From assembly GCA_000708525.1 (NCBI GenBank), contig JMRP01000027.1, positions 1 to 36,924 of the forward strand: DNA of 36,924 nucleotides, written 5' to 3'. Positions 1 to 36,924 of the stretch are shown here, piece by piece. A program made the position numbers and the translations under genes. The stretch is from Cyanobium sp. CACIAM 14. GTDB taxonomy: Bacteria > Cyanobacteriota > Cyanobacteriia > PCC-6307 > Cyanobiaceae. The notes under the pieces are model-generated. The model was not told the origin of the DNA, ran no database searches, and saw only the letters and a list, made by a program, of their open reading frames with translations. Within the stretch, counting starts at the first letter, position 1. Each line of letters opens with the position of its first letter.

Positions 1-21
1 CCCACACCCCGTACCCCCTCC

Positions 22-330
22 ATGGCCCCCACCACCTCCGGCATCGCCCTCGGCATGATCGAAACCCGTGGGCTGGTGCCGGCCATCGAAGCGGCGGACG
101 CCATGACCAAGGCCGCCGAAGTGACCCTGATCGCCCGCGAATTCGTCGGTGGGGGTTACGTCACCGTGATGGTGCGCGGCGAGACCGGCGCCGTGAACGC
201 CGCCGTGCGCGCCGGGGCCGATGCCTGCGAGCGGGTGGGTGACGGACTGGTGGCCGCCCACATCATCGCCCGCCCCCACAGCGAGGTGGAGCCCGCCCTG
301 GCCGCCTCGGGCGTCGCCCGCCGGAGCTGA
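22..330 (+). CDS. csoS1: Alpha-carboxysome shell protein CsoS1 (BMC domain)
   Basis: A 102-residue single BMC-domain protein. After a short N-terminus it reads GIALGMIETRGLVPAIEAAD, then a REFVGGGYVTVMVRGETGAV block and a conserved HIIARPH near the C-terminus, all typical of the hexamer-forming CsoS1A/CcmK1 shell proteins. These hexamers tile the facets of the alpha-carboxysome, and the small central pore is thought to pass bicarbonate and sugar phosphates. The length is full for the family. It is the first complete gene in the window; the rest of a cso operon (cbbL, cbbS, csoS2 and so on) would be expected upstream of base 1 but cannot be seen. The ferritin-like gene follows after 5 bases on the same strand. 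Confidence 0.93.
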   Translation: MAPTTSGIALGMIETRGLVPAIEAADAMTKAAEVTLIAREFVGGGYVTVMVRGETGAVNAAVRAGADACERVGDGLVAAHIIARPHSEVEPALAASGVARRS

Positions 331-335
331 GCCCC

Positions 336-803
336 ATGGACGCCGTTCATCCGCGCGTCCTCGGTTACCTGGGCCGCGCGCTGAGCCTGGAGCTCTCCGC
401 CGTGCAGCAGTACATGACCCAGGCGGCGCTCGTGGAGCTCTGGGGGGATCAGGGGGCGGCCGAACGCTTCCGCCGTGAAACGGTGGAGGAGATGCAGCAC
501 GCCGAACGCCTGGTTCAGCGCATGCTCCAGCTGGGCGTGGCCCCAGCCGCCTCCCAGCTGCGGCCGGTCGCCCACGCCGGCGACCTGCTCGGTCTGCTGC
601 GTCTCGATGCCGCCCTGGAGGACGATCTGATCCGGCACTACGCCGAGGCGACCCGGTTCTGCCTGCTGATCGGCGACGGCAACAATGAAGCGTTCTTCCG
701 CGCATTGCGTGACGAAGAACAGCACCATGGGGAGGAGCTCGCGGCCTGGATCGGCAGCCTGGACGACGTCCGGGTCAGATCCCTGCAGCGGGCCAGCTTC
801 TGA
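336..803 (+). CDS. Bacterioferritin-like (ferritin-like diiron) protein of the cso operon
   Basis: A 155-residue four-helix ferritin-like protein. Carboxylate and histidine metal ligands are visible in order: Glu in SLELSAVQQYMTQ (helix A), EEMQHAE with the E-x2-H pattern (helix B), Glu in ALEDDLIRHY (helix C) and RDEEQHHGEE (helix D). This spacing fits a ferroxidase or diiron site. Related bacterioferritin-like genes are known at the end of alpha-carboxysome operons in bacteria. The product is therefore probably carboxysome-associated or an iron-handling protein co-expressed with it, but its exact role is unsettled. The start ATG lies 5 bases after csoS1, and ndhF4 follows 14 bases after its stop. 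Confidence 0.82.
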   Translation: MDAVHPRVLGYLGRALSLELSAVQQYMTQAALVELWGDQGAAERFRRETVEEMQHAERLVQRMLQLGVAPAASQLRPVAHAGDLLGLLRLDAALEDDLIRHYAEATRFCLLIGDGNNEAFFRALRDEEQHHGEELAAWIGSLDDVRVRSLQRASF

Positions 804-817
804 CCTCCCGTTGCCTC

Positions 818-2662
818 TTGCCCGACACCCTGCCCCTGTCCGTCCAGCTCAGCTGGCTGATCCCCCTCTACGGATTCAGCGGGATGCTGCTGTCGCTGCC
901 CTGGGCCGCAGGCTGGGTGAAACGCAACGGCCCCCGGCCGGCCGCCTACCTCAACCTGCTGGTCACCCTGGTGGCGGTGATCCACGGCAGCCTGGTGCTC
1001 CGATCGGTGCTGAGCCTCGGCCCCCAGCACCTCGACATCGGCTGGTTCACGGCGGCCGATCTGAACCTGCGCATCGGCTTCGATCTGTCCCTCACCAACC
1101 TGGCGGCGCTGGAGCTCGTCACCTTCATGAGCCTGGTGGGGCAGGTCTTCGCCCTGGGCTATCTGGACAAGGAGTGGTCGCTGGCCCGTTTCTTCGCCCT
1201 GGTGGGCTTCTTCGAAGGTGCCATGGCGGGGGTGGTGCTGAGCAGCAACCTGTTCATGAGCTATTTCCTGCTGGAGATGCTCACCCTCTCCACCTACCTG
1301 CTGGTGGGCTTCTGGTACGCCCAGCCCCTGGTGGTGACCGCCGCCCGCGATGCCTTCCTCACCAAGCGGGTGGGGGACGTGCTGCTGCTGATGAGCGTGG
1401 TCGCCCTCTCGGCCTGGGCCGGCTCGCTCGAGTTCAACGATCTCTATGCCTGGTCCGGCAGCGGGACGCTGGGGGGTCTGGGAGCCACCCTGATCGGGCT
1501 GGGGCTGATCGCCGGGCCGATGGGAAAGTGCGCCCAGTTCCCGATGCACCTCTGGCTTGACGAAGCCATGGAAGGGCCCAATCCGGCCTCGATCCTCCGC
1601 AATTCCGTGGTGGTGACCTGCGGTGCCGTGGTGCTGCTCAAGGTGATGCCCCTGCTGCGGATCTCGCCGGTGGCCATCGACGTGCTGCTGGTGGTGGGCA
1701 CCATCAGCGCCGTGGGCGGCGCCCTGGTGTCCATCGCCCAGGTGGATCTCAAGCGGGCCTGCTCCTACTCCACCACCTCCTACCTAGGCCTGGTGTTCAT
1801 CGCCATCGCCCTGCAGCAGCCCCTGATCGCGCTGCTGCTCCTCTTCAGCCATGCCCTGGCCAAGGCCGTGCTGTTCATGAGCGTGGGCAGCGTCATCACC
1901 ACCACCAACTGCCAGGACCTCACCGAACTGGGGGGACTGGCCTCCCGCATGCCGGCCACCACCACGGCCTTCCTGGCCGGGGCCGCCGGCATGACGGGAC
2001 TGCTGCCCCTGGGCTGTTTCTGGAGCTTCGGCCTGATGGTGGAGGGCCTGGTCCCGGAGGCTCCCTTCTTCGCCCTGGTGGTGCTGCTCACCAATGCCCT
2101 CACGGCGCTGAACCTCACCCGGGTCTACCGGCAGGTGTTCCTGGGAGCCCCCCAGCCCAAGACCCGTCGGACGCCGGAGGTGAACTGGCTGATGGCCCTG
2201 CCGATGGTGAGCGTCTCGGTGCTGGTGCTGCTCACCCCCCTGGTGATGGCCCGCATCGACCGTGTGCCGGGCATCGGCGCCTTCTCGGCCGGCACGGCCC
2301 TGGTGCTGGTGGCCAGCGGCCTGGCGGGATGGCTGGCCGGCAGCCTGATCCCCCTCGACGTCTTGCGGTCCCGCTCCCTGGTGCGGCCCCTGCGCCTCCT
2401 GCGGGACCTGCTGGCCTTCGACTTCTACACCGACCGCATCTACCGGGCCACGATCGTGGCCTTCGTGGCAGGGATGGCCCGGATCACCAACGGCTTCGAC
2501 CGGCTGGTGGTGAACGGGCTGGTGAACCGCATCGCCGATGTCTCGATGGCGTCGGCCCAGAGCCTCAAGCTGGGAGTCAGCGGACGGCTGCAGACCTACG
2601 TGTTCACGGTGGTGATCGCGATCGTGCTGCTGGCGGGCAGCCTGTCCTGGCTGGGGGGCTGA
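818..2662 (+). CDS. ndhF4: NDH-1 subunit NdhF4 (CO2-uptake type)
   Basis: A 614-residue, strongly hydrophobic proton-pumping subunit of the NuoL/NdhF family. It contains the antiporter-like core, with KCAQFPMHLWLDEAMEGPNP around residues 228-247, DLKRACSYSTTSYLG near 309 and SHALAKAVLFMSVGS near 344. In cyanobacteria, specialised NdhF/NdhD pairs join ChpX/CupB in a thylakoid NDH-1 complex that hydrates CO2 to bicarbonate. The neighbours ndhD and chpX show that this is the CO2-uptake form, not the respiratory one. The start is a TTG at 818: no ATG or GTG precedes the conserved LPLSVQLSWLIPLYGFSGMLL stretch, and the TTG fits the spacing from the preceding gene. NdhF4 versus NdhF3 is inferred from the ChpX partner. 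Confidence 0.88.
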   Translation: MPDTLPLSVQLSWLIPLYGFSGMLLSLPWAAGWVKRNGPRPAAYLNLLVTLVAVIHGSLVLRSVLSLGPQHLDIGWFTAADLNLRIGFDLSLTNLAALELVTFMSLVGQVFALGYLDKEWSLARFFALVGFFEGAMAGVVLSSNLFMSYFLLEMLTLSTYLLVGFWYAQPLVVTAARDAFLTKRVGDVLLLMSVVALSAWAGSLEFNDLYAWSGSGTLGGLGATLIGLGLIAGPMGKCAQFPMHLWLDEAMEGPNPASILRNSVVVTCGAVVLLKVMPLLRISPVAIDVLLVVGTISAVGGALVSIAQVDLKRACSYSTTSYLGLVFIAIALQQPLIALLLLFSHALAKAVLFMSVGSVITTTNCQDLTELGGLASRMPATTTAFLAGAAGMTGLLPLGCFWSFGLMVEGLVPEAPFFALVVLLTNALTALNLTRVYRQVFLGAPQPKTRRTPEVNWLMALPMVSVSVLVLLTPLVMARIDRVPGIGAFSAGTALVLVASGLAGWLAGSLIPLDVLRSRSLVRPLRLLRDLLAFDFYTDRIYRATIVAFVAGMARITNGFDRLVVNGLVNRIADVSMASAQSLKLGVSGRLQTYVFTVVIAIVLLAGSLSWLGG

Positions 2663-2671
2663 TCCGGAACG

Positions 2672-4204
2672 ATGTTGAGCGCCCTGCTGCTGATCCCCTT
2701 CGCCGGCGCCCTCGGCCTCCTCTGCTGGCCCGGAGAGCTGGCCACCGAGCGCATCCGACGCGCCGCCCTCGCCCTGCTGGTCCTGCAGCTTCTCTGGAGT
2801 CTGCGGGTGCTGCTGGCCTTCGATCCCGCCGATGCGGGCCTGCAGCTGCAGGAGTCCTTCGCCTGGGTGGAGAGCCTGGGGCTCGACTACCGGCTGGGGG
2901 TGGACGGCCTGGCCATGCCCCTGGTGCTGATCAACGCGGCGCTGACGCTGGTGTCGGGGATCTGCACCCGCGACCTGAGCCAGAGGCCCCGGCTCTATTT
3001 CGCCCTGCTGCTGGTGATCAGCGGTGCGGTGAACGGGGCGTTCATGGCGAGGAACCTGCTGCTGTTCTTCCTCTTCTACGAGCTGGAGCTGATTCCCCTC
3101 TGGCTGCTGATCTCGATCTGGGGCGGGGCCAACCGGAGCTACGCGGCCACCAAGTTCCTGATCTTCACGGCCGTCTCCGGGGTGCTGATCCTGGGGGCCT
3201 TCCTGGGCCTGGCCCTGTTCACCGGCCAGGTGGATTTCAGCATCACGCCGGTGACCACCTCCCAGCTGGGCATGGGCACCCAGCTGGTGCTGCTGGGGGC
3301 GCTGCTGATCGGCTTCGCCATCAAGATCCCCCTGGTGCCGTTCCACACCTGGCTGCCGGATGCCCACACCGAGGCCTCCACGCCCGTGTCGGTGCTGCTG
3401 GCGGGGGTGCTGCTGAAGCTCGGCACCTACGGCCTGCTGCGCTTCTGCCTGGGGCTGTTCCCCGAGGCCTGGGCCCTGCTCTCCCCGGCGCTGGCGGTCT
3501 GGGCAGCGGTGTCGGTGCTGTACGGCTCCCTGGCGGCGATCGCCCAGCGCGACATGAAGCGGATGGTGGCCTACAGCTCGGTGGGGCACATGGGCTACAT
3601 CCTGCTGGCGGCCGCCGCCGCCAGCCCCGTGAGCATGCTCGGGGCGGTGTTCCAGATGGTGAGCCACGGCCTGATCTCCGCTCTGCTGTTCCTGCTGGTG
3701 GGGGTGGTCTACCGCAAGACCCGCACCCGCGACCTGGAGGTGCTGCGCGGGCTGCTCAACCCGGAACGGGGCCTGCCCTTCACCGGCACCCTGATGATCC
3801 TGGGGGTCATGGCCAGCGCCGGCATGCCGGGGATGGCGGGCTTCATCTCCGAGTTCCTGGTGTTCCGGGGCAGCATGGCCGCCTTCCCGCTGGCCACGGT
3901 GCTGTGCATGGTGGGCTCCGGCCTCACGGCGGTCTACTTCCTGCTGCTGGTGAACCGGGCCTTCTTCGGACGGCTGGCGGTGACGCCATCCAGCGGAGAT
4001 GCTCTGGCGGACTCCCGCCTGGAGGTGCGGCTGCCACCGGTGGCCCTGCGGGAAACGCTGCCCGCCACGGCCCTGGCCAGTGCTGTGGTGGGCCTCGGGC
4101 TTCTGCCCTGGGGGCTGGGCCGGCTGAGTGAGCAGGCCACCAGCGCCATGGCCCGGCTGCCGGCCCTGGTGGCCGCGCTGCAGGGGGGAGGTCCGCTGTC
4201 GTGA
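2672..4204 (+). CDS. ndhD4: NDH-1 subunit NdhD4 (CO2-uptake type)
   Basis: A 510-residue polytopic membrane protein of the NuoM/NdhD antiporter-like family. Family marks are ELELIPLWLLI near residue 137, IKIPLVPFHTWLPDAHTEA near 215-233 (the conserved Lys and the WLPDAH loop), DMKRMVAYSSVGHMGYI near 294 and MVSHGLISALLF near 330. It pairs with the NdhF-type subunit encoded 9 bases upstream in the membrane arm of the CO2-hydrating NDH-1 complex. Its stop TGA overlaps the GTG start of chpX in a GTGA arrangement, which suggests translational coupling. The start ATG at 2672 opens directly on the first hydrophobic helix, so no upstream extension is needed. Confidence 0.88.
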   Translation: MLSALLLIPFAGALGLLCWPGELATERIRRAALALLVLQLLWSLRVLLAFDPADAGLQLQESFAWVESLGLDYRLGVDGLAMPLVLINAALTLVSGICTRDLSQRPRLYFALLLVISGAVNGAFMARNLLLFFLFYELELIPLWLLISIWGGANRSYAATKFLIFTAVSGVLILGAFLGLALFTGQVDFSITPVTTSQLGMGTQLVLLGALLIGFAIKIPLVPFHTWLPDAHTEASTPVSVLLAGVLLKLGTYGLLRFCLGLFPEAWALLSPALAVWAAVSVLYGSLAAIAQRDMKRMVAYSSVGHMGYILLAAAAASPVSMLGAVFQMVSHGLISALLFLLVGVVYRKTRTRDLEVLRGLLNPERGLPFTGTLMILGVMASAGMPGMAGFISEFLVFRGSMAAFPLATVLCMVGSGLTAVYFLLLVNRAFFGRLAVTPSSGDALADSRLEVRLPPVALRETLPATALASAVVGLGLLPWGLGRLSEQATSAMARLPALVAALQGGGPLS

Positions 4205-5361
4205 GACCCATCCCCCGCTCCCCCAAACCACCGCTCACCTACGGCGGCGGAATGCCCTCCAGCGACGCCCTGGTGGAGTCACTGCTCGCCGGCCGCACCC
4301 TGCTGGCCGACACCCCCGACCACCTGCTCCAGGTGCTGGATGTGCTCGAGAGCTACGGCGACGTGCTGGACGCGTACAGCATCAATCTGATCTACCAGGC
4401 CGAGAAGCAGTTCCTGAACCCCTTCCCGGTCTTCCGCTTCCTGGATGGCGACCACAGCCCGGCGAAGATCTGGCGCCACCTGCTGCACGACCGGATCAAC
4501 TTCGAGTACGCCGAGTACTGCCAGAAGGCGATGCTCTGGCATGGCACCGGCGGGCTGGACGCCTACCTCGACAGCGAGGCCTTCGCGGCGAACTGCGCCC
4601 GGATCGTGGCCCGCAAGACCCGCCGCGACCTCCTGCTGGGGGTGCTCAACCCCCTGTTCCCGCAGTTCCTGGGGGAGCTGATCCGCTCGGCCGCCACCAC
4701 CCACGCCCTCGGCCAGTTCTGGAGGGTGATGAGCGATCTGTTCCTGGATCTGGCCAGGGCCGGACGGGACGGGCGGGTGGACTCGATCGCCGCCGTGGTG
4801 ACGTTCATCAGGGACGGCCTGGTGGCGGCGGCGGGAGCCCCGATCACCTACGCCGTGGAGATCGGGGATGAGCGCTTCTGGGTGCTGCCGCCCGAGGCCG
4901 GCCTCACGTTCCTGGCGGACGTGGCGGTGCCCTACGTGGAGGCGGTGTTCCTGCGGGGCACCCCGTTCCTCGGCACCGTCTCCTTCAACGCCCAGGCCCA
5001 GCAGATCTCCCCCGACCAGGCCCGGTTCGCCTACGGCGCCCTCTACGCCGATCCGCTGCCGACCATGGGCTCGGGGATCCCGCCGAGTCTGCTGATGCAG
5101 GACATGTACCGCCATCTGCCGGAGCGGCTGCGGCGCTGGTATGAGGGGGGCCTGCGGGGCGCGGGCGACATGCGCGTGAAGATCTGCATGAGTTTCCAGA
5201 AGGCGATGTTCTGCGTCACGAACGCCGCCATCGCCGGCACCTTCCCCCATCCGCTCGACAGCTCCGATCCGCGCGAGCGGGCGGCCAACCGCGCCTACGC
5301 GGCCGCCTGGGCGGCCCGGCTCTGCGTGGCCCGCACCGACTGCCTCGACGCGCCGGACTGA
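4201..5361 (+). CDS. chpX: CO2 hydration protein ChpX / CupB
   Basis: A 386-residue soluble protein of the cyanobacterial CO2-hydration family (ChpX/ChpY, CupA/CupB). It serves as the carbonic-anhydrase-like module on specialised NDH-1 complexes, turning CO2 to bicarbonate at the thylakoid. Family-like stretches include LPDAH-independent His/Cys-rich HDRINFEYAEYCQKAMLWH (about residues 98-116), KTRRDLLLGVLNPLFPQFLG, and a C-terminal MRVKICMSFQKAMFCVTNAAI block. The GTG at 4201 overlaps the ndhD4 stop by four bases and favours that start. An ATG at 4252 (MPSSDALVESLL) is a credible alternative giving 369 residues. ChpX versus ChpY is assigned from the overall context, not from a tree. Confidence 0.87.
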   Translation: MRPIPRSPKPPLTYGGGMPSSDALVESLLAGRTLLADTPDHLLQVLDVLESYGDVLDAYSINLIYQAEKQFLNPFPVFRFLDGDHSPAKIWRHLLHDRINFEYAEYCQKAMLWHGTGGLDAYLDSEAFAANCARIVARKTRRDLLLGVLNPLFPQFLGELIRSAATTHALGQFWRVMSDLFLDLARAGRDGRVDSIAAVVTFIRDGLVAAAGAPITYAVEIGDERFWVLPPEAGLTFLADVAVPYVEAVFLRGTPFLGTVSFNAQAQQISPDQARFAYGALYADPLPTMGSGIPPSLLMQDMYRHLPERLRRWYEGGLRGAGDMRVKICMSFQKAMFCVTNAAIAGTFPHPLDSSDPRERAANRAYAAAWAARLCVARTDCLDAPD

Positions 5362-5376
5362 TCTAGGGTCGAAGCC

Positions 5377-5622
5377 ATGGATCAGCCCTGGACCCGGCGT
5401 CCCCGTCCCGATCGGCTCGAGCGCCGCATCGAATTCGACGACTACGAACGTACGCGCACCTTCCTGGAGCGGCTGGAGGGGCTCTCGGAGCAACAGGGGC
5501 GCTATCCCGACATCAGCTTCGGCCGCACCTACGTCAACCTGACCGTGCGCGCCGAGGCCGACGAGGACCCCATCGGCGAACCGGAGGAAACCTTCGCCCG
5601 GGCCATCGATGGCCTCCTCTAG
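5377..5622 (+). CDS. acRAF: Pterin-4a-carbinolamine-dehydratase-like Rubisco assembly factor (acRAF)
   Basis: A short 81-residue protein with the fold signature of pterin-4a-carbinolamine dehydratases: [20 protein letters not shown], then [17 protein letters not shown]. Catalytic dehydratases carry a His-His pair (usually HHP) in the region that here reads QGRYPD, so the enzymatic histidines appear to be missing. That matches the alpha-carboxysome-linked PCD-like proteins known as acRAF, which act as chaperones in form IA Rubisco assembly. The setting between chpX and cbbX is the expected one. Its stop lies inside the next gene, whose ATG is at 5609, a 14-base overlap that suggests coupled translation. 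Confidence 0.85.
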
Positions 5623-6577
5623 CAGCGACGGTCCGGCAGCGGCGGCCGAGGCTGCCCCACAGCAGGCGACGCTGGTGGATCTGCAGGCGGCCTACGACGC
5701 CGCCGGCATCAAGGACGTGCTCGACGAACTGGACCGGGAGCTGATCGGCCTGCGTCCCGTGAAGGCCCGGATCCGGGAGATCGCGGCCCTGCTGGTGATC
5801 AACCGGGCCCGTACCCAGGTGGGCCTGGAAACGGCGCCCCCCAGCCTGCACATGTCCTTCACCGGCCGACCCGGCACCGGCAAGACCACGGTGGCCGAGA
5901 GGATGAGCAAGATCCTGCACGGCCTTGGCTACGTGCGCAAGGGCCATGTGGTGACGGCCACCCGCGACGATCTGGTGGGCCAGTACATCGGCCACACCGC
6001 CCCCAAGACGCGGGAGATGCTCAAGAAGGCGATGGGCGGCGTGCTGTTCATCGACGAGGCCTACTACCTGTACAGACCGGAGAACGAGCGGGATTACGGC
6101 GCCGAAGCGATCGAGATCCTGCTGCAGGTGATGGAGAACAACCGCAACGATCTTGTGGTGATCTTCGCCGGCTACAAGGAACGGATGGATGTGTTCTATC
6201 AGAGCAACCCGGGTCTTTCCTCACGGGTGGCCAACCACATCGACTTCCCCGATTACTCCGCCAGTGAGCTGCTGGCGATCGCCCAACTGATCCTGGCGGC
6301 GGAGAACTACCGCTTCAGCCCGGAGGCCCATGCCGCCTTCGCCGAGTACATCCAGCGCCGCATGCAGCTGCCCTTCTTCGCCAATGCCCGCTCGATCCGC
6401 AACGCCATCGACCGGGCCCGCATGCGTCAGGCCAACAGGTTGTTCAGCGGCATGGGCCGAGCCCTCACCAAGACCGACCTGATGACCATCGAAGCGGAGG
6501 ACATCACCGCCAGCCGGGTGTTCCAGGGGGAGGTGGAGGGCCTGGATCCCGCCCGGCCACTGACGGGCTCGGGCTGA
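5609..6577 (+). CDS. cbbX: Rubisco activase CbbX (AAA+ ATPase)
   Basis: A 322-residue AAA+ protein of the CbbX/CfxQ family. Walker A reads GRPGTGKT (about residues 87-94), Walker B reads [11 protein letters not shown] (about 145-155), and the pore/substrate segment includes [14 protein letters not shown]. The C-terminal lid carries [19 protein letters not shown]. CbbX remodels inhibited Rubisco by pulling on the large-subunit C-terminus and so releases bound sugar phosphates. Its place at the end of a carboxysome/CO2-uptake gene run supports a role in that pathway. The first ~25 residues are Ala/Ser-rich and not conserved-looking. The start ATG at 5609 overlaps the end of the upstream gene. 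Confidence 0.93.
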
Positions 6578-6578
6578 A

Positions 6579-6593
6579 GGCGAAGCGGTCGCC
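6579..6593. terminator. Possible weak hairpin between convergent cbbX and dnaA
   Basis: In the 21-base gap between the cbbX stop and the dnaA stop, GGCGA (6579-6583) can pair with TCGCC (6589-6593) across a five-base loop. There is no clear T-tract on either side, so it could be a modest bidirectional terminator or chance in GC-rich DNA. Confidence 0.25.
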
Positions 6594-6598
6594 TCCCT

Positions 6599-8038
6599 TC
6601 AGCGGCGCTGACGGCAGGCGATCTGCAGCAGATCCCGCACCTGCTGCACCCGCCGCGCCAGGTCGGGATCGCTGCTGAGCTTCTTCTCCACCTGCTCCAC
6701 GGCGTACATCACGGTGGAGTGATCCTTGCCGCCGAAGGCCTCGCCGATGCGCGGCAGCGAGAGGTTGGTGTTCTGGCGCATGAGGTACATCCCCACCTGG
6801 CGGGACTGGCTCACGGCCCGCTTGCGGCTGGGGCTGAGCATCTCCTCGATCGCCACCTCGAACACCTCGGCCACCTTCTCCAGCACCTGCTGGGGCGTCA
6901 CCGCCACCTCGTAGCCCACCGGATCGAGCATGGGCGCCACGGACTCCACGGTCATCGGCAGGCCGGTGATCGAGGCGAAGGCCACGGCCCGGGTGAGGGC
7001 CCCCTCGAGTTCGCGGATGTTGGAGGTGAAGCGGCCGGCGATGTACTGGATCAGCTCCCGGGGCAGGGACATCTGCTCGGCTTCCGCCTTCTTGTGCAGG
7101 ATCGCCATGCGCGTCTCCAGGTCAGGGGTCTGGATGTCGGCGATCAGCCCCATCGAGAACCGGGAGATCAGCCGCTCCTGCAGCCGGGGGATCTGGCTGG
7201 GGGGCCGGTCGCTGGCGATCACGATCTGGCGGCCGGCCTCATGCAGGGCGTTGAAGGTGTGGAAGAACTCCTCCTGGGTGTACTCCTTGCCCTCGATGAA
7301 CTGGATGTCGTCCACCAGGATCAGGTCGGCCGCCCGGTAGCGGTCCCGGAAGGCCTGCATGCCGTCCTTGCGGATCGCCTGGATCAGGTCGTTGGTGAAG
7401 GTCTCGGTGGAGACGTAGAACACCCGCGCCTCGGGATCGATCTCCAGCCGGTAATGGCCGATGGCCTGCATCAGGTGGGTCTTGCCCAGCCCCACGCCGC
7501 CGCAGATGAACAGGGGGTTGAACTCGCGGCCCGGCGCCTCGGCGACCGCGAGGGAGGCGGCATGGGCCATGCGGCTGTTGGCCCCCACCACGAAGCGGTT
7601 GAAGACGTAGCGGGGATTCAGGCCGGCGCCTGGGCGGAAGAGACCGGCTCCGGGAGCGGAGGCCGCAGCGCCGCCGGCCGGCCTCGTCGGCGCGGGCGCC
7701 GGACGCTCCTGGACGGCGGCGACGGGGGCCGGAGCGGTGCCGCCGCCGTTGCCGGCCACCGGCTCCTGGGGCCCGCCCGCCGGTTCGGCATCGGGGGCGG
7801 TCTCCACCTCGACCCGCACCTCCCGGCCCGCGTGCTCGCTGGCCACCGAGGCGATCATCACCAGGTAGTTCTTGCGCAGCCAGCCGCAGGCGAAGCTGTT
7901 GGGCGCTTCCAGACGCAGCAGCCCATCGGAGAAGCTGCGGCAGCGGGCCGGGCGGATCCAGGTCTCGTAGGTGGGCTTGCTCAGCCTGGCCTGCAGATCC
8001 TGGCTCACCCGGTGCCACAGCTGATCACCCTGCTGCAC
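6599..8038 (-). CDS. dnaA: Chromosomal replication initiator DnaA
   Basis: A 479-residue DnaA. Domain I begins [20 protein letters not shown] and includes [12 protein letters not shown] variable Pro/Ala/Gly-rich linker (about residues 95-155) follows. The AAA+ domain has [18 protein letters not shown], Walker [11 protein letters not shown] and Walker [12 protein letters not shown]. Domain IV ends with the DnaA-box-binding signature [15 protein letters not shown]. It initiates replication at oriC. The start chosen is the GTG at 8038, just before the conserved domain I; the reading frame stays open upstream to 8719, but that part runs antisense to the divergent protease gene and lacks DnaA-like sequence. 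There is no strong Shine-Dalgarno site. Confidence 0.93.
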
Positions 8039-8129
8039 CAGGAGCCCACGACGCGATCGCTGAATATAGGCATCCTGGGCGCGCCGCTCGGTCTTTAATG
8101 AAGCCTTCAGCGACGCCCACCCGCCCCCG
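8039..8129. promoter_or_regulatory. Divergent dnaA / htrA promoter region with a HIP1 site
   Basis: The 91 bases between the two divergent starts are the most AT-containing stretch nearby. They hold a HIP1 octamer GCGATCGC (8053-8060), a TATATT on the minus strand (8063-8068) that could be a -10 box for dnaA about 25 bases upstream of its GTG, and TTTAAT (8094-8099) on the plus strand as a candidate -10 for the protease gene. No DnaA boxes are visible, so this is not an obvious origin. Promoter assignment is by position and sequence resemblance only. Confidence 0.4.
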
Positions 8130-9257
8130 ATGGTCCAGCCCCGTTTCCTGTCCCGCCTCGCCCTCACGGCGGCCACGGCAGGCCTGCTGACCTCCTGCAC
8201 CGCCGCGCGGCTCTCCCTGCCGGGCCTGCCCCAGCCCGAGCAGCCGCGCATCAGCGATGCTCCCCCCGCGCCCAGCCTGCAGCCGAGCAGTTCGGTGATC
8301 GTGGATGCCGTCGAGAAGGCGGGGCCGGCCGTGGTCCGGATCGACACGGTCAAACGGATCGTGAACCCGCTGGGAGGCATCTTCGGCCGGGGACCGGCCA
8401 TCCAGCAGCAGCAGGGACAGGGATCGGGCTTCATCACCCGCTCCGACGGGGTGATTCTGACCAACGCCCATGTGGTCGAAGGCGCCAGCGAGGTGACCGT
8501 GACCCTCCCCGACGGCCGCAGCTTCAACGGCAAGGTGCTGGGAGCCGATCCCCTCACCGACGTGGCGGTGGTGAAGGTGGTGGCCTCCAAGCTGCCGGTC
8601 GCCACCCTGGGGGACTCCAACAAGCTGCGCCCCGGCGAATTGGCGATCGCCATCGGCAACCCCCTGGGCCTGGACAACACGGTGACGGCCGGGATCATCA
8701 GCGCCATCCAGCGCACCAACGCCGTCGGCGAAGGCCAGCGCGTGCCCTACATCCAGACCGACGCGGCCGTGAACCCCGGCAACAGCGGCGGGCCCCTGAT
8801 CAACGACCGCGGCCAGGTGATCGGCATCAACACCGCCATCCGTCAGGCGCCGGGAGCAGGCCTGAGCTTCGCGATCCCGATCAACACCGCCCGTCAGATC
8901 GCAGCCCAGATCCTGGAGCGGGGCTATGCCAGCCATCCCTACATCGGCGTGCGCCTGCAGGCCCTCACGCCCCAGCTGGCCAAGGAGATCAACGCCACCA
9001 CCAACGAATGCCGTCTGCCGGAGGTCAACGGCGTGGTGGTGGTCGAGGTGATGGAGAACAGCCCGGCGGCCCGCGGTGGCCTCAGGCCCTGCGACCTGAT
9101 CGAGCGGGTGGGCGACAAGGCGGTGAAGAACGCCTCGGAGGTGCAGCTGGCGGTGGACCGGGGCCGGGTGGGCGAACCGCTCACGATCACCGTTCAGCGG
9201 AACGGGTCCCGTCAGAACCTCGTCGTCCGGCCCGCCGAACTGCCCCACGACGGTTGA
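8130..9257 (+). CDS. htrA: HtrA/Deg-type serine protease with PDZ domain
   Basis: A 375-residue trypsin-like serine protease. The N-terminus has a hydrophobic signal followed by LLTSC, a plausible lipobox around residue 23, so it may be a membrane-anchored lipoprotein or an exported protein. The catalytic triad is visible: His in [10 protein letters not shown] (about residue 113), Asp in DPLTDVAVV (about 146) and Ser in NPGNSGGPL (about 217). A single PDZ domain follows, with [10 protein letters not shown] and [21 protein letters not shown]. These enzymes degrade or refold damaged proteins in the periplasm or at the thylakoid. It is divergent from dnaA; the following glycosyltransferase ATG lies 8 bases after its stop. 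Confidence 0.92.
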
Positions 9258-9265
9258 GGCCGCCC

Positions 9266-9924
9266 ATGCCCACCGGGAGCGGCCCGCTCCAACTGGTGGT
9301 CATGGCACGCTGGCCGGCGCCGGGTCGCTGCAAGAGCCGACTGGGGACCGGGGTGGGCCGCGCCAGGGCCGCCGCCATCCAGGCCCGTCTGACCCACCAT
9401 GGTCTGGCGGCGGCGCTGGAGGCGCGCCGGGCCCTGGCGGGCGCAGGCGGAGGGCTCCGCACCGGCCTCCGAGTGGTGCTCGCCGCCAGTGGGCTGGGGC
9501 CCAGGGCCGCCGCCCGCTGGGGGGCCCGGCTGGGGGCGACCGGGGGGTGGTGCAGGGGCCCGGCAGCCTGGGGCTGCGGATGCAGCGCCAGATCCTGCGG
9601 GGCTGCCGGGAAGGCGCGCCCGCGGTGGTGGTGATCGGCAGCGACCTGCCGGAGATCACGGCCGCCGATCTGCTCGCGGCCTTCAAGGCCCTGGAGAGGG
9701 CCGCTCTGGTGCTGGGCCCGGCCGGCGACGGGGGCTACTGGCTGATCGGACGGTGCCGGGCCGCTCCCCAGGTGTTCGCCGGCATCGACTGGGGCAGCGC
9801 GCGGGTGCTCGAGCAGACCCTGCTGCAGGCGCGGCGGGCGGGGCTGAGCACCGCCCTGCTCGGCCAGCGGGACGACCTCGACCGGCCCACGGACCTGGAG
9901 CGCTGGCGATGCGCCCGCCTCTGA
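9266..9924 (+). CDS. TIGR04282-type glycosyltransferase (DUF2064), apparent single-base frameshift
   Basis: Two open frames together make one protein of the DUF2064 / TIGR04282 family of small nucleotide-sugar-transferase-like enzymes. The first part starts at ATG 9266 with LVVMARWPAPGRCKSRL, the usual N-terminal motif. The second part, in the next frame from about 9547, has VVVIGSDLPEITAADL and GPAGDGGYWLIG, the metal-binding and DGGYW motifs. The frames join at a run of six G (9542-9547): removing one G restores RLGATGVVQGPGSLGLRMQR. The gene is thus either broken by a +1 slip in the chromosome or misread in sequencing; everything else is intact. The gene downstream is the TIGR04283 partner that usually accompanies it. 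Confidence 0.8.
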
Positions 9925-10655
9925 GCGTGGTGATCGCGGCCCGCAACGAGGCCGCGGGCCTGCCAGCCCTGCTGGCGGATCTGGCCGTGGCCCCCGACCT
10001 CGTGCGCGAGGTGCTGGTGGTGGATGGGGGCAGCCACGACGGCACCCCCCAGCTGGCAGCCCTGGCCGGCGCCCGGGTGCTGCACGCCGGTGGCGGGCGC
10101 GGCGGCCAGCTGGCCGCCGGTGTGGCCCGCAGCGCGGCCCCCTGGCTGCTGCTGCTCCACGGCGACGTGCGACTCCCACCGGACTGGTCCGCCCCCGTCG
10201 CCGCCGCCATCGCCGGCGGGGAGGCCTGCGCCTGGAGCTTCCAGCTGCGCATCGACGGGAGCGATCCCGCCCTGCGGCTGGTGGAGCTGGCCGTGGCGCT
10301 GCGCAGCCGCTGGCGCCAGCTGCCCTACGGCGATCAGGGACTGCTGCTGACGCGCCGTCTGCATGACGCGGCGGGGGGGATCGCGCCGCTGCCGCTGATG
10401 GAGGATCTGGACTTCGTGCTGCGGCTGCGGCGCCGCGCCCGCATCCGCGGCCTCAGGGGGGCGCTGCGGGTGAGCGGACGGCGCTGGCAGCGCCTGGGGG
10501 TGTGGCAGACCGTGCTGGCCAATGCCCGCCTGCGGCGGGCCTGGCGGCGCGGCACACCGCCTGAGGAGCTCGCCCTCCGCTACTACGGGGGCAGCCCTCA
10601 GGGGGCGTACCAGAAGGCGCAGCGCCGGTTGGCAGGCTCCAGTTCCCAGCCCTGA
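9909..10655 (+). CDS. TIGR04283-type family 2 glycosyltransferase
   Basis: A 248-residue GT2 enzyme. It opens with LSVVIAARNEAAGLPALL, followed by VLVVDGGSHDGTPQLA (the DGGS metal/nucleotide loop), LLLLHGDVRLPPDW (in place of the common DAD/DxD) and LPLMEDLDFVLRLRRR (the ED acceptor-site motif). The substrate is unknown; these proteins commonly lie next to the DUF2064 transferase, and here the ATG overlaps the end of that gene by 16 bases. The 3' end overlaps the convergent acetyltransferase gene by 58 bases, so the last ~19 residues are encoded opposite another coding sequence. The ATG at 9909 fits the first conserved strand. Confidence 0.84.
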   Translation: MRPPLSVVIAARNEAAGLPALLADLAVAPDLVREVLVVDGGSHDGTPQLAALAGARVLHAGGGRGGQLAAGVARSAAPWLLLLHGDVRLPPDWSAPVAAAIAGGEACAWSFQLRIDGSDPALRLVELAVALRSRWRQLPYGDQGLLLTRRLHDAAGGIAPLPLMEDLDFVLRLRRRARIRGLRGALRVSGRRWQRLGVWQTVLANARLRRAWRRGTPPEELALRYYGGSPQGAYQKAQRRLAGSSSQP

Positions 10656-11089
10656 GCCGCATAGAAGCCGACCACGTCGGGGTCGGCGTAGAGGCTGACC
10701 CGGTCGATCCCCATGGCCCGCAGCTGCTGGAGCACGTAATCCATCAGTTCCTTGCCGAGGCCCGCGCCCTGGTAGCGGGGATGCACCGCCACGTCCCAGA
10801 CGGTGGCGTCCACCACCCCGTCACCGGTGCAGCGGGCGAAACCCACCAGCCGCGGCAGCCGGGCATCGTGGCGCCACAGCCCCACCAGCAGCAGGCTGTG
10901 CTCCAGGGCCTTGCGCACCCGCCGGAGGGGGCGACGGCTCCAGCCCACCGCATCGCAGAGGGCCTCCAGCTCGATCAGATCGATCGGCCGCGCCTGGCTC
11001 AGCACCAGCTCGAGCCGGGGGTTGGGGGTGGTGCAGAGGCGATGGCCGGGCCCGTAGAGATCGGTGAGCAGCGGGATGGTCTCGGGCAC
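10598..11089 (-). CDS. ycf52: Ycf52-type GNAT acetyltransferase
   Basis: A 163-residue GCN5-related N-acetyltransferase. The segment WSRRPLRRVRKALEHSLLL, then ATVWDVAVHPRYQGAGLGKEL (acetyl-CoA loop, R-x2-G-x-G/A form) and the end VGFYAAQGWELEP...FWYAP, match the Ycf52/NSI family of cyanobacteria and plastids. These are thought to acetylate protein N-termini or lysines, plastid members being linked to state transitions; the substrate here is unknown. The frame is open to 11236, but the preferred start is the GTG at 11089, where family-like sequence begins. It is convergent with the GT2 gene and overlaps its 3' end by 58 bases. Confidence 0.83.
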   Translation of the reverse strand: MPETIPLLTDLYGPGHRLCTTPNPRLELVLSQARPIDLIELEALCDAVGWSRRPLRRVRKALEHSLLLVGLWRHDARLPRLVGFARCTGDGVVDATVWDVAVHPRYQGAGLGKELMDYVLQQLRAMGIDRVSLYADPDVVGFYAAQGWELEPANRRCAFWYAP

Positions 11090-11247
11090 GGAAGCGACTA
11101 CGCGTTCTGAAGATCCTGGCGGATCCCGGCCCGACTGCGGCAGGGTGTGGGGCGCACGCCGCCACGCTCCCCCTGAGCCTCCCCTCCGCCAGCTCCAGGC
11201 CGCCGCAGGGAGTCCCGGACCCTGCCGCGACGCCATCGCCGCTGCTG

Positions 11248-12015
11248 GTGGGCATCCACGGCTGGCTGCTGGCCGGCCGCCTCTGGCAGCCGCTGCAGCG
11301 GGAACTTGCTCCCCGCTGGACCCTCTGGTGTCCGGATCTTCCCGGCTTCGGCGGCAGCGAGCGGCCCAGGGGGCTGCAGGCGAGCCTGGCCAGCTACGGC
11401 CGCTGGCTCGCGGAGGCGAGCCGACGGGCCGCCGAGGGCCGGCCGGTAGTGCTGGTGGGCCATTCGCTGGGGGGCAGTGTGGCCCTGCATGCGGCCCCCC
11501 TGCTCGGCAACCAGCTGCAGGGCCTGGTGCAGATCGCCGTCGGCGGCGGGGTGTTCCAGCCGCGTCCGTTCGCCCAGGTGCGCCGGGGAGGAGCCGCCTT
11601 CCTGCGCTGGCGCCCCGGCTGGGTGGCCCGGCTGCCGGGCACCGCGGCCATCCGCAGCCCCCTTGTGGCCGAGAGCCGGGCCGCGCGGGGCCTGCTGGCC
11701 TGCAGCACCAACCGCGGGGCCGTGCGCCAGCTGCCCCGGCTCACCGCCGGTCTGGCAGTGCCGAGCCTGTGGATCGCCGGAAGCCGCGACCAGGTGATGC
11801 AGCCCCGCTACGTGCGCCATCTGGCGGGGTACAGCCCAGGGCACCAGCTCACGATCCTCGAAGGGCTGGGTCACCTGCCGATGCGCCAGCGGCCCCGGGA
11901 GCTGGCGGCCCTGATCGACAGCTGGCTGGAGGACGAGCTGAAACTCCAGGCCCGCGTGCCCGACGGTCAGAGCGTGGCCAGCCCCTTCTCCTGCAGCTCG
12001 GCCAACTGGGCGTAG
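11248..12015 (+). CDS. Alpha/beta-fold hydrolase
   Basis: A protein of about 255 residues with an alpha/beta-hydrolase fold: oxyanion-side GIHGW near the start, LPGFGGSERP, nucleophile elbow VLVGHSLGGSVALH (Ser within GHSLGG), catalytic Asp region GSRDQVMQP and His in LEGLGHLPM. The substrate cannot be told. The GTG at 11248 falls directly before the HG motif, so the first beta strand would be nearly missing. The frame is open back to a stop at 11065 and the upstream codons (TPSPLL) look like a natural N-terminus, but no ATG, GTG or TTG is there. The true start may be a rare codon or hidden by an indel. The 3' end overlaps the ABC transporter gene on the other strand by 49 bases. Confidence 0.75.
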   Translation: MGIHGWLLAGRLWQPLQRELAPRWTLWCPDLPGFGGSERPRGLQASLASYGRWLAEASRRAAEGRPVVLVGHSLGGSVALHAAPLLGNQLQGLVQIAVGGGVFQPRPFAQVRRGGAAFLRWRPGWVARLPGTAAIRSPLVAESRAARGLLACSTNRGAVRQLPRLTAGLAVPSLWIAGSRDQVMQPRYVRHLAGYSPGHQLTILEGLGHLPMRQRPRELAALIDSWLEDELKLQARVPDGQSVASPFSCSSANWA

Positions 12016-13766
12016 AGCCCCCCGGCCGCCCGCAGCTGGCGGTGGCTCCCCTCCTCGATCAGGCGGCCGCGGCGCAGCACCAGGATGCGGTCGGCGGCCT
12101 CCACCGTGGCCAGGCGATGGGCGATCACGATCGCCGTGCGACCGCTGAGCAGGCTCTCCAGGTCGCGCTGCAGGGTCGCCTCGGTGGAGGGATCCAGGAA
12201 GGCCGTGGCCTCGTCCATCACCAGCACCGAGGGATCGCGGATCGCCACCCGCGCCACCGCCAGCAGCTGGCGTTCGCCGGAGGAGAGGTTGCCGCCCCGC
12301 TCCCGCAGCTCGGTGGCCAGGCCGTCGCCGAGACGTCCCAGCAGGGGGGCCAGGCCGAGCTCGCCGCAGAGGCGCTCCAGCTCCGCGTCGCTGATGTCGG
12401 CATCCAGGCGCAGGTTGTCGGCCACGTTGCCGCTGAACAGAAAGGTGTCCTGCAGCACCACACCCAGGCGCCGGCGCAGGGTCGCGATCGGCAGCTCGCG
12501 GATGTCAACCCCGTCGAGACGGATCGTGCCCTGCTGCGGCTCGTAGAGGCGGCAGAGCAGGCGGATCACCGTGGTCTTGCCGGAGCCGGTGGGGCCCACG
12601 ATCGCCACGTGTTCCCCCGGGGCGATGCGGAAGGAGAGATCGGTGAGGATCGGATCGTCGGGCCGGTAGGCGAAGGACACGTTCTCGAACTCCACCTCGC
12701 CGGGGCTGGAGCGTTCCACGCCGGAGCGCAGGGCGGCGGCGCTGCGCTGACTGGCGGGCAGATCGGCGATCTCCACCGGTTGCTCCAGCAGTTCACCGAT
12801 GCGCTCCACCGCGGTCAGGCCTCCCTGGATCTGGGTGAAGCGTTCCGCCAACTGGCGGAGGGGATCGAACACCCGCTGGGAGAAGAGGATGAAGGTGGTG
12901 AGGGTGCCCAGGCCCATGGCTCCGCCGGTGACCATCGCGCCACCGAGGGCCAGCACCATGGCGACGGCGGCCAGGGCCACCCACTCGATGAAGGCCGAGA
13001 TCGAGCTGTCGTAGAAGATCGTTCCGGTGACGGCCTGCCGGTAGGCGTCGGTGGTGCGGGAGAAGCGCTGGGCGTTCAGGGCCTCGCGGCGGAACATCTG
13101 CACCACCTCGAGCCCCTGGAGGTTCTCCTGCAGGTCGGCATTGAGCTGGCCCAGCTCCTCCCGCACCCGGTAGTTCGCCTTGCGGTAGCGCGCCTGGAGC
13201 CAGAGCACCCCGAGGGTCACGGGCACCTGGCTGAGCAGCAGCAGCAGGCCCAGGCGCCATTCGATGGTGAGCATGGTGATGCCGATCACCAGCAGGGTCA
13301 CCAGATCGGCCAGCACCCCCACCGCCCCGCTGCCGAACACCTCGGCCAGGGCATCCACGTCGCTGGTCAGACGGGTGAGCAGCTTGCCCACGGGGGTGCG
13401 GTCATGGAAGCGCAACGACAGCGCCAGGGCGTGATGGAAAAGGTCGTCCCGGATGCGGGCGGTGAGCCGCTGGCCCACCACCTGGACGTTGTAGGTCTGG
13501 GTGCCCTGCAGTGAGAGGCGCAGCAGCACCGCCCCGAGCAGCAGCAGCACCAGCACCCGCAGGGCCACCGGCACCGACAGGGGCTCGAGCCAGGCGATGA
13601 CGGGTTCGCCTCGCAGCTTGGAGATGGCCTGCCCCACCAGCAGCGGCTGCACCGAGGCGGCCAGGGCGAGGGGGATCAGCAGCAGCAGGGTGAGCAGCAG
13701 CCGCTGGCGGTCACGGCCCAGATAGGGCAGCAGCCGTCGCAGCCGCTGGCGGTCGAGGCGGCTCAT
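11967..13766 (-). CDS. ABC transporter half-exporter (permease fused to ATPase, MsbA/MDR type)
   Basis: A 599-residue half-transporter. The N-terminal ~320 residues hold the six-helix exporter domain with typical coupling-helix text ([21 protein letters not shown]). The C-terminal ATPase has Walker [11 protein letters not shown]-loop [11 protein letters not shown], signature [14 protein letters not shown] and Walker [13 protein letters not shown], then the switch AHRL. It probably works as a homodimer exporting lipid or a small hydrophobic compound from the inner membrane; the substrate is not evident. Its ATG overlaps the hisG stop (ATGA, 13763-13766), so it is probably co-translated with hisG, though no functional link is obvious. 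The 3' end runs under the hydrolase gene. Confidence 0.9.
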
Positions 13767-14431
13767 CGCACCGGCATGGAGACGTCGGCGATGCGCTCCA
13801 CCAGCGCCTGCAGGGGCCCGTCGTCGAGCCGCAGCGCCAGGGGATGGCCGATCAGGCGGGCGGTGCTGCTGAACAGATCCTCGATCGCCACCAGACCGTT
13901 GTCCCGCAGGGTGCGCCCCGTGGCCACCAGATCGACGATCGCCTCGGACATGCCGGTGATGGGACCCAGCTCCACCGAGCCGGTGAGATGGATCAGCTCC
14001 ACCGGCAGATCGAGCTGCTCGAAGAAGGCCTCCGCGCAGCGGGTGAACTTGCTGGCCACGCGGCAGTGGGCCGGCAGATCGGCGGCCCGGCGGTAGCCGC
14101 TGCTGGCCTTGACCGCCACCGCCATGCGGCAGCCGCCGAAACCGAGATCCACCAGCTGGGCCACCGGCAGCTGGTGCTCCCGCAGCACGTCGTACCCCAC
14201 CACCCCGAGCTGGGCCTGGCCGTAGGCCACGTAGACGGGCACGTCGGCGTTGCGCACCAGCAGGGCGCGGGCCGTGCCGCAGCGGCTCGGCACCATCAGC
14301 AGCCGGTTGTCCTCCTCCAGCAGGGCGGAGAAATCGAGACCGGCCGCCCGGAAGCGGCGCACCGAATCCTTGAGCAGGGCGCCCTTGGCCAGGGCGACGG
14401 TGATCGGGGACCGCTGGCCGGCGGGGATCAT
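13763..14431 (-). CDS. hisG: ATP phosphoribosyltransferase HisG (short form)
   Basis: A 222-residue short-form HisG, catalysing the first step of histidine synthesis (ATP + PRPP to phosphoribosyl-ATP). It begins [18 protein letters not shown] and has the lobes expected of the family, with LDLGFGG-type text reading [16 protein letters not shown] and the PRPP-binding loop near [18 protein letters not shown]. It lacks the C-terminal regulatory domain of the long form, so HisZ would be needed elsewhere in the genome. The ATG at 14431 is preferred; a GTG two codons upstream (14437) is possible. It is divergent from gloB with only 29 bases between the starts, so any promoters must overlap the coding regions. 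Confidence 0.92.
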
Positions 14432-14460
14432 GGACACGGGCAGGAACCTGGACTGTAACG

Positions 14461-15225
14461 ATGCCGGATCACCCCGAGGACACCGCGGCTGCGGCGGCCC
14501 CGCTGCAGGTGGAGCTGCTGCCGGTCCTGCGCGACAACTACCTGTTCGTGCTCCACGACGGCCGCCGGGCGGCGGTGGTGGATCCGGCGGTGGACGCGCC
14601 GGCGATCGCCTGGCTGAAGCAGCGGGAACTGGAGTTGGTGGCGGTGCTCCAGACCCACCACCACAGCGACCACATCGGCGGCACCCCCGGGCTGCTGCGG
14701 GTCTGGCCGGCGGCGGAGGTGGTGGCGGCGCGGGCCGACCGGCAACGGATCCCCTTCCAGACCAGGGGCGTGGCCGACGGCGATCGCTTCTCGCTGCTGG
14801 GCCAGCCGGTGGAGGTGCTGGAGGTGCCGGGCCACACCCGCGCCCATCTGGCCTTCCACCTCCCCGCCCAGGGGGAGCTCTTCTGCGGCGACACCCTGTT
14901 CGCCGGCGGTTGCGGCCGGCTGTTCGAAGGCACCCCCGCCCAGATGCAGGCGTCCCTGGCGCGGCTGGCGGCCCTGCCGGCGGACACCCGTGTCTGGTGC
15001 GCCCACGAGTACACCGAAGCCAACCTGCGCTGGGCCGCGGCGGAGCGCCCGGACGACGGGGCGATCGCCGAACGGCTGCGCACCGTGCGCCTGACCCGTG
15101 CGCTGGGGCGCCCCACCATCCCCAGCAGCATCGGCGAGGAACGGCGCACGAATCTGTTCGTGCGGGCGGCGGATGCCGAGGAACTGGCCGCCCTGCGAAG
15201 CAGCAAGGAAGGCTGGGCCGGTTGA
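14461..15225 (+). CDS. gloB: Hydroxyacylglutathione hydrolase (glyoxalase II)
   Basis: A 254-residue metallo-beta-lactamase-fold hydrolase. The binuclear metal motif is [11 protein letters not shown] (THxHxDH, about residues 61-71); further ligands are the His in [11 protein letters not shown], Asp in [15 protein letters not shown] and His in [12 protein letters not shown]. The C-terminal substrate domain ends with [15 protein letters not shown], near the usual glutathione-binding TIP/N-x-R segment (here [11 protein letters not shown]). It hydrolyses S-lactoylglutathione to lactate and glutathione in methylglyoxal detoxification. The ATG at 14461 is preceded by a short divergent gap from hisG. 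A 94-base intergenic region with a CRP-like palindrome follows it. Confidence 0.92.
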
Positions 15226-15231
15226 GGCTGA

Positions 15232-15247
15232 TGTGTTGCACATCACA
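15232..15247. promoter_or_regulatory. Candidate CRP/SYCRP1-like operator upstream of the partner-switching module
   Basis: The 16 bases TGTGTTGCACATCACA match the CRP-family consensus TGTGA-N6-TCACA with one mismatch in the left half. They also contain a perfect six-base inverted repeat, GATGTG (15230-15235) and CACATC (15239-15244), around TTG. The site lies 6 bases after the gloB stop and about 73-88 bases before the STAS gene ATG at 15320. Binding by a cyanobacterial cAMP receptor protein is an inference from sequence alone; part of the palindrome could instead act as a small hairpin after gloB. Confidence 0.45.
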
Positions 15248-15319
15248 GCGCCGGGAGCGTCCCGTTAGATGAAGCCGCAAGGCCGTTACAGTCGACAGGA
15301 GCAACATCCAGGCTTGACG

Positions 15320-15688
15320 ATGCAGACGGCTTCGATCCACTCGGACGATGTCCTCGAGGCTGATGGATCCATCAAATTGCGCCGAGTTTCTCTCTCCGGC
15401 CGTCTCGACATGCTGGGGATGGAAGAAATTGCCCTGAAGCTCACATCACTGACGGCCATCCAACCAGTCGGTGTGATTCTTGACCTTCGAGACGTGAGCT
15501 TTCTCGCCTCCATCGGCATTCGCAGCATCATCAGCAGTGCCCGTGCCCTGGACAAGAAAGGTGGACGGATGGTGCTGCTTCTGGGAGCCAACGACCTCGT
15601 GAAGGCCACCTTGGAGTCCGCCGGGATCGATGAAGTGATCCCCCTGTTCGTGGACGACGACGAGGCCGAACGAGCCGCGTTGGCGTGA
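15320..15688 (+). CDS. STAS-domain anti-sigma factor antagonist (RsbV/SpoIIAA-like)
   Basis: A 122-residue protein that is essentially one STAS domain. It starts with a strand [15 protein letters not shown], then [26 protein letters not shown], which is the phospho-loop and following helix, and ends with [18 protein letters not shown]. The Ser in FLASIGIR is the likely phosphorylation site of the partner kinase. In partner switching the unphosphorylated form binds the RsbW-like kinase and frees its target. An in-frame ATG at 15269 would add 17 residues of unlikely sequence, so 15320 is preferred, though neither has a strong ribosome site. The kinase gene follows after 10 bases and the phosphatase after that. 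Confidence 0.87.
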
Positions 15689-15698
15689 GGTTCCCGAG

Positions 15699-16148
15699 AT
15701 GGCTCTCCCCGGTACCGATAGTGTCAATTTTTCGGTGCAGCCCACCCCCCTGGGAATCAGGACCAGTTCGCTATGGCTCAGCGAGAACTGCGTCATGCTT
15801 GACGTCCCCTCCGAGACGGCAGGCAAGCTCGAACTCTGTCTGAACGAAGTCCTGGCCAATCTGATCGATCACGCCGGAGCCGGTCCGTCCAGCCCGCCGG
15901 TCCAGCTCAGCCTGGAACTCGCCGATTGCGGAGACCGGGCCCTCGCCACGCTCACCATCTGCGACGCCGGAGAGGCCTTCGATCCCCTCTCCGTCAGCCA
16001 CGGTCCGCTGCCACGCTCCCTGCAGGAAGCCGAACCCGGCGGCCTGGGGCTTCTGCTGGTCAGGCGTTTCATGGATGAGCTCGGCTACGAGCGAGCTGAT
16101 GGAAGGAACGTGCTTAGGATGGGGGTTTACTGGCCGAAGGATCCTTGA
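15699..16148 (+). CDS. RsbW-like serine kinase / anti-sigma factor (HATPase domain)
   Basis: A 149-residue GHKL-type ATPase of the RsbW/SpoIIAB sort. The N-box reads LELCLNEVLANLIDHA, the G1-box reads ICDAGEAFDP and the G2-box reads GGLGLLLVRRFMDEL. In place of the first ATP-lid residues there is a short loop, as in single-domain anti-sigma kinases. Its expected job is to phosphorylate the STAS protein encoded upstream and to hold a sigma factor or another target; no sigma gene is nearby, so the target is unknown. Its stop TGA overlaps the ATG of the phosphatase gene in a TGATG arrangement, which suggests translational coupling. Confidence 0.86.
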   Translation: MALPGTDSVNFSVQPTPLGIRTSSLWLSENCVMLDVPSETAGKLELCLNEVLANLIDHAGAGPSSPPVQLSLELADCGDRALATLTICDAGEAFDPLSVSHGPLPRSLQEAEPGGLGLLLVRRFMDELGYERADGRNVLRMGVYWPKDP

Positions 16149-17407
16149 TGGGACGTCGCGTCGAGCTGTCACATCTCTCGGATGACGCGACCACCGATCC
16201 ACTGCCCTTCGACGCGATTCCCCTCTTCAGGGATGTCAAGCCCGACCAGTTGATGGCCGCGGTGAGACGCTGCGAGCTTCTCTCCCTCTCACCAGGATCG
16301 GTGCTGCTCAGGCCTGGTCAGTCCAACGAAGACATCTTCATCATTCTGGCGGGAACGGTTTCGGTGCACCTCGGGAGTGAAGGCTACCGGGACAAGGGGA
16401 TCGCCATTCCGATCGGCCAGTGCATCGGTGAGTTCTCCGCCATCGATGGCATGCCGGCTTCAGCCCTGGTGCGGGCAGAGGATGAGGCCACCGTGCTGCG
16501 GATTCCGCAGCGGGTGTTCTGGTCCCACATGGTGCAACTACCTGGAGTGGCTCGCAACATGATGGTCTCCCTGGTGGAGCGCACCCGGCTCACCAATCAG
16601 CTGGCCCTGGAGGCCCAGCGGGAAGCCATGGAGCTCTCCCATCTGCGCAAGGAACTGGATCTGGCACGCGACCTGCAGCGCAGCATGCTGCCGCCTCAGG
16701 GGGCCCTGTTCGCCGAGAATCCCGCGATCGAGCTCTCCAGCCTGATGGAGCCGGCCACCTCGGTGGGGGGTGATTTCTTCGACGCCTTTTTCATCAACGG
16801 GCAGACCCTGTTCGTCTGCATCGGCGATGTCTCAGGGCACGGGCTCGGCCCCGCCCTGTTCATGGCACGCACGATCGGTCTGCTGCGGGTTCTGGCCAAC
16901 ACCGAAACCTCACCGGATGCGGTGCTGCGCCGGCTCAACGACAGCCTCACGGACGGCAACGAAGCCTCTCTGTTCGTGACGATGGTCTGTGGCTTTCTGG
17001 ATGTGAACTCCGGTCGGTTCACCTATTCCAATGCGGGTCACCTGCCGCCGCTGCTACGGCAGAAGAGCGGGACCGCTCCGATTCCGATGCCGAAGGGGGC
17101 GTTGCTTGGCGTGTTCCCGGACCGCACCTACAGCACCCTGAGCCTGCAACTCGATCCAGGCGATCTGCTGATGATCTACACCGACGGGGTCACGGAGGCG
17201 GAGAACATCCATGGCGAACCCTTCGGGCTCGAGGGCTGCCAGCGACTGCTGAACGAAGCCGCCCTGGAACCAGTGGAGGCCGTGATGCAGGAACTGCGCC
17301 ACCGCCTGCGTGGGTTCACCAGCAGCAACACCCTCGAGGACGACTGCACCCTGCTGCTGTTGCGGCGCCCTCCCGAAGCCCCTCTCAGGATGGCGTGGAT
17401 GGCGTGA
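16148..17407 (+). CDS. PP2C-type (SpoIIE/RsbU) phosphatase with N-terminal cyclic-nucleotide-binding-like domain
   Basis: A 419-residue protein. Residues ~25-140 form a cNMP-binding fold (LFRDVKPDQLMAAVRRCELL, GTVSVHLG, GEFSAIDGMPASALVRA). In the phosphate-binding cassette the position usually held by Arg before S/T-A appears to be Ala, so nucleotide binding may be lost or altered. A helical linker (about 140-180) leads to a PP2C/SpoIIE domain with metal ligands in GGDFFDAF (D209), GDVSGHGLGPALFM (D227), YTDGVTEAEN (D346) and LEDDCTLLLL (D398/D399). It would dephosphorylate the STAS protein and so switch the module on. A TTG three bases upstream is open, but the ATG at 16148 overlapping the kinase stop is preferred. 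Confidence 0.88.
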   Translation: MGRRVELSHLSDDATTDPLPFDAIPLFRDVKPDQLMAAVRRCELLSLSPGSVLLRPGQSNEDIFIILAGTVSVHLGSEGYRDKGIAIPIGQCIGEFSAIDGMPASALVRAEDEATVLRIPQRVFWSHMVQLPGVARNMMVSLVERTRLTNQLALEAQREAMELSHLRKELDLARDLQRSMLPPQGALFAENPAIELSSLMEPATSVGGDFFDAFFINGQTLFVCIGDVSGHGLGPALFMARTIGLLRVLANTETSPDAVLRRLNDSLTDGNEASLFVTMVCGFLDVNSGRFTYSNAGHLPPLLRQKSGTAPIPMPKGALLGVFPDRTYSTLSLQLDPGDLLMIYTDGVTEAENIHGEPFGLEGCQRLLNEAALEPVEAVMQELRHRLRGFTSSNTLEDDCTLLLLRRPPEAPLRMAWMA

Positions 17408-17431
17408 TTCGGAGAACGGAACGGCCTCCTC

Positions 17432-18604
17432 TCATGCGGGCAGGGCCAGCAGCGGTCGAGCGCCGGGGAAGAGCAGGGCTTCGGCCCCCGGCAGGAAGCC
17501 CAGCCGGCCCCGCCGGCCATGGGGGTGGTCGTCCTCCAGGGGAGCCCGGAGCCGCACCCTCTGATCCCCCAGCTGCACCTGGTAGAGCCACTCACGGCCC
17601 AGGAACTCCCGACCGCTGATCCAGGCCGGTCCGTCCGGATCGGGGTGGAACACCAGGGACTGAGGACTGGCCATCACCTCCGCTTCGCCGCTCTCCGCGG
17701 AGCGGTCGGCGGCTTCGTCCGCGAACTCCAGCGGCCCCAGGGCGGTGTCCAGACGCCGGCCCCGCCAGCGGGCCGGCAGGAGGTTGGCCTGGAGCACGAA
17801 GCGGCCCACGAAGGCGGTGGCGGGCTGGTGCACCAGTTCCCGGGGAGGGGCGCACTGGTGAAGCACCCCATCGTTGAGCACAGCCACGCGATCACAGATG
17901 GCCAGGGCCTCCTCCGGATCGTGGGTCACCATCAGGCCGCTGGCGCCGCAGCGGGCCAGCACGGCCGGAAGCTCGCTGCGCAGCCGCAGCCTCACCTCCA
18001 CATCCAGGTTGGAGAAGGGTTCATCGAACAGCACCACCGAGGGGGCCGGCGCCAGGGCCCGGGCCATCGCCAGCCGCTGGCGCTGGCCGCCCGAGAGCTC
18101 GTGGGGATAGCGGCGCTCGAGCCCCCCCAGCCCCAGCAGATCCAGCAGCCAGGCGACCCTGCTGGTGTCCTGGCCGCGGCGCAGGCCGAAACAGGCGTTG
18201 CGCCAGGCATCGAGGTGGGGGAACAGGGCATCGTCCTGGAACACCATGCCGACCCCCCGCCGTTCGGGGGGCAGGAAGCGCTCCGGACCGGCCACCTGGC
18301 GACCGCCGATGGCGACGCTGCCCCGGGCGGGCCGCTCGAACCCGGCGATCAGTCGCAGCAGGGTTGTCTTGCCGCAACCCGAAGGCCCCAGCAGGCCCAC
18401 CAGTTCACCGGCAGCGAGCACGAGGTCGATGCCCCGGAGGGTCCAGGCCTGGACATCCCGGCCCGGATAGCGGTACCAGAGATCCTGGAGACGGACATGG
18501 TCGCGAGCGCCGGCGCTGCTGGCCTCAGCGGGGCCGTGGCCCTGCGCGCTGGCCTGGGCGGAGGTGGAGGAGATGGAAGAAGCCATAGGATCCCGGGCGG
18601 TCAT
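17432..18604 (-). CDS. futC: Ferric iron ABC transporter ATP-binding protein (FutC/FbpC type)
   Basis: A 390-residue ATPase: Walker A GPSGCGKTTLLRLIAG, signature LSGGQRQRLAMARAL, Walker B VVLFDEPFSNLD and switch VTHDPEEALAI, followed by a TOBE-like C-terminal region. It has the size and sequence style of the FutC/FbpC branch that drives ferric-iron import with a periplasmic binder and permease, which are not in this window. Spermidine or sulfate importer ATPases are close relatives, so the substrate is moderately sure. The ATG at 18604 is preceded by GGGAG at good spacing; a second ATG lies at 18586. The first ~35 residues are Ser/Ala-rich and non-conserved. It is divergent from ridA. Confidence 0.8.
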   Translation of the reverse strand: MTARDPMASSISSTSAQASAQGHGPAEASSAGARDHVRLQDLWYRYPGRDVQAWTLRGIDLVLAAGELVGLLGPSGCGKTTLLRLIAGFERPARGSVAIGGRQVAGPERFLPPERRGVGMVFQDDALFPHLDAWRNACFGLRRGQDTSRVAWLLDLLGLGGLERRYPHELSGGQRQRLAMARALAPAPSVVLFDEPFSNLDVEVRLRLRSELPAVLARCGASGLMVTHDPEEALAICDRVAVLNDGVLHQCAPPRELVHQPATAFVGRFVLQANLLPARWRGRRLDTALGPLEFADEAADRSAESGEAEVMASPQSLVFHPDPDGPAWISGREFLGREWLYQVQLGDQRVRLRAPLEDDHPHGRRGRLGFLPGAEALLFPGARPLLALPA

Positions 18605-18615
18605 TGTCTCCCGTC

Positions 18616-19044
18616 ATGAGTTCGAGCGCCGAGGGAGGTGAGAAAAGGCACAGTCGAGGGCTGCAGGCGGTGCACACCGAGGCCGCCCCGGCGCCGGTGG
18701 GGCCGTACAACCAGGCCGTGCTGGCCGGAGGTCTGCTCTTCTGCTCCGGGCAGATCGCTCTCGACCCCGTGACCGGCGCGATGGTGGGCGGGGGCGACGT
18801 GGAAGCGGAGACCCGCCAGGTGCTCGCCAACCTGCAGGCGGTGATGGCGGCCGCCGGCTGCTCAGCCGCTCAGGTGGTGCGCACCACGGTGTTCCTGGTG
18901 GATCTGGACGACTTCGCCCGGGTCAACGCCCTCTATGCCGAGGTGTTCGGCAGCGGCGTGGCGCCGGCCCGTGCCTGCGTCCAGGTGGCGGCCCTGCCCA
19001 AGGGCGCCCGGGTGGAGATCGACGCCATCGCCGTTCCCGGTTGA
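18616..19044 (+). CDS. ridA: RidA family enamine/imine deaminase
   Basis: A 142-residue RidA (YjgF/YER057c) protein. Family marks are APVGPYNQAVLAGGLLFCSGQIALDP, QVLANLQAVMAAAG and the C-terminal ARACVQVAALPKGARVEIDAIA with the conserved catalytic Arg and Glu. It hydrolyses reactive enamine/imine intermediates released by PLP enzymes. About 20 N-terminal residues (SSSAEGGEKRH) are extra compared with the usual ~125-130-residue core. The ATG at 18616 is preferred to a TTG at 18604. The start lies only 11 bases from the divergent futC start, so the two genes must share or overlap their promoters. Confidence 0.9.
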   Translation: MSSSAEGGEKRHSRGLQAVHTEAAPAPVGPYNQAVLAGGLLFCSGQIALDPVTGAMVGGGDVEAETRQVLANLQAVMAAAGCSAAQVVRTTVFLVDLDDFARVNALYAEVFGSGVAPARACVQVAALPKGARVEIDAIAVPG

Positions 19045-19082
19045 GCCTGGCTGCGTTGCCCGGACTGAGGCACCCTGTAGCC

Positions 19083-19364
19083 ATGGAAACCCCCTTCGGC
19101 ACCTGGTTCCACGAGGTGCTGGTGCTGACGCCGGGCCGCTTCGAGGAGGCGGTGGAGGCGGTGCTGGCGGTGCAGCAGTTCAAGACGGTGGTGCTCCACC
19201 TCAGTGCCATGCCACCGGAGGAGGCCCAGCGCACCATCGATTTCGTCTCCGGCGGCGTCTTCGCGATGGACGGGCAGTCGGAGCGGCTGGGCGACACCGT
19301 GTTCCTGTTCGCCCCGGCCCTGGTGACCATCCGCCGCGACGGCGAGGACGGACAGGAAAGCTGA
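19083..19364 (+). CDS. sepF: Short SepF-like cell-division protein
   Basis: A 93-residue protein that matches the SepF core: FKTVVLHLSAMPPEEAQRTIDFVSGGVFAMDGQSERLGDTVFLFAP. In SepF this domain forms the dimer that tethers FtsZ to the membrane. Full cyanobacterial SepF proteins are usually about twice this length and carry an N-terminal membrane-targeting helix and linker, which are missing here. It may be a second, short paralogue or act in another assembly. The ATG at 19083 is preferred to an upstream TTG at 19041, which would overlap the ridA stop. The gene shares direction with ridA and may be cotranscribed with it. Confidence 0.78.
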   Translation: METPFGTWFHEVLVLTPGRFEEAVEAVLAVQQFKTVVLHLSAMPPEEAQRTIDFVSGGVFAMDGQSERLGDTVFLFAPALVTIRRDGEDGQES

Positions 19365-19449
19365 AGGGGGGACGCGGCACGCCGCCCCTGGGGGGCCCTT
19401 GTGCGCTGGTCGCCAGGGGAGTACCACGGGCCTGGATCGCGAGCTGCCC

Positions 19450-19995
19450 ATGAAACGAGCCATCGGCCTGGCCGCGCTGGCCGCCGCCTGGAGCCTGGGC
19501 GGCCCCGCGGCCGCGGCCCTGGGGGCCCCCTCCGGCCCGACACCGGGGCAACCCGGCAGCGGCCAGTTGGTGCTGGTGCGCACGGATCGGCAGATGCCGA
19601 TCACCGGGGATCCGATCTGGGAGCTGCAGCTGGATCTGCCGGGGCAGCCCCAGCGGGCCTACGAGGCCCTGGTGGGACGGGCACGGCATCAGGATGGCGA
19701 CCGCGATCGGCTGGGCAGCAAGGCGCCCCTCCCCCGCGGCCGCTACCTGCTCACCGAGATCACCCCCCTCGACGGCACGGACGGACCGGAACTGGGCCGC
19801 TTCCTCTGGATCGGCCTGGAGCCTGAGTTCCCGACGGCCCGCCGGGCCCTGGGGATCCACCACGACCCCAGCGCCGGAGCGGGCCGGGACAGCGGCACCG
19901 ACGGATGCATCGGGCTGATCCACGGCAACGACCTGCTGGTGCTGGGCGACCTGCTGCGCCGCAGCGGCACCCGCGAGCTGCTGGTGAAGGACTGA
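19450..19995 (+). CDS. Exported L,D-transpeptidase-like (YkuD-type) protein
   Basis: A 181-residue protein with an N-terminal signal peptide (MKRAIGLAALAAAWSLGGPA, then an AAA cleavage-like site). The C-terminal half has LGIHHDPSAGAGRDSGTDGCIGLIHGNDLL. This resembles the L,D-transpeptidase catalytic stretch, a His followed some 15 residues later by a [S/T]-x-G-C motif, with Cys in TDGCIGL as nucleophile. The usual SHGCIR reads TDGCIG here, so the His and Arg of the textbook motif are replaced, a variant I believe is common in cyanobacterial members. The likely role is peptidoglycan cross-linking or editing in the periplasm. The ATG at 19450 is chosen because the signal peptide begins there. 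Confidence 0.72.
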   Translation: MKRAIGLAALAAAWSLGGPAAAALGAPSGPTPGQPGSGQLVLVRTDRQMPITGDPIWELQLDLPGQPQRAYEALVGRARHQDGDRDRLGSKAPLPRGRYLLTEITPLDGTDGPELGRFLWIGLEPEFPTARRALGIHHDPSAGAGRDSGTDGCIGLIHGNDLLVLGDLLRRSGTRELLVKD

Positions 19996-20017
19996 ACGAT
20001 GGCCTGCCGGCCGCAGT

Positions 20018-20248
20018 TCAGGAACGCGCGGCCAGGGCCTCCCGCAGGCGCCGCTCCAGACCCAGCCGCTGGGCGGGATCGCCCACCAGCCGCAACGCCC
20101 CGCTGCCCGGCCACCAGTTGAGGCGCAGGTTGGATTCGCCGTCCTCGATCACCAGCATCTCGAAGGCCCCCTCGTGCACCCAGTGGCCCTCGCAGCCCAG
20201 AGTCCGCACGAGGTCCTGGAGTTCGGCCAGGGTTCCCTTGAACTCCAC
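20018..20248 (-). CDS. Small conserved-looking hypothetical protein
   Basis: A short acidic-aromatic protein of 76 residues from the GTG at 20248 (EFKGTLAELQDLVRTLGCEG, then GHWVHEGAFEMLVIEDGESNLRLNWWPGSGAL). The text has the look of a real small cyanobacterial protein: balanced composition, a likely beta-rich centre with two Trp, and a terminal helix. An ATG at 20314 in the same frame would add 22 poorly structured residues. I do not recognise a family or function. It lies convergent with the L,D-transpeptidase-like gene (22 bases between the stops) and downstream of the CHAD gene on the same strand, with promoter-like less GC-rich DNA around 20260-20280. Confidence 0.65.
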   Translation of the reverse strand: MEFKGTLAELQDLVRTLGCEGHWVHEGAFEMLVIEDGESNLRLNWWPGSGALRLVGDPAQRLGLERRLREALAARS

Positions 20249-20332
20249 GGCGGGTTCTGTCGGATGAAGAGAGTGTAGGGACGGCGGGCGGCCCCCTTCT
20301 GCCATCGCCGCCATCCTTACGGACCCGTCCGC

Positions 20333-21277
20333 TCAGGCCAGCCCGAGCAGGTGCCGGTGCAGGCGGAGGCGACCGGGAGCCCCGGCCATCTCCGCCGCCC
20401 GCTCGCGCCAGCCTCGCCAGTGCTCCTCCTGCTGACGTCGCAGTTCCGCCTTCAGGGAGGGGATGGGCCCGGTCCGGCCGGATCCTCGACGGTCGGCCAG
20501 GCGTTCCTGCAGCACCTGCAGGTCGTGCAGCGTGCCCAGCTCGTCCTGGGCCCGTTTCAGCTGGCCGATCCAGCCCACGACCTCCGGATCGAGGAAGGGT
20601 TCCAGGTTCTCCAGGGCATACCGAACCCCCTTGATGCGCTTGCGCAGGGCGTGCAGATCTTCTGAGGCGGGATCATCGGCGCTCCAGCCCGGATGGAGGA
20701 AGAGCCCGGAAACGATGGGCAGCTTCCACTCCAGCAGCCTTTCCTGGAGGGCGGTCTGCCCCAGGGCCGTGAACACCGGACGACGCTGCCAGCGTTGCAG
20801 GCTGGAGAGCAGCCTGAGGTAGCCGCTCCCATTGAGGGCCTCCACCAGCTCCCCGAACGCCAGACGGCGGTCCCTGGCCAGCCGTTGGAGGACCGGCCGC
20901 ATGGCCTTCTTCTCGGAGTCGGGCAGAGGGGGGAGCAGAGAGGTCCGCAGGCGCTCCCCGATCACGTCGAGATCGCGGGTGAGGCCGGTGCGGCGGGCCA
21001 CCCGCGCGATGCGGCCATCGCTGATGGGGGCTGGCAGCACCAGGGCCGGCGCGAACTGGCCCAGGGCCGTGCGCAGCCGCCGGAGAGAGACGCGCAACTG
21101 GTGCAGATCCTCGGGATCGGCATCGGCCAGCACTTTGGGATGGATGGTACCGAGACGGCGCGTCTGCCGCTGAATCAGCCCCAGGGCATGGTCACCGCCG
21201 GAGGCGGCAGGTCCGGCAGCCTCGCCGGGAGGGTCAGCGGGCCGTTGCGGGGACTGGAGCGGGGGGGCACTGACCAT
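20333..21277 (-). CDS. CHAD domain protein
   Basis: A 314-residue all-helical CHAD (conserved histidine alpha-helical) domain protein. Seen features are DLHQLRVSLRRLRTALGQFAP near residue 65 (the His/Arg-rich first repeat), TGLTRDLDVIGERL, and in the second half DLHALRKRIKGVRYALENLEPFL with DELGTLHDLQVLQERLADRR. CHAD domains bind inorganic polyphosphate through these basic and His residues and in some bacteria localise to polyphosphate granules. The ATG at 21277 removes a 36-residue Arg/Pro-rich upstream stretch that does not look coding. It is divergent from the KaiC-like gene with 154 bases between them. Confidence 0.83.
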   Translation of the reverse strand: MVSAPPLQSPQRPADPPGEAAGPAASGGDHALGLIQRQTRRLGTIHPKVLADADPEDLHQLRVSLRRLRTALGQFAPALVLPAPISDGRIARVARRTGLTRDLDVIGERLRTSLLPPLPDSEKKAMRPVLQRLARDRRLAFGELVEALNGSGYLRLLSSLQRWQRRPVFTALGQTALQERLLEWKLPIVSGLFLHPGWSADDPASEDLHALRKRIKGVRYALENLEPFLDPEVVGWIGQLKRAQDELGTLHDLQVLQERLADRRGSGRTGPIPSLKAELRRQQEEHWRGWRERAAEMAGAPGRLRLHRHLLGLA

Positions 21278-21352
21278 GGCGCGGCGGGGAGCGCGGGTCG
21301 GGTCGGGCGGGGCGCTGGGGAGGCCGGCGCCGCGCCGGGGATTCACTCTATG

Positions 21353-21382
21353 GTCGCGATCCGGAACCCCGTCGCGATCCGG
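21353..21382. repeat. Paired 12-base direct repeat in the CHAD / KaiC-like divergent region
   Basis: GTCGCGATCCGG occurs at 21353-21364 and again at 21371-21382, starts 18 bases apart. The pair lies within the 154-base gap between the divergent CHAD and KaiC-like starts, about 50-80 bases upstream of the latter. A tandem operator is possible, but no known regulator motif was recognised. Confidence 0.4.
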
Positions 21383-21431
21383 CAAGCCTGGGGGTCCCGG
21401 ACCCTAGGTTGGCTCCAGACAGGCCAGCGAC

Positions 21432-23144
21432 GTGCAGGACCCAGGGACAGGATCCGGCAGCGGCCACCAATCCGCCGGGCTCGCCAAGGCCCCCACCGGC
21501 ATCCGGGGCTTCGAGGCGATCAGCCACGGGGGACTGCCCCGCGGACGCCCCACATTGATCACGGGAGCCTCCGGCAGCGGCAAGACCCTCTTCGCCATGG
21601 AGTTCCTGGTGCGCGGGGCGCTGCAGTTCGACGAACCGGGCGTGATGCTGACGTTCGAGGAATCGGCCGAGGACATCGCCGCCAACGTCCGCTCCCTCGG
21701 CTTCGACATCGGCGAACTGGTGGCCAGGAAACGGCTGGCCGTCTGTGCCATGCCGATCGATCCGTCGGAGATCATCACGGCCGGCAGCTTCGATCTCGAG
21801 GCCCTGTTCGTGCGGCTGGAGCGGGCGGTTGATTCTGTGGGTGCCCGCCGGGTGGCCCTCGACACCATCGAGGTGCTCCTCACCTGCCTGGGCAACGAGG
21901 TGATCGTGCGCGGCGAACTCTCCCGCCTGTTCCGCCGGCTCAAGCAGCGGGGGCTCACCACCGTGGTCACCGGCGAGCGCGGCCGCGCCGGCGATCTCAC
22001 CCGCTTCGGCATCGAGGACTACGTCTCCGATTGCGTGCTGGTGCTCGACCAGCGGGTCGACAACGAGATCTCCACCCGGCGGCTGCGGATCGTGAAATAC
22101 CGGGGCTCGGTGCACGCCACCAACGAGTTCCCGTTCCTGATCACCGACCGGGGCCTGACGGTGCTGCCCATCACGGCGGTGGCCCTCACCTATCCGGCGG
22201 CGACCGAACGGATCTCAAGCGGCATCGAACGGCTGGACGGGATGCTGGGCGGCGGGATCTACCGCGGCTCCACGGTGCTGATCAGCGGCAGCGCCGGCAC
22301 GGGCAAGACCACCCTGGTGGCCCACCTGATCGAGGCGGCCTGCCGCCGGGGCGAGCGGGCCCTGTTCCTCTCCTATGAGGAATCCCCGGACCAGCTGATC
22401 CGCAACATGGCTTCGGTGGGCCTGGAGCTGCAGCCCTGGATCGACGCCGGCCTGCTGACGCTCTGGGCCGAGCGCGCCACCGCCCATGGACTGGAGGAGC
22501 ATCTCGACCGGCTCGACCGGCTGCTGGACGACTTCCAGCCGCGGATGGCAGCGCTCGACGCCATGGGAAGTCTGGTCCAGATCGGCTCCCGGCGGGAAGT
22601 GACGGCGGCCCTGGCCCGGCAGATCGATCTGATGAAGGGCCGCGGCATCACCGCCGTGCTCACCTCCCTCACCCATGGCGAGGAGAGCGAGAGCAGTGCG
22701 GTCGCCGTGTCCTCCCTCACCGACACCTGGCTGCTGCTGCGCAACGTCGAGAGCGACGGGGAGCGCAACCGGCTGCTGTTCGTGATCAAGAGCCGGGGCA
22801 TGGCCCACTCCAACCAGGTGCGGGAGTTCGTGATCAGCGATCGGGGCGCCGAACTGCTCGACGTGGCGCTCGGCCCCGAAGGGGTGCTGACCGGTTCGGC
22901 CCGCCTGGCGCACGAGAGGACGCTCGCCTCCGCCGCCGCCCGACTGGAGGCCGAGATCGCCCGCCGCCGGGCCCTGCTGGCCAGGCAGGAGAGCGCCACT
23001 GCCGCGCAGATTGCGGCGCTGCAGGGGGAACTGGAGGCGGAGCGCGTCGCCTTCGAGGCTTTCGTGGCCGAGGAATACCGCCGCCAGCAGGAGCAGTCCA
23101 GGGACCGGTCGGGACGCGAGCGGCAGGGGGAGGACGCTCCCTGA
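21432..23144 (+). CDS. kaiC2: KaiC2-like double RecA-domain ATPase
   Basis: A 570-residue KaiC-family protein with two RecA-like domains. CI has Walker A GASGSGKT (45-52) and the catalytic Glu pair at 76-77 (LTFEESAED). CII has Walker A GSAGTGKT (286-293) and Glu pair 316-317 (LSYEESPDQ). At the place of the clock KaiC phosphosites S431/T432 it reads SSLTDT, with Ser427-Ser428, as in the KaiC2 group rather than the Ser-Thr of clock KaiC. The C-terminal ~80 residues are a charged Glu/Arg/Ala coiled-coil, not the KaiA-binding tail. No kaiA or kaiB is in the window. A role outside the core clock is likely but unproven. The start is the GTG at 21432. Confidence 0.86.
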   Translation: MQDPGTGSGSGHQSAGLAKAPTGIRGFEAISHGGLPRGRPTLITGASGSGKTLFAMEFLVRGALQFDEPGVMLTFEESAEDIAANVRSLGFDIGELVARKRLAVCAMPIDPSEIITAGSFDLEALFVRLERAVDSVGARRVALDTIEVLLTCLGNEVIVRGELSRLFRRLKQRGLTTVVTGERGRAGDLTRFGIEDYVSDCVLVLDQRVDNEISTRRLRIVKYRGSVHATNEFPFLITDRGLTVLPITAVALTYPAATERISSGIERLDGMLGGGIYRGSTVLISGSAGTGKTTLVAHLIEAACRRGERALFLSYEESPDQLIRNMASVGLELQPWIDAGLLTLWAERATAHGLEEHLDRLDRLLDDFQPRMAALDAMGSLVQIGSRREVTAALARQIDLMKGRGITAVLTSLTHGEESESSAVAVSSLTDTWLLLRNVESDGERNRLLFVIKSRGMAHSNQVREFVISDRGAELLDVALGPEGVLTGSARLAHERTLASAAARLEAEIARRRALLARQESATAAQIAALQGELEAERVAFEAFVAEEYRRQQEQSRDRSGRERQGEDAP

Positions 23145-23227
23145 TCCCCCCGCTGGATCGGGTGGAGGCCCAGAATCGTGAAGTGGCGTTGCGGGAGGGC
23201 CATGGAACCCGCGGACCCGGCGAGGCG

Positions 23228-26200
23228 ATGAAACGGATCGTGCTGATCGCCGGCTTCGAGGCCTTCAATGCCGGTCTCTACCGGCAGGCGGCGGAGCAGG
23301 CCATGGACCGCTGCCCCGGGCTGCGGATCGAGGTGTTCAGTGACCGGGACCTCACCGCGCGGCCGGTGGAGGTGGAGGCCGCCCTTGCCGGAGCCGACGC
23401 CGTCTTCGCCAGCCTGATCTTCGATTTCGACCAGGTGGAGTGGCTGCGGCCGCGGATCGAGTCGATCCCGGTCCGCCTGGTGTTCGAGTCGGCGATCGAG
23501 CTGATGGGGCTCACCCGCTTCGGACGCTTCAGCCTCGGGGGCAGCGGCGCGGGAATGCCGAAGCCCATCCAGGCCCTGCTGGCCAAGTTCGGCGGCGGCC
23601 GCGAGGAGGACCGGCTCGCCGGCTACATCGGCTTTCTCAAGGTGGGCCCGAAGCTGCTGCGCTTCCTGCCCTCCCGCAAGGCGCAGGACCTGCGCCACTG
23701 GCTGATCCTCTACGGCTACTGGAACGCCGGCGGCAGCGCCAACGTGGCCGCCCTGTTCCTGCACCTGGCCCGCCACGGCCTCGGCCTGAAGAGCGGGCCG
23801 ATCCCGCCGCCGCGGGAATCGCCCAATCTCGGGCTGCTGCACCCCGAGCACGAGGGTTTCTTCCTCTCCCCGGCCGACTACCTGGCCTGGTTCCGGCGCC
23901 ACCGCCCCGAGAGCGCCCCGGAGCGGCAGAACTGGCCGGTGGTGGGGCTGCTGCTCTACCGCAAGCACGTCATCACCGAGCAGCCCTACCTCCCCCAGCT
24001 GATCCGCGCCTTCGAGGCGGCGCAGCTGATTCCCCTGCCGGTGTTCATCAACGGCGTGGAGGGCCACATGGCCGTGCGCGACTGGATGCGGGGGCCAGGC
24101 GAGGCGGCAGGCGGGGAGGCGGCCTCTCGCGGTGCGGTGACCGTGGAGGCGATCGTCTCCACCATCGGCTTTCCACTGGTGGGGGGGCCGGCGGGCTCGA
24201 TGGAGGCGGGCCGGCGCGAGGAGGTGGCCCAGCGCATCCTGCGGGCCCGCGACGTGCCCTACGTGGTGGCCGCGCCGTTGCTGATCCAGGACCTGCACTC
24301 CTGGACCCGCCAGGGGATCGGCGGGCTGCAGGGGGTGGTGCTGTTCGCCCTGCCGGAACTGGACGGGGCGATCGACCCGGTGCCCCTGGGCGGGCTGGTG
24401 GGCGATCGCATCCACCTGATTCCCGAGCGGCTGCGGCGGCTCACCGGCCGCCTCAACGCCTGGATCGCCCTGCGCCGCAAACCGCCCGCCGAGCGCCGCC
24501 TGGCGATCGTGCTCTACGGATTCCCGCCCGGCTACGGCGCCACCGGCACCGCCGCCCTGCTCAATGTGCCCGAATCACTGATGGCGCTGCTGCGGGCCCT
24601 GGCCGCCGCGGGCTACGACATGGGCGAACTGCCGGAGAGCGGCGAGGCGCTGATCGCCCGGGTGAAGCAGGCCGACGAGGCCTGGGTGTCGCGCCTGCCG
24701 GAGGGGGAGCGCTTCGAGGAGACCGGCACCACCACCGTGGCGGTGCAGAGCCTGAGGGACTGGCTGGGGCCGCTCCACTGCGCCCGCATCGAAAAGCAGT
24801 GGGGCCCGCTGACGGGCAGCGGGATCCGCACCCTGGGGGACCGTTTCCTGCTGGGGGGGGTGCGGCTGGGCAACGTCTGGATCGGGGTGCAGCCGCCCCT
24901 GGGGGTGGCGGGCGATCCGATGCGGCTGATGTACGAGCGCGATCTCACCCCCCACCCCCAGTACGCCGCCTTCTACGGCTGGCTGCAGCAAGGGTTCGCC
25001 GCCGATGCGGTGCTCCACTTCGGCATGCACGGCACGGTGGAGTGGCTGCCCGGATCGCCCCTGGGGAACACCGGCTACTCCTGGCCCGACCTGCTGCTGG
25101 GCCACCTGCCGCACCTGTACGTGTACGCGGCCAACAATCCGTCGGAGTCGATGCTCGCCAAGCGGCGCGGCTACGGCGTGATCGTCTCCCACAACGTGCC
25201 CCCCTACGGCCGGGCCGGCCTCTACCGGGAGCTGATCGCCCTGCGCGATCTGATCGCCGAATACCGGGAGGACCCGGCGCGCAACGAAGCCCTGCGGGAG
25301 GGCATCCTCAAGCAGGTGAGCGACAGCGGCCTCGACGCCGACTGCCCCGCCCCCACCGAGGCCTCCCCGGCCAGCCCCGGCTTCGACCCCGGGGCCTTCG
25401 ACGCCTGGATCGCTCGGCTCAGCGGCTACCTGCAGCTGCTGGAGAACCGGCTGTTCTCCAGCGGCCTGCACACGCTGGGGCAGCCCCCGGACGCCGGGCA
25501 GCGGCTGGGCTACCTCAGGGCCTATTTCGGCGAGCGCCTGGCACCCGAGCTGCTGGAGGCGATCAGCAGCCTGCCGCCGGCGCCCGATGAGACCACCCTC
25601 CAGCAGCAGGCGGCCGAGCTGGAGCGGCGCCATCGCCCCGCGGGGAACGCCGAGAGGATCCGCGAGGCCCTGCGCATCTGCCAGCTGCTGGCGCGCAGCA
25701 ACGAGGAGATCACGCAGCTGCTGCGGGGCCTGGGGGGCGGCTACATCCCCCCCGCCCCCGGCGGCGATCTGCTGCGGGATGGCCCCGGGGTGCTGCCCAC
25801 CGGCCGCAACATCCACGCCCTCGACCCCTACCGCATGCCCTCGCCGGGAGCGATGGCCCGGGGCCGCGCCATCGCCCGCCGCATCCTGGAGAAGCACCGC
25901 GCCGAGAACAACGGCGCCTGGCCCGAGACCGTGGCCGTGATGCTCTGGGGCCTGGATGCGATCAAGACCCGCGGCGAATCCCTGGCGATCCTGCTGGAGC
26001 TGGTGGGGGCCGAGCCGGTGAAGGAGGGCACCGGACGGATCGTGCGCTACGAACTCACGCCGCTGACCCAGCTGGATCATCCCCGCATCGACGTGCTGGT
26101 GAACCTCTCGGGGATCTTCCGGGACAGCTTCGTGAACATCGTCGAGCTGCTCGACGACCTGTTCCGCCGCGCCGCCGAGGCCGACGAACCCATCGAGCGC

Positions 26201-27004
26201 AACGCCATCCGCCGCCATGCCCTGGAGCTCAGGCGCCATGGCATCGAGAACCCCACCGCCCGGCTGTTCTCCAACCCCGCCGGCGACTTCGGCTCGCTGG
26301 TGAACGAGCGGGTCACCGACGCCAACTGGGAGAGCGGCGAGGAGCTGGCCGGCACCTGGCAGGACCGCAACGCCTTCAGCTATGGCCGCGGCGACAAGGG
26401 GCAGAGCCGGCCCGAGGTGCTGGCCTCCCTGCTGGGCAGCACCGAGCGGGTGGTGCAGCAGATCGATTCGGTGGAATACGGCCTCACCGACATCCAGGAG
26501 TACTACGCCAACACCGGCGGCCTCAAGCGGGCCGCCGAGGTGGCCCGGCAGGCCAGCCGGCCGGGGACGAAGGTGGCGGCCAGCTTCGTGGAATCGTTCT
26601 CGCGCGACACCACCCCCCGCGATCTGGAGGAACTGCTGCGGCTGGAGTACCGCACCAAGCTGCTCAATCCCCGCTGGGCCGCAGCGATGGCGGCGATGGG
26701 CTCGGGCGGCGCCTATGAGATCTCCCAGCGCATGACCGCCCTGATCGGCTGGGGCGGCACCGCGGATTTCCGCGACGGCTGGGTCTACGACCAGGCGGCC
26801 GACACCTACGCCCTCGATCCGGCGATGGCCGAGCGGCTGCGCCAGGCCAACCCGGAAGCCTTCCGCAACGTGGTGGGCCGGATGCTGGAGGCCAGCAGCC
26901 GCGGGCTCTGGAACGCCCCGGCCGAGAAGCTGGAGAAGCTGCGCGACCTCTACGACCTCACCGACGCCGAACTGGAGGGCGTGGCCGTGGCGGCCGCGTC
27001 CTAG
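23228..27004 (+). CDS. chlH: Magnesium chelatase large subunit, short-form ChlH (ChlH/BchH/CobN family)
   Basis: A 1258-residue porphyrin-binding chelatase subunit. Landmarks include [15 protein letters not shown]-like text ([19 protein letters not shown]), the metal-site region [20 protein letters not shown] (about residue 598), [18 protein letters not shown], and the C-terminal [36 protein letters not shown] and [20 protein letters not shown]. With ChlD and ChlI it inserts Mg into protoporphyrin IX; CobN-like members insert cobalt. The usual cyanobacterial ChlH is longer (~1330) and starts with a different N-terminal extension, so this may be a second paralogue. The ATG at 23228 begins the first strand ([15 protein letters not shown]). 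The stop TAG overlaps the GTG of chlD by one base. Confidence 0.85.
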
Positions 27005-29080
27005 TGCCGGTGCCTGCGCCGGCCGGCCCGCGCCCCCCCTTTCCCCTCAACGCGGTGGTGGGCCAGGAGGCGATCCGCACCGCCCTGCTGCTGCTGGCGG
27101 TGGATCCGGCTCTGGGCGGTGTGCTGATCAGCGGCCGGCGGGGCACGGCCAAATCGGCGATGGCCCGGGCGCTGCATGCCCTGCTGCCGCCGATCCGGGT
27201 GATCCGCCACTCCTGCTGCAACGCCGACCCGGCCGAGCCGGGGGACTGGGATGACGCCACCCGGGCCCACCGGGCGCTCCTCAGCCGCACCCCCCGTGAG
27301 CGCCCTGGTGCCGACCCCCTTCGTGACGGTGCCCCTGGGGGTGAGCGAGGACCGGCTGCTGGGATCTGTGGACGTGGCCGCCTCGATCCGCCAGGGACGG
27401 CCCGTCTTCCAGGCGGGGCTGCTGGCGGAGGCCCACCGCGGCGTGCTCTACGTGGACGAGCTCAACCTGCTGGATCGGGGGCTCGCCGATCTGCTGTTCG
27501 CGGCGGTGGCCGCCGGCTTCAACCAGGTGGAGCGGGAGGGAATCAGCTTCCGCCACCCCTGCCGGCCCCTGCTGATCGCCACCTGCAACCCCGCCGAGGG
27601 GGAACTGCGGCCGCACCTGATCGACCGCTTCGCCATGGTGCTCTCCGCCGACGCGCCCCTGACCCTGCCCGAACGGGTGGAGGCCGTGGGCCGGGTGCTG
27701 GAGCACGCAGGCGATCCGGAGGCCTTCTGGGGCCGCCACCGGGCGGGACTGGAGGAGCTCAGGGCCCGGGTAGCGGCGGGTCGCCGCGTCCTGGGGCGGG
27801 TGCGGCTGGCGCCGGAGCAGGTGCGCCATCTGGTGGAGGAGGCTGTGCGGGCCGGCACCGAAGGCCATCGTGCCGATCTGTTCGCCGTGCGGGTGGCGCG
27901 GGCCCATGCCGCCCTGCAGGGAAGGCGCCGGGCCAATGCCGAGGATCTGCACCGCGCCGCCGAGCTGGTGATCCTGCCCCGCTCGGCCCTGCTGATCGCG
28001 TCGCCGCCGCCCCCGCCCGGTGCGGACACCGGCGAACCGGAAGACGAGCGGCCGCCGGGAGCGGAACCGCCGGAGGCAGAGGCCCCACCGCCCGAGCCGG
28101 CGGCCTGCGAGAGCCCCCCCGGCGCGGTCCCGGAGGAGTTCCTGTTCTCCCCCGAGGGGGTCCTGCTCGATCCGAAGCTGCTGGCCCTGGCGGCCCGGGG
28201 CCACCGCCGCCACGGCAAGGCCGGTGGGCGCGGCACGGTGCGCTCGCAGGAGCGGGGCCGCTACGTGAAACCGGCGCTGCCCCATGGGCCGATCCGGCAT
28301 GTCGCCATCGACGCCACCCTGCGGGCGGCGGCCCCCCACCAGCGCTCCCGCCACCGGAGCGTGGCCCGCGATGGCCGGTTCGCAGGGTCGCGGCGTGATC
28401 AAGGGGGCCGCCTGCTGCTGCGGGACGACGACCTGCGGGTCAAGCTGCTGGCCCGCAAGGCCGGTGCCCTGGTGATCTTCGTGGTGGACGCCTCCGGCTC
28501 GATGGCCCTCAACCGCATGCAGGCCGCCAAGGGGGCCGTGCTGCAGCTGCTGGGCGAGGCCTACCGCAGCCGCGACCAGGTGGCCCTGATCACCTTCCGG
28601 GGGCGGCGGGCCGAGGTGCAGCTGCCGCCCACCCGCTCGATCACCGCCGCCAGCCGGCGACTCGAGCGGCTGCCCTGCGGCGGCGGCTCGCCCCTGGCCC
28701 ACGGCCTGGCCCTGGCGGTGCGGATGGGCCAGAACGCCCGCAACGCCAAGGACGTGGGGGAGGTGATCGTGGTGCTGATCAGCGACGGCAAGGCCAATGT
28801 GTCGCTGAGCCGATCCCTGGCCTCAGCCGATGCTGATACGGCGGAACGCCTCGATCTCGAGGGCATCCGCCGGGAACTGTTCGGCGTGGCGAGCAAGATC
28901 CGGCAACTGGGCATGGAGCTGCTGGTGATCGATACCGGCCCGCGCCACGGCATCGGCGGCCTGGGGGAGGAGCTGGCCCGCCACGGAGGGGGCCGCCATG
29001 AACCCCTGCCGCGCGCCGGCCAGCGGGAGATCGCCGCCACCACCCGCCGGCTGCTCGGCCGGGGCGGTCCCGGGAGCTGA
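27004..29080 (+). CDS. chlD: Magnesium chelatase subunit ChlD, apparent single-base frameshift
   Basis: Two frames together give a ~690-residue ChlD. The first (GTG 27004 to about 27290) has [23 protein letters not shown] and Walker A-like GRRGTAKS. The second (from about 27290) continues [52 protein letters not shown], a Pro/Glu-rich linker and a von Willebrand A domain with the MIDAS motif DASGSMA. They join at a run of six C (27290-27295): removing one C reads through as SRTPVSALVP. ChlD is the AAA+/vWA scaffold that works with ChlI to drive ChlH. The one-base TAGTG overlap with chlH shows an operon. Whether the gene is truly broken or the extra C is a sequencing error cannot be told here. 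Confidence 0.84.
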
Positions 29081-29299
29081 GGACGCCGGCGGCAGCCGCC
29101 GCCAGCCCGGTAGCCAGGCCTCGCGGTCGCGCAGTTCCCCCAGCGGCACCAGCAGGCGGAAGCCACGGTCCAGCACCGCCTCCAGTTCCACCTGCCGTTC
29201 GCTGCCCCGTCCCCGCTGACCCACCAGGGCGAAGTGTCGGAAACCGCCGCAAGAGCCGGCCCTGGCGGGCTGGGCAGTCCAGGCCAGGGGCAGCTTCAT
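28823..29299 (-). CDS. Small Trp-rich protein (TIGR02450-like), tail antisense to chlD
   Basis: From the ATG at 29299 the frame reads [44 protein letters not shown], then [21 protein letters not shown]. This resembles the small Trp-rich family I know as TIGR02450 (W-T-A, RHF, VEL-AVL, ELRD-x2-W-x-PGW); the function is unknown. That part is ~72 residues (to about 29085). The frame then stays open for ~85 more residues opposite the end of chlD before a stop at 28823, giving 158 residues; the extension looks like antisense noise. The ATG overlaps the stop of the FAH-type gene upstream (ATGA at 29296-29299), strong support for a real, translationally coupled gene. Confidence 0.62.
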
Positions 29300-30138
29300 C
29301 GGCCGGAAGAGATCCCGTCGATCACGAGGGGGGCCTCCTCGACCACCGGGTTGCGCAGCACGCCGATCCCCTCGATCTCCACCTCCACCACATCCCCAGG
29401 GCGCAGCCAGCGGGGCGGATCGGCCGCCATGCCCACGCCGCTGGGGGTGCCGGTGAGGATCACGGTGCCGGCCGGCAGGGTGGTGCTGGCGCTGAGGAAT
29501 TCGATCAGCTCGGCCACCGAGAAGATCATGTCGGCGGTGCTGGCCTCCTGCACCGTCTGCCCGTTCAGGCGCGTGCGCAGCCGCAGCCCCTGGGGATCGG
29601 CGATCGCAGCGGCGCTCACCAGGGCCGGGCCCAGGGGGGCGAAGGTGTCGAAGCTCTTGCCGCGGCACCACTGGCCGCCGCCGAGGTGTGGCTGCTTCTG
29701 CCAGTCACGGGCGCTGACGTCGTTGGCGCAGGTGTAGCCCAGCACCACCTCCAGGGCCCTGGAGCGGGGCACGTTACGGCAGGTGCGGCCGATCACCACC
29801 GCCAGTTCGCCTTCATAGTCGACCTGGTGGCTGGCCAGGGTGGTGGGCAGCTGGATCGGCGATTCCGGATGCTGCAGCGCCCCCGGCGCCTTCATGAACA
29901 GCACCGGATGCTCCGGGATGGCCGCGCCGGTCTCGGCGGCATGGCGGCGGTAGTTGAGGCCGACGCAGAGGATGGCACGAGGCTCCAGCGGTGCCAGGAT
30001 CCGGGCTGCGTCGGCCGTTTCCCCGGTGGGCACGAGATCGCCGAACAGGTCTCCCTCGAGCCTCTCCAGACGGCCGGCGGGATGGAGGCAGGCGTGATGG
30101 GGGGCGCCCAGGAAGTCCCGGTAGCGCACGATCTTCAT
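29296..30138 (-). CDS. Fumarylacetoacetate hydrolase family protein
   Basis: A 280-residue FAH-superfamily enzyme. The conserved core includes [40 protein letters not shown] (acidic metal ligands), [25 protein letters not shown] and [12 protein letters not shown]. Members hydrolyse or decarboxylate 2-keto acid derivatives using a divalent metal bound by the Glu/Glu/Asp set; the exact substrate (acylpyruvate, oxaloacetate, 2-hydroxyhepta-dienedioate) cannot be told. The ATG at 30138 is chosen because KIVRYRD opens the family's N-terminal strand; an upstream in-frame extension to 30201 is Arg/Pro-rich. The small Trp-rich gene overlaps its stop by four bases. Confidence 0.87.
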
Positions 30139-30213
30139 GAAGGCTCCCTGGACCGGCGGAGGCGCCACTCTGACCGGGAGGCGGCAGCGGCGCTGCCGCA
30201 CGCCAGAGAGTCC

Positions 30214-31197
30214 TCACAGCCGGGGGGCACGGAGCGCGGTGAGAAGCATCAACCACCAGGGAATCCTCAGATCGGGGATCCAGCGGGCGGCCGACTGCAG
30301 GCGTGGCTGAAGGAAGGGCAGCAGGAACCGCAGCGAGCGCAGCGACACCGGCCGCATGCCGTCCTCCTGGAGCAGACCGTACCTGGCGGCCAGTTCGGCC
30401 ACGATCCGCACCTTGCCCGACTGCCGCATCATTCCTGGATCGGTCGCCAGCGCCGCGATCACCCGGCCGCTCAGCAGGGGCGTCTCCCAGTTGAAACGGC
30501 TCCCCATCCCGGCCAGCACCGGGTCTCCCGAGCCTGCGGCAGCCTGCTCCTGCACGAAGGCACTGATGTGCTCGGTGCCGACGATGCCGGGCCAGAGGGC
30601 GATGGAGGCCACGCCGTGGGGCCGCAGCTCGGCGGCCATCTCCGCCGCCATCCGGTCACAGGCGGACTTGCCCGTCCCGTAGGCCACCCCGAACAGGGGC
30701 CCCAGACCTCCCCAGGAGGAGATGGTGCAGATCAGCCCGCGGCCGCGGGCCGCCATCAGCGCGGCCGCCTGCACCGATGCGATGTAGTGGCTGCGCAGGC
30801 CCGCGTCGTTGCAGGCATCCCAGAGACCCGGATCCGCCAGCCAGAACGGCTTGCCGGCGTTCCGGCGCAGAGCCCGCAGACCGCCGTAGACGTTGTTGAC
30901 CAGCACGTCCAGACGGCCGTCCCGCTCCTCGGCGATGCGCGCGAACAGGGCTCGAACCTGCGCATCGTCCCGATGGTCCACCGCCACTGGAACGCAGACG
31001 CCGCCGGCCGCTTCCACCTCCGCCGCCGTCTCCAGGAGGCTGCCGCCCACCGGATCGCTGCTGCCGGCGGCCTCGAGGCTTCGCCCGGTGATGTACACCG
31101 TTGCGCCCGCCTCCCCCAGCCCCACGGCGATGCCCCGGCCGATGCCGCGGCTGGCACCGGTCACCAGGGCCACTGTTCCGGCAAGGGTCTTGGGCAT
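30214..31197 (-). CDS. Short-chain dehydrogenase/reductase (DHRS1-like SDR)
   Basis: A 327-residue classical SDR. NAD(P) binding is shown by VALVTGASRGIGRGIA, then LDVLVNNVYGGL, and the active site by ICTISSWGG (Ser) and AYGTGKSACDRMAAE (Tyr-x3-Lys). The length and NNVYGG text resemble the DHRS1-like branch, which has a C-terminal extension; here it ends with a hydrophobic IPWWLMLLTALRA stretch that could be membrane-associated. The substrate is unknown. The ATG at 31197 is the natural start just before the first strand; the open frame upstream runs through the truncated tRNA. It is followed on the same strand, after 75 bases, by the FAH-family gene. Confidence 0.86.
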   Translation of the reverse strand: MPKTLAGTVALVTGASRGIGRGIAVGLGEAGATVYITGRSLEAAGSSDPVGGSLLETAAEVEAAGGVCVPVAVDHRDDAQVRALFARIAEERDGRLDVLVNNVYGGLRALRRNAGKPFWLADPGLWDACNDAGLRSHYIASVQAAALMAARGRGLICTISSWGGLGPLFGVAYGTGKSACDRMAAEMAAELRPHGVASIALWPGIVGTEHISAFVQEQAAAGSGDPVLAGMGSRFNWETPLLSGRVIAALATDPGMMRQSGKVRIVAELAARYGLLQEDGMRPVSLRSLRFLLPFLQPRLQSAARWIPDLRIPWWLMLLTALRAPRL

Positions 31198-31254
31198 GGG
31201 GAGGGCAGGGCTGAAGCCATGCTGGTCCGTGGCCTGCCCTAAGGTGTGCCGCGG

Positions 31255-31296
31255 CGGGGCGTGGCGCAGCTTGGTAGCGCGGGTGCTTTGGGAGCA
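31255..31296 (+). tRNA. Truncated tRNA-Pro(UGG), 5' 42 nt only
   Basis: The bases read as a tRNA-Pro up to position 41: acceptor 5' strand CGGGGCG (31255-31261), D arm GCGC-AGCTTGGTA-GCGC, anticodon stem GGTGC (31281-31285), loop TTTGGGA with anticodon TGG, then only GCA of the 3' side of the stem. From 31297 the sequence (TAAAAAGAG) no longer fits; the variable loop, T arm and acceptor 3' strand are missing, and I do not find them later in the window. It cannot make a working tRNA, so another copy must exist. It marks the edge of the accessory segment to the right. Confidence 0.8.
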
Positions 31297-31439
31297 TAAA
31301 AAGAGACAAGCAGAGCCCAGTGATGGCAAGCCTTTTCAAGTAACTCCCAGCAAATTGAGAGCCACTGAGAGCTGAGCAGCCTTTCCGCTCACCCATGTGT
31401 AGAGGCATGTCGGGTGGCCACCCGGTGATCAGGCTGCCT
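31297..31439. other. Lower-GC spacer after the truncated tRNA
   Basis: About 140 bases directly following the tRNA break, including TAAAAAGAGACAAGCAGAG and CTTTTCAAGTAACTCC, are clearly less GC-rich than the rest of the window. No gene, full tRNA part or intron core is recognisable. It is probably leftover of an inserted element. Confidence 0.5.
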
Positions 31440-31750
31440 GGCTGCTCCCTCGGCCAGGAGCTTTTTGAGAAGCGCAGTTCCTTCTCCAGCTTGGTCAGCC
31501 GTCTGGCCTCCTCGGCCTGCATGCCGTCGTCCTGCTGCCTCCAGAGGGGTAGGTCGGCTGGGTCATCGCGATGGCGCAGCAGACATCGGCGAAGGTCTTG
31601 CCTTGGGCGATCGTCTACTCCGCAGTCTTGAGCCTCCGGATGACGTGCTCGGGGGGGGGTAGCGGATTCGTTTCATGATGAAGTCCCCGGCCCAGTCCAG
31701 CCTGATGAGGACTCTCATTCACCCTGGACCGGTTTTCTGGGGAGACGTCA
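31440..31750 (-). mobile_element. Decayed IS3-family remnant (orfA fragment plus one end)
   Basis: Read on the minus strand from ATG 31676, this is a broken IS3-type OrfA: MKRIRYPP, then EHVIRRLKTAE, a TAG in place of a likely Gln codon, TIAQGKTFADVCCAIAMTQP, then LWRQQDDGMQAEEARRLTKL and KKLLAEG, each in a different frame. At least three shifts are needed (one at a run of nine C, one near the TYxLWRQQ segment, one near KELR), plus the nonsense codon. Upstream, 31750-31722 on the minus strand (TGACGTCTCCCCAGAAAACC onward) looks like the element's left end starting with TG. No orfB is present. The copy is long dead. An additional 56 bases to the next gene show nothing else except a HIP1 site at 31785-31792. 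Confidence 0.68.
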
Positions 31751-31806
31751 CACGGCCTCTCAGGATGCCTTGCGATCTCCAATCGCGATCGCTGGGGCGC
31801 TTTTCT

Positions 31807-32616
31807 CTATTGAGCTGATGTCGGCTCGAACGCATAGCCATCCATCGCGATCACATGATCAGCAATGCCGCGGTGGATGGTGCGCAACTGTGCTCCAGCC
31901 CCGGCAGCACCGAGGGCCGTGAACAGCGGCAGCAGATGTTCGTCGCGGGGCTGGGCCCGCAACGCATCACTCTGGCCTTGGCGGTAGTCCAGTAGTCCCG
32001 CGATGTTCCCGCTGATCAGCTGCCCATGGATCCAATCCGAGAAGCGCTGGGCGTAGCTGCTCTCGATTGAGGCGCCCGTCTCGGCCTGCTGCCAGTCGCG
32101 GAGGTTGTGGGTGATGTTGCCCGTCGCCGCGATCAACCACCCCTGCTCGGCCAGCGGCGCGAGGGCCTGGCCCACGCGGAAGGCGTGGCCTGGGCCACCG
32201 TGATGCTGAATCGACAGGGGAACGACCGGCACCCCCGCCTGGGGAAACAGGTATCGCAACGGCACCCAGGCGCCGTGGTCGAGACCGCGCTGCCCGTCGG
32301 CCCGAACAGGCAGTCCGGCGGCCTCCAACGCAGCCAAGACCTCCTGCGCTCCCTGAGGTGAACCCTGAGCCGGGTACTGGATGGCATAGAGCGCCGGATC
32401 GAATCCCCCGAAGTCGTGGATGGTCTCCAGCTGGCTGGCTGTGCCCACGGTTGCTACTTGCGTTTCCCAGTGGGGGCTGATCACCAGCGCAGCCCGAGGT
32501 CGCGCCAACTCCTCGGCCAGGGCGGTGAGGGCCGCTCCAGCCGCACCGGGGCGGATGGCGAACATCGGCGAGCCATGGGCCACGAACAGAACGGAAGGTC
32601 CTGGTGAAGGAGTCAT
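31807..32616 (-). CDS. DODA-type extradiol aromatic ring-opening dioxygenase (YgiD-like)
   Basis: A 269-residue protein of the LigB/DODA class III extradiol dioxygenase family. Metal-site histidines appear in VLFVAHGSPM (near the N-terminus), LVISPHWET and HHGGPGHAF, with the HNLRDW stretch (GNITHNLRDWQ) and the C-terminal DEHLLPLFTALGAAG. Bacterial YgiD and plant DOPA 4,5-dioxygenase open catechol rings; the physiological substrate in cyanobacteria is not clear. The ATG at 32616 is chosen because the conserved first strand begins six residues later. It lies 62 bases downstream of the CDGSH gene on the same strand and is likely co-transcribed, opposite a LysR regulator. Confidence 0.85.
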   Translation of the reverse strand: MTPSPGPSVLFVAHGSPMFAIRPGAAGAALTALAEELARPRAALVISPHWETQVATVGTASQLETIHDFGGFDPALYAIQYPAQGSPQGAQEVLAALEAAGLPVRADGQRGLDHGAWVPLRYLFPQAGVPVVPLSIQHHGGPGHAFRVGQALAPLAEQGWLIAATGNITHNLRDWQQAETGASIESSYAQRFSDWIHGQLISGNIAGLLDYRQGQSDALRAQPRDEHLLPLFTALGAAGAGAQLRTIHRGIADHVIAMDGYAFEPTSAQ

Positions 32617-32678
32617 GGGTGACAACAGGTTCCGGGTGTGGCCAGGAGAGGGGAAACGGTGCGGTGCAGCTGATCGGA

Positions 32679-32960
32679 TCAGCCCCAGAACTTCCACCAC
32701 GGGCCCTGGCTCTGGGGTGTGGAGGCGCTCAGCTGGAGATGGCTGCCATCGCAAAAGGGCTTCTTGGCTGAGGCATCGCAGCTGCACAGGTAAACGGTCT
32801 GCTCCTCTTCGAGCTTGAGGATGTGAGGGGACTGGCCGCTGCCCTGGTGGCTGCCGTCACAGAAGGCTCCGTTCTTGCTAAGGCCGCAGGTGCACAGGGC
32901 ATGGGTGCCGGCCGGCAAGGTGAGCGGGGAGGGGTGCGTGGCGGCGGTCATGACGGTCAT
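32679..32960 (-). CDS. Double CDGSH iron-sulfur domain protein
   Basis: A 93-residue protein with two CDGSH-type 2Fe-2S motifs: CTCGLSKNGAFCDGSH (about residues 23-38) and CSCDASAKKPFCDGSH (about 59-74). Each has the three Cys and one His ligand of the mitoNEET-like C-x-C...C-x3-H pattern. Such proteins are small redox or cluster-transfer factors; the partner is unknown. The ATG at 32960 is favoured, with another at 32951; the frame is open upstream to 33002. It ends with an aromatic WWKFWG tail. It is divergent from the LysR gene (100 bases between) and leads into the dioxygenase gene. Confidence 0.88.
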   Translation of the reverse strand: MTVMTAATHPSPLTLPAGTHALCTCGLSKNGAFCDGSHQGSGQSPHILKLEEEQTVYLCSCDASAKKPFCDGSHLQLSASTPQSQGPWWKFWG

Positions 32961-33060
32961 CGGGTGTGGGGAGCCAGCGAGGCGATCGCTGCGCCCATTC
33001 ACCTTGCAATGAATCTATGAGCAGGACAATTCCTCAATCCCGGGATAGACTGTCCCGTCT

Positions 33061-34056
33061 ATGGGTCAGTTTGATCTCAACGGCGCCCTGGTGCTGGTGC
33101 GTGTGGTGCAGGCGGGCAGTTTCCGCGCCGCCGCCGAGCGCCTCGGCATGCCCAAGACCACCGTGAGCCGCAAGGTCTCCGAGCTGGAGGCCCAGCTGGG
33201 GGTGCAGCTGTTGCAACGCACCACACGCAAGCTGTCGCTCACCGACGCCGGCCTGGCCTTCGTGGAGGAGGCAGAAGCGGCGATCGCCCGGCTGGAAGCG
33301 GCGCAGGAGGCCGTGACGGAACTTCAGCGGGAGCCCAGGGGCCGATTGCGGATCACGACCGCGGTGTCGATCGGCGAACTCTTCCTGGCGCCGGTGCTCA
33401 GCCAGTTTCTTGAGGCCTTTCCGGCGGTGGAGGTGGTGTTGCTGCTCAGCGACCGTCTGGTGGATCTGGTGGCGGAGCGCTTTGACGTCGCCATCCGCGC
33501 CGGGCAGCTGCGGGATTCGAGCCTGATTGCCAGGCGGATCGGCAGCGCCTCCGACCGCGTCGTCGCCAGCCCCGCCTATCTGGCACGCCACGGCACCCCG
33601 CAGCGCCCTTCGGATCTGTCGTCCCATGCCTGTCTGCGCTTCTCGCGCTCGGGGATGGAGGTGCGCAGCAGTTGGCCGTTTGGCGCCGGGGCCCGCAGCA
33701 GCGAGGTAACGGTCAGCGGCCGTCTGGTGAGCGACGACTTCGTGGTACTGCGCACGGCGGCCGAACAGGGCCTGGGCATCGCCCGCCTGCCGGGCCTGCT
33801 GGCCCATGAGGCGATCCAGGCAGCACGGCTGGTGCCGCTTCTGGACGATCAGGCACCACCACCCACTCCACTGCAGCTGGTGCTCCCCGGAGGATCCCGC
33901 CTGCCGGCCCGCACGCGGGCCTTCATCGAGTTCGTGCAGCCACGGCTGACGCAGTCCCTGGCAGGGGCAGGGCTGGTTGCTGGATCCAAGCTCAGCCCAG
34001 GCCACCCAGCCGGATCAGGCCACCCACCACCACGAAGGCGATCGCCAGGGCAGTGA
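33061..34056 (+). CDS. LysR-family transcriptional regulator
   Basis: A 331-residue LysR-type regulator. The N-terminal winged helix reads LNGALVLVRVVQAGSFRAAAERL, MPKTTVSRKVSELEAQLGVQLLQRTTRKLSLTDAG. The effector domain follows from about residue 95 (GRLRITTAVSIGELFLAPVL, VDLVAERFDVAIRAG), as in the branch often controlling oxidoreductase genes. It is divergent from the CDGSH-dioxygenase pair, the usual layout for a LysR and its targets, so control of those genes is a fair inference. The last ~30 residues are Pro/Gly/Arg-rich and lie opposite the CopD-like gene (65-base tail overlap), probably a run-on beyond the original stop. Confidence 0.9.
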   Translation: MGQFDLNGALVLVRVVQAGSFRAAAERLGMPKTTVSRKVSELEAQLGVQLLQRTTRKLSLTDAGLAFVEEAEAAIARLEAAQEAVTELQREPRGRLRITTAVSIGELFLAPVLSQFLEAFPAVEVVLLLSDRLVDLVAERFDVAIRAGQLRDSSLIARRIGSASDRVVASPAYLARHGTPQRPSDLSSHACLRFSRSGMEVRSSWPFGAGARSSEVTVSGRLVSDDFVVLRTAAEQGLGIARLPGLLAHEAIQAARLVPLLDDQAPPPTPLQLVLPGGSRLPARTRAFIEFVQPRLTQSLAGAGLVAGSKLSPGHPAGSGHPPPRRRSPGQ

Positions 34057-34441
34057 TGCCGCGGATGTGCCATGCCAGGCCGCTGAGATTGGCGTCGGTG
34101 AGGTTGGGGATCAGCCGCAGACGGGCATGCAGGGCCAGCGCGGCAGTGACGGCCAGCAGCACCAGCTTGACGCCCACCAGCATCCCGATCGGATTGTCCA
34201 GGCTGAACAGGCCATGAAAACCCGGCAAGTAGATCCAGCCCATCCACAGCCCGCTAAGCACCTGGATAGACAGGGCCGTGAGCCCCAGCGGCTCGAAGAC
34301 CTCCTCGAAGGATCGGATCTGGGCCGCGCTTTGGTCTCGCAGCGCCCTGGGCAGCACCCCCAGATCCAGCACCAGATGACCGCCGGTCCAGACTGTGGCG
34401 GCCAGGGCATGGCTGATCACCAGCAGCGGGAAGACGGACAC
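33992..34441 (-). CDS. CopD-like four-helix membrane protein
   Basis: A 149-residue integral membrane protein with about four hydrophobic helices. The start FPLLVISHALAATVWTGGHLV and the later LSGLWMGWIYLPGFHGLF and VGVKLVLLAVTAALALHARLR resemble the CopD / copper-resistance D domain or related cytochrome b-like small membrane proteins, with conserved His in the first helix (SHALAA) and GGH. A heme- or copper-binding role is possible. The start appears to be the GTG at 34441; no better codon is in frame before the first helix. It overlaps the end of the LysR gene by 65 bases and is divergent from the thiamine-binding-type gene. Confidence 0.74.
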   Translation of the reverse strand: MSVFPLLVISHALAATVWTGGHLVLDLGVLPRALRDQSAAQIRSFEEVFEPLGLTALSIQVLSGLWMGWIYLPGFHGLFSLDNPIGMLVGVKLVLLAVTAALALHARLRLIPNLTDANLSGLAWHIRGITALAIAFVVVGGLIRLGGLG

Positions 34442-34494
34442 GGCAGCTCATGGGCAGCTGTTCCCACGATGGGTGCACTCCGGCAGGGCTGACC

Positions 34495-34791
34495 ATGAAG
34501 GTGATCGTGGATCTGTGCGTGGTGCCGATCGGCGTGGGCGTGCACTTGGCCCCGTACATCGCCGCCTGCGAGAAGGTGCTCACAAGCGCCGGGCTCAAGA
34601 TCCAGCTGCACCCCAATGGCACGGCCATTGAAGGCGAGTGGGGCCCGGTGTTCGCCGCGATCGAGGCCTGCCACCAGGCGGTGCATGCGATGGGCTGCCC
34701 CCGCGTCTACACGACTGTGAAAATCAACACCCGCACCGACAAAGACCAGAGCCTTGAGGACAAGGTGGCCAGCGTGCAGGCGCTGCTCTGA
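34495..34791 (+). CDS. Thiamine-binding (MTH1187/DUF77-type) protein
   Basis: A 98-residue protein of the MTH1187/YkoF-like thiamine-binding family: VDLCVVPIGVGVHLAPYIAAC, then KIQLHPNGTAIEGEWGPVFAAIEACHQAVHAMG and RVYTTVKINTRTDK. These proteins form ferredoxin-like dimers or tetramers that bind thiamine-type ligands and are thought to have a sensing or transport-linked role. The length is standard. The ATG at 34495 is chosen over an in-frame upstream codon at 34450, because VIVDLC forms the first strand. The following 208 bases up to the next gene hold no open frame that looks real. Confidence 0.85.
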   Translation: MKVIVDLCVVPIGVGVHLAPYIAACEKVLTSAGLKIQLHPNGTAIEGEWGPVFAAIEACHQAVHAMGCPRVYTTVKINTRTDKDQSLEDKVASVQALL

Positions 34792-34999
34792 TGGCGGGGC
34801 GGCACTGCTCCCACTGCTTGGATACCGCTCGCCTCCGGGGTGTCCCCATCGCCCTGCCGCCCTGGGTGAGTCAGGAGCGGTGCGGAGATGGCCCTTCTGC
34901 AGAACCCAGGCTCAGGCTGCTGAGCCGTCCGGGCCAAGGATGCCGGGCAGGTGGCCGGTGTTCACGCAGATCGTGCAGCCGTCTTCGCCCCGATTCTGA

Positions 35000-35275
35000 T
35001 CAGCAGCGGCCGTGCGTCCCTGGCGGGGTCCATTGCGGCGGGCAGACCTGCCACCCGGCTCGCCGCTTCTCTGCCCAGAGTCGCATCGCCTGCTCCCGCG
35101 ACAGCTCCTCACGGCGCTTGAGCAGGGGCGCCTCACCGGGGAGCAGCTCGCCGCTGGTGACCTCCAGCAGCTGTTTCCAGCGGTCGTAGCGGAGCGGCCG
35201 GAAGTGCAGCACCTGGCGGCCGTCACTGAGCCAGCCCTCACGAGGGGAAAGCGGTGCTCGCCTGCTGGGCTCCAT
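35000..35275 (-). CDS. DUF1651 family protein
   Basis: A 91-residue protein with REGWLSDGRQVLHFRPLRYDR, then EAPLLKRREELSREQAMRLWAEKRRAGW and the end QVCPPQW. This pattern (GWL...VxHFRP... PxLKxR... A..LW...GW) is that of DUF1651, a small family typical of marine and freshwater Synechococcus/Prochlorococcus relatives. The function is unknown. The ATG is at 35275, only 7 bases downstream of the stop of the next gene on the same strand, so the two form an operon. The last residues after PPQW are extra and may be a run-on. Confidence 0.76.
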   Translation of the reverse strand: MEPSRRAPLSPREGWLSDGRQVLHFRPLRYDRWKQLLEVTSGELLPGEAPLLKRREELSREQAMRLWAEKRRAGWQVCPPQWTPPGTHGRC

Positions 35276-35282
35276 TGGCGGC

Positions 35283-35567
35283 TCAGCCAGCTTCCGGCGC
35301 CCAGCCCCGCCGGCGCACCATGTCGTCGGTCCAACCCTGGCAGCGGCTCAGCAGGTGCGCACCTTGGGGGATCAGACCCTGATGGAGCTGGCAGGTAAGC
35401 AGCGGGATGCAGTTCACGCCGCTGTAGTGACGGAACCAGTGGCAGGTCATGCAGACCCTGAGGCTGCGGCTGGGCACCAGGAGCTGCTCATCAAGAAAGG
35501 GCCACTCCTCGATGGGCTGATCAGAGGAGCAGGAATCGCTGGCAGAGCGGCGGAGACGGAGACTCAT
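35283..35567 (-). CDS. Small Cys/His-rich conserved-looking protein
   Basis: A 94-residue protein. Its C-terminal two thirds are compact and look conserved: RVCMTCHWFRHYSGVNCIPLL, TCQLHQGLIPQGAHLLSRCQ and GWTDDMVRRRGWAPEAG. The arrangement C-x2-C-H...C...C-x2-H...C suggests a small zinc or metal-binding fold. I recall similar small proteins in picocyanobacteria but know no function. The ATG at 35567 is the first clear start after unlike, Arg/Ser-rich upstream sequence. It heads an operon with the DUF1651 gene (7-base gap). A LexA-box-like palindrome sits 14-27 bases upstream of the ATG. Confidence 0.68.
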   Translation of the reverse strand: MSLRLRRSASDSCSSDQPIEEWPFLDEQLLVPSRSLRVCMTCHWFRHYSGVNCIPLLTCQLHQGLIPQGAHLLSRCQGWTDDMVRRRGWAPEAG

Positions 35568-35580
35568 GAACCCAGGGAGG

Positions 35581-35594
35581 CGTACACCTGTACT
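35581..35594 (-). promoter_or_regulatory. LexA-box-like palindrome
   Basis: On the minus strand the bases read AGTACAGGTGTACG, which fits the cyanobacterial LexA-box consensus as I recall it from Anabaena (RGTACNNNDGTWCB) at every position. GTAC at 35590-35593 and at 35582-35585 form the two arms. It lies just upstream of the small Cys/His-rich gene, where it could cover the core promoter, and about 120 bases upstream of the plus-strand orphan gene. Binding is inferred, not shown. Confidence 0.45.
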
Positions 35595-35715
35595 AGCAGG
35601 GAATGGGTGCCGGCGCATCGCCTCTTGTCTCCCGGCTGAACCCAGGCCATGCCTGCCCGATTTTCCTGACCAGGAGGAGGCCTCCCTACAGAATGAAGCT
35701 CCACTTGCTGGTGTC

Positions 35716-36072
35716 ATGGCCCGCCTGGAAGCCCTGCTTGCTCCTGCCGCTGACGGCGAGCCACTGCGGGATGCGATCGGCGGGCTGGCCGCGGAGCTGG
35801 GCGGGGCGATCCTGTGGCTGGATGGCCGCAACGCCTCGATCGCCCTGGTGGCCGGCTCCCGGGCTGTGGCGGTGCAGGTACTGCTGGAGCTCCGCTCACG
35901 TTCGGAGCTGGGGGTGCTGGTGAGCAGTCGTGAAGGGATGGGCGGCGGCGCCCCCGCGAGCATCTCGGTTCTGGAGCATGTCCTCAGCTTCCTGCAGACG
36001 GCGGTGCCTGGGGTAGTGGTGCGGTACCGCTCCGACCGTGATGGGCCGATCCGTCAGGCCGCAGCAGCCTGA
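35716..36072 (+). CDS. Orphan hypothetical protein
   Basis: A 118-residue protein (ARLEALLAPAADGEPLRDAI, GGLAAELGGAILWLDGRNAS, IALVAGSRAVAVQVLLELRS, then a Gly-rich GMGGGAPAS and a helix EHVLSFLQTAVPG). It is Leu/Ala/Val-rich with alternating predicted strands and helices and no clear membrane span. I do not recognise a family. The frame is open upstream to an ATG at 35566, but that part (Arg/Pro-rich, crossing the LexA-like palindrome) is less protein-like, so the ATG at 35716 is preferred. No strong ribosome site is adjacent. A good hairpin follows its stop, which favours a real transcript end. Confidence 0.55.
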   Translation: MARLEALLAPAADGEPLRDAIGGLAAELGGAILWLDGRNASIALVAGSRAVAVQVLLELRSRSELGVLVSSREGMGGGAPASISVLEHVLSFLQTAVPGVVVRYRSDRDGPIRQAAAA

Positions 36073-36097
36073 GGGAGGGTCCTGGTTCGGCCCTCCC
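36073..36097 (+). terminator. Candidate hairpin terminator after the orphan gene
   Basis: GGGAGGG (36073-36079) is complementary to CCCTCCC (36091-36097), giving a seven-base GC stem with an 11-base loop right after the stop codon at 36070-36072. It has no T-tract, so termination strength is uncertain. Confidence 0.4.
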
Positions 36098-36123
36098 CCG
36101 CTGCCGGGCGCGACCGCTCTCCA

Positions 36124-36456
36124 TCAGCCCCAGATCTCCTGAAGGCCGGGCGGCTCCTCCGTCCAAGAGCTCGGTGCGTTTGTCGAGGGTGAGCAGCCCC
36201 TGCTCATGCGAGCCCGACTGGCCACGCTCAATACGGGGCTTGCCTCCCCCCATTGGGTCAGGCTGCTGGTGGGAAGCCCAAGGGGCTGGGCCATGGCGTT
36301 GTACGAGAGAACCTCCTGCAAGCAACGCTCCACGGCCTCCGCGTTCTGTGGCGCCGTGAACCAGCGACGGGACTTGGTGGGGTTGGTCATCGATGGACAG
36401 TCTGGTGGTCATGACGTGACCCCTATCGACTTGTCCTGAAAACCGGGGGAACCCCA
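36124..36456 (-). mobile_element. IS3-family remnant (orfA fragment plus left end) inserted in a metallothionein gene
   Basis: On the minus strand, ATG 36390 opens TNPTKSRRWFTAPQNAEAVE, RCLQEVLSYNAMAQPLGLPT, SSLTQWG, the helix-turn-helix part of an IS3 OrfA. After a frameshift the reading continues KPRIERGQSGSHEQGLLTLD, KRTEL, the usual middle part. Nothing of orfB follows. Upstream, the minus strand from 36456 reads TGGGGTTCCCCCGGTTTTCA, then GGACA, a plausible left terminal repeat beginning with TG. Directly beyond 36456 the metallothionein fragment begins, so the junction between element and disrupted gene is visible. The other end of the element is lost. Between 36073 and 36123 only the hairpin is seen. 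Confidence 0.68.
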
Positions 36457-36563
36457 GCCCGTTCCGCAACGGCGCCCTGCTGTTCTGCAGCGAGGTCTGC
36501 GCCAAAGGTCATCCCAACGGTGAGCCCTGCCACGCCGGCTGTGGCTGTGAATGCCATGGCTGA
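36457..36563 (+). pseudogene. smtA: 3' fragment of an SmtA-type metallothionein gene
   Basis: In the frame ending at the stop TGA 36561-36563 the DNA reads PFRNGALLFCSEVCAKGHPN, GEPCHAGCGCECHG. This is the C-terminal half of a cyanobacterial metallothionein: RNG-x4-CSE-x-C-x3-H, then C-x2-C-x-C-x-C-H-G style zinc ligands (six Cys, several His). The N-terminal half with its own Cys cluster (KCACEPCLC-like) and any start codon are missing; the frame upstream runs through the IS end to a stop at 36417. The gene was therefore cut at about its middle by the IS element. In the intact protein the Cys and His bind zinc or cadmium for metal buffering. Confidence 0.75.
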
Positions 36564-36607
36564 ATCGGCTCCGCCTTCTGCGGGTCCGATTCCCCTGGAG
36601 CTGCCGC

Positions 36608-36924
36608 TCAGTGGAGCCACTCCACCAGCTTGGTGAAACGCCTGCGGCCCAGTTGGTTCTTGACGGCCATCGCCAAGGCCTTCTTCTGGCCCACCAGCAC
36701 CACCAGTTGCTTGCCTCGGGTGATCCCGGTGTACACGAGATTGCGCTGCAGCATGGCGTAGTGCTGGGTGAGTAGGGGGATCACCACGGCAGGGTATTCG
36801 CTGCCCTGGCTCTTGTGGATCGTGCAGGCATAGGCGGGCACCAGGTTGTCGAGTTCCCCCCAGCCGTAGGTCACCTCACGTCCGTCAAAACGCACCGTCA
36901 GTTCGCTGGCATCGGCGTCGATGG
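36608..36924 (-). CDS. RecD-like DNA helicase, C-terminal part (runs off the window)
   Basis: The frame continues past the right edge of the window, so only the last ~105 residues are seen. They include [38 protein letters not shown] and [20 protein letters not shown]. These are the C-terminal motifs of the UvrD/RecD2 group: motif V ([10 protein letters not shown]) and motif VI (YTGITRGK). RecD2-type helicases unwind DNA 5'-3' independently of RecBC and may serve repair or mobile-element functions. The GTG at 36895 is inside the protein, not its start. It lies 44 bases past the metallothionein remnant, tail to tail. Confidence 0.86.

What the first reader, a model, noticed from the sequence alone, without database searches (positions are those of the whole stretch)
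15232..17407. Three-gene partner-switching module behind a CRP-like palindrome
STAS antagonist, RsbW-like kinase and an RsbU/SpoIIE phosphatase are packed with gaps of 10 bases and then a one-base stop/start overlap, so they probably form a complete switch. Upstream lies TGTGTTGCACATCACA, one mismatch from the CRP consensus, and the phosphatase itself has a cNMP-type sensor domain. Together these suggest that a cyclic nucleotide could act on both transcription and activity. Against this, the phosphate-binding cassette of the sensor domain seems to lack the usual Arg (Ala at that place). No sigma factor or other obvious target is near, so what the switch controls is open. The module is also somewhat less GC-rich than its neighbours.
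Basis: partly seen in the sequence, partly recalled or inferred. Interest (0 to 1): 0.66.

Follow-up and report, generated by a model that had tools for sequence, protein, structure and literature searches.

The report
Partner switch with altered nucleotide sensor
Three adjacent genes form a protein switch, shared by freshwater picocyanobacteria and betaproteobacteria, whose sensor resembles a cyclic-AMP receptor but, in every copy read, lacks the residue that grips the cyclic phosphate, so it probably senses something else.

Summary
STAS (15320-15688), RsbW-like kinase (15699-16148) and cNMP-domain/SpoIIE phosphatase (16148-17407) form an intact operon behind the palindrome at 15232-15247. 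The STAS start is better placed at 15320 than at the ORF's first ATG (15269).

The cyclic-nucleotide reading is not supported. The palindrome is real: kept in 12 of 15 cassette loci at fixed distance from the STAS start, 88% column identity against 40% upstream. But its shared form is TGTGTTGCACAACACA, with T at position 5 in 12 of 12. In five of those 12 genomes no CRP-type regulator was found. The TAN3T box lies 39 bp downstream, not ~22 bp. The phosphatase's cNMP domain has no Arg at the phosphate-contacting position in 60 of 60 readable homologues, while kinase, phospho-Ser and nearly all phosphatase catalytic residues tested are invariant.

New here: the same cassette lies in 59 of 62 related loci (24 titled cyanobacterial, 38 betaproteobacterial). 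Cyanobacterial copies form one branch, nested among betaproteobacterial ones as rooted, and the module is low in GC, which suggests transfer. Best reading: an Rsb-type partner switch with a non-canonical sensor and a dedicated, probably non-CRP operator; target unlinked and unknown. New variant of a known kind.

The parts
15232..15247 (.). 16-bp palindrome TGTGTTGCACATCACA; clade consensus TGTGTTG-CA-CAACACA; probable operator of the operon
   Evidence: Kept in 12 of 15 cassette loci at fixed distance from the STAS start, variable distance (6-60 nt) from the gloB stop; two further species, L222 and L223
15287..15292 (+). -10-like TACAGT; TAN3T in 11 of 12 aligned promoters
   Evidence: Aligned promoters; that the palindrome lies at about -60 is an inference
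15320..15688 (+). STAS protein (122 aa; phospho-acceptor Ser64, codon 15509-15511)
   Evidence: Pfam STAS 1.2e-10; Ser in 60 of 60 readable homologues; start revised from 15269
15699..16148 (+). RsbW-like serine kinase (149 aa), Glu50/Asn54 of the ATP-binding N box
   Evidence: HATPase_c_2 5.3e-20; Glu and Asn in 60 of 60; best PDB match anti-sigma F factor, E 8.4e-4
16148..17407 (+). Sensor phosphatase (419 aa): cNMP-type domain, long helix, SpoIIE/PPM domain
16217..16528 (+). cNMP-type sensor domain (about residues 24-127)
   Evidence: Pfam cNMP_binding 3.4e-10; CRP-like fold, Z 17.3 to 4a2u
16427..16471 (+). Phosphate-binding cassette GEFSAIDGMPASALV; Ala104 at the Arg position
   Evidence: No Arg in 60 of 60 readable homologues; alignment to the SthK domain, which has Arg there
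16547..16684 (+). Helix 134-179, probable coiled-coil transmitter to the phosphatase
   Evidence: AlphaFold model, pLDDT 63-78 in blocks of ten here; mechanism by analogy with PMC12143880
16799..17368 (+). SpoIIE/PPM phosphatase domain
   Evidence: Pfam 1.5e-52; catalytic Asp residues conserved

Best explanation
A self-contained RsbV/RsbW/RsbU-type partner switch, probably acquired from a freshwater betaproteobacterium. Inferred steps: the RsbW-like kinase phosphorylates Ser64 of the STAS protein. The phosphatase removes the phosphate when its N-terminal cNMP-type domain, acting through the 134-179 helix, lets the phosphatase domains pair. Dephosphorylated STAS protein binds the kinase and frees, or itself acts on, an unlinked target. 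The sensor domain keeps the cyclic-nucleotide-binding fold and Glu95 but lacks, across the family read, the Arg that holds the cyclic phosphate, so it most likely answers to another ligand or a protein. Transcription starts near 15299 from a promoter whose palindrome sits at about -60; at up to one mismatch the motif occurs only here in the eight module-bearing genomes where it was found, and its binder is probably not the CRP-type protein of this genome. Shown by sequence: trio, intact residues, missing Arg, conserved palindrome, genomes without a detected CRP-type protein, distribution. Inferred: all activities, ligand, binder, start site, direction of transfer, target.
For: Domains. Conservation among readable homologues: STAS Ser 60/60, kinase Glu and Asn 60/60, phosphatase Asp209 and Asp227 62/62, Asp398 and Asp399 59/59; cassette Glu95 60/60 but Arg 0/60 (V38 A13 I5 T2 S1 L1). 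STAS-RsbW-RsbU order in 59 of 62 loci. Footprint 0.88 identity in the palindrome against 0.40 and 0.57 beside it. Motif with up to 1 mismatch: in the 8 module-bearing genomes with a match, the only match is this promoter. CRP-type regulator not found in 5 of 12 palindrome genomes, of which 4 are 99-100% complete. Cyanobacterial phosphatases are one side of a branch (SH-aLRT 100), nested among Pseudomonadota as rooted; module GC 0.629 against 0.703. Long helix and PPM fold like RssB, SiaA and Rv1364c RsbU.
Against: No activity, binding or expression is known. 7 of 12 palindrome genomes do carry a CRP-type protein. The motif also has 3 matches in two in-genus genomes without the module and 12 in seven genomes of other genera. 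The outgroup attaches by long branches and is not clean, so the direction of transfer is unsure. RsbU is split over frames in 2 of 15 loci (G002, G024), so the switch is dispensable or those assemblies are faulty. Arg-less cNMP domains are not rare in this genome (13 of 19 regions lack it at the usual place). No protein was found that pairs with the palindrome, and the target is unknown. pTM is only 0.61.
Confidence: 0.64

Rival explanations
1. One reading: CRP with cAMP activates the operon and the same messenger sets the phosphatase, giving double control by one cyclic nucleotide.
For: Palindrome one mismatch from TGTGA-N6-TCACA; a CRP-like protein with a CRP-type recognition helix at C40; five cyclase-domain matches in the genome; TGTG-N8-CACA spacing.
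Against: Position 5 is T in 12 of 12 and position 12 is T in only 3 of 12. CRP-type regulator not found in 5 of 12. In G006, G008 and G022 the recognition helix reads ARGTTSR instead of RET, yet the palindrome is kept. TAN3T is 39 bp downstream, not about 22 bp as in most characterised cyanobacterial CRP promoters. Sensor Arg absent in 60 of 60.
Confidence: 0.1
2. The palindrome is read by another CRP/FNR-superfamily protein common to the palindrome genomes, such as NtcA or the L046-type (PtrA-like, name recalled) regulator.
For: NtcA read in 12 of 12 palindrome genomes; the L046 class read in 11 of 12, with a match of the same score, not read, in G024. GTG-N8-CAC has the spacing of NtcA sites GTA-N8-TAC (recalled).
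Against: Both are also in the 3 cassette genomes without the palindrome; their helices (TRVT) are of the NtcA kind; no convincing related motif upstream of their own genes.
Confidence: 0.27
3. The sensor domain still binds a cyclic nucleotide, in a way that does not need the Arg.
For: Fold and Glu95 are kept; the rest of the cassette is strongly conserved, so the pocket is in use.
Against: Arg is missing in 60 of 60. In trypanosome PKA domains that lack it, nucleosides replace cAMP (PMC10959531, passages).
Confidence: 0.17
4. The output is not a sigma factor: the STAS protein or kinase controls a SulP-type anion transporter that carries its own STAS and cNMP domains.
For: Such genes adjoin the cassette in L228, L230, L233, L234 (one cyanobacterial lineage, partly in fragments; fragments also in L239) and in two betaproteobacterial loci, L246 and L249. 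A large HEAT/cNMP protein (weak TLC-transporter match in L226) does so in L225 and L226. cNMP_binding is the commonest family of 85 flanking ORFs, 9 members. The own genome has an unlinked 51% homologue of the L228 protein.
Against: Of 62 loci searched with the two SulP proteins only these seven matched, and none of the gloB-linked, palindrome-bearing ones. The neighbours' cNMP domains are of mixed kind: Arg in L225, L246, L249, Thr in L228. In Synechocystis the analogous kinase Slr1861 controls SigC (PMC12329169).
Confidence: 0.2

Closest known systems
Synechocystis Slr1861 / Ssr1600 / Slr1856 / IcfG (SigC cascade; PMC12329169, abstract and passages)
   Same: RsbW-like kinase, STAS antagonists and a phosphatase in a cyanobacterium; phosphorylation-controlled partner switching shown there
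   Different: ssr1600 lies away from the kinase gene, and SigC is the target. Here there are three adjacent genes, a cNMP-type sensor, no known sigma target, and related cassettes in betaproteobacteria; sequence relation to Slr1861 not tested here
Nostoc HmpU/HmpV/HmpW (seen only as described in PMC8256260 and PMC6495340, passages)
   Same: Three-part cyanobacterial partner switch in which the STAS protein may be the output
   Different: Controls hormogonium development; sequence relation not tested here
B. subtilis RsbU/RsbV/RsbW and the coiled-coil linker mechanism (PMC12143880, abstract and passages)
   Same: Same three activities; sensor, helical linker, PPM phosphatase
   Different: Sensor domain and signal differ; no SigB-like partner identified
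P. aeruginosa RssB and SiaA phosphatases
   Same: Among the best structural matches of the phosphatase part, for RssB with the preceding helix
   Different: Receiver or other sensors instead of the cNMP-type domain; outputs in other pathways (recalled)
Trypanosomatid PKA regulatory subunit (PMC10959531, passages)
   Same: cNMP-fold domain in which the phosphate-contacting Arg is replaced; ligand changed to nucleosides
   Different: That family gains a Glu at the Ala202 position; here that position is Ser97

Membership tests
Rsb-type partner-switching module | STAS antagonist with conserved phospho-Ser | tested here: met
   Ser64 in 60 of 60 readable; Pfam STAS
Rsb-type partner-switching module | HATPase_c_2 kinase with intact N box | tested here: met
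   Glu50 and Asn54 60 of 60 readable
Rsb-type partner-switching module | PPM/SpoIIE phosphatase with metal-binding Asp residues | tested here: met
   Asp209, 227 in 62 of 62, Asp398, 399 in 59 of 59; Asp346 in 13 of 13; Asp212 is Glu in 1 of 62
Rsb-type partner-switching module | Phosphorylation, dephosphorylation and partner exchange | not testable with these tools
   Needs biochemistry
Rsb-type partner-switching module | Sigma factor as target | tested here: inconclusive
   None on this contig; seven Sigma70_r2 matches elsewhere
Canonical cyclic-nucleotide-binding domain | cNMP fold | tested here: met
   Pfam 3.4e-10; Z 17.3 to 4a2u, 16.8 to 3r6s
Canonical cyclic-nucleotide-binding domain | Arg in the phosphate-binding cassette | tested here: not met
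   Ala104; no Arg in 60 of 60 readable homologues
Cyanobacterial CRP regulon | TGTGA-N6-TCACA site | tested here: not met
   Window one mismatch away, but consensus TGTGTTGCACAACACA, position 5 T in 12 of 12; feature stated in PMC2633013
Cyanobacterial CRP regulon | TAN3T about 22 bp downstream of the site (most characterised promoters) | tested here: not met
   39 bp between 15247 and 15287 (feature)
Cyanobacterial CRP regulon | CRP present wherever the site is kept | tested here: not met
   No CRP-type protein found in 5 of 12
Cyanobacterial CRP regulon | cAMP-dependent binding of CRP | not testable with these tools
   Needs gel shift

The most novel reading that the evidence does not exclude
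A family of partner switches shared by betaproteobacteria and picocyanobacteria whose sensor is a cNMP-fold domain retuned to an uncharged metabolite, for example a purine nucleoside, marked by GE-x-Ser-Ala-Ile-Asp and a small or aliphatic residue in place of Arg; it would couple nucleoside or nutrient state to anion transport or transcription.
Probability: 0.15. Interest if true: 0.78.

Novelty: new variant of a known kind. Interest (0 to 1): 0.5.

Why it matters
It replaces a plausible but probably wrong annotation (cAMP-controlled switch) by a testable one. A family of sensor phosphatases keeps the cyclic-nucleotide fold and lacks its key contact, apparently under selection. If the ligand is found, it names a new input for bacterial partner switching and may explain why a cassette known mainly from betaproteobacteria was kept by freshwater picocyanobacteria. 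The operator, found once per genome in the module-bearing genomes with a match, gives a direct handle to fish for its regulator.

Tried and rejected
gloB terminator as the meaning of the palindrome: rejected, because its distance to the gloB stop varies from 6 to 60 nt while that to the STAS start is fixed.

Chance CRP site: the genome-wide count alone (18 against 13) could not exclude it; conservation did.

Copies of the motif upstream of CRP-family genes, to find the binder: only scattered hits with 3 or 4 mismatches.

Conserved neighbours as clue to the target: in the close relatives gloB is upstream in 13 of 14 loci. Betaproteobacterial neighbours are mixed; a gene with EAL and GGDEF domains follows the cassette in L242, the only such case among the 20 neighbours shown singly. 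ORFs there were called by a codon-position GC filter of mine, which can miss or invent genes. An earlier clustering of ORFs by length was spoiled by spurious ORFs and not used.

Operator in the 34 betaproteobacterial loci read: no exact TGTG-N8-CACA; one-mismatch hits in L247, L249, L258 and L273 look scattered. In the second cyanobacterial clade TGTGTCCTGGACGACA recurs at -85 to -91 in L228, L230 and L234 (one base different in L239), and L229 has TGTGTTGCCCGACACC at -80; in L228 and L234 it lies just after a neighbouring stop codon, so not interpreted.

In one search the row for position 269 is a wrong TDG motif of mine and is to be ignored. The right one is Asp346.

Literature: searches listed no paper whose title or start of abstract describes this cassette (one search listed 15 of 23, 10 of 21); the library lacks most subscription journals.
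Full report
Observation. Pfam gives STAS, HATPase_c_2 and cNMP_binding plus SpoIIE, all above cut-off. The STAS start should be moved to ATG 15320. In at least six of 14 orthologous loci the frame upstream of it runs into a stop, and of the 12 palindrome-bearing loci 11 have ATG at the aligned place or one codon before it (L042 has ATT). The predicted protein is then 122 aa, and the first ATG at 15269 lies between the palindrome and the -10-like box. Module GC is 0.629 against 0.703 for the window; it is also lower than its surroundings in 11 of 11 gloB-linked named loci (L221 measured with shifted coordinates), but not in the three betaproteobacterial loci measured (L246, L249, L251).

Distribution in close relatives. 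Of 60 genomes (own included), 21 match the phosphatase at 1e-30: 15 of 37 in the genus, and 6 of 23 in other genera, where only residues from about 132 on match. In the 14 other in-genus loci all three genes are present in order, 13 of them behind gloB. In G002 and G024 the phosphatase gene is split over frames.

The palindrome. In 12 of the 15 cassette loci (window included) the 16-mer lies at the same distance from the STAS start (72 nt to the codon aligned with ATG 15320, 71 in L039), while the distance to the gloB stop varies from 6 to 60. Mean pairwise column identity is 0.88 inside, 0.40 in the 20 columns upstream and 0.57 in the 44 columns downstream. The three most diverged loci (L040, L041, L044) lack it. 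Two further species, L222 and L223, have it. The shared form is TGTGTTG-CA-CAACACA. Position 5 is T in 12 of 12; position 12 is A in 7, T in 3, G in 2. The window's version is one of the closest to the CRP consensus. A TAN3T box follows in 11 of 12, 39 bp after the palindrome in the window, which puts the palindrome centre at about -60 if transcription starts near 15299 (inference). PMC2633013 gives TGTGAN6TCACA and a TAN3T box about 22 bp downstream for most characterised cyanobacterial CRP promoters (passages).

Who binds it. With the pattern TGTGTTGNNCAACACA and up to one mismatch, over 36 genomes, the eight module-bearing genomes with a match (G000, G002, G003, G004, G006, G008, G012, G013) have exactly one each, at this promoter, and none for the reversed control. 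G009 and G022 have more mismatches and G010 lacks it. Three matches fall in two in-genus genomes without the module (G015, G021) and 12 in seven genomes of other genera; these 15 were not examined. The own genome has a CRP-like protein at C40 with a CRP-type helix (ARETASR) and the cassette Arg. Its relatives at 1e-15 are not found in G003, G004, G012, G013 and G025. In these five, every HTH_Crp_2 match over the cut-off was read; they fall in the NtcA, L046, L047 or small other classes, with TRVT-type helices wherever the helix was read (L191 from G025 is cut by a stop and shows none). G012 is 85% complete, the other four 99-100%. In G006, G008 and G022 the CRP-type helix reads ARGTTSR, yet the palindrome is kept. 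In G009, whose CRP-like protein is 87% identical to the own one, the palindrome has changes in both outer ends that CRP would read (TTTGTTGCACAACACC). CRP is therefore an unlikely binder. Another CRP/FNR-type protein remains possible.

The sensor. The cassette reads GEFSAIDGMPASALV. In the alignment to the SthK domain the Ala stands where the Arg is. A tblastn over 62 related loci gave 60 readable cassettes: Val 38, Ala 13, Ile 5, Thr 2, Ser 1, Leu 1, and never Arg, while Glu95 is 60 of 60. As a control, 19 cNMP regions of the own genome (window's included) were read by eye: six (C45, C40, C24, C4, one of C19, C6) have the Arg at the usual place; the other 13 are NtcA-like or otherwise diverged. 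So lack of Arg is not rare in itself; what stands out is a whole family with the lack fixed and the surroundings tightly kept. By contrast, STAS Ser64, kinase Glu50/Asn54 and the phosphatase Asp residues are intact (Asp212 is Glu in one of 62; the row for position 269 used a wrong motif and is void). The trypanosome PKA case shows that cNMP-fold domains without this Arg can bind nucleosides (PMC10959531, passages); the Glu that marks those domains is Ser97 here, so the parallel is loose.

Structure. AlphaFold on 13 sequences: mean pLDDT 80.2, pTM 0.61; cNMP domain, helix 134-179, PPM domain. Best Foldseek matches are P. aeruginosa RssB, Rv1364c RsbU, SpoIIE and SiaA; by VIA-align Rv1364c Z 26.0, SiaA 24.9, RssB 22.3; for the sensor part M. 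tuberculosis CRP with cAMP Z 17.3 and GlxR 16.8. A fold match does not show ligand binding. PMC12143880 (abstract and passages) reports evidence that coiled-coil linkers carry signals from diverse sensors to such phosphatases; that is the mechanism I borrow.

Wider family. The named-genome scan with two peptide patterns found 82 relatives, 80 kept, a lower bound. L217-L278 (62 loci) are close relatives: by record title 24 cyanobacterial (Cyanobium, Synechococcus, Vulcanococcus and others) and 38 betaproteobacterial, many of them MAGs whose titles may be wrong (L270 is titled Bordetella parapertussis). STAS, kinase and phosphatase stand in order in 59 of 62; in L241 the STAS gene is not seen and the contig ends there, and L277 and L278 lack the order. 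In the tree of 65 rows (window, 58 of the 62 loci, six others) the 22 cyanobacterial rows form one side of a branch (SH-aLRT 100) inside a 49-row set with 26 Pseudomonadota rows (99), as rooted; outgroup branches are long and not clean. With the patchy occurrence in the genus and the low GC, one transfer from betaproteobacteria is the simplest reading, not a proven one.

Target. None of the seven sigma-factor matches lies on this contig. Of 85 flanking ORFs at cassettes outside the gloB-linked, palindrome-bearing clade, nine carry cNMP domains, five STAS, four SulP permease domains. The nine come from about four lineages: SulP-STAS-cNMP in four related cyanobacteria and, separately, in L246 and L249; a large HEAT/cNMP protein (weak TLC-transporter match in L226) in L225 and L226, where L225 also has a second small one. 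Searched with two of the SulP proteins, 7 of 62 loci matched, none of them gloB-linked with palindrome. The own genome has a 51% identical homologue of the L228 SulP protein at C34, unlinked. This is a lead for a transporter target; Slr1861-SigC in Synechocystis (PMC12329169, abstract and passages) is the lead for a sigma target. I cannot decide between them.

Verdict. What is there is best read as an Rsb-type partner switch of a cross-phylum family with a non-canonical sensor and a dedicated operator.

Noticed in passing
L111 / G000:C40:20738-20753 and 21271-21966: The own CRP-like gene has the genome's only perfect TGTGA-N6-TCACA about 520 bp upstream: possible autoregulation or regulation of a gene between.
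   Followed up: no
G006:C12:75083-76511 and G022:C1:2761513-2762919: In two relatives the CRP-like match lies within 200 bp of a cyclase-domain match on the same strand: possibly a receptor and cyclase pair.
   Followed up: no
L042/L232 (G002, Microcystis elabens FACHB-917) and L043/L240 (G024, Cyanobium sp. Cruz CV13-4-11): Phosphatase gene split over reading frames; in L043 the STAS gene also ends early. Decay of the switch or assembly errors.
   Followed up: partly
L228, L230, L233, L234, L246, L249: SulP permease with C-terminal STAS and cNMP domains next to the cassette, upstream in cyanobacteria (in pieces in L230 and L233) and downstream in two betaproteobacterial loci.
   Followed up: partly
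L261 and L262: Two tandem STAS matches before the kinase in two Gallionellaceae MAGs.
   Followed up: no
L227 and L229: Vulcanococcus limneticus LL carries two cassettes on different contigs; L227 is followed by an S-adenosylmethionine decarboxylase gene.
   Followed up: no
G000:C1:214403-215330 and G000:C1:229642-230995: Other partner-switch parts in the own genome: STAS and SpoIIE matches side by side on opposite strands, and a STAS match about 700 bp from an HATPase_c_2 match.
   Followed up: no
L228, L230, L234, L239, about -85 to -91 from STAS: A recurring TGTGTCCTGGACGACA-like sequence at nearly the same distance as the palindrome of the window's clade; could be a diverged operator.
   Followed up: no
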